The notes under the pieces: generated by a model
Told to the model about the DNA's origin: nothing
Databases searched by the model: none
Seen by the model: the letters and a program-made list of their open reading frames with translations, nothing else
Part shown: positions 1-37,715 of the stretch, piece after piece
Numbering within the stretch: position 1 is the stretch's first letter
Layout of the letters: each line of letters starts with the position of its first letter
Source: Candidatus Martarchaeota archaeon
GTDB taxonomy: Archaea > Thermoproteota > Thermoprotei_A > Marsarchaeales > Marsarchaeaceae
Assembly (NCBI GenBank): GCA_023487445.1
Contig: JAMDBQ010000015.1
Location: 1-37,715, forward strand
Reading direction: 5' to 3'
Length of the DNA: 37,715 nucleotides
Translations under genes and position numbers: made by a program

Positions 1-639
1 GTACAAATGGGTGACACCGACGAGCTCAAGCAGGGCGTGGGTAGCTGGGGTAGCAGAACCGCGATCGTAGGGGGAGCCGCAGTCGTGGAAGCCGCCCGGA
101 AACTCAAGCAGGAGGCATCTGAGTCGGTGGGTTCAACTGGGGGCCCGGGGTACACCCCTGAAAACCTGCTTAAAATGGACTTCGACGTGACGGTGTTCCG
201 CCAGCAAACCGAACCCCTGATTTCACTTGGCGCGAACCTGGTTACGGCCAAGGTTGGATCCGACGGACTGGTTCAAGTGGTTGAATGCAGGTCGTACTAC
301 GACGTGGGCAGGGCTCTGAACCCCTGGATGGTTGAAGCACAGATTTCGGGTGGAGCGGCTCAGGCGATCGGCCAAACCCTGTTCGAAGAGGTAAAGTACA
401 CGTCCTCAGGGGAACTTCTAACCTATTCAATACTCGATGCGGGGGTGCCGTCGTCGACCTCCATGCCCAGGTATGTCTCAATGTACGAGGAAAACGGCTC
501 CAATCTACCTCATGGAGCCAAAGGCTTGGGGGAGAGCCCAACGATAGGTGTTCCTCCGGCGCTTGCAAGGGCAATTGAGAAGGCGTCGGGGAAAAGAATC
601 ACGAGCACACCGGTCACTCCGGAAAGGCTTTTGACCTGA
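1..639 (+). CDS. Xanthine dehydrogenase/aldehyde oxidase-type molybdenum hydroxylase, molybdopterin-binding large subunit, C-terminal fragment (5' truncated by window)
   Basis: Frame is open from the window start. Contains the C-terminal family pattern GVGSWGSRTAIVGGAAVVEAARKLK, YYDVGRALNP..EAQISGGAAQAIGQTLFEE and LGESPTIGVPPALARAI. Confidence 0.88.
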   Translation, partial: VQMGDTDELKQGVGSWGSRTAIVGGAAVVEAARKLKQEASESVGSTGGPGYTPENLLKMDFDVTVFRQQTEPLISLGANLVTAKVGSDGLVQVVECRSYYDVGRALNPWMVEAQISGGAAQAIGQTLFEEVKYTSSGELLTYSILDAGVPSSTSMPRYVSMYEENGSNLPHGAKGLGESPTIGVPPALARAIEKASGKRITSTPVTPERLLT

Positions 640-657
640 GGCCGCGCCCCGTGCTGT

Positions 658-3006
658 TCAGTCAGCCACCAGAATGGCTACGGGTGAATGTTCGAAGACG
701 GAGCTTAACGGCGCGTCACCTCTGAACTCCAGGCTCTCTCCGCTGACGATGTCTCTGAATTTCCCGTTAACCCGGATGCGTGTGTCGTACCACGTCTGAC
801 CAATCGGCTCTCCGGGCAGGGAAGCGTAGAATCTCGCGGCAGCAACCACCACCCCGCCCCTCCGGTAGGCAACCACGTTCCTCGCGTAGCGTCCACGCGC
901 GTACAGAGGCGTGTATCCCCGCAGCTTCTCTTGACCAAGTCTCCGGAATTCAAACATCTTTTTCGATAGATACAGCTTCAAGTCTCCGCTGACGAGGCCC
1001 GCAGTCACCTTATCCAAACCCGCTTCGCAAACACGGTCTAGGCTTCGATCAAGCAGGTCGAAGTCGACCCTGCGCCTGTTGTCTGGATCCACTAGGAGGT
1101 AGGTCTGGGCTTCGTTACCCCAGTAGGTGTCGGGTACACCGGGGGAAGTGAATTTTAGAACCGTCTGGGAAACCGAGTTGTAGGCTCCGTGTTTAGCCAC
1201 TCCAGTCCAGAAGCCGGTGAATGAATCCATGAATTCCCCGCTGTTCAGGCATGCATCCACGAATCTGTGCAGCGACTTCTCGTATGACTCGTTGGGTCTA
1301 AGCCACGAGGTGCGAAGCTTCGACTCTTTCGCGGTTTTCAGCATGTAGGCGTTGATGCGCTCCCCGAAACCAGCTCCTCCGCCATTCCACGCCCCGAGAA
1401 GCGCCTGGTAGAACCGGTACTCGTCAACCGGATGGATTTCTGCATCGACGAGTCTACGGCTGATCCTGTGCCAGCTGAGGAGAGCCCTGCGCCAGAACTC
1501 CGGGATCTCTGAAAGAACGTTTACTCTTGCTCTGACGTCTTCGCTGAGCTTGGTGTCGTGCGTGGTGGTGGCTACCATGGTTTGAGGATGCGTCGCCTCC
1601 GCCAGAATGTTTCCCAGGTGGAAGCCGGCTAAACCGTCGCCGGCCCCACGCGGGTCGCAGCCAACCTCGCACAGGGAAATCAGCGGGGAATATCTGAAGA
1701 AGAACGTGTCCTCAAATCCCTTCCCCATGAGCGCGGGCATAAGCTGCTCGAGTTTCCCGATGAAGTCCGTACCAGCTAGCTCCAAAACCCCCTCGGCTGA
1801 GCCAAGCAACTCGGCTAGCTCCCGCACCGAGTGGGATTCGAACAGCCCACCCTCGGAGAGATAGGTCCTGTAGCATCGGGCTCGAAGCACCAAGCGTTTA
1901 ACGGCGTCGGCGTCCACGCCTGCAGCTAGTTGGGAAAGCTGGCTTACAATGCCTTCGAAGTCGCCGCGGAAAAGTGTGTTAAGCACCACGTTCTTACCCT
2001 GCTCGGGGTCTGCGACGCCGCCACCCGTGAACTCCTCGTAGATCCTCCGGATACGCCCCCAGTTTTCAGAGTCAACGAACACCGAGTTAAGCCTCTGCAG
2101 GAAGTCGTAGCCCGTGGTTCCCTGAACAGGCCAGGCGGGCAGCCTCTCGCCACGGGCGAGTATCTTTTCAACGAATATGTACCTCTCCCCCAATCTCTCC
2201 CTGAGCCGGCCGAGATATTCGCCGGGTCTGAGAAGGCCATCCACGTGGTCGACCCTCACCCCATCCATATCGTATGCGTCTATAACTCGAAACAGAGTCC
2301 GGTGAGTGACCTGGAACACCCAGGGGTCCTCCTGTCGTAGAGCTATGAGTCCGTTCACGTCGAAGAATCTCCTATAGCCTATCTTCTTAGCCGCGTCCTT
2401 CCAGTACGTAAGCGTATACCACTGTGCACCAACTATCTCGTCCAAAACTTCTGTGGACACGTCGTCTCTGGATGACCGCGTCCACCCGGCAGCATCCAGC
2501 ATTCTTCGGGCTCTAGCATTCAAGGGGAAAGCAAGTTGGCCGTAGCTGAGCCAGGGTTTCCCATGCATCCTGGATACGCGAAACTTTTTGCGCGCTTCCC
2601 CTGGCGGTTCACCCAGCACCGGAACAACTATTTTTCCGTCGTCACCCCACCTCAGGTCGAATAGCCTCGCATACCGTGAACCTCTTCCTTTCTCGAGTAC
2701 CATGTTGACGGGCTACGGCTCAAGCGCCATATGATTCGGAACTATATCCACTATCACGCCGATTCCTGACGTGGCTGCTGTATCACACAAGATGCGTAGC
2801 CCCTCCTCGCCGCCGAGCTGGCTGCTCACCTTGTCGAAGTCGAACACGTCGTAGCCGTGAGAGCTGCCAGGACGCGCTTCAAGAATGGGTGAAAGATACA
2901 CGTGGCTCACCCCAAGCTTCTTAAAGTAGCTCATTCGCTCCGCTAGACGCTGGAAACCGAACCCCGGGTCGAGTTGAACCCGATAGGTGGAGGAAAGCGA
3001 GCGCAT
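658..3006 (-). pseudogene. treY: Maltooligosyl trehalose synthase (TreY), interrupted by one in-frame TAG at 2713-2715; N-terminal part 2713-3006, C-terminal part 658-2703
   Basis: N-terminal YRVQLDPGFGFQ..LGVSHVYLSPILEARPGSSHGYDV..VPNHMA and C-terminal VLEKGRGSRYARLFDLRW..DGVRVDHVDGLLRPGEYL..TSPGVPDTYWGNE..LVDPDNRR are TreY patterns. 2704-2712 (CCC GTC AAC) joins the two ORFs in the same frame. Confidence 0.88.
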
Positions 3007-3150
3007 ACTCCTAGATTCAAAGCCGAGCGTTTAAAGCCTGCCCACTCAGACACGCGGAAGAAGCTGTGGCTCCGGCTGACGCCTCCCGCTTTAGAGACTC
3101 GGGGCGGAAATCTTGAGCCAACAGTTGATCAACCTGGGTCTGCGGTTCGC

Positions 3151-4887
3151 TCAGGAGCGTAGAGGTGTTTCAACGCCGTCCTCGGCCTCGGGCGGCTCCT
3201 CGTATACTCCGCAGCCCGTCATGAGCCTGATCCGGCCGCCCGATATGGTTTCAGGGAAGCTGGGGTTTGATCTGAGCACCAGCCTCCACTCACCGCTTAG
3301 CTGTGACGAGGCGTCCTGGAAAGCCGCTAAGACAAGCATGCGGTCTAGCCTCACCTCTAACACCCCGTCTTGATAGCGGGCTGACACCCTTGAAGGAGTG
3401 TAATGCCTCTGTTTTAGCCTGATCAGTTTCCTGTAGTAGTCGAAGACCGACTCATCGATCTTCCATGTGAGCATGGATTTCTTGAAGGGTTGTAGGGATT
3501 GGGGGTCATAGTAGTGTTCACCATACTCGCTCCTTCTTCCCTGTCTTACACCGCGTATGACGTCGTCGTCGCCGAAGTCTGTGAAGAACACAAAGTCCGA
3601 TTCTTCTCCATACTCTTCGCCCATGAAAAACATGGGCGTGTAGGGTGCCAGCGTGCAAAGGGTGGCCGCTATCAGCGCCTTCTGCACTCCTACAAGACTT
3701 ATCAGACGTTTCCCGTCAGCCCGGTTCCCCACTTGGTCGTGGTTCTGCGAGTACACTACGAATTTGTTGGGGGGTTCCTTGACTCGCGCCCCGTGAGTCT
3801 TGTTCCTGAAGCGTGAGTACACACCGTCATATATGAATGGAGTTGAGAAACCCTTTACAAGCTGGTCCGGGGAGCCGAAGTCCGCGTAGTAGCCGTCTCT
3901 TTCACCGGTGACGAAGGCGTGCACGGCATGGTGTAGATCGTCAGCCCACTGGAGGTCGCATCCGTATCCACACTCTCCCCCACGGATAACCCTGGGATCG
4001 TTAAGGTCGCTTTCAGCTATAAGGAGAATCTTACGTCCAGTCACAGCTTCGGCGTCGCGGACGCTGTCCGCGATCTCCCTGATCACGTGTCTGGGTGAAA
4101 AGTCGTATATCCCGTGAATAGCATCCAGCCGTAGCCCGTCAACATGGTACTCGTATATCCAGTAGAGTGCGTTGTTTACGACGTAGCTTCTAACCTCGTC
4201 GCTGAATGGCCCATCGTAGTTTAAGGCGGGTCCCCAAGGGGTGCGGTACCTCTCAGAAAAGTAGGCTCCGAAATCGGCGAGCACGTTGCCCTCGGGTCCA
4301 AGGTGATTGTACACCACATCAAGTATGACTCCGATCTTCCTTGCATGAGCCGCGTCAACAAGCTTCTTCAACATGTAAGGTCCCCCGTAGGTGTTTTGAA
4401 CAGCATAGGGAAGCACGCCGTCGTAGCCCCAGTTACGGGAGCCGGGAAACTGGGCTACAGGCATGAGTTCAATGGCATTCACCCCTAAACCGGCCAGGTA
4501 ATCAAGTTTCGAGATGACCCCCTCAAAGTCCTTTGCGAAGCAGCCAACGTGCAACTCGTACACAACCGGATTCACCACCCCCTTCCACTTGGAGTCGGTC
4601 CATGGATAAGCCGTGGAAACAATGGTGGACGGACCATGAACGCCTTTGGCCTGCCACCTTGAGCATGGATCGGGTCTGCTACCCCGATCGATCACGTAAA
4701 CGTACTCTTCTCCTAGACGAGTTTTGAGCTGCGTGGAGAAGTAACCTTTGTCTTCACGATGCATTTCAATCTCGGTTGTTCCCTCTCCACGGACGAGTTT
4801 TAGGTATACATGTTTCTGCTTGGGAGCCCACACTCTGAACTCAGTGTACTCTCCCCTGTAGTTAGCACCCGTGGGCAGACTCCACAT
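3151..4887 (-). CDS. treZ: Malto-oligosyltrehalose trehalohydrolase (GH13)
   Basis: EFRVWAPKQKHVYLKL N-terminal domain; GH13 motifs DVVYNHLGPEGN, DGLRLDAIHGIYD, YSQNHDQVGNRADG, MFFMGEEYGE. Confidence 0.93.
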   Translation of the reverse strand: MWSLPTGANYRGEYTEFRVWAPKQKHVYLKLVRGEGTTEIEMHREDKGYFSTQLKTRLGEEYVYVIDRGSRPDPCSRWQAKGVHGPSTIVSTAYPWTDSKWKGVVNPVVYELHVGCFAKDFEGVISKLDYLAGLGVNAIELMPVAQFPGSRNWGYDGVLPYAVQNTYGGPYMLKKLVDAAHARKIGVILDVVYNHLGPEGNVLADFGAYFSERYRTPWGPALNYDGPFSDEVRSYVVNNALYWIYEYHVDGLRLDAIHGIYDFSPRHVIREIADSVRDAEAVTGRKILLIAESDLNDPRVIRGGECGYGCDLQWADDLHHAVHAFVTGERDGYYADFGSPDQLVKGFSTPFIYDGVYSRFRNKTHGARVKEPPNKFVVYSQNHDQVGNRADGKRLISLVGVQKALIAATLCTLAPYTPMFFMGEEYGEESDFVFFTDFGDDDVIRGVRQGRRSEYGEHYYDPQSLQPFKKSMLTWKIDESVFDYYRKLIRLKQRHYTPSRVSARYQDGVLEVRLDRMLVLAAFQDASSQLSGEWRLVLRSNPSFPETISGGRIRLMTGCGVYEEPPEAEDGVETPLRS

Positions 4888-4928
4888 ACACCGTGTTTAG
4901 TGGAGCGTAACCATAAGCGCTTCTCATC

Positions 4929-4943
4929 TTAAGGTACCCTTAA
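4929..4943. promoter_or_regulatory. Inverted repeat TTAAGG-TAC-CCTTAA in the divergent treZ/treX intergenic region
   Basis: Perfect 6-bp arms with 3-nt spacer. A TATA-like GTTAATACA lies just downstream, about 26-35 nt before the treX ATG. Confidence 0.4.
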
Positions 4944-4991
4944 CCACGCGTTAAAGGTTAATACACGCCTCGTTTTTGTCGGATGTAAAGA

Positions 4992-7118
4992 ATGTCTAAA
5001 CCGGGTAAATTCTATCCTCAGGGATGCACCTGGGACGGCTACGGGTGTAACTTCGCAGTATACTCTGAAAACGCCTCCTCTGTTGAGCTTTGCCTGTTCA
5101 AATCTGCCTCCGATGCCGGGCCAAGCGAGGTTGTCAAACTCAGGGAAAGAGACATGTTCGTGTGGCACACTTATTTGTCGGGTGTTTCACCCGGGCAGCT
5201 GTACGGCTACAGGGTTGACGGTCCCTACGAACCGCTGAAGGGTCTGAGGTTCAACAAGAACAAATTGCTCATTGACCCATACGCTAAGGCGATAAGCGGC
5301 AGGGTAGAGTGGGACGATACAATTTTCGGGTACAGGGTAAACGACCCCGCAGCCGACCTGTCCTTCGACGACAGAGACAACTGCTCCAAGGCGCCGAAAT
5401 CGGTGGTCGTGGACCCCTACTTCGACTGGGAGGGAGACAGGAGGCCAAACACTCCCTGGGGCAAAACCGTGATATATGAGACTCATGTGAAGGGTTTGAC
5501 CGTAAACCACCCCCGCGTGCCCGAGGATCTCAGAGGAAAGTATCTTGGGTTGAGCTGCGACGAAGTGCTGAGCCACATCAAGTCTCTAGGGGTAACCGCG
5601 GTTGAACTCATGCCCGTACACCACCACGTCAACGACAAGTTTCTCGTGGACAAGGGGCTTGTGAACTACTGGGGTTACAACACGATTGGGTTCTTCGCTC
5701 CTGAAACCGCGTACTCTTTGGTTTCGGAGGGTGCGAGACATATCGCCGAGTTCAAACAGATGGTCAAGATTCTCCACCAGAACGGTTTAGAGGTGATTCT
5801 TGACGTGGTGTACAACCATACCGCGGAGGGAAACCATATGGGGCCGACCCTGAGCTTCAGAGGTATAGATAACCCCACGTACTACAGGCTTAAACCCGAC
5901 GAACCCCGGTACTATATGGACTTCACGGGGACGGGTAACAGTCTGAATGTGAGGCACCCGCAGGTGCTTCAGATGATGATGGACAGCCTCCGCTACTGGG
6001 TCCAGGAAATGCATGTTGACGGGTTCCGATTCGACCTTGCTTCAGCGCTTGCAAGAGAATTCTACGAAGTGGACAAGCTTTCTTCCTTCTTCGACGTGAT
6101 ACATCAGGACCCCGTCTTGTCCAGGGTTAAATTGATCGCTGAGCCATGGGACCTAGGCCAGGGGGGCTACCAAGTGGGCAACTTCCCTGTTCTTTGGGCT
6201 GAATGGAATGGGAAATACCGTGACACAATGCGCCACTACTGGAGGGGTGACCCCAGCCAGCTGGGTGAGTTCGCAACCAGGCTTGTGGGTTCACCTGATC
6301 TTTACCAGGGCGACGGTAGAAGGCCGCACGCGAGTATAAACTTCATCACATGCCACGACGGGTTCACGATGTACGACCTCGTATCCTATAACGCCAAACA
6401 CAACGAGGCCAACCTCGAAGGAAACCGTGACGGATCCGATGACAACGTAAGCTGGAACTGCGGGGTGGAGGGGCCTACGCAGAGCGCCGAGGTGCTCGAT
6501 CTACGCTTCAAGCAGATGCGTAACTTTATGTTTTCACTAGCCGTGTCTCAGGGTGTTCCCATGATTCTCTGGGGTGACGAGATAGCTAGAACGCAACAAG
6601 GAAACAACAATGCGTATTGCCAGGATAACGAGATAGGGTGGGCCAACTGGTCGCTTAACGCGCGCCAGCTGGAGAACCTTCGGTTCACTAGGAGAATGTT
6701 TGACATCCGAAGAACCCACCCCCTGCTCAGGAGGAAAAACTTCTTTCAGGGCAGAAAGATAAGGGGCAAAGATGTGAAGGACATCACCTGGCTTAGACCA
6801 GACGGCTCGGAGATGACCGAGCAGGACTGGGTTAACTCTGATGTACGAGTACTGGGTGTGCTTCTTTCACTTGGAGCCGACTCCGAGACAGATGAAAACG
6901 GTAACGTGCTCACAGATGACACCCTGCTACTACTGTTCAACTCGAGTGCGGAGCCGGTGGAGTTCGTTTTACCCGAAGGCATCCATGGCTGGAAAGTGCT
7001 TGCGGACACTTCAAACCCTAGTGCAGGCGTTGTAGATGTTGGGAGGGAACGATACAGGCTCTCCGAGCGCAGCGGAGCACTGCTTGGCGCTAGTCCAGCT
7101 TCAGGCCAGCGTGCATGA
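4992..7118 (+). CDS. treX: Glycogen debranching enzyme GlgX/TreX type (GH13, isoamylase family)
   Basis: GH13 motifs DVVYNHTAEGNHMGPT, DGFRFDLASALAREF, KLIAEPWDLGQGGYQVGNFP, NFITCHDGFTMYDLVSYN, WGDEIARTQQGNNNAYCQDNEI. Confidence 0.94.
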   Translation: MSKPGKFYPQGCTWDGYGCNFAVYSENASSVELCLFKSASDAGPSEVVKLRERDMFVWHTYLSGVSPGQLYGYRVDGPYEPLKGLRFNKNKLLIDPYAKAISGRVEWDDTIFGYRVNDPAADLSFDDRDNCSKAPKSVVVDPYFDWEGDRRPNTPWGKTVIYETHVKGLTVNHPRVPEDLRGKYLGLSCDEVLSHIKSLGVTAVELMPVHHHVNDKFLVDKGLVNYWGYNTIGFFAPETAYSLVSEGARHIAEFKQMVKILHQNGLEVILDVVYNHTAEGNHMGPTLSFRGIDNPTYYRLKPDEPRYYMDFTGTGNSLNVRHPQVLQMMMDSLRYWVQEMHVDGFRFDLASALAREFYEVDKLSSFFDVIHQDPVLSRVKLIAEPWDLGQGGYQVGNFPVLWAEWNGKYRDTMRHYWRGDPSQLGEFATRLVGSPDLYQGDGRRPHASINFITCHDGFTMYDLVSYNAKHNEANLEGNRDGSDDNVSWNCGVEGPTQSAEVLDLRFKQMRNFMFSLAVSQGVPMILWGDEIARTQQGNNNAYCQDNEIGWANWSLNARQLENLRFTRRMFDIRRTHPLLRRKNFFQGRKIRGKDVKDITWLRPDGSEMTEQDWVNSDVRVLGVLLSLGADSETDENGNVLTDDTLLLLFNSSAEPVEFVLPEGIHGWKVLADTSNPSAGVVDVGRERYRLSERSGALLGASPASGQRA

Positions 7119-7142
7119 ATAGGGTGTGCACTCACGTAGCTG

Positions 7143-8249
7143 ATGTACGCTGTATATCTGGGAGAGAACGTACCTAGGACGCCGGTCCCTGTTTTACTCG
7201 AAAAGCTTAGACGCAGCCTCAGCGAACGCTCGGTTGTGTCAGGTGAAATAGAGCAGCTCCTCAAAAGTCTAGGTCTCACCAAAAGGGAATCTGAGATATA
7301 CGTAGGCATGGTGGGTTCTGGCTGGCTTGACGTGAATGAGATTCATCGTAGGACGGGCGCGTATGCTTCCCAGCTCCATTACATCCTTGAGGGGCTGGCA
7401 GAGAAGGGTCTTCTAGAAGTTGAACGTGGAAGACCAATAGTCTACAAGGCCGCGGAGCCCGAGCTAGTAATTGAGTCATACAAGTCAAGGCTGGAGGAAC
7501 TCAAGAAAAAACTCGTTGAAATCAGGGAGCACAACAGCTCGAAACGCGTGGATGACTCGGGTATGGCCAGAATAGTAAGAAATGGTTCAAACATCCTGGT
7601 TAACGCCCAGCAGCTGATTTCCAGGTCCACCGTCGACGTCTTGGTGTACGCGCCCGGGTGGTTCGCCGAGAAACTGGGTTCGTCTCTCGAAAAGGCTTTG
7701 GCAGCCGGGGTTGGCGTTTACCTTGTCACCGACAGCCCACCCTTTACGTTCCTGTCGCGTGACGACGTTTGTGTTAGACGAATCCAGTACCCGGGACTGC
7801 TTGTCGTAGGCGACTGCAGGGTGGGCCTGGTTGGAAGAATCGAACACGGCGAAATAGACGCCGGAACAGCGCTGCATCTAAGCCAGCCAGAAATCGTGGA
7901 CTACCTAGCCGACGGGTTCTACACGAGATTTTGGCTTCCATCCGCTAAGCTTAGGCACCATGCTCTCGCAGCTACGAGGAAGTACACGCTGCACAAACTC
8001 GCCCTAGACGATGTCAGAGCAGCACTAGAGTCGAAAATAAAGGTGATTGCAAGGGTTGAAGGAGTGTTGAACGACACCAATAGACCGGTGAATGTTAGAG
8101 GGGAGGTTGTGTCCTGCCAGTCGAGTCAGGCGACGGGAAGATACAGTTTTACCATCGTGAACGATGATGGCAAGCACAGGATCGGGGGAAGGAACGCATA
8201 TGAAGAAGATGTTTCAGCGGCAAACATAGTCCTAGAATTTATAGGGTAA
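7143..8249 (+). CDS. trmB: TrmB-family sugar-responsive transcriptional regulator (HTH plus C-terminal sugar-sensing domain)
   Basis: SLGLTKRESEIYVGMVGSGWLDVNEIHRRTGAYASQLHYILEGLAEKGLLEVERGRPIVYKA followed by coiled coil and TrmB-like C-terminal region. Located between treX and a sugar ABC operon. The true start may be downstream of the listed one. Confidence 0.85.
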   Translation: MYAVYLGENVPRTPVPVLLEKLRRSLSERSVVSGEIEQLLKSLGLTKRESEIYVGMVGSGWLDVNEIHRRTGAYASQLHYILEGLAEKGLLEVERGRPIVYKAAEPELVIESYKSRLEELKKKLVEIREHNSSKRVDDSGMARIVRNGSNILVNAQQLISRSTVDVLVYAPGWFAEKLGSSLEKALAAGVGVYLVTDSPPFTFLSRDDVCVRRIQYPGLLVVGDCRVGLVGRIEHGEIDAGTALHLSQPEIVDYLADGFYTRFWLPSAKLRHHALAATRKYTLHKLALDDVRAALESKIKVIARVEGVLNDTNRPVNVRGEVVSCQSSQATGRYSFTIVNDDGKHRIGGRNAYEEDVSAANIVLEFIG

Positions 8250-8378
8250 CCTCTTTGTCAACCTAGGCCTGTAGACGTTCCGCCGACGATGGGACCCAGT
8301 GGTAGTGGTCAAGTTATGGTTAGCGGGCTTCGCCTCGCTGGGGCGCCTATCCCGTATCATATGTGGAATTTGCCTTGG

Positions 8379-9401
8379 CTAGGCGCGACTAGACGGTTCT
8401 GACAGTTTTTCACCGGGGGTCTGTACAAGCATTCCGTTTCTGAACGTTAACTGTTTTACTGGCTTAAACCTGATTTCTTCGCCGACTTCCCTCCTGACAG
8501 AATCCCTGATCACAACCCGGGGCCCCTCGTGGGTTACGCAGAATAGGTAGTAGAGGCCACCTGAACTCTCGATCGCTTCGACCTCGGCGTGAAATCCTTC
8601 AGATCCCACTTTAACCCATTCAGGTCTGAATCCCGCCTCGACAGCGCCGTCGCCGCTTCCAGAGTTAATGGGTATAAAGTTCATCGGAAAGTCACCCAGA
8701 AAGTCTCCCAGCCACTTGGTCAGTGGAGCTTCATACATATCCTGGTATCTGGATACACATTCGAATTTGCCGCCGTGCAAGACTCCAACCCTGTCCGCTA
8801 GACTTGCGGCCTCCTTCTGATCGTGGGTTACGTAGACGAATGTCTGGTTGAGTTCCCTCTGAATGCGTTTTAACTCCGCCCTTGCTGAAAGCCTCACTCT
8901 CGCATCAAGATTACTCAGCGGTTCGTCAAGGAGGAAAACAGACGGGTCCCTGACGAGTGCTCTCGCAAGGGCAACCCTCTGCTGTTGTCCGCCGCTTATC
9001 TTGCTAACTGGGCTTTCGAGCACCGAATCTATTTTGAGAAGCTTGGATACGGATTCCACTTTGCCGCGTATCGTGTCTTTGGATGCCCCATGCATTCTGA
9101 GCGGGAAAGATATGTTGCCTCTGACGGTCATGTTCGGGTAGAGCGCGTAGCTTTGGAACACCATCGCTATGTTACGCTTGTTCGGGGGCTGGCTGGTCAC
9201 GTCGACTCCGTTTACGAGTATTCGCCCGGAGTCAGGCTGCTCTATTCCCGCTATGAGTTTGAGTAGGGTTGATTTACCTTCACCCGATGGGCCCAGCACC
9301 ACGAAGAATTCTCCGGGCTCGATGCCCAGGGACAGGTCGTCGATGACCTTTTTGTCGCCGTAGCTCTTTGAGACCTTGGTCAACTCCAGTTTGTAAGTCA
9401 T
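8379..9401 (-). CDS. Sugar ABC transporter ATP-binding protein (MalK/MsmX/UgpC-like)
   Basis: Walker A GPSGEGKST, signature SGGQQQRVALARAL, Walker B VFLLDEPLSNLDARVR, TOBE-like C-terminus. Confidence 0.93.
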   Translation of the reverse strand: MTYKLELTKVSKSYGDKKVIDDLSLGIEPGEFFVVLGPSGEGKSTLLKLIAGIEQPDSGRILVNGVDVTSQPPNKRNIAMVFQSYALYPNMTVRGNISFPLRMHGASKDTIRGKVESVSKLLKIDSVLESPVSKISGGQQQRVALARALVRDPSVFLLDEPLSNLDARVRLSARAELKRIQRELNQTFVYVTHDQKEAASLADRVGVLHGGKFECVSRYQDMYEAPLTKWLGDFLGDFPMNFIPINSGSGDGAVEAGFRPEWVKVGSEGFHAEVEAIESSGGLYYLFCVTHEGPRVVIRDSVRREVGEEIRFKPVKQLTFRNGMLVQTPGEKLSEPSSRA

Positions 9402-10213
9402 CCTTTAACTCCTCCTGAAAGATATTCACCCTTCAAGTATTTTTGGAGCATAATCGTTATGGCGACTACGGGCAGGGTGAGGAAGAGTGCGAAAGCCGTT
9501 GAAGCGAGCAGGTTGCCTCTTTGTATGTTGTGGTATATCAAAATGGGTATAGTTGGGTGGACGGGTGAAAGCAGAATTGCAAACGTGAACTCGTCCCAAG
9601 AAAGCATCCAAGAAAGCAGGAACGCCGCCGCTATTCCGGGTTTCGCGAGCGGAGCAAGTACGCCGAGCATGGTGCGACCAACCCCGGCTCCATCTATTCT
9701 AGCCTGATATTCGAGTTCCCTAGGTATCGCCTGAAATGTCCCGTAGATAATGAACGTGGCTAAGGGTAGAGCCACTAGCTCCTGAGCTAGGCCTACCCCC
9801 ACAAAGCTCCCGTACAGGCCCAGCCTGACAAACTGCGTGGATATGGGTATGGCTATAACTATGGCTGGCATCATGTTGACTACGAAAAGCGTGGTGGAGG
9901 CTGCGGAAGACACCTTCTTGGAAACCCTTGAGAGTCCGTACCCCGCCGGGAAGCCGAGGGCGACTGAAAGACCGCCGACGAGGAACGCGGTTTTTAGGCT
10001 TTTGACGAGTGGATCTATGAAGCCGTAGCTCGTAAGCGCGGTAACCAAGTTTGCGAGTGTATAGTGCATCGTGAACTGAGCGGGGTAGATTTTGTCAAGA
10101 GTGTACTGCACGGGCGCGAAGCCTACTAGAAGCAAAACGTACAGGGGATAGAGGAAGTAGGCGGTGACGACTGCTGCGCCCGCATATACCAGCACCCGCT
10201 GAATGGTGGTCAC
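9398..10213 (-). CDS. Sugar ABC transporter permease (MalG-like)
   Basis: Polytopic; EAA-type loop EYQARIDGAGVGRTMLGVLAPLAKPG; overlaps the ATPase gene start by 4 nt. Confidence 0.92.
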   Translation of the reverse strand: MTTIQRVLVYAGAAVVTAYFLYPLYVLLLVGFAPVQYTLDKIYPAQFTMHYTLANLVTALTSYGFIDPLVKSLKTAFLVGGLSVALGFPAGYGLSRVSKKVSSAASTTLFVVNMMPAIVIAIPISTQFVRLGLYGSFVGVGLAQELVALPLATFIIYGTFQAIPRELEYQARIDGAGVGRTMLGVLAPLAKPGIAAAFLLSWMLSWDEFTFAILLSPVHPTIPILIYHNIQRGNLLASTAFALFLTLPVVAITIMLQKYLKGEYLSGGVKG

Positions 10214-11049
10214 CTTCTTCCACCTCCGAGCTTCAGCACGACTAGGATGAACGCCGCCACGAAGGCGAGCAGTATCGTTGCCGACGCGAGAGAATAGTAG
10301 TAGTCTCCGATGCTGGCTGAACTGTAAAACTCGTAGGTGAGTGTGGTGAGCAGCGGAATCCTGTAACCCACCAGTACGAGCGGAAGCGCGAATATGTTGA
10401 ATTCGCTCACACCGCGGATAATCAAAGCCACAGCTATGCTGCCACGAATATTTGGAAGAGTTATATGGATGAATCTACGCAGTGCACCAGCTCCGTCTAT
10501 TTCGGCGGCGCGGTAGAGATCAGGTGATACACCGCTCATCCCCGCAAGCAAAATCAGCGTGACGATGGGGGTGTTCTTCCAGCTGTCCGCGACCATAACC
10601 GTGAACAGGCTGGCTAAGGTGTTGGCGTACCAGTTGAACTGTGGTAAGTGCAGGAGTTCCAGAAGGGCGTTGGCGTATCCGCCTGGGGGAGGAGGGAATA
10701 TGAAGCTGAAGGTTACAGCCGCCACCACGGTTGCTACCCCCATCGGTATTATGACGAGCGCCGAGAAAACTCGTTTACCCCTGAACTCCCTAAGTAGGAT
10801 CGACGCTGCGCCCAGCCCTATTGCCAGCTGTATGAGTAGGGCCCCGACAGTTAGCGCCACCGTGTTAAGCACCGCAGATGATAGGCCGTAGTAGAGAAGT
10901 GACTTGTAGTTTACGAGCACAAAATGCGAGTGCGGCGTCTGAAAGCTGAGGTAAACCGCGCGCGCCGCGGGGTAAAACGAAAAGTATCCTACGTATAGAA
11001 GAGCTGGAAAAATAAAGAGAAGGTAGTTAAGGTCGTTTGGCTTACGCAT
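10210..11049 (-). CDS. Sugar ABC transporter permease (MalF-like)
   Basis: EAA loop LYRAAEIDGAGALRRFIHITLPNIRG; overlaps the downstream permease by 4 nt. Confidence 0.92.
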   Translation of the reverse strand: MRKPNDLNYLLFIFPALLYVGYFSFYPAARAVYLSFQTPHSHFVLVNYKSLLYYGLSSAVLNTVALTVGALLIQLAIGLGAASILLREFRGKRVFSALVIIPMGVATVVAAVTFSFIFPPPPGGYANALLELLHLPQFNWYANTLASLFTVMVADSWKNTPIVTLILLAGMSGVSPDLYRAAEIDGAGALRRFIHITLPNIRGSIAVALIIRGVSEFNIFALPLVLVGYRIPLLTTLTYEFYSSASIGDYYYSLASATILLAFVAAFILVVLKLGGGRR

Positions 11050-11061
11050 TGATTTTCGTTC

Positions 11062-12432
11062 TCAGCTTGGCACAAGTGGGCCATACGCCCCCGACTCGTA
11101 TGCGTTCGCAACAGTTGTGTTGTAAGTTGTAGAAAGATAGTTATACATCTCTTGGTTGGCGCTTGAAAGAATCACGGATATCTGGGAGTAGGATGCGTGG
11201 TCGACTATTATCTGTGTCCAAGCTTTGTCAACCACGGCGTTCCACTCGGTTATCCATGGCACTGGAGGCCTGAACACGGGGTGCTCGAGAGCCTGCTCAA
11301 TCGCTGAATACACTACTGATATGTTCGAAGGCAGATTGGTGTACGCAGCCTGGTTGACCGCGGGCCAGCTTAGATCTACGATGAAGTCTCTTTGAACCGT
11401 GGTTGAAAGTAGGAACCTGGCGAAGTCAACTAGGGCTGGGACATCTGTGGCTCCCTTGGGTATGGCTAGCACGTCTCCTCCAATGATGTGCGCCTGGATT
11501 TTGGGACCAGCTGGCCCAGCGTATACCCCAAGCGTGGTGGAGTTCATGGCGAGTGGGCCGGTGAGTTCGTTGTACACGTATGGCCACTGGTAGTCGAGGA
11601 TATCGTATTTGCCGCTTGCCAGACCCTTGTAGCTACCCCAATACCCCGTTGTGTAGTCGGGGCTAAAGTATTGGCTGGCGTTCCACAGATACTGGAAGGT
11701 CTGGACGTCGCCGGAGTCGTTGATGAGCATGGGGTTTCCACCGAACTGCACCATCCACTGGAAGAGCTCAGTTGGTGTGCTTGCTCCTCCGTGTCCCTGA
11801 AACATAAGGGGTTTGACGCCTGTGTCCGAGTATATTGTCTTGGCTGCCTGCATTAGGCCGCTCAGGTTCTGCGGCGGACTGGTGTAACCCGCGGCGGCCA
11901 GCGTCTGCTTCCTGTAGAACACGAGGGGTACGTTTGCCCTGAGAGGAATAAAGTATATCCCCTTGAACTGTGTTTTTTCGTAGCTGACTATTCCAGTCAT
12001 GGACGGGATAAGGCTCTTAGGCATTATGCTGTTTGCGACTGAGCCTGTTAGATTCATCAGGTATCCGCTGTATAGGAGTTCGCCTATGACCATGTTGTCC
12101 TCGCCGATTATAACTGGCCCGACGTTTCCGCCCTGCTCAAGCACCTTGACGCTGTTCACGATTGAGCTTGCTCCCTCGTTGACGTAGGTCACAGTGATGT
12201 TGGGGTACTCCTGTTCAAACATTGGTATGACTGTCTTCGTCATAAACGTGGCTTCGGAGGGCGCTAGGTCGTCGAAGTAGGTTATGGTTACCTTCTGCTT
12301 TGGCGCACTCACCTTAGCAGAAGAATGTATCAAATATCCGCCGGCTCCTGCCACTAACGCGACCACCACTATGATCACTGCTATGGCGGTACTTGATACG
12401 GCTGGTCTCTTTGACCTTCCAATTGTTTTCAT
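11062..12432 (-). CDS. Extracellular solute-binding protein, family 1 (sugar ABC transporter)
   Basis: N-terminal TM/signal segment (AVIIVVVALVAGAGGYLI), VTITYFDDLAPSEATFMTKTVIPMFEQEYPNITVTYVNEG; operonic with permeases. Confidence 0.9.
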   Translation of the reverse strand: MKTIGRSKRPAVSSTAIAVIIVVVALVAGAGGYLIHSSAKVSAPKQKVTITYFDDLAPSEATFMTKTVIPMFEQEYPNITVTYVNEGASSIVNSVKVLEQGGNVGPVIIGEDNMVIGELLYSGYLMNLTGSVANSIMPKSLIPSMTGIVSYEKTQFKGIYFIPLRANVPLVFYRKQTLAAAGYTSPPQNLSGLMQAAKTIYSDTGVKPLMFQGHGGASTPTELFQWMVQFGGNPMLINDSGDVQTFQYLWNASQYFSPDYTTGYWGSYKGLASGKYDILDYQWPYVYNELTGPLAMNSTTLGVYAGPAGPKIQAHIIGGDVLAIPKGATDVPALVDFARFLLSTTVQRDFIVDLSWPAVNQAAYTNLPSNISVVYSAIEQALEHPVFRPPVPWITEWNAVVDKAWTQIIVDHASYSQISVILSSANQEMYNYLSTTYNTTVANAYESGAYGPLVPS

Positions 12433-12453
12433 AAAAAAAGTTATGAATTAGTA

Positions 12454-12463
12454 ATAAATATGT
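12454..12463 (-). promoter_or_regulatory. TATA-like element for the solute-binding protein operon
   Basis: AT-rich ATATTTATTA on the minus strand, about 22-31 nt upstream of the ATG at 12432; no Shine-Dalgarno seen. Confidence 0.5.
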
Positions 12464-12701
12464 TTTTCGCCAAGCATGTTTTCACCAAATATAGTTCTTC
12501 ATTAATGAGTTAACGTCGAAGACAATCGGTTGGTTAGGCAGCCCCCAAATCCACCCAGTGTTTAAGCCCCGCTGTCCTCAACGCTGCTTTCGAAGGCACG
12601 GGGAACACCCTACGTGTAACGCCCTCTCGGGTTCGATCTAGTGATGCTGATTCCATCTGTGGAAGCTAGCGGCAACGAGTTCTCAAGTATAGTTCACAAT
12701 G

Positions 12702-13070
12702 CTACTCCGAGTACTTTTCCTCTAGGAAACTCTTCAGTGCAACCGCCTGATTGAACCGAGTGTCCCTTGCTGAGTATACGAGAGTTACTCTGGGACGGAC
12801 CGAGAGCTCTCTCACAAGTTTGTCGAGTTCCCCGGAGTCGTAGAGTTCTCTTCTATATCTTTGAAGGAAGGTCTCCCATTTCGCGGGATCGTGTGAAAAC
12901 CACTTTCGGAGCTCATTGCTCGGAGCTACCTCGCGCATCCACTTATCAATTTTGAGCTGGTCTTTGCTAACACCGCGGGGCCATAGCCTGTCTACGAGAA
13001 CTCTGAAGCCGTCCCCATCCGAGGGTTTGTCGTAGACCCGCTTCACCGCTATCTGGGGATACCTCGACAC
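12702..13070 (-). CDS. DUF488 family protein
   Basis: VKRVYDKPSDGDGFRVLVDRLWPRGVSK..WMREVAPSNELRKWFSHDPAKWETFLQRYRREL..VTLVYSARD is the DUF488 pattern. Confidence 0.92.
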   Translation of the reverse strand: MSRYPQIAVKRVYDKPSDGDGFRVLVDRLWPRGVSKDQLKIDKWMREVAPSNELRKWFSHDPAKWETFLQRYRRELYDSGELDKLVRELSVRPRVTLVYSARDTRFNQAVALKSFLEEKYSE

Positions 13071-13173
13071 TTATGTGCATACCTTTCCCGAAACTTGAAC
13101 TTTTCGAGTCGTTTGAATCTCCCGCGGCTAAGTGGAGTGTCTAAGGAGCCCCACTTCTAGCAGCACTGACAGG

Positions 13174-13209
13174 ATTAGGTTAACCCTTATATATTAGGGT
13201 TAACCTAAT
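13174..13209. promoter_or_regulatory. Perfect inverted repeat ATTAGGTTAACCCT-TATATATT-AGGGTTAACCTAAT with the TATA box in its spacer; candidate metalloregulator operator
   Basis: 14-bp arms are exact reverse complements with an 8-nt TATATATT spacer centred about 25 nt upstream of the ATG at 13216. The half-site TTAGGTTA matches the DtxR/IdeR box half-site. Confidence 0.85.
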
Positions 13210-13215
13210 TAAATT

Positions 13216-14223
13216 ATGGTATACATAAACCTCTGGAACCCAACCAGATCCCAGCTCGACCTGATAAGTGCCCTGATCATTTCATACCTGCTGGGCATAG
13301 TCCACGGTGTGACACCAGATGAACACACCTGGCCAATTACGTTCTCGTATTCAGTGGGGAGCTATTCGACTAAGGGAGGGGCCAAGGCTGGCCTTACCTT
13401 CTCCTCAGGATTCACGCTGCAGAGAGCGATCCTATCCGAGCTCGCCTTCCTCGCATTAGCCAACATATTTATGACGACCGAGGCTTTCGGTATCACCTAC
13501 GTGTTCGTGGGCTTGGCAATGGCCGCAGCCGGACTCTACATTTCAAGGAGATCCAACTATTTCCACATCCACTTTATCCAGTCAAAGCTTGAGCGGTTGT
13601 TCAGAATCCACGGCGACACAGTCGCCCAGAAGGAGGAACAGGGTCACAGAATAGACCCAGTTGAAGCCCAGCGCACGGATTCTGAAAGAGCCCATCTCAA
13701 ACCAGTGCCTCTGAGGATGGCTTTTGTACATGGCCTAATTGCTGGATTCGGGTTCGGCGCATTTGCACTTATAATCTACACGGTTTTGGCTCCGTCGATG
13801 CCCTCGGTTTACCTGGGATTCGTGCCCGGCCTACTGTTCGGGCTGGGAACCATGACCATGCAGATTGCATACGGCGCGGGATTCGCAACCTGGCTCAGGA
13901 GAACAAAGCATCTGACAATGGAGGGTATCCAGTACTTGGGGAGGGGAATCACGAGGTATGTGCTTACATACGGAGGCATCGCCTTCATGGTAGCGGGTTT
14001 CGCCGTGCTCGCATATCCACAAATACTGGATTACGGTATCACAACTTCGATCCACATCCATAACCTCGACGACCTGAACATAGGTTTCTTCTTGGTTGTC
14101 CTCGTGGTTGGACTGATGGGCGCACTGGGATACCGTAAATCGCTCAGGCAGGCGATTGAGATGGGATTGGTGGAGACCAACCCCCCGCTAGATAGGGGTG
14201 GAAAGATTGAACCCGCTAACTAG
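13216..14223 (+). CDS. Polytopic membrane protein, UreH/NicO-like candidate metal transporter
   Basis: Hydrophobic multi-TM protein with an HGVTPDEHTWPITFSYSVGSY motif in TM1 and later histidine-containing stretches; directly followed by a DtxR-family gene. Confidence 0.6.
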   Translation: MVYINLWNPTRSQLDLISALIISYLLGIVHGVTPDEHTWPITFSYSVGSYSTKGGAKAGLTFSSGFTLQRAILSELAFLALANIFMTTEAFGITYVFVGLAMAAAGLYISRRSNYFHIHFIQSKLERLFRIHGDTVAQKEEQGHRIDPVEAQRTDSERAHLKPVPLRMAFVHGLIAGFGFGAFALIIYTVLAPSMPSVYLGFVPGLLFGLGTMTMQIAYGAGFATWLRRTKHLTMEGIQYLGRGITRYVLTYGGIAFMVAGFAVLAYPQILDYGITTSIHIHNLDDLNIGFFLVVLVVGLMGALGYRKSLRQAIEMGLVETNPPLDRGGKIEPAN

Positions 14224-14225
14224 GC

Positions 14226-14654
14226 TTGGATCCAAGGCGCTGGTTGATCAGAGGCGGCTGCACAGTGTTTGACCTGAGCAGAAAAGAAGTCTCCTACCTG
14301 AGAAGCATTTTTACACTCGGGGGGAAAGGTGTCAGACTCATTGAGCTTTCAAGGAAACTCGGCGTTGCAAGTCCAAGCGCACTGCAGGAGGTAAGGCACC
14401 TTGAGGCCAAGGGGCTGGTGACGAATACAAGAGGGTCGATTTCGCTTACGGATACGGGTCTGAACGCTCTCGCATCGCACCGGAGCGCCCACATAGCTAT
14501 AGAGACTCTTCTCGCCCAGCACGGCATAAGCGGAAGAGAAGTTTGCAAGCAGATACACGCATTCGACTACGCGCTTCCGGAAGACATGGTGCGAAAAGTA
14601 TACGCTGCTCTTGGGAAACCATCCGAGTGCCCGCAAGGCCACAGCGAATGTTAG
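14226..14654 (+). CDS. DtxR/MntR-family metal-dependent transcriptional regulator
   Basis: HTH IELSRKLGVASPSALQEVRHLEAKGLVTNTRGSISLTDTGL and metal-binding/dimerisation pattern REVCKQIHAFDYALPEDMVRKVYAALGKPSECPQGH. In-frame start codon not resolved; GTG/TTG in this region are possible. Confidence 0.85.
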   Translation: MDPRRWLIRGGCTVFDLSRKEVSYLRSIFTLGGKGVRLIELSRKLGVASPSALQEVRHLEAKGLVTNTRGSISLTDTGLNALASHRSAHIAIETLLAQHGISGREVCKQIHAFDYALPEDMVRKVYAALGKPSECPQGHSEC

Positions 14655-15096
14655 AGGGCAACCCAGCCCCACAACCCGTCTATGTTGAGCAGGCGATCAA
14701 ACACTATTATTTAGTGCCCCACACAACGCCTCCTTGACGTAGACGACATAACCTTCTGGTCTTGAGATGTGAGCCCCTAGGAAGCTGGGTTACGACTACT
14801 GAACTTTTTAGTTAGCGAACTCTGATGCCAACACCCTCTCTCTCCTCCAGTGAACTCTTTGCCGTCGAAAGACTTCGTTCCCCCCGAAGACCAGGCTTCG
14901 ATCACCGAACCCCCCGCCGCAAGCCTAGGTCTGACGCGAGTAAATTCCAAGTTCAGGTCTATATGCTTACCCACCCGTTTGAGCCCGTGGTCTGGACTCG
15001 CGTACAAGTCTCTGAGCGCTTGAAGCATCCGCAAACAGCTTTGGCTCCGGTGGCGATAGCCGCATACTTTGGAAGAGGTTCTGGTGGTTCCTGCTC

Positions 15097-15579
15097 TCAA
15101 CGCGGTTGGAGAACAGTGTACCTGTCCCCTTCCTTACGTAGGAATCCCGAGTACACACCCCATTCCACGAGCAGCATGTCGAGGTCCTGATGACCCCTAG
15201 GTGAGACGAAGGATTGAACATGCTTCTTTTCAAGCGACTCCGCCAGCTCGTCTACGCTGAAGTCGCCTAGCTCCACCACTGTTTTGAAGGGTTCGGCGTG
15301 CTTCAAGGATTCTTCTATCAGCTTCTTTCGCCTGCCTATCTTCGCCTCCAAGAACTCGAGTCCCCTGTCAGTCACCGTTATGTCTCCTTCCCCAACAGTG
15401 ACGAAGCCCAGCGCGTCCGCGGTGTAAACTATCGGCATAAGGTCGTCGAGGTCTACCTCGGTTTCCTTCTCAAGCTTGTAGAGTTCGGCTTTTCCGCCGA
15501 AGGTATTGGTTAGCACAGACAGCAGACCTATCAGATCGGCTACCCGTGAATTGGGGTGGATCGCGTGCACACGTTGCAC
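15097..15579 (-). CDS. Stand-alone AAA-associated C-terminal domain protein (domain normally fused to NitT/TauT-type ABC ATPases)
   Basis: SRVADLIGLLSVLTNTFGGKAELYKLEKETEVDLDDLMPIVYTADALGFVTVGEGDITVTDRGLEFLEAKIGRRKKLIEESLK matches the AAA_assoc_C (DUF2159-like) pattern. Confidence 0.8.
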   Translation of the reverse strand: MQRVHAIHPNSRVADLIGLLSVLTNTFGGKAELYKLEKETEVDLDDLMPIVYTADALGFVTVGEGDITVTDRGLEFLEAKIGRRKKLIEESLKHAEPFKTVVELGDFSVDELAESLEKKHVQSFVSPRGHQDLDMLLVEWGVYSGFLRKEGDRYTVLQPR

Positions 15580-15768
15580 AGTGGCACCATGTTTTTAACA
15601 TTATGGGGGAGGAGGCGGAGGCCACTGTAGGAAAGAGGAACGGCTTGCATCATTGTATAACCCCAGTCGAACCCTTCAACCAAAGATCCACCCACACAGC
15701 CCCAGTGGTAAACCCCGATGAACCTAGAGGGATCCAACTATATGGCTAAACCGGTGGGCGTGCGCAAC

Positions 15769-15796
15769 TACGTAACAATCGATACGTAACAATCGA
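15769..15796. repeat. Perfect tandem duplication of TACGTAACAATCGA (2 x 14 bp)
   Basis: Direct read: 15769-15782 and 15783-15796 identical, about 80 bp upstream of the ABC ATPase start. Confidence 0.9.
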
Positions 15797-15877
15797 CACC
15801 CGAAAGATGCTTCTTGAGCTTCGGACGGACTATGAAACCGCGGAACACCTATAAGCACTTGTGTTAGCCGGAGTTTT

Positions 15878-16645
15878 ATGGTCGACGGCGGGGATGGGGC
15901 GATCGTAGAAGGCCTGAACCTGACGTACAGATATGAGACAGGCTTCGTCCCGTTCAGGCAGGTCAACGTCCAGTTCCATCGAAACGAACTGGTTGCAATC
16001 GTCGGACCCTCGGGTGTGGGAAAATCCACCCTCCTACGCGTGCTCGGAGGATTCCTTAACCCTTGCGAGGGAGAAGTTCTCCTGTTTGGTAAAAAGGTCG
16101 AGAAGCCTTCCCCGAGTATAGCTCTGATACACCAGTCGATAGTCACTTTTCCGTGGCTCACCGCCCTTGAAAACGTGAAACTAGCACTCGTTAAGAAGGG
16201 GATGGGTAAAGAAGAGGCGACAGCCAAGGCGTCGTCCACGCTCGCCGTGGTGGGGTTACAGGGGTTTGAAAACCTCTACCCCAAGGAGATGAGCGGCGGA
16301 ATGCGCCAGAGGGTGGCGATAGCGAGAGCGCTTGCAGCAGACCCCGTGGTCCTGCTGATGGATGAACCCTTCGTGCATCTGGACGAGTTAACCGCAAGCG
16401 GCCTGCGCCAAGAGATATTCGGCATGCTCTTCAGCGAAAACCTCACACTGCAGTCTGTGATACTGGTTTCACACAACCTCAGCGAAGTTGTGACTCTAGC
16501 CGACCGCGTATACGTGCTTAACGGTTCACCTGCGAAGATTGCAGCCGAAGTCAAGCTGGACTTGCAGAGGCCCAGGCACCCCAGGGACAAGGGGTTTAAC
16601 GAGTACCTCGACCTCCTCTACGACATGTTAACCCCGGCTAGGTGA
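15878..16645 (+). CDS. NitT/TauT-type ABC transporter ATP-binding protein
   Basis: Walker A GPSGVGKST, signature MSGGMRQRVAIARALA, Walker B VVLLMDEPFVHLDELT, H-loop ILVSHNLSEVVTLADRV. TATA-like CTATAAGCA about 22-30 nt upstream of the ATG. Confidence 0.93.
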   Translation: MVDGGDGAIVEGLNLTYRYETGFVPFRQVNVQFHRNELVAIVGPSGVGKSTLLRVLGGFLNPCEGEVLLFGKKVEKPSPSIALIHQSIVTFPWLTALENVKLALVKKGMGKEEATAKASSTLAVVGLQGFENLYPKEMSGGMRQRVAIARALAADPVVLLMDEPFVHLDELTASGLRQEIFGMLFSENLTLQSVILVSHNLSEVVTLADRVYVLNGSPAKIAAEVKLDLQRPRHPRDKGFNEYLDLLYDMLTPAR

Positions 16646-16735
16646 CCCAGGTTAATCCCCGCCGAGATACCCATCATAGTCGCCGCGACGCTTCTCAGCA
16701 TTGGGAGGGTACTCGGCCTCATTCTCCTTTCAATT

Positions 16736-18307
16736 GTGACGGGGTGGATTCTCGGCTACCCCGCTGTTAAGAACAAGGGCTTCGAGTCGGCCTATGTCAC
16801 CGCACTTGGTGTTCTTGAGTCCGTGCCCGTCATCGGGTTCTTCCCGCTGGTACTACTGTTCTTCATCTACAAGATTGGGGGAGCACTCGGGGTGGAGCTC
16901 GCGGCAGACTTCCTTGTGTTCGACGCGGTGGTTTGGAACATATGGGTGGGTATTTACCAAGCGTTCAAAACCGTTCCGAAGGAGTGGGTTGAAGTCGGCG
17001 AAAACTACGGGTACAGCACGCCCAAGCTGATCCGCAGGATCTACGTTCCCTTCTCAGTGCCAAGGATAGCCGCCAACCTGTTTCCAAGCGTAGCCGACGG
17101 ATTGTTTTACCTAACCGTAAGCGAAGTGATCAGCGTGGGGGCCCACACCTACCAGACGCTCGGAGTGGGATCGCTTATAACACGCTTCCTATCCACAAAC
17201 GACATCGTAGCCGTCTACGTTTCACTCGCATCACTGGCAGTAGCGGTGGTCGCTGTCACCCTCTCGCTTAGGGTGTTTGCCAACTGGGCTGTTTCCAGGT
17301 ACACTGTTGACACCGACGTACCGATTGTCAGGAGAGGCCGGCTGAGAACCAGGTACTCCATCATCGTCGCTAGGTCGCTTTCCATGAACACCATGGCCAG
17401 ACTCTCAACGTACGCCAGGCGGCTGACTCCCAGACTGGGAGCCCCGAAAACAGACGAGGGACATGTGTCAAGGGGGGCTAGGTTCCTCAGGTCTCTGCCG
17501 AGGCACAAGCGGATTATGGTGGCCGTGCCGGGTGCGGTGTTCATCGCGTTCGTAGCCTACTCTATAGTGAACCTAGTCGCAGGCGTCCCCAGATCAACCT
17601 GGCTCATGCTGCTCGACGGCACCCCATACGATCTCTACGGGCTGCTCGTTGACTATGCGCGGGTAACAATAATTACGCTAGCGTCCCTTGGGCTCGCGTT
17701 CACACTGGGATATCTACTAGCTGTGCGAAAAACCGCGGAGAAGATAGGTCTACCCATTATTCAGGCCTTCAGTTCGTTCCCAGCCCCCGCGTATTTCCCC
17801 CTGCTCTTCGTATTCACATATCCGCTTGCGGCTTCGATCATGCACGGCTTCGCCGATGAATTCTATGTCTTGTTGCTGGGATGGTTAAGCACCTTCTACT
17901 ACGTGCTTTACAGCTTCTGGATGGGGGTGAAGGCTTTACCCTCAGAGTACTGGGAAGTTAGCAGAAACCTCGACATGGGGTTTCTGAGTAGAATGAGGCG
18001 CGTGGTTATACCCGCGACCCTCCCTTACCTGGTGAGCGGCCTTGCTAGCACGGTTAACAGCGCCTGGGGGGGACTTGAAATAGGGGAGTACTGGAACGAC
18101 ATCTATGGTTCCCGGAACTTGGGTGTACACACAGGGTTGATCCGCGCACTTGACCTCGCCACGGCTCAGGGGAACCTGACCGTTGCGGGCTGGCTCTCCT
18201 TCCTATTCGCCGTGGTCGTGGTTGCCTACTCGCTGCTGTTCACGAAGCGTCTGATGGATCTTTCAAGGAAGAAGTACGTCGCCGAAGAGGGGATTTACGC
18301 GGCGTGA
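16736..18307 (+). CDS. Fused tandem-permease protein of a NitT/TauT-type ABC transporter (two permease domains in one chain; N-terminus apparently truncated)
   Basis: Two EAA loops: WVEVGENYGYSTPKLIRRIYVPFSVPRI and YWEVSRNLDMGFLSRMRRVVIPATLPYL. Start annotated at an internal GTG. Confidence 0.85.
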   Translation: MTGWILGYPAVKNKGFESAYVTALGVLESVPVIGFFPLVLLFFIYKIGGALGVELAADFLVFDAVVWNIWVGIYQAFKTVPKEWVEVGENYGYSTPKLIRRIYVPFSVPRIAANLFPSVADGLFYLTVSEVISVGAHTYQTLGVGSLITRFLSTNDIVAVYVSLASLAVAVVAVTLSLRVFANWAVSRYTVDTDVPIVRRGRLRTRYSIIVARSLSMNTMARLSTYARRLTPRLGAPKTDEGHVSRGARFLRSLPRHKRIMVAVPGAVFIAFVAYSIVNLVAGVPRSTWLMLLDGTPYDLYGLLVDYARVTIITLASLGLAFTLGYLLAVRKTAEKIGLPIIQAFSSFPAPAYFPLLFVFTYPLAASIMHGFADEFYVLLLGWLSTFYYVLYSFWMGVKALPSEYWEVSRNLDMGFLSRMRRVVIPATLPYLVSGLASTVNSAWGGLEIGEYWNDIYGSRNLGVHTGLIRALDLATAQGNLTVAGWLSFLFAVVVVAYSLLFTKRLMDLSRKKYVAEEGIYAA

Positions 18308-18321
18308 CTTCCCGTTAACCC

Positions 18322-18350
18322 GCTGTTATCCCCTGCAGCTGTTATCCCCT
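18322..18350. repeat. Direct repeat GCTGTTATCCCCT x2 with 3-nt spacer at a convergent gene junction
   Basis: 18322-18334 and 18338-18350 identical; the second copy runs into the stop codon of the AsnB-like gene. Confidence 0.85.
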
Positions 18351-19326
18351 ACACAGGGTAGGCGCCGCACACCGTGCAGAAGTTCGACCCCGCAGGAACG
18401 GAGCTTCCGCAGCCTGGACAGGACCTGCCTTGTCCGGCCTTCTTCGGCGGCCCGTTCACAGCCCTGTATATCTCGTAGTAAACAAGGTGTTCCTTCCCCC
18501 TTAACCTGACGCCCTCTTCCTCCAGATACTTTGAGCTCTTTTCCTGAAACTCGGCGTCAGACACTTTGAGTTCGATCACCCCCGGAATACTGGTTGAGCC
18601 GCACCCTTCTTCTATAGGCGCCTTTTTCCGCCACACTATGTCTGCTGGGAGAAGGGATTCGAACGCCTTTCTAAGCACAAATTTACCCGTCACGGCGCCG
18701 GTTAGAGGATTGACGCCCACCAAAAGCGACGGGTGAACATGGAACGCCGCCTCCTTAACTTCGGCGTCAAGATAGGGTGACTCAACGTTCAAGCCCATGG
18801 TTGCCCCAAGCGGCACAGCGGAGAACCTCATAACCTTCCAAAGATGCTCGAGCGCCACCCTGAGCGAGGCGGGCTCCTTTGAAAACAGGTAACTGTATCC
18901 CGCAAACAACTCGTCCGACCCATCCCCGGTGGCAACGTGGATGCAGCCGTCACTTCTGGCGTTCCTCAACGCTATCAGCACCGGCGCGCTATTCCTGATC
19001 TCCATGGGGTCGAAGCTGTTCATGACTCTGGCTACAACCGAAGCGGCTTCAATGTAATCTCCGTAGCTGAAGCCGATTACCCTGTGGTGAAAACCCGCCT
19101 CATCCGCCACCCGGCGGGCATAATCAACATCTGGCCCCGGTGCTTCCTGATAGTATACGGTGTACGCATTCATACCGCGTCCACTGGCAAGGTAGGATAT
19201 GATGCTGGTGTCGAGCCCTCCCGACAGGATCAGCGCATCACATTCAAGACGGGCGACCGAGGCCCTCACCGACGAGCCCACGAGTTCCGAGGCAGCGCGC
19301 ATCTCGGTGACTAGAAACTGCGACAA
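18349..19326 (-). CDS. Asparagine synthetase-like PP-loop protein without glutaminase domain, with C-terminal zinc ribbon
   Basis: LSGGLDTSIISYLA PP-loop, GDGSDELFAGYSYLF AsnB-like motif, C-terminal CPGCGSSVPAGSNFCTVCGAYPV double CxxC zinc ribbon. Confidence 0.82.
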   Translation of the reverse strand: MSQFLVTEMRAASELVGSSVRASVARLECDALILSGGLDTSIISYLASGRGMNAYTVYYQEAPGPDVDYARRVADEAGFHHRVIGFSYGDYIEAASVVARVMNSFDPMEIRNSAPVLIALRNARSDGCIHVATGDGSDELFAGYSYLFSKEPASLRVALEHLWKVMRFSAVPLGATMGLNVESPYLDAEVKEAAFHVHPSLLVGVNPLTGAVTGKFVLRKAFESLLPADIVWRKKAPIEEGCGSTSIPGVIELKVSDAEFQEKSSKYLEEEGVRLRGKEHLVYYEIYRAVNGPPKKAGQGRSCPGCGSSVPAGSNFCTVCGAYPV

Positions 19327-19523
19327 CTTGGGGAGCCTTGGCTTTGGCCGAGATAAATTTTACCCAGAACCCTTTTGGCTTCTGCTATCTCTAACAATTC
19401 TGTGTTGGACTCCCTTGCCTCTTAGAGTGCCCACCTACGTGCAGCGACAACTCTGGGAAAGCTTTTTTGGCAGTTTGGCACCCAACATTGACTCCTCACG
19501 TGGTTCAGGGATAGTGCGCACAA

Positions 19524-20753
19524 GTGAAGCCCAACGCCAGGCATAAGACGATGTCTGTACCCGCCTACCTGTCTCCTGCGGCGTTCGGAGGGTCGGTGCT
19601 CGCAGGCTACTGTATAACGATCATGTCTCCGATGGCGCTGCTAATCGGGGAAGTGGTGCACTTATCCGCGGCGCAGGTGGGTGAACTCACGGCTTCCACG
19701 GTGATAGGCTCAGTGCCCGGCGCCATAGTTTTTGGAAGGCTGGCTGACGCGTCGGGGGGACGGATTTCAGCTATGCTTGCGGCAGCCGTCACAGCCGTGT
19801 TCAGCGTGGCTTCAACCCTGTCTTCGTCGATTCCCCTTCTGATAGTGGCTAGGGTGGCTGTGGGCGTGGGCGTGGGCGGCGAATACGTTTTGGCCAACTC
19901 CCTAGCGGCGTCACTTGTCCCCCAGGCTGTGCGTGGGAGGGTTCTGGCGTTGAACTGGGGTGGAGGATGGCTTGCCGGAGAATTCCTAGGATTCGCCGCA
20001 GGGTACTTTTCCGCATTCACTTCGGCTGGGGCTGCATGGCGAATAGTGGCTGCAAGCTCAGCCCTCCCCGCGTTCGCCGTGGCGGCCTTCAGGATCAGGA
20101 GCAACCGTGATATAGCAAGACCTCAGCCACCAGTGAGCGGACACGCCGCGGGACGCATCGGGGACTCAAGGCTTCGAACAATTGTTTACGGCTCCCTGAA
20201 CTATGTGTGTGAAACATCGCCGTTCTACGCACTCTCGGTGCTTGAACCGGTGTCGCTGCATTCGTCAACCGGCTTATCCGCGCCTCGGGACGTCGAGCTC
20301 AGCCTGATCCTTCTGATTGGTGCTCCGATGGGTGTCGCCGCAACCTACTTCCTGGTTGATAGGAAGGGGAGGCTGTGGCTGAACTATGTGGGGTACTCGG
20401 CGCTCGCCGCGGCGATAGGGGCGTACATTGTTACCGGGAGCACGGAGGGCTACCTGGGATTTGTACTGTTGTTCGCCCTGCAGTTTCTCACGTGGTTTGG
20501 GCCAAGCATCACGGCGAACACTGTTCTCGCCGAGCTGTGGCCTCAGGGCGGCGGCACCGGCGCAGGCGTGTCCTCAGCCGCGGGCAGGCTGGGCGCCATA
20601 GCCACGCTTCTCGTTTTCCCCGTGCTCGTGTCCAGGCTGGGATTAGCCCTCTCCATGGCTTACCCCCTGGCGTTCTCGCTTGCAGGCGTGGTGTTCACAT
20701 ACATCTTTGGAGTCGAGACCATGCCTGGGAAAGCCTCCGTGAACGCGGGCTGA
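19524..20753 (+). CDS. Major facilitator superfamily transporter
   Basis: Polytopic; GRLADASGGR loop 2-3 motif, VARVAVGVGVGGEYVLANSLAASLVPQAVRGRVLAL, FLVDRKGRLWL. Confidence 0.85.
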   Translation: MKPNARHKTMSVPAYLSPAAFGGSVLAGYCITIMSPMALLIGEVVHLSAAQVGELTASTVIGSVPGAIVFGRLADASGGRISAMLAAAVTAVFSVASTLSSSIPLLIVARVAVGVGVGGEYVLANSLAASLVPQAVRGRVLALNWGGGWLAGEFLGFAAGYFSAFTSAGAAWRIVAASSALPAFAVAAFRIRSNRDIARPQPPVSGHAAGRIGDSRLRTIVYGSLNYVCETSPFYALSVLEPVSLHSSTGLSAPRDVELSLILLIGAPMGVAATYFLVDRKGRLWLNYVGYSALAAAIGAYIVTGSTEGYLGFVLLFALQFLTWFGPSITANTVLAELWPQGGGTGAGVSSAAGRLGAIATLLVFPVLVSRLGLALSMAYPLAFSLAGVVFTYIFGVETMPGKASVNAG

Positions 20754-20778
20754 CACCTGCCAGCCGAAGCCCAGAAGG

Positions 20779-21891
20779 GTGGGCGTGTTCGGAGGGTTGA
20801 TAAGGATCCCGGAGAACCGCGGACTAGCCTTGGATAACCAGTATGTCTACGTGGACTCGGCGGGGGACACTTACCGGTTCGACGCCGACCCCGTATCCAT
20901 CATCGACTTGGAAGACGCGAGGAAGACGCTGGGTGTCCCGGGCTACGTGGACCTGGCGGACCCCACCTTGGCGTGTGTTTGCGCGGCGATCTGGGGGTGC
21001 CAGAACTCTTCCGAGATGCCTGCCAACACCCGGTGGTTCGGGCGCCCACGCCAGAACCCCACTCCCCTCCTCTTCGGAGGCGCCGCCGTGAAGATGCTTT
21101 CGCCGTCGTCGAATCAGAGAAGCAGCCCGCTCAACCGGAGGATAGGCGACATCGACTTCGTTGTGCCCAAGGCCGGGGGAGAGCGGTTACTGACCGTTTT
21201 AAAGAATCTGCACGTGACAGCCGGTCCCCGCTACCACTTCTTCACAACCAGGAGAGACAACTTTTTCAACGCTCTAAGAGCCGGTTCCAGGTACAGGCTG
21301 CACTACCTCGACCACTTGGAGGGGAACGCGCCCGTGGTTAAGACCGTGGATGTGGTAGCCGGAAACCTCAGCTTCCGCCATTCACTCGGCGTATCTGAAG
21401 CCGACTTCAAAGCCGCCGCCCAAAACTTGTACACACTCGGGCCAGAGAAGGTGGTCGCCCTTAAACTCCAAGTAATATCCGATGTTGACGCATCCAAAAC
21501 GCATATGATTGCTGAATCCCGCCAGGGCTTCAGGGTGCTGGAGTATACCAGCTATCCTCGCGGCAGACTCATTTTAGGAATGGAGCAAAAGGACGCGTTG
21601 GACGTGTTCTGCGTTCTTCTCGACTGCTTCAACAGGGATACCAGCCCCAGATTCAGCGTGGACTCCTTTGTCAAAATTTTTGAAAGAGACGACCGTTTCA
21701 GGTTGACGGCGGCTCTGAATCTCGGGATGATGCTAAAAATGCGTGGATCATTCATTGAAGGCGGGGTGGATCCGGCGGATGTGGAAGCTGTTTCGAAGAG
21801 TGTTCGAATTCTTTTGGATGCGCTTGAGCCAGTCGATAAGACCTGGGATAAACCGTGGTGGAACAGGGATGTTGAGCCGCCCGCCCCTTAG
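20779..21891 (+). CDS. Uncharacterised protein with nucleotidyltransferase-like fold
   Basis: LFGGAAVKMLS...RRIGDIDFVV resembles the G[G/S]-x-DxD core of nucleotidyltransferases (AbiEii-like layout); VKTVDVVAGNLSF could supply the third acidic strand. No product recognised. Confidence 0.5.
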   Translation: MGVFGGLIRIPENRGLALDNQYVYVDSAGDTYRFDADPVSIIDLEDARKTLGVPGYVDLADPTLACVCAAIWGCQNSSEMPANTRWFGRPRQNPTPLLFGGAAVKMLSPSSNQRSSPLNRRIGDIDFVVPKAGGERLLTVLKNLHVTAGPRYHFFTTRRDNFFNALRAGSRYRLHYLDHLEGNAPVVKTVDVVAGNLSFRHSLGVSEADFKAAAQNLYTLGPEKVVALKLQVISDVDASKTHMIAESRQGFRVLEYTSYPRGRLILGMEQKDALDVFCVLLDCFNRDTSPRFSVDSFVKIFERDDRFRLTAALNLGMMLKMRGSFIEGGVDPADVEAVSKSVRILLDALEPVDKTWDKPWWNRDVEPPAP

Positions 21892-21927
21892 GGTGAGAGG
21901 TTGCTTGGCTGCGGGGTTGAACAGTCC

Positions 21928-22881
21928 ATGACAAGAATCCTGTTGGCGGCTGACCTGCACGGCTCGGAGACCGTCTACTCAAAACTCCTTAACTCCGCCA
22001 GATTCTACGGGGTCGCCCACATAGTGGTAGCCGGAGACCTCACGGGTAAGGTGCTTGTCCCCGTAGTTGAGCGAGGAGGGGAATATGACTTCGACTTCTT
22101 CGGTTCGCGCAAAAGGGTTGAGCCGTCCAAGTTCGGATCCTATGCTAAGGAGATAAGATCCGCGGGCCACTACTATAAGGTTGTGACCAAGGCGGAGTTC
22201 GACGAGCTAGCAGCTGGAGGAGAACCTCTCAAACGCGCCTTCGTAGATGCAATGCTCGAATCGCTCAGACTCTTCTTAGCCAAGGCGGAGGAAAGAATGG
22301 CGTCCGCCGGGGCTACGCTGTACCTTATCGCCGGCAACGACGACTACCCCGATGTCGCTCAGTTTCTTGTAAACTCTCAGACGGGCCGTGTTGTCGAATA
22401 CGAAAGCGCTCCCCGTGAACTCAAACATCTAACCCTAGCCGGGGTAGGCTACTCCAACCCCACGCCCTGGAACTCGCCGAGGGAGCTTTCGGAGGATGAG
22501 CTTTGGAGGATGCTTGACGCTAAGCTACGCGGGCTCGAACCACGCAGAACCGTGCTCGTCGCCCATCCGCCTCCGTTCGACACCTCGATCGACCGCGCCC
22601 CCAAGCTCAAAGGGTTCAAGCCTGTGGTGTCGGGGGGCAGGATTGAGACTGAGCCGGTTGGCAGCCACGCAGTACGCAGGGTGATCGAGTTGTTCGAACC
22701 CGCTGTCTCCCTCCATGGACACATACACGAATCCGGCGGAGTAGACTACGTAGTCGGTGCAAGCGGCAGACGCGTGTCTGCGTACAACCCGGGAAGCGAG
22801 TACACTACAGGGGTATTGAGGGGGGTGCTCCTAGATTTAGGGGAGGATGGCTCCTCGAGGCACCTTTTCGTAAGGGGCTAG
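21928..22881 (+). CDS. Calcineurin-like metallophosphoesterase
   Basis: MTRILLAADLHGS, VVAGDLTG, LIAGNDD, VAHPPPFD, SLHGHIHES: canonical metallophosphoesterase motifs. Confidence 0.9.
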   Translation: MTRILLAADLHGSETVYSKLLNSARFYGVAHIVVAGDLTGKVLVPVVERGGEYDFDFFGSRKRVEPSKFGSYAKEIRSAGHYYKVVTKAEFDELAAGGEPLKRAFVDAMLESLRLFLAKAEERMASAGATLYLIAGNDDYPDVAQFLVNSQTGRVVEYESAPRELKHLTLAGVGYSNPTPWNSPRELSEDELWRMLDAKLRGLEPRRTVLVAHPPPFDTSIDRAPKLKGFKPVVSGGRIETEPVGSHAVRRVIELFEPAVSLHGHIHESGGVDYVVGASGRRVSAYNPGSEYTTGVLRGVLLDLGEDGSSRHLFVRG

Positions 22882-22887
22882 CGCAAA

Positions 22888-24342
22888 TCATCTTCGGGGG
22901 AACTGCACCAGCCATTTCCTTCCGTCTCTTTTTATAAATTCATCAGACTCCTTCGGTCCCCATGTTCCCTGGTTGTACTGGTGTACTTCAAACGAGTGTT
23001 CCGCCGATATCAGCGGCTCCACTATCTCCCATGACAACTCTATCTCGTCGCTCCTCGTGAACAGTGACGGGTCACCGTTGAGCGCGTCCAAAAGTAGTCT
23101 CTCATAGGCGTCTGGAAGCTGCTTTTTGCTGATATCAGAATATTTGAACGACATATCCACAGGCTGAGTCGTCATCCCGGCTCCAGGCTGCTTCGCCTCA
23201 AACCGGAGGTTTATGCCCTCGTCCGGCTGTATCCTGATGGTGATCCTGTTGGGGGAAACTTCCTCGTTTGAAAAGAGGAGCAGCGGAACCTCTTTGAACT
23301 GCAGTGTAATCTCGGTTGTCTTAAGCGGCATCCGCTTTCCGGTTCGCATGTAAAAAGGTGTCCCCCTCCACCTCCAGCTCTCAACGTAGAGTTTCGCGGC
23401 TACAAACGTCGGAGTTTTGGATGACGGGTCAACTTCTGGCTCATCCGTGTATCCCGCGTACTGGCCAAGCACACACTCAGAACTCTGAATTGGCCGCACA
23501 GCCTGAAGCACCTTAACCTTCTCGTCCCGCACCGCCTTAGGCGTGTATCTGATCGGAGGATCCATCGCGATAAGAGCCAGGAGCTGCAGCAGGTGGTTCT
23601 GCAGCATGTCGCGAACAACCCCCGCCTTATCATAGTATCCCCCCCGGTGTTCAACGCCGATCTCTTCCGCGACGGTTATCTGCACGTGGTCAACGTGGCT
23701 CCTGTTCCAAAGCGGCTCGAATATGCTGTTCGCAAACCTGAACGCAAGTATGTTCTGAACGGTTTCCTTCCCCAAGTAGTGGTCTATCCTGTAAACCTGT
23801 TCCTCCGGGAACGCCTGGTGGACCTTGTCGTTAAGCGCCTTAGCGCTTGCAAGGTCGTTGCCGAACGGCTTCTCGACCACCACCCTCCTCCACCCTTTGC
23901 CGGGCTTGGCGAGGCCGGTCATCCCAAGGTTCTCAATCACCTGCTCGTACAGAACCGGAGGAGTCGCAAGATAGAATACGCAGTTCGCAGCCCCCTTTGC
24001 GTCAGAGGCTGCCTCAAGCCTTTTCTTAATCTCCGCATAGGTAGCCATATCGGAGTAGTCACCCACGAAGTAGCTGATTGACTTTGAGAACTGCACCCAC
24101 TTGTCCTGGTCGGAGCCTCCAGTATACTCGCTTACCCCTTTAGCCAGTTCTTCCCTGAACGACTCGTCGGTGTAATGGGTTCGGGACACCCCCACTATAG
24201 AAACGCCCGCGGGCAGCATCCCCTTCTCGTAGAGACTGTACAGAGCAGGCACAAGTTTCCTGCGTGTTAGGTCGCCTGAGGCGCCGAATATAAGTATGAT
24301 AGAAGGGTTGCGATCGGGTTTGGCGTTCACGTTGATGCTCAT
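22888..24342 (-). CDS. zwf: Glucose-6-phosphate 1-dehydrogenase (bacterial Zwf type)
   Basis: LIFGASGDLTRRKLVPALYSL, VVEKPFGND, YRIDHYLGKETVQNILAFRFAN, LQLLALIAMDPP, YESWRW-type motif LYVESWRWRGTPFYMRTGKRM. Confidence 0.96.
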   Translation of the reverse strand: MSINVNAKPDRNPSIILIFGASGDLTRRKLVPALYSLYEKGMLPAGVSIVGVSRTHYTDESFREELAKGVSEYTGGSDQDKWVQFSKSISYFVGDYSDMATYAEIKKRLEAASDAKGAANCVFYLATPPVLYEQVIENLGMTGLAKPGKGWRRVVVEKPFGNDLASAKALNDKVHQAFPEEQVYRIDHYLGKETVQNILAFRFANSIFEPLWNRSHVDHVQITVAEEIGVEHRGGYYDKAGVVRDMLQNHLLQLLALIAMDPPIRYTPKAVRDEKVKVLQAVRPIQSSECVLGQYAGYTDEPEVDPSSKTPTFVAAKLYVESWRWRGTPFYMRTGKRMPLKTTEITLQFKEVPLLLFSNEEVSPNRITIRIQPDEGINLRFEAKQPGAGMTTQPVDMSFKYSDISKKQLPDAYERLLLDALNGDPSLFTRSDEIELSWEIVEPLISAEHSFEVHQYNQGTWGPKESDEFIKRDGRKWLVQFPRR

Positions 24343-25259
24343 GTTCCTTCATCAACGTGTTTAACTGCGTGCCCTCCGAACTCGTTACGCATAGCAGCCA
24401 AGAGCTTCGCGGCGTAGCTTTCCCTCCTCGAAGCAAAGCGCATGTAGAGCGCAAGGGTTATCACAGGCGCAGGAACAGAATTGTCTATAGCCTCCTTTGA
24501 AGTCCATCTTCCCTCACCGGAGTCTTCCACCCAGGGAGCGATCTGCTTAAGCTCCTGGTCCTTTGAAAGCGCGTCGGACAAAAGGTCAAGGAGCCAAGAC
24601 CTGACCACGCTCCCATAGCGCCAAACCTCGGCAACCTTGTGTAGATCCAAGTTGAACTCCTGCTTTGAGCGGAGCACGTCGAACCCCTCCGCAAGGGACT
24701 CCATCATTCCATACTCTATCCCGTTGTGAACCATTTTGACGAAGTGACCCGAACCAGCTGGCCCCATCCATCCCCACCCCTTGTCTGGGGCGGGGGCAAG
24801 CGTCTGGAACACGGGTGTTAGAGCCTCAACAACCTCCTTCCTGCCACCCACCATCATACTGTAGCCCTCCTCCAGACCCCATATCCCCCCGCTTGTGCCT
24901 ACGTCAACGAAGTTAAGCCCCGCCGACTCCACCTTAGCCGACCTCCTCAAAGTGTCTCCGTAGAAGGAGTTTCCACCGTCTATGATTGTATCACCCTTGG
25001 AAAGCACCTGGATCAGGGAGTCAATCATCTGCTCCGTGGGTTCACCCGCGGGCACCATGACCCAGACTGCCCGGGGGGGATGCATCATCTCCGCAAGCTC
25101 GCCGAGACTGGAGGCAGCCTTGACACCCGGCTGCTCCGAAGCGAGTTCGAAAGCCTTCTCCTTGGTTCTGTTGTGCACGAACACGGTGTGTCCTCCCCTG
25201 GCGAGCCTCCTTGCTATGTTTGCACCCATTCTTCCAAGTCCGACTACAGCTATCTCCAA
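24339..25259 (-). CDS. gnd: 6-phosphogluconate dehydrogenase, decarboxylating (short GntZ/YqeC-type)
   Basis: IAVVGLGRMGANIARRLARGGHTVFVHNRTKEKA, DVGTSGGIWGLEEGYSMMVGG, GPAGSGHFVKMVHNGIEYGMMESLAEGFDVL. TTG start; 4-nt overlap with zwf. Confidence 0.95.
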   Translation of the reverse strand: MEIAVVGLGRMGANIARRLARGGHTVFVHNRTKEKAFELASEQPGVKAASSLGELAEMMHPPRAVWVMVPAGEPTEQMIDSLIQVLSKGDTIIDGGNSFYGDTLRRSAKVESAGLNFVDVGTSGGIWGLEEGYSMMVGGRKEVVEALTPVFQTLAPAPDKGWGWMGPAGSGHFVKMVHNGIEYGMMESLAEGFDVLRSKQEFNLDLHKVAEVWRYGSVVRSWLLDLLSDALSKDQELKQIAPWVEDSGEGRWTSKEAIDNSVPAPVITLALYMRFASRRESYAAKLLAAMRNEFGGHAVKHVDEGT

Positions 25260-25366
25260 CTTAGTTTCTCTGCTCCCCTAGACTATTGCCGCAAGGGAGT
25301 AATAAGACACTGCTGACGTCATCACACCCCTGTAGGATGTGTACTCTCTGCGCTTCCATGGTAAAC

Positions 25367-28171
25367 CTACAGGCTGTCCGCAACCGCCTTCAGAGCCTCA
25401 AGCGTCTTGGCTTGGTCGAAGTGTATTGAAACCACCCGCCGCCCCCTGCTCTGCAGGGCGGCCATGTCGCCCATTGCCTGAGCCACCTTGAGTACTCCGA
25501 AGCTTAGCGAAGAATTCTTGGACCCGAGTTCGTCGGGCACCCCGCAGTCTTCCCCGCCTTCGGAGACGAGCTGCAGAAACACCCCCCGGCCAGCGTCTCC
25601 CTTGTGTAGCTGCCCCGTTGAATGCAGGAAGCGGGGGCCGTATCCCAGCGTTACCGCCACCCTCAGCCTGTCCCTCAACTTCAACCGCATTTCTTCCAGA
25701 CATTCAGCGGACCCGTGATCCTCCTTGATATACGCTTGAACACCTACGTACGAAGGCTTCTGGGGACCATCTAGGACACCGCCGAGAAGCCTCCGCAAAG
25801 GCTCCGAGCCGACTGATTCAATCTGGGTCTTCGCGGCTTGAACCGAAGCGTCGCCGTACACCTGTATCCCGTTGAGTGAAAGGAGAGGCGTGCCCTTGCT
25901 GAGCCTGCCCGTCCTCAAGTAGTCCGCCACCATCCGCCTCGCAAGCTCCTTGCTCGCTTCGACGTTGGGCTGGTCGAACGGGTTGATTTTGAGGAAGTAT
26001 CCTGCAACCGCCACGGCGAACTCCCAGGTGAACAAAAGTCCCCCTACGTCGTACACATCTCGAAGATGGGTGTCGACCACTGGGTGACCCGCCGCCGCGA
26101 TGGACTGCAGTTCACCATCCAGCCCGTCGTCTCCTAACGCCACGTGGACGAACAGCCTGTCGGGTCCGTACACCGATGGTTTACCAAGGGTCTCCCTCAC
26201 AACCGGCAGAATCCCCCGCCCGTCTTTACCTGTGCTTTCAGCCACGAGTTGTTCAACCCAGTCTGCGAAGTAGGAGGCGGGTCCCGTTGTAACCAGCGTG
26301 AGCTTGTCCCGCCCCTGTAAAGCCATCTTGCCAAGCGAGCACCCAAGCCTCAAACCCGGGTTTTCGAACGGGCTGTCCGAAGCACACGCCTGGCTCAGCG
26401 TAGCCGCTCCTTTGAGAAGCCTGTCCAAATCAATCCCTGCAAGCGCCGCGGGCACAAGCCCGAAGAACGTGAGCGCCGAGTATCTGCCACCCACGTCGGG
26501 GTTGGCGAGGAACACGTCGAGGAACCCTCGTCTTCGGGAAAGTGCTTCAAGCTCTGTGCCGGGATCGGTTATGGCTACGAAGTGTTCTCCAGCATGTGTA
26601 CCCAGCTCCTCCTGGGACAGATTGTAGAAGTATTTCAGCAGGGAAATCGTCTCAACTGTTCCACCCGACTTGGAGGAAACTATGTAAAGCGTCTGCGACG
26701 GGCGGTTGTGCTTGGCGGCGTCGATGACCTCGCCGGGATCGGTTGAATCCAGAACGGAAAGCTTCAGCCCGGAGGCTGACTCGGAGAACAGCTTGGAATA
26801 CATTCGAGGAGCAAGACTCGACCCACCCATTCCTAGGAGCAGCACCCGGCTTACGCCGAGAGCGCGCGCGGCTTCGACAAGACTTTTCAGCCTCTTAACC
26901 TGCCCCGGCATGGTTTTGGGTAGGCTGAGCCACCCCAGCCTGTTCACTATTTCGTCAGGAGAGTTCTTCCAGAGAGTGTAGTCGGCTGACCATATTCGCT
27001 GAACCACTTTATCCGAGGTGACCTGTAAAAAAGCGTCCTTCAGATCCTGGTTTCTGTACTCTGCGAGCCCGGCCTTCGCACCAGGGTTTAGCTTGGCCGC
27101 CTTTTCCTCAATCGTCTTCAACGCCTGTTGCACGGACTCGGAGAAGAGTCTGACTCCTTCCGAAAGCAGGTTTTCGGTTACACTGTTCATGTCCACGCCA
27201 ACATCGGATAGTTGTCGCAGGTGGTTCCTAGCCTCCTCCAAGCCTTGATCCAAGGTGTTCGCCACTTTGCCGTGGTCGAGTATGGCTTCCAGGGTCTGCG
27301 GTGGAACGGTGTTCACGGTGTCTGGGCCAACCAGGTTGTCCACGTACATGGTGTCGGGGTAAGCCGGGTTCTTGGTGGAGGTGCTCGCCCAGAGCGGCCT
27401 CTGTACGTTTGCGCCGAGCTTCTTTAGTTCAAGCCACCTATCGCCTGAGAACGCCCGCTTAAAGTGGGAGTAGGCTTCCTTGGCGTTGGCAACCGCCGCC
27501 TTCCCCATGAGCTCGTTCTTACCCAGTTTCTGAAGCTCCTTATCTACCGCGGTGTCAACCCTACTTACGAAGAACGACGCTACAGATGACACCCGGCTGA
27601 GGGTTCCACCTTTTTTGGCGTACTCCTCGAGCCCGGCGATGTAGGCGTCCACGACTTCCTTGTACCTCTCCACCGAGAAAATCAGCGTGACGTTCACATT
27701 TACACCCTCGGCGGTGAGCCTCCTGATGGCATCTAGACCGGCCTTGGTTGCGGGTATCTTCACCATTATATTGGGTCTTGAAAGTGTTCGAACGAATTTA
27801 ATAGCTTCCTCAACCATTGCGTCTGCGTCGTCGGATATCTCCGGGCTAACCTCGATGCTCTGGAATCCGTCCAGCCCGTTCAACTTGTCGTACACGGGGC
27901 GGAAAACGTCGGCTGCTTCGCCCACGTCCTCAAGCATCAGCTGGAAGAATATTTCGCGTGGCGTCATGCCTCTACGGCTGAGCTCAAGGATTTCTCCATC
28001 GTACTCGTCTCCGCTTGCGATCGCCTTGTCGACAATGGTGGGGTTGGATGTCGCACCCCTCAGACCCTTGTCGACCAGCGACTTGAGCTCGCCCGAGCGT
28101 ATGAACGACCTCTTTATGAAGTCAAGCCAAATCGACTGACCCGCCTTCGCGTATTCTTCGAGACTCGCCAT
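25367..28171 (-). CDS. Bifunctional transaldolase/glucose-6-phosphate isomerase fusion
   Basis: N-terminal transaldolase: SIWLDFIKRSFIRSGELKSLVDKGLRGATSNPTIVDKAI, NIMVKIPATKAGLDAI, NVNVTLIFSVERY. C-terminal PGI: VLLLGMGGSSLAPRM, VSSKSGGTVETISL, NPDVGGRYSALTFFGLVPAALAG. Confidence 0.95.
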   Translation of the reverse strand: MASLEEYAKAGQSIWLDFIKRSFIRSGELKSLVDKGLRGATSNPTIVDKAIASGDEYDGEILELSRRGMTPREIFFQLMLEDVGEAADVFRPVYDKLNGLDGFQSIEVSPEISDDADAMVEEAIKFVRTLSRPNIMVKIPATKAGLDAIRRLTAEGVNVNVTLIFSVERYKEVVDAYIAGLEEYAKKGGTLSRVSSVASFFVSRVDTAVDKELQKLGKNELMGKAAVANAKEAYSHFKRAFSGDRWLELKKLGANVQRPLWASTSTKNPAYPDTMYVDNLVGPDTVNTVPPQTLEAILDHGKVANTLDQGLEEARNHLRQLSDVGVDMNSVTENLLSEGVRLFSESVQQALKTIEEKAAKLNPGAKAGLAEYRNQDLKDAFLQVTSDKVVQRIWSADYTLWKNSPDEIVNRLGWLSLPKTMPGQVKRLKSLVEAARALGVSRVLLLGMGGSSLAPRMYSKLFSESASGLKLSVLDSTDPGEVIDAAKHNRPSQTLYIVSSKSGGTVETISLLKYFYNLSQEELGTHAGEHFVAITDPGTELEALSRRRGFLDVFLANPDVGGRYSALTFFGLVPAALAGIDLDRLLKGAATLSQACASDSPFENPGLRLGCSLGKMALQGRDKLTLVTTGPASYFADWVEQLVAESTGKDGRGILPVVRETLGKPSVYGPDRLFVHVALGDDGLDGELQSIAAAGHPVVDTHLRDVYDVGGLLFTWEFAVAVAGYFLKINPFDQPNVEASKELARRMVADYLRTGRLSKGTPLLSLNGIQVYGDASVQAAKTQIESVGSEPLRRLLGGVLDGPQKPSYVGVQAYIKEDHGSAECLEEMRLKLRDRLRVAVTLGYGPRFLHSTGQLHKGDAGRGVFLQLVSEGGEDCGVPDELGSKNSSLSFGVLKVAQAMGDMAALQSRGRRVVSIHFDQAKTLEALKAVADSL

Positions 28172-28176
28172 CGGGG

Positions 28177-30237
28177 TTACATCCCCCTTCTTTCAAGTGC
28201 CCTGCGACACGCCGACACAACGGCTTCCACGGTGAACCCCAGCTTCTCCATCGCGACCTGGCCGGGTGCGCTCGCTCCGTATCGATCCAGGCCCACAACC
28301 TCCCCGTCCAGCCCCACATATCTTTCCCATCCTTTCCTCGCACCCGCTTCCACGACAACTCTTGCTCTTACGTCTCTCGGGAGAACCGACTCTCTGTATT
28401 CCGCGGGTTGGCGGTCGAACAGCTCCCAGCTGGGCATGGAAACAACTCTAACCCTGACTCCTTCGGAGGCAAGCTTCTTAGCCGCCTCGAGCGCGAGCTG
28501 AACCTCTGAACCCGTGCCGATGACTATGAGGTCTGGCTTTCCACTTTGGGGCTCCCAGAGGATGTACGCTCCTTTGTCCACCGCTGGCTGGGAACCCAGT
28601 TTCTCCCTATCGAACACGGGGACCTTCTGGCGCGTCAGAACCAGCGCCGTTGGTCCGTGGTCGTTTTCGAGCGCCGATTTCCACGCTTGGGCGACCTCGA
28701 ATGCATCAGCCGGCCTGATCAGGGTCATGTTGGGCACGGCGCGTATACTCATCAGGTGCTCCACAGGCTGGTGTGTCGGCCCGTCCTCTCCGAGACCTAT
28801 GCTGTCGTGTGTGAACACGTACACCACCCTGACCCCCATAAGCGCTGCAAGCCTCATCGGGGGTCTCATGTAGTCGGAGAAGGTGAGGAAGGTAGCGGTG
28901 TAGGGGATCAGTCCCCCGTGCAGCGCGATCCCGTTTGCAATGCTACCCATGGCGTGCTCACGCACCCCGAAGTGGAAGTTCCTCCCGCCCTCGTCATAGG
29001 GGAAGTCTCCCACTCCTTCGATAATCGTCTTCGTGCTCGGCGCAAGGTCCGCAGACCCGCCGACCAGCCATCCGATGCTCTTGGATATGGCGTTGATCAC
29101 CTTCCCTGAGGCATCCCTTGTGGCTATCGGCGACGACTGGGGTGAGAACAGGTTTGCCAGCTGGCTGTCCCACCCCCGCGGGAGCTTGCCGTTCAGCTGA
29201 AGCCTGAGCCGCTCCGCCTGTTCAGGGTACTTTAATGTGTAATCTTCAAGGAGAGAGTTCCACGATTCCTCGGCTCTTCTGCCTCTTTCGACGGCCTCGC
29301 GCATATGCGCGTATACTTCGTCTGGTACGTAGAACTCCTTATCCGCCGGCCACCCCGCGCTGATCTTCGACTGCTTAGCCTCCTCAGGGCTCATGGGTTC
29401 CCCGTGAACCTTGGCGGTGCCCGCAAGCGGGCTGAACCGTCCTATGGTTGACTTGGAGATTATCAGGGAGGGCTTGTCGCTACGTGAAACCGCTGCTCTC
29501 AGCGCTTCATCAATGTCCTGGATCTTGGAGCCGTCAACCGGGCCGTAGACCCTCCAGCCATATGATCGGAACCGTTGGGCAACATCCTCTCTGAAAACCA
29601 CATCTGTGTCCCCTTCGATCTGGATGTGGTTTGAGTCATAGATGTAAACGAGTTTCCCAAGCTCCCACGTACCCGCGAGGCTCGCCGCCTCCGACGACAC
29701 CCCCTCCTCCAGGTCTCCGTCTGAGACTATTTCGAACACCCTGTGGTCGAACAGGTCGTACCCCGGCCTGTTAAACGTCTCCGCAAGCAGCCTCTCCGCG
29801 ACCGCCATACCAACGCCGTTTGCGAATCCCTGACCCAGCGGGCCCGTGGTGGCGTTGACACCCGGAGTCAGCCCGTACTCGGGGTGGCCCGGTGTCCTGC
29901 TGCCCCACTGCCTGAACTGTTTAAGATCATCCATTGAGAGGTCGTATCCGGTCAGATGTAGCAGCGAATACTGGAGAGCGCTTGCGTGCCCCGCTGAAAG
30001 TACGAACCTGTCCCTGTCAGCCCATAAAGGGTTCCGGGGGTTGTGTTTGAGGAACCTGTCCCACAGCACGTACGCCGCCTCAGCTGCACCCATCGGGGTT
30101 CCAGGGTGTCCTGACTTAGCCTTCTGAACCATGTCGAGCGCAAGAAACCTTATGGTGTTTGCGCAGAGAGCGTCTATCTTCGACAAACCGGCTTCGGCGA
30201 GTGTTCCCGCCTCGGCGCCGCTAACTTCGTTCAACAC
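28177..30237 (-). CDS. tkt: Transketolase
   Basis: MVQKAKSGHPGTPMGAAEAAYVLW, TGPLGQGFANGVGMA, VSDGDLEEGVSSEAASLAG, FHFGVREHAMGSIANGIALHGG, THDSIGLGEDGPTHQPVEHLMSIRAVPN. Confidence 0.97.
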   Translation of the reverse strand: MLNEVSGAEAGTLAEAGLSKIDALCANTIRFLALDMVQKAKSGHPGTPMGAAEAAYVLWDRFLKHNPRNPLWADRDRFVLSAGHASALQYSLLHLTGYDLSMDDLKQFRQWGSRTPGHPEYGLTPGVNATTGPLGQGFANGVGMAVAERLLAETFNRPGYDLFDHRVFEIVSDGDLEEGVSSEAASLAGTWELGKLVYIYDSNHIQIEGDTDVVFREDVAQRFRSYGWRVYGPVDGSKIQDIDEALRAAVSRSDKPSLIISKSTIGRFSPLAGTAKVHGEPMSPEEAKQSKISAGWPADKEFYVPDEVYAHMREAVERGRRAEESWNSLLEDYTLKYPEQAERLRLQLNGKLPRGWDSQLANLFSPQSSPIATRDASGKVINAISKSIGWLVGGSADLAPSTKTIIEGVGDFPYDEGGRNFHFGVREHAMGSIANGIALHGGLIPYTATFLTFSDYMRPPMRLAALMGVRVVYVFTHDSIGLGEDGPTHQPVEHLMSIRAVPNMTLIRPADAFEVAQAWKSALENDHGPTALVLTRQKVPVFDREKLGSQPAVDKGAYILWEPQSGKPDLIVIGTGSEVQLALEAAKKLASEGVRVRVVSMPSWELFDRQPAEYRESVLPRDVRARVVVEAGARKGWERYVGLDGEVVGLDRYGASAPGQVAMEKLGFTVEAVVSACRRALERRGM

Positions 30238-31244
30238 TGCCCACCTGCCCTCAATTGATCCAGCAGGTACGCGGTAACCCCTATCAGGGCCGCTTCCTCG
30301 GTGGTGATGACCCTTAAAGGCATTTTTCGCAATATCCCACTCATACTCCTCTTATCACTGAAGGAATGTATAAAGCCATCACTCTGCAGGATAGGAAGCA
30401 CCTTGGGGGGTATGCCGCCGCCCAGGTAAACTCCGCCCGTAGCCATAACCTTGAGCGCAAGGTTGCCCGCCTCGGACGCAAGTATCGAGGAGAACATTTG
30501 CAGGGCGCGCGCACACACCGGATATTCGCCTGGGTGGTGTAGGGCGGCGTCCACTATCACGGGCGTCCTGTCCTCTGCCTGGGCGAGACCGGGTGGTTCA
30601 CTCAGACGCTGCGCGTCCTCCTTAGATTTCAGGTAGTCGTAGATTCTCGCTATACCCGGCCCGGAGCAGAGCGTCTCAACATCCACTCTTTCGCCTCTGT
30701 GTGCGAGGGCGGCTGCTAGCTCGAATTCTTCTGGTGTTCGAGGTGCAAAGTCGCAGTGGCCCCCCTCTGAGGGGTGGGGCGTGTACCCGTTGCCGTACCA
30801 TGTTAGAAACGCTTCCCCCAGGCCTGTTCCGGGTGCTACAACTCCTATGGTTGATTTATCCACGGCTTCTCCACGGTTGATCGTCGCTAGCTGGTCGTGT
30901 GATAAATGTGGGATCGAGTAGGCTGTAGCGTATACATCGTTCACCAAGAACACTCGGTCGGCTCCCAGAGCCAACTGCAGCTTTTCCTCGCTGACATCCC
31001 ATCCGAGGTTAGTCAATCTAGCGGAGCCCGAGACCACTGGGCCGGCGACGCAGAACGCCGCGTAACCCATGCGCCCAGAGCCGCGGAGGAACCCTTTAAC
31101 AAGCTCCTCCATCGACGCGTACTCGCCAGATTTATACGTTGATTTCTTGAGCAGCGAACACTTCCCGTTCTCATAGGTGTAGAGCGCCAGATTGGCTTTG
31201 GTTCCACCTATGTCGCCCGTGATGAGATTAGTCATCGACGACAC
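30231..31244 (-). CDS. glk: Glucokinase, bacterial Glk family
   Basis: LITGDIGGTKANLALY, VVAPGTGLGEAFL, HPSEGGHCDFAPRTPEEFEL, ATGGVYLGGGIPPKVLP. Confidence 0.92.
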   Translation of the reverse strand: MSSMTNLITGDIGGTKANLALYTYENGKCSLLKKSTYKSGEYASMEELVKGFLRGSGRMGYAAFCVAGPVVSGSARLTNLGWDVSEEKLQLALGADRVFLVNDVYATAYSIPHLSHDQLATINRGEAVDKSTIGVVAPGTGLGEAFLTWYGNGYTPHPSEGGHCDFAPRTPEEFELAAALAHRGERVDVETLCSGPGIARIYDYLKSKEDAQRLSEPPGLAQAEDRTPVIVDAALHHPGEYPVCARALQMFSSILASEAGNLALKVMATGGVYLGGGIPPKVLPILQSDGFIHSFSDKRSMSGILRKMPLRVITTEEAALIGVTAYLLDQLRAGGQC

Positions 31245-31273
31245 CCGTAGCCCGCTGGCCCCCTAGCCCCGTC

Positions 31274-32257
31274 TCAGCTGAGCGCTTGGTATTCCTGCAT
31301 TGCGGTTGGGCTACCCAGATACGTAGGCGTCCTCTGAGACACGGATTCAGGTTCGATTTCAAGTATCCTGCGCCTGCCGTCGGTGGCGACGCCTCCAGCC
31401 TTTTCGGTTATAAACGCCAGAGGGTTTGACTCGTACTGGAGCCTGTACTTGCCCTGGGGTGCGTCGGAAAGCTCTGGGTAGGCGAAGAATCCTCCTTTGC
31501 AAAGCACCTGGTTGTAGTCTGCGACGAAGCACCCGCTGTATCTTAGCTTATACTTCTTGGCCTCCAGCGAATCCACGTAGCGCACGAGTTTGGGGCTCCA
31601 CTTCCCCCTGGATCCGCCTACGCCGTACACTTCTCCAGGATCGGGTATTCTGACACCCTCAGCTGCCAACACGAATCTACTCTCCGCCGATGGACCTCCC
31701 AAGTCTGTGAAGGAATACACGCCGCCTTCGAGAGCCAGCACAAGCTGAGTGTACGGCCCATAAAGGAAATACATGGAGGCGTATAGTCTGTCGCCGCGTG
31801 CGGGTAACTCCTCGTCTCTGTAGACACCAACTATTGTGCCCACCGGGTTGTCCGACGCCACGTTGGAGGAGCCGTCGATGGGGTCGTATACAACCGAAAA
31901 CTCCCCTGTTGGGGCGCTGCGCGGCTGCGACAGCTCCTCGGATGCCACGTGTCTTACAAGACCGCTTCCGAGCAGCTTCTCAGTCAGAAGGTCGTTAGCC
32001 CACACGTCCGCCTGAATCTGGTGCTCTCCGTACACGTTCACCCCGGTGGTTGAACCCAGTCTAGCAGGGATGCCGTCGCGGATCGCAACACAACTCGTGG
32101 CGATTATCGAAGCCAGCCTAGAAAAAGAGCGATCAGCGTCATTCAGAAACGAGCCGAGGTTAGCCCTAGAGCGCTTGTCCCCCTTAGGCTCCAAGCGTGG
32201 TAGATTTTGTTCTTCCCGATCCGTATGTGACATTCTGGCTACACGGAGAGGTTCCAC
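31274..32257 (-). CDS. fbp: Fructose-1,6-bisphosphatase class I (likely start ATG at 32233)
   Basis: GEFSVVYDPIDGSSNVASDNPVGTIVGVYR, KYKLRYSGCFVADYNQVLCKGGFFAYPE, YRLQYESNPLAFITEKAGGVATDGRRRILEIEP. Confidence 0.94.
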   Translation of the reverse strand: MEPLRVARMSHTDREEQNLPRLEPKGDKRSRANLGSFLNDADRSFSRLASIIATSCVAIRDGIPARLGSTTGVNVYGEHQIQADVWANDLLTEKLLGSGLVRHVASEELSQPRSAPTGEFSVVYDPIDGSSNVASDNPVGTIVGVYRDEELPARGDRLYASMYFLYGPYTQLVLALEGGVYSFTDLGGPSAESRFVLAAEGVRIPDPGEVYGVGGSRGKWSPKLVRYVDSLEAKKYKLRYSGCFVADYNQVLCKGGFFAYPELSDAPQGKYRLQYESNPLAFITEKAGGVATDGRRRILEIEPESVSQRTPTYLGSPTAMQEYQALS

Positions 32258-32343
32258 GCGCCCGAAGCATATTAACCCTGCTAAGGGGTTCGCAGCGTGT
32301 ACTGAAAAATATAGGGAGTGGAAAAATGGGGGTGGCGCAGAGC

Positions 32344-32520
32344 CTAGCTCAGCACGGGCACCTCAGCAGCAGCCGCCTGGAACCCGACTTTCCTGTGTGT
32401 GCCATCGCAGTACGGCTTCTTGGACGACTGACCGCACCTGCAGAGAGCGGTGAGTGTCTTCCCGTCAACCATAATCACATTCGGACCGTTTTCCGTGCTC
32501 TTGATTACAACGCTGGGCAT
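32344..32520 (-). CDS. CDGSH iron-sulfur domain protein, 58 aa (not in the supplied ORF track)
   Basis: Translated manually: MPSVVIKSTENGPNVIMVDGKTLTALCRCGQSSKKPYCDGTHRKVGFQAAAAEVPVLS*. Exact CxCxx(S/T)xxxPxCDG(S/T)H motif. Confidence 0.93.
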   Translation of the reverse strand: MPSVVIKSTENGPNVIMVDGKTLTALCRCGQSSKKPYCDGTHRKVGFQAAAAEVPVLS

Positions 32521-32789
32521 TGTTTACTCGGCTAAAATACTTGGACGGGACCTGTAAGCTTTTCCGGTTTGGTGATGAAGGTGACGGTTAGAGGCCCAGT
32601 TATTCACGGTTACGCAAGAATGGAATAGGCTACGTCTTCGGCGAGGAGCGGAGCCGTTGGACTGCGCGGTTAAAGGGGAGTGCTGGGTGGACTGCATGCG
32701 CCAACGTCCTCTCCTTTACTAGAGCAAAGCGCGCAGGGTGAAGGGCTGTCAGAATACTAATAAGTGTTCAAACTCCAGTGTGTCTCACA

Positions 32790-33233
32790 TTATTTGGAAG
32801 CTGGAGTTCTGATTCTGGACTTCTCGCGGACAACATCGTACTCAAACCTGTCTATCAGCCTCTTCAGACCATCGCATATCTCGTTAACCTTCGCCTCGGC
32901 GTCAGCCTTTATCTTCTGGATTTCAACCGCCCGGTACACGTGGCAGTATCCTCCGGCTGTCAGCCCCTTCACTTCCTTGTAGACGAGGCCCGCACCAACC
33001 AGCTTCTGCAGTCCCCTGTGAACCGTGCTTCTGTCCCTGCTGACCCAGCGGGCTACGTCGTCAAGCGTGGCTGGGCCGTTTTTCACAAGGTCGTAGAACA
33101 TTGAGGCTTCGATCGAGTTGAGGTTGTATATACACGTGAGTAGATCCGTGCATGTAGCATCTACCCTTGTAACGGTGTGGACGCTGCTCATACGTTCAAA
33201 CCTGATGCCCGTGGTGTTACTTAAGTCTTGCAC
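32790..33233 (-). CDS. HTH transcriptional regulator (TrmB-like winged helix); start may be ATG at 33191
   Basis: SIEASMFYDLVKNGPATLDDVARWVSRDRSTVHRGLQKLVGAGLVYKEVKGLTAGGYCHVYRAVEIQKIKADAEAKVNEICDGLKRLIDRF: winged HTH plus coiled coil. Confidence 0.8.
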   Translation of the reverse strand: MQDLSNTTGIRFERMSSVHTVTRVDATCTDLLTCIYNLNSIEASMFYDLVKNGPATLDDVARWVSRDRSTVHRGLQKLVGAGLVYKEVKGLTAGGYCHVYRAVEIQKIKADAEAKVNEICDGLKRLIDRFEYDVVREKSRIRTPASK

Positions 33234-33249
33234 GGTATTGACAATACCG
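33233..33249. promoter_or_regulatory. Perfect palindrome CGGTATTG-A-CAATACCG in a divergent promoter region
   Basis: 8-bp arms with 1-nt centre; immediately adjacent to the TATA-like TACTTAAATAA (about 33254-33264) serving the + strand gene at 33292. Confidence 0.75.
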
Positions 33250-33291
33250 AAAATACTTAAATAACCGACGCGCCCTATATGACGTACGGCA

Positions 33292-33699
33292 ATGGAAACC
33301 CAGATGGGGCTGGACTATACAGTGACAACAGCCGAGGATAGCAAGCGGGTTCTCGACCTGCTCGCAGAGAAACTCAAGCAAAAGGGTTTCGGCATACTCT
33401 CCAAGATCGACGTGCAGTCAGTGCTCAAAGACAAAACCGGTGCCGACGTGGGACCCTACGTGATACTCGACGTATGCAAACCCGACAGCGCGAAAAAGGC
33501 AATCGAGGCCCACCCGGAGATCGGAATGGTTCTCCCATGCAAGATACTCGTCCGAAGCGAAGGTAAAACCACCAAAGTATCACTGTACAGGCCGACCGAA
33601 ATGGTTGTGCGAGCAGGTTTCACGGATCTGGCTCAGCTGGCTCGGGAAGTAGAGCAAGATCTGAAATCCGTCCTAGAAGGCGTTTCCGCCACCAGGTGA
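33292..33699 (+). CDS. DUF302 family protein
   Basis: GLDYTVTTAEDSKRVLDLLAEKLKQKGFGILSKIDVQSVLKDKTG..YVILDVCKPDSAKKAIEAHPEIGMVLPCKILV is the DUF302 pattern. Confidence 0.9.
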   Translation: METQMGLDYTVTTAEDSKRVLDLLAEKLKQKGFGILSKIDVQSVLKDKTGADVGPYVILDVCKPDSAKKAIEAHPEIGMVLPCKILVRSEGKTTKVSLYRPTEMVVRAGFTDLAQLAREVEQDLKSVLEGVSATR

Positions 33700-33704
33700 A
33701 TAAA

Positions 33705-34127
33705 ATGGATGAAGACAGCGAATTCCAGAAAATAAGGGAGAAGAAGCTCAAGGAACTAATGGCCGCGGGATCATCTAAACCCGCTTCCACAAACGGGTCT
33801 CCGAACAAGCCAATTCAGCTTTCAGACGCGACCTTCAAAAGTGAGGTGTCAAAGTATCCCGTGGTTGTGGTTGACTTCTGGGCGCCGTGGTGCGGCCCAT
33901 GTAGAATGGTTGCCCCAATCGTAGAGCAGTTGGCCTCAGAGTACGCCGGAAAGGTTGTGTTCGGTAAACTCAACGTGGACGACAATCCAGTCACAGCGAA
34001 TGAATTCGGCATACAGAGTATACCCACCATGCTCGTGTTCAAGGATGGTCAACCAGTTGACGGATTCATAGGTGCCGCCCCCAAGGCACAGATCGAACAG
34101 AAGTTCAAACCATACATATCGGCGTAG
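33705..34127 (+). CDS. Thioredoxin with charged N-terminal extension
   Basis: WAPWCGPCRMVAPIVEQLA active site; QSIPTMLVFKDGQPVDGFIGA; N-terminal DEDSEFQKIREKKLKELMA extension. Confidence 0.95.
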   Translation: MDEDSEFQKIREKKLKELMAAGSSKPASTNGSPNKPIQLSDATFKSEVSKYPVVVVDFWAPWCGPCRMVAPIVEQLASEYAGKVVFGKLNVDDNPVTANEFGIQSIPTMLVFKDGQPVDGFIGAAPKAQIEQKFKPYISA

Positions 34128-34147
34128 GCTCCGGTAGTGGATACCCC

Positions 34148-35146
34148 GTGGATGCCCAGTACGATGTAGTGGTGGTGGGAGGAGCGGCTGCTGGGCTCAC
34201 CGCTTCCCTTTACACTGCTAGACAGGGCTTGAAGACCCTAGTGGTTACAAAGGATATCGGAGGCCAAGCTCTGCTCACCAATGAAATACAAAACTATCCC
34301 GGGTTCGCCGAGATCTCCGGGTTTGAACTTATGAATAAGTTCAGGGAGCAGGCGGAGCGATACGGCGTCGAGTTTCTATACGACGAAGTAGTCGGGGTGA
34401 AGATGGCGGAAGAGGGGTGCTTCAGCGTCAAAACACGTTCGGGTGACGTAGGCACATGCGCCGTTATCCTCGCTTTCGGAAAGACACCCAGGGATCTAGG
34501 AGTTGAGGGCGAGGAGAAGTTCAAGGGGAAAGGAGTGTCTTACTGCGCGGTGTGCGACGGCCCCCTTTTCAAAGGGAAGAGCGTGGCCGTGGTTGGCTCG
34601 GGTGAGCCTGCTCTTGAAGCCGCTAACTATCTTTCAGGAGTATGCGCCAAGGTGTACGTCGCACAGAGGACTGCTAAACCCATCGGGCGCGACGACTTGG
34701 TGTCGACGCTCAAGTCTACGCCCAACATCGAGTTCCTAAACTCCGTTGAGGTAAAACGGATAAACGGGGACACCAAGGTCAGGTCGATCACCCTAGTTGA
34801 CGCATCTTCTCCGAAGGATGGAAGGGAGGAGAAGGTGCTTCCAGTTGACGGCGTATTCGTGGAAATGGGTTACGTAACCAGGACCAAGTTCCTAGAAGGT
34901 CTGGTAGAACTCAACGGCCTAGGCGAAGTGGTGACTGACAAGGACGGGTCGACATCCACTCCTGGGGTTTTCGCCGCGGGCGACGTGACCGACATACCCT
35001 ATAAGCAGGCGATCATATCCGCGGGCCAAGGCGCGTCTGCTGGTTTGTCTGCCTACAACTATGTTCAGAAGCTTCGGGGAAGACCAGTGTCCAAGGCTGA
35101 CTGGAGAAGTCTGAAACCTACGCCCACACAGAAGCCCGAGGGCTGA
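34148..35146 (+). CDS. trxB: Thioredoxin reductase (TrxB family); GTG start
   Basis: VVVVGGAAAGLTASLYTARQG FAD motif, YCAVCDGPLFKGKSVAVVGSGEPALEAANYL with CxxC active site, TPGVFAAGDVTDIPYKQAIISAGQGASAGLSAYNYV. Confidence 0.94.
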   Translation: MDAQYDVVVVGGAAAGLTASLYTARQGLKTLVVTKDIGGQALLTNEIQNYPGFAEISGFELMNKFREQAERYGVEFLYDEVVGVKMAEEGCFSVKTRSGDVGTCAVILAFGKTPRDLGVEGEEKFKGKGVSYCAVCDGPLFKGKSVAVVGSGEPALEAANYLSGVCAKVYVAQRTAKPIGRDDLVSTLKSTPNIEFLNSVEVKRINGDTKVRSITLVDASSPKDGREEKVLPVDGVFVEMGYVTRTKFLEGLVELNGLGEVVTDKDGSTSTPGVFAAGDVTDIPYKQAIISAGQGASAGLSAYNYVQKLRGRPVSKADWRSLKPTPTQKPEG

Positions 35147-35608
35147 TCAACTCCTAGAGTACTTCGCGACTAACTCCGCCTGGGCTATGGTTAATCCCTT
35201 TATCTTTTGGCGTAGTTGGCTGCTCGTCAAACCCGGCGGGAACTCCGTCTCCTCCGAAAGCGCGTACGCTTTGAAGAAGTATCTGTGGTCGCCGTGGCCT
35301 CTGGGTGGGCAGGGTCCGTCATAACCGATTTCCCCGAAGTCGTTGACTCCCTGAGAGCCGAGCCCCTGCACCACTTTGAGTTTGGGCACACCTTTAGGTA
35401 TTCGTGTGGTTGTGGCCGGGATGTTGTAGATCACCCAGTGAACAAAGGTTTTCCCGGGCGCGTCCGGGTCTTCCACAACGATTGCATAGGATTTGGCGCC
35501 CTGCGCAGGCGCTAGCTCAAGTGGCGGTGAAATGTTGGTTCCCTCACACGTGTAGTCGCGTGGAAACCGGCCTTCAAACACAGTCTTCAAGCCAAACGCC
35601 ATGATCAC
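35147..35608 (-). CDS. Phosphatidylethanolamine-binding protein family (YbhB/YbcL-like)
   Basis: YTCEGTNISPPLELAPAQGAKSYAIVVEDPDAP..FVHWVIYNIP..GYDGPCPPRGHGDHRYFFKAYAL. Confidence 0.94.
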   Translation of the reverse strand: MIMAFGLKTVFEGRFPRDYTCEGTNISPPLELAPAQGAKSYAIVVEDPDAPGKTFVHWVIYNIPATTTRIPKGVPKLKVVQGLGSQGVNDFGEIGYDGPCPPRGHGDHRYFFKAYALSEETEFPPGLTSSQLRQKIKGLTIAQAELVAKYSRS

Positions 35609-35727
35609 GCGTCTTTCAGACGACGAGAAGTGGGTAATAAACTTTTGAAGGAGGGGAGGCTGAGGGTGGACTGCTCCGGGGCAGAACCAACGCTATCCAA
35701 GGGTTGCATTGAGGTCTAACTTGCTGT

Positions 35728-37470
35728 TTACTCCAAGAGGTAGGTTTGGATTGGGTTGTCGGTTGACAGCCACTGCGGACCCTCGACTCTTTCACCTGTT
35801 TTGCTGTCAACCCCGGAACCCTTCGGGAGGTAGACTCTATGGGTTTCCGAGGCCTTGGTGGCTGGCGCGTAGAGCACCATGTCGCCGACCATATACTCCG
35901 ACGGGATGAAATAGGCTTCGGGGTCGTCGGGGTAGTTGTAGAACACTGGCCTGACCACTGCGTGGCCAAGTGAATGAGCTTCTTTGGCGGCGGCGTTTAG
36001 GTGTGCTGCCATCCCGCGTCTCAGATCAAACACGTCAACCAGTTCACGCTTATATGACGTGGGGAGCCCGTAAAGCTCCTGATCGTTTCCTCCCATGGAC
36101 TTATGGTTTCTAAATATGGGGAACAGGGCGGCTACTTGGTAGTACCTGACCAAAAGATCTGGGCTGGATTCACCCTCGAATCCTCCTAGATCGCATCCGC
36201 AGTATGGCACCCCGGACAACCCCAGGTTCATGACCATAGAGAGCTGCAACGGTAGATCGTCCCAGGAGGAGACGTTGTCACCCGTCCACACCGCGGCGTA
36301 CTTCTGTATTCCCGCGTACCCCGACCTCGAAAGTACATATGGCTTGTCAACCCCCGCCTCTAGGAGGGCCTCGTAAGTTGACTTGGCTGCGAAATACGAA
36401 TAGGCGTTGTGCACCCTTGCATGACTCACCTTTGACCCTGAGTCGTCTGTTTGAACCGCGTTCTCACCCATTGTTCTATCAGGGTTTCTGATACTTGGTT
36501 CATTCATGTCGAGCCACACGCCGTCGGCTCCAAATCGAACAAACTCAGAGACAACTCTTCTCCAAAACGATCTGCCATTCTCGTTTAGGAAATCGGGGAA
36601 GCAGCAGCTTCCGGGCCAGACTCGGCCAACGTAGAGTGAGCCCTCAGCGTCTTCTACGTAGCATCCAAGCCCCCGCTTAAAGACGTCGTAGTTTTGATCG
36701 AGTTTGATCCCTACGTCGACTATCGGGATAACTTTAACGCCCATTCGGTGCAGTCCATCGGCTAGCTTCACTGGGTCGGGGAATCTTGATGCGTCCCATG
36801 TAAACACCCTGTAGCCGTCCATGTAGTGTATGTCGAGGTATACCGCGGAAACCCAGAACTCCCTTAGGTAGCGCTCCACGACCCCGAGCACCTCCTGCTG
36901 GGGGTAGTAGCTCCATCTCGATACCTGGTGGCCTAGAGCCCATTCGGGGCAGTCAAACGGTCTGCCGGTCACAGACGTATACTGTTCTAGTACGGCGTTG
37001 AAGGATCTGGCGCTGAAGAAGTATACGTCGAAGTCGCTCTCCGACACAGTCACGGTGAGACGGCCACGTCTCTCGGCGCCGACGTCGAACACGGTGCGCG
37101 ATGGGCTGTTGACGAACACACCGAGCAGGGGGTTGGCAACCAAAACTATGAATGGGATGCTGAGATACGCCTTGGTTCTTTCGGCGAAGTATCCCCAGGC
37201 GTCGGAGTTCCAGTTCACGTACCTTCCCCTTTTCCGATCAAATCTATAGGGGTGTTCTCCAAGCCCGTAGGCGTGGCTGCACGGCTCTAGTTCAACCGAT
37301 ACCTCAACGGTATTCCCCTCCGACTCTAAGAATTCGACACTTCTCCCGTAGAGGTCGAAAGCCAGGTTGTCCACATCGGCGACCGCTATGTCGTCGAACC
37401 GCGTATACCTTGCGCCGGCGTTAACCCTGACCTTTGTGAATGGATGTTTATCCGAGCACGCTAGCTTCAT
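35728..37470 (-). CDS. Alpha-glucosidase, GH31 family
   Basis: GADGVWLDMNEPSI nucleophile motif, GYAGIQKYAAVWTGDNVSSWDDLPLQLSMVMNLGLSGVPYCGCDLGGF, LFPIFRNH. Confidence 0.94.
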   Translation of the reverse strand: MKLACSDKHPFTKVRVNAGARYTRFDDIAVADVDNLAFDLYGRSVEFLESEGNTVEVSVELEPCSHAYGLGEHPYRFDRKRGRYVNWNSDAWGYFAERTKAYLSIPFIVLVANPLLGVFVNSPSRTVFDVGAERRGRLTVTVSESDFDVYFFSARSFNAVLEQYTSVTGRPFDCPEWALGHQVSRWSYYPQQEVLGVVERYLREFWVSAVYLDIHYMDGYRVFTWDASRFPDPVKLADGLHRMGVKVIPIVDVGIKLDQNYDVFKRGLGCYVEDAEGSLYVGRVWPGSCCFPDFLNENGRSFWRRVVSEFVRFGADGVWLDMNEPSIRNPDRTMGENAVQTDDSGSKVSHARVHNAYSYFAAKSTYEALLEAGVDKPYVLSRSGYAGIQKYAAVWTGDNVSSWDDLPLQLSMVMNLGLSGVPYCGCDLGGFEGESSPDLLVRYYQVAALFPIFRNHKSMGGNDQELYGLPTSYKRELVDVFDLRRGMAAHLNAAAKEAHSLGHAVVRPVFYNYPDDPEAYFIPSEYMVGDMVLYAPATKASETHRVYLPKGSGVDSKTGERVEGPQWLSTDNPIQTYLLE

Positions 37471-37476
37471 AAGCTG

Positions 37477-37493
37477 AGCCTGCCTCGCAGGCT
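37477..37493. promoter_or_regulatory. Inverted repeat AGCCTGC-CTC-GCAGGCT upstream of the GH31 gene
   Basis: Perfect 7-bp arms with 3-nt loop, 7-23 nt upstream of the ATG; TATA-like run TTATTTTAAG (37502-37511) lies beyond it. Confidence 0.6.
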
Positions 37494-37579
37494 AAAATGC
37501 GTTATTTTAAGCTTTTTCTAATGGAAACAGGGCTGGGCCTAGTTCCGGGGTGGCTTTCAAAACTGATGGGAATCTTGGC

Positions 37580-37715
37580 ATGGCCGTCAAATGCAGGAGG
37601 AAGGGTGACGCGGCGGTTTTGAGCCGGGACCGGTACGAGTACGTGGTTCAGAAGATTGACGGGTTGATTAAGCTTGTGCGGGGGGGGGGGGGGGGGGCGG
37701 GGCGGGGAGGGGGAG
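37580..37715 (+). CDS. Possible truncated ORF running off the window end
   Basis: MAVKCRRKGDAAVLSRDRYEYVVQKIDGLIKLVR... open until it meets the poly-G tract; no family recognised. Confidence 0.25.
   Translation, partial: MAVKCRRKGDAAVLSRDRYEYVVQKIDGLIKLVRGGGGGAGRGGG
37680..37715. other. Poly-G low-complexity terminal tract (probable sequencing/assembly artefact)
   Basis: 18 consecutive G followed by a G-rich stretch, unlike any other composition in the window. Confidence 0.85.

Follow-up and report, generated by a model that had tools for sequence, protein, structure and literature searches.

A bacterial-type oxidative pentose phosphate operon and the loss of archaeal genes at the native locus of a thermoproteotal archaeon

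The genome of an uncultured Candidatus Martarchaeota archaeon (Thermoproteota, Marsarchaeales) contains a row of genes that resembles the oxidative pentose phosphate operons of bacteria. This poses the question whether a bacterial pathway has entered this lineage and, if so, what became of the archaeal one. The window analysed here (37,715 nucleotides) is an entire contig of a 603 kb archaeal metagenome-assembled genome (MAG). The MAG is 71% complete, with 29% of the genome unrecovered, and was analysed in stretches (602,764 of 603,241 bases).

Gene content of the operon

As the first-pass annotation had proposed, the six genes zwf, gnd, tal-pgi, tkt, glk and fbp are all intact and lie together on the minus strand (Table 1). 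The gnd and zwf genes overlap by 4 bp and glk and tkt by 7 bp; 5 bp separate tkt from tal-pgi and 29 bp separate fbp from glk. The sole longer gap, between gnd and tal-pgi, is 107 bp. The spacing of the six genes is thus operon-like.

Zwf matches TIGR00871 over its full length (631 bits, cut-off 401, residues 13-477) and contains the active-site motif RIDHYLGKE, aligned to solved glucose-6-phosphate dehydrogenases. By profile and motif it is a Zwf-type glucose-6-phosphate dehydrogenase, with a predicted activity. Gnd matches TIGR00872 (gnd_rel; 378 bits, cut-off 297). While the name of this family says NAD-dependent, the beta2 loop of the protein (HNRTKEK) resembles that of NADP enzymes. An acidic aspartate is found at the end of beta2 in 10 of the 11 bacterial homologues listed, and NRT is common only to homologue L045. 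From the loop, the cofactor may be NADP. The Tal-Pgi fusion carries both domains in one chain (PRK09533, 1077 bits, cut-off 712, residues 2-931), with the lysine of KIPATKAG in the Tal half and GMGGSS, GGRYS and ESTGK in the Pgi half. Tkt (TIGR00232, 879 bits, cut-off 682) and Glk (TIGR00749, 232 bits, cut-off 225) also exceed their thresholds. The FBPase contains the motif YDPIDGSSN and scores above both of its Pfam cut-offs but under all bacterial NCBIfam class I cut-offs.

A small CDGSH iron-sulfur protein is encoded upstream of fbp, and its link to the operon is putative. Further upstream, a TrmB-domain protein encoded in the same orientation is a candidate regulator. A search for promoter boxes common to TrmB-type regulators and sugar genes led to no regulon, as a perfect palindrome, GGTATTGACAATACC (33234-33248), occurs only once in the genome. 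Rfam gave no match in the window.

Table 1. Features of the window and pentose phosphate genes located elsewhere in the host genome
Feature	Position	Strand	Product	Profile or basis
zwf	22888..24342	-	glucose-6-phosphate dehydrogenase, bacterial type, 484 aa	TIGR00871, PF00479/PF02781
gnd	24339..25259	-	short 6-phosphogluconate dehydrogenase, 306 aa	TIGR00872
tal-pgi	25367..28171	-	transaldolase + phosphoglucose isomerase fusion, 934 aa	PRK09533
tkt	28177..30237	-	full-length bacterial transketolase, 686 aa	TIGR00232
glk	30231..31244	-	glucokinase, 337 aa	PF02685
fbp	31274..32257	-	class I FBPase	PF00316, PF18913
CDGSH gene	32344..32520	-	small CDGSH iron-sulfur protein, 58 aa	PF09360, 49.5 bits (cut-off 29.5)
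TrmB-domain gene	32790..33233	-	small TrmB-domain regulator (candidate)	PF01978, 49.3 bits
metallophosphoesterase	21901..22881	+	archaeal left flank	best matches in same-family genomes
trxA-trxB	33696..35146	+	archaeal right flank	same-family identity
rpe	C20 49078-49800		Rpe	identified in host genome
rpiA	C11 10160-10894		RpiA	identified in host genome

Distribution and relatives of the operon

Zwf had been described as rare among archaea, and our searches agree. It was found in 1 of 229 genomes of the class and 1 of 398 genomes of the phylum, both times in the host genome alone, and a literature search returned no case from Thermoproteota. The operon is absent from the five same-family and four same-order genomes compared. 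The possibility that Gnd is common to other members of the class was rejected, as the class genomes contain distant paralogues only (best 63 bits).

In line with the bacterial origin claimed for them, Zwf, Gnd, Tkt and Tal-Pgi nest in phylogenetic trees among bacterial homologues, mostly from Chloroflexota, at 45-59% identity. The nearest homologues of Tal-Pgi are all bacterial (up to 50-51%), and the best match of Glk in plasmid records comes from Acetobacteraceae (48%). No donor closer than about 59% identity was found. Bacterial tkt-(tal-pgi)-gnd-zwf operons of Chloroflexota and others (L011, L008) encode the same enzymes, including the same Tal-Pgi fusion, and partial gene orders match (tkt-talpgi-gnd-zwf and glk-tkt-tal-pgi). 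In the bacterial glk-tkt-tal-pgi locus L061, two adjacent genes encode Tal and Pgi, whereas the two are fused here. Besides the 45-59% identity, the host operon differs from the bacterial ones in its archaeal host, an archaeal-type fbp at its head and the lack of a lactonase gene.

Among archaea, Haloferax volcanii possesses an oxidative pentose phosphate pathway with the archaeal Zwischenferment Azf (Pickl and Schonheit 2015, cited in PMC9700705). The oxidative branch there is the same but the glucose-6-phosphate dehydrogenase is a novel, non-Zwf enzyme, whereas the host gene is a bacterial Zwf. A complete oxidative pathway is also predicted for the Anstonellales (Micrarchaeota), which resemble the host in this respect but belong to DPANN and not to Thermoproteota; unlike for the host, the accessible portion of that report describes no Tal-Pgi operon or displacement at a native locus (PMC12892359). 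In the Tardisphaerales / Ca. Marsarchaeota (GTDB o__Marsarchaeales), probably the order of the host, almost all members possess the non-oxidative pentose phosphate pathway (noxPPP), and bacterial transfers in sugar metabolism have been reported. The available sections describe the non-oxidative branch alone, with Zwf and Gnd unmentioned (PMC12542729).

Proposed displacement at the native locus and probable origin of the operon

All five same-family relatives keep a cluster PfkB-tktA-rpe-tktB-tal-tRNA-PHP. At the corresponding locus of the host, which has syntenic neighbours on both sides, rpe stands alone and is directly followed by the same tRNA. Searches of the recovered genome for archaeal tktA, tktB and tal matched only the bacterial operon itself. 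The relatives' cluster serves the same pentose/hexose phosphate interconversion, with a split transketolase, a short FSA/MipB-type transaldolase and no oxidative branch, whereas the host has a full-length Tkt and the Tal-Pgi fusion, next to the rpe retained from the cluster. As the operon provides Tkt and Tal without Rpe, and precisely rpe was kept, the gene content suggests that the bacterial operon has displaced the native non-oxidative pathway, with the archaeal versions of two enzymes gone. A core metabolic pathway thus seems to have been replaced by its counterpart from another domain. The loss of the archaeal transketolase subunits and transaldolase at the native locus, with rpe retained, is new here and was not part of the first-pass annotation. 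Given the 71% completeness, archaeal Tkt and Tal could lie elsewhere than at the ancestral locus, in a part of the genome that was not recovered. C20, the contig that carries this locus, has a lower GC content (48%) and the most divergent composition; no near-duplicates of it were found on other contigs.

We consider it quite probable, and the best explanation, that the archaeon took up a bacterial glk-tkt-talpgi-gnd-zwf operon, with displacement of the native Tkt and Tal. The operon would have been inserted behind the host's own class I FBPase gene. The incoming Tkt and Tal-Pgi would have made the split transketolase (tktA/tktB) and the short transaldolase redundant, leading to their loss, while Rpe and RpiA would have been retained since the operon lacks them.

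A bacterial operon joined to archaeal contig ends, through chimeric assembly or mis-binning, could also produce such a locus in a single draft MAG, with Zwf in no relative of the family, class or phylum sample; since only one genome has the operon, there is no independent assembly. Neither a bacterial contig nor a chimeric join near 22.9 or 32.3 kb, the outcomes named beforehand as contrary to a transfer, was seen. Instead, the flanks are archaeal, as had been suggested, with best matches in same-family archaea on both sides. Between the metallophosphoesterase gene and the end of zwf lie 6 bp; the phosphoesterase shares 45-51% identity with those of all five same-family genomes. The trxA-trxB pair, ~1.4 kb from fbp, is 55% (trxA) and 58-64% (trxB) identical and adjacent there too, and treX is 57% identical. 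The codon usage of the operon genes matches the host genome (49th-93rd percentile). Their tetranucleotides fall toward the higher end of the genome's range but inside it, at a distance of 0.19 versus 0.35-0.50 for the bacterial loci compared. Flanks, codon usage and tetranucleotides together make mis-binning unlikely. Moreover, the fbp heading the operon looks archaeal, and the matching loss of tktA, tktB and tal would have to be a coincidence. We therefore regard an artefact as highly improbable. It is also very improbable that the operon was already present in the ancestor of the archaeal family and that every relative lost it, instead of the host genus having gained it. Fully adapted codon usage and the lack of a close donor would suit such descent, and they mean that the gain need not be recent; yet the operon is missing from every same-family and same-order genome compared and from the other genomes sampled in the class and phylum, and all five relatives have kept the archaeal noxPPP cluster.

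Within the operon, fbp stands apart. The first-pass annotation called the transfer of the six genes wholesale, which is unsupported because each of the five relatives in the family also has a class I FBPase and the window copy groups with the archaeal ones. It is 41-45% identical to those five and 31-37% to bacterial FBPases, and it shares its best NCBIfam model with one relative's FBPase, both below cut-off. In a tree of few FBPases, the branch parting the archaeal and window sequences from the bacterial ones has a support of 100/99. A bacterial origin of all six genes was rejected on this evidence, and fbp is probably of archaeal descent and outside the transfer. It is unlikely that fbp came with the others from one bacterium and looks archaeal only through a long branch, even though it sits in the same operon, the sample is small and an AU test did not reject its grouping with bacteria (p = 0.09). 

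Predicted pathway and its meaning

The genome encodes Zwf, Gnd, Tkt, Tal, RpiA and Rpe of the oxidative pentose phosphate pathway. Here, Glk would convert glucose to G6P, which Zwf, followed by a lactonase or spontaneous hydrolysis, would convert to 6-phosphogluconate. Gnd would yield Ru5P and CO2, RpiA and Rpe would form R5P/Xu5P, Tkt and Tal would produce F6P and G3P, and the Pgi half may return F6P to G6P. TPI, a DhnA-type aldolase and FBPase could together return triose. The lactonase profile PF01182 had no match in any of 10 genomes from the order, and an E. coli YbhE-type Pgl had none in the recovered DNA of the host, which lacks 29% of the genome.

The first-pass annotation had proposed a cycle in which glucose is oxidised to CO2. 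Its genes for PGI, FBPase and TPI are present, and the DhnA-type aldolase is ambiguous, scoring below the FBA equivalog cut-offs. The cycling itself goes beyond the evidence, because no lactonase was found and the direction of flux cannot be read from sequence. We give about even chances to a real operon in mainly linear use, which would supply NADPH and pentose phosphate, with the Tkt, Tal and Pgi steps running reversibly and glucose not fully oxidised in a cycle. The host encodes a type II GAPDH and a PEP synthase, through which triose can pass out of or into the lower pathway; a dedicated fructose-bisphosphate aldolase is missing at the equivalog cut-off, and thioredoxin and thioredoxin reductase genes adjoin. 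FBPase and PGI in one operon, on the other hand, would close the loop. Linear use concerns flux only and is compatible with the bacterial origin of the operon. The pathway probably yields mainly NADPH and pentose phosphate, from glucose of alpha-glucan or trehalose. It is doubtful that, once the archaeal non-oxidative pathway had been displaced from its conserved locus, an oxidative pentose phosphate cycle became the main route by which this lineage oxidises glucose. Scans with strict motifs for enzymes of lower glycolysis and the Entner-Doudoroff pathway found little, which is not evidence of absence. E. coli protein queries for eno, pyk, pgk, gltA and acn found none in the recovered DNA; with distant queries and an incomplete MAG, we do not take this as true loss.

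Archaea are well known to have received operational genes from bacteria. A swap of a central pathway across domains, in which lost native genes and a retained complementary gene are both visible, is rare evidence. It suggests a route by which core modules may be replaced: a multi-gene operon arrives, redundancy follows, and only the redundant native parts are deleted. It also places a Zwf-type NADPH source in a phylum with none in the other genomes searched, from which a testable prediction on the NADPH supply of this lineage follows.

Bacterial affinity of the operon

The window spans all of contig C8 in one metagenome-assembled genome (603 kb, 22 contigs, 71.3% complete, 0.3% contaminated). 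The six genes of the operon are transcribed from the minus strand in the order fbp, glk, tkt, tal-pgi, gnd, zwf, with operon-like intergenic spacing. The first-pass annotation had assigned them to class I FBPase, Glk, Tkt, Tal-Pgi, Gnd and Zwf, and had read them as a wholesale bacterial transfer of a pathway rare in archaea. The assignments hold: every product except that of fbp matches an NCBIfam model above its curated cut-off, and the catalytic motifs are intact. Bacterial affinity is likewise supported for Zwf, Gnd, Tkt and Tal-Pgi, which all fall among bacterial homologues in trees.

The best 80 relatives of Tal-Pgi among 84,980 species genomes searched all lie in bacterial records, mostly Chloroflexota and Actinomycetota with a few Spirochaetota. 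Many of these loci have tkt, gnd or zwf adjoining tal-pgi, and one (L061) shares the order glk-tkt-tal-pgi with part of the operon. Tkt groups with two Chloroflexota (support 95), Tal-Pgi falls within a Chloroflexota/Spirochaetota set (99), Zwf sits weakly beside one Spirochaetota and one Anaerolineae sequence (86/84), and Gnd branches among bacteria without a resolved position. Because the sequence sets were chosen via Tal-Pgi, inference of the donor is coarse; identities are no higher than 45-59%, so either the donor has yet to be sampled or the transfer is an old one. Among the compared loci, L065 and L068, titled Bifidobacterium breve MAGs, carry Tkt near-identical to Ilumatobacteraceae/Actinomycetota copies and are probably mislabelled. 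In L043, a Pleurocapsa minor MAG, Tal-Pgi and Tkt lie inside Chloroflexota clades, reflecting either transfer or a contaminating contig.

The rarity of the pathway also holds among the genomes searched. The Zwf C-terminal family occurs in one of 60 near relatives, one of 229 class genomes and one of 398 in a phylum sample (overlapping samples, one genome per species), in each case the window's own genome. The search works, since 9 of 14 control genomes, all bacterial, were matched; the absence is from the genomes searched, not from all Thermoproteota. Gnd is represented in the class by distant paralogues only (best 63.5 bits versus 684).

The claim of bacterial transfer fared worse for fbp. 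Class I FBPase (PF00316) is above cut-off in all five same-family relatives, and the window's copy shares 41-45% identity with these, against 38-41% with haloarchaeal and 31-37% with bacterial sequences. In the tree it groups, on a long branch, with archaeal sequences (100/99); an AU test did not reject grouping with bacteria (p = 0.09). The archaeal FBP aldolase/phosphatase family PF01950 was found in none of ten genomes of the order. The simplest reading of these sequences is that a native FBPase heads the acquired operon.

Probable displacement of the native genes

In all five relatives, PfkB-tktA-rpe-tktB-tal form a cluster, and a tRNA and a PHP-domain gene come after it (in G005 the contig stops within tktA); the tktA/tktB halves and FSA/MipB-type tal were profile-confirmed in G001. 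In the window's genome, contig C20 retains rpe, preceded, as in G003, by an adenosylhomocysteinase-like gene pair and followed, as in G001, by arcTGT, Sm-like protein, TFB, NAC and PAN (names by inspection). Directly after rpe stands the tRNA that follows tal in relatives; tktB-tal are missing between the two, as are tktA and PfkB before rpe. Contig C22 still carries the PHP gene together with proS, which adjoins it. Searches of the recovered genome with tktA, tktB and tal from the relatives matched only the bacterial operon. The loss thus lies mid-contig, at the ancestral locus, and does not coincide with an assembly gap. The tRNA itself, intron-containing and serine-like (loci L139 and L186-L190), adjoins tal as a conserved feature of the family and now abuts rpe.

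C20 (73.5 kb) has a GC of 48% and GC3 of 0.50, below other contigs, and the most divergent tetranucleotides. Its gene order matches the family despite this composition, and no near-duplicates of its genes were found on other contigs of the genome.

These arrangements make it probable that the bacterial operon displaced the native non-oxidative pathway. The operon would supply Tkt and Tal, which would make native tktA/tktB and tal redundant; it lacks Rpe, and native rpe is the gene kept. The losses and the retention thus fit function.

That the operon is instead an assembly chimera, bacterial DNA joined to an archaeal contig, is very improbable. Joins would have to lie very near the operon on both sides: 6 bp separate the end of zwf from that of a phosphoesterase whose closest homologues lie in all five same-family genomes (45-51%), and about 1.4 kb beyond fbp, trxA and trxB, which also adjoin each other in same-family genomes, are 55% and 58-64% identical to their counterparts. 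Far to the left, treX is 57% identical to same-family genomes. A chimera would also need to imitate the genome's codon usage, in which the six genes rank at the 49th to 93rd percentile. The tetranucleotide check proposed in the first-pass annotation places the operon 0.19 from the genome (0.18-0.24 for its 5 kb pieces). Pieces of 5 kb from the genome itself span 0.12-0.28 (5-95%), a range that includes the operon; bacterial loci bearing the operon lie at 0.35-0.50.

Positions of the features discussed
Feature	Sequence	Position	Strand	Remark
gnd	window	24339-25259	minus	
CDGSH iron-sulfur protein gene, 58 aa	window	32344-32520	minus	PF09360; previously unlisted; between TrmB-domain regulator and fbp
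Perfect palindrome GGTATTGACAATACC	window	33234-33248		
Membrane protein without Pfam match, then DtxR-like metal-dependent regulator	window	13216-14654		possible metal transport pair
rpe	C20	49078-49800		ancestral locus, window's genome
Intron-containing, serine-like tRNA	L139	9861-9954		
RpiA	C11			present in window's genome
Archaeal TPI	C22			present in window's genome

Predicted function and setting

In dehydrogenases of this kind, beta2 ending in aspartate is NAD-type, and NRS is NADP-type. Most short Gnd homologues compared have the aspartate. The Gnd encoded in the window instead carries NRT, which resembles the NRS found in E. coli-type NADP enzymes; one Thermoleophilia sequence (L045) shares this NRT. 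Zwf has an arginine in the matching loop. From these residues, both enzymes are predicted probably to make NADPH.

The DhnA-type aldolase on contig C17 falls short of the FBA cut-offs, which leaves the assignment of an FBP aldolase insecure. Lactonase PF01182 was found in none of ten genomes of the order, and an E. coli Pgl query had no match in the window's genome (71% complete); the lactone may hydrolyse spontaneously, or a lactonase may be encoded in the unrecovered 29%. Cyclic complete oxidation of glucose is a hypothesis.

The window also carries GH13 genes resembling treX/treY/treZ, a sugar ABC transporter, a TrmB-type regulator and a GH31-like alpha-glucosidase (some by inspection). This setting is consistent with a need for glucokinase to handle free glucose from alpha-glucan or trehalose. 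The palindrome closely precedes the start of the small TrmB-domain regulator and adjoins a TATA-like box of the divergent DUF302-trxA-trxB genes; as it occurs once in the genome, it probably serves autoregulation of that regulator.

The non-oxidative pathway is reported from almost all Tardisphaerales (GTDB o__Marsarchaeales), probably the order of the window's genome, and sugar metabolism there is reported to include genes transferred from bacteria; the sections consulted make no mention of Zwf or Gnd (PMC12542729). A complete oxidative PPP is reported for Anstonellales (PMC12892359), and haloarchaea are described as using Azf in theirs (cited in PMC9700705), whereas the window's genome has Zwf. 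An archaeal oxidative PPP is therefore not new in itself. What appears to be new is a bacterial operon displacing native genes in this phylum.
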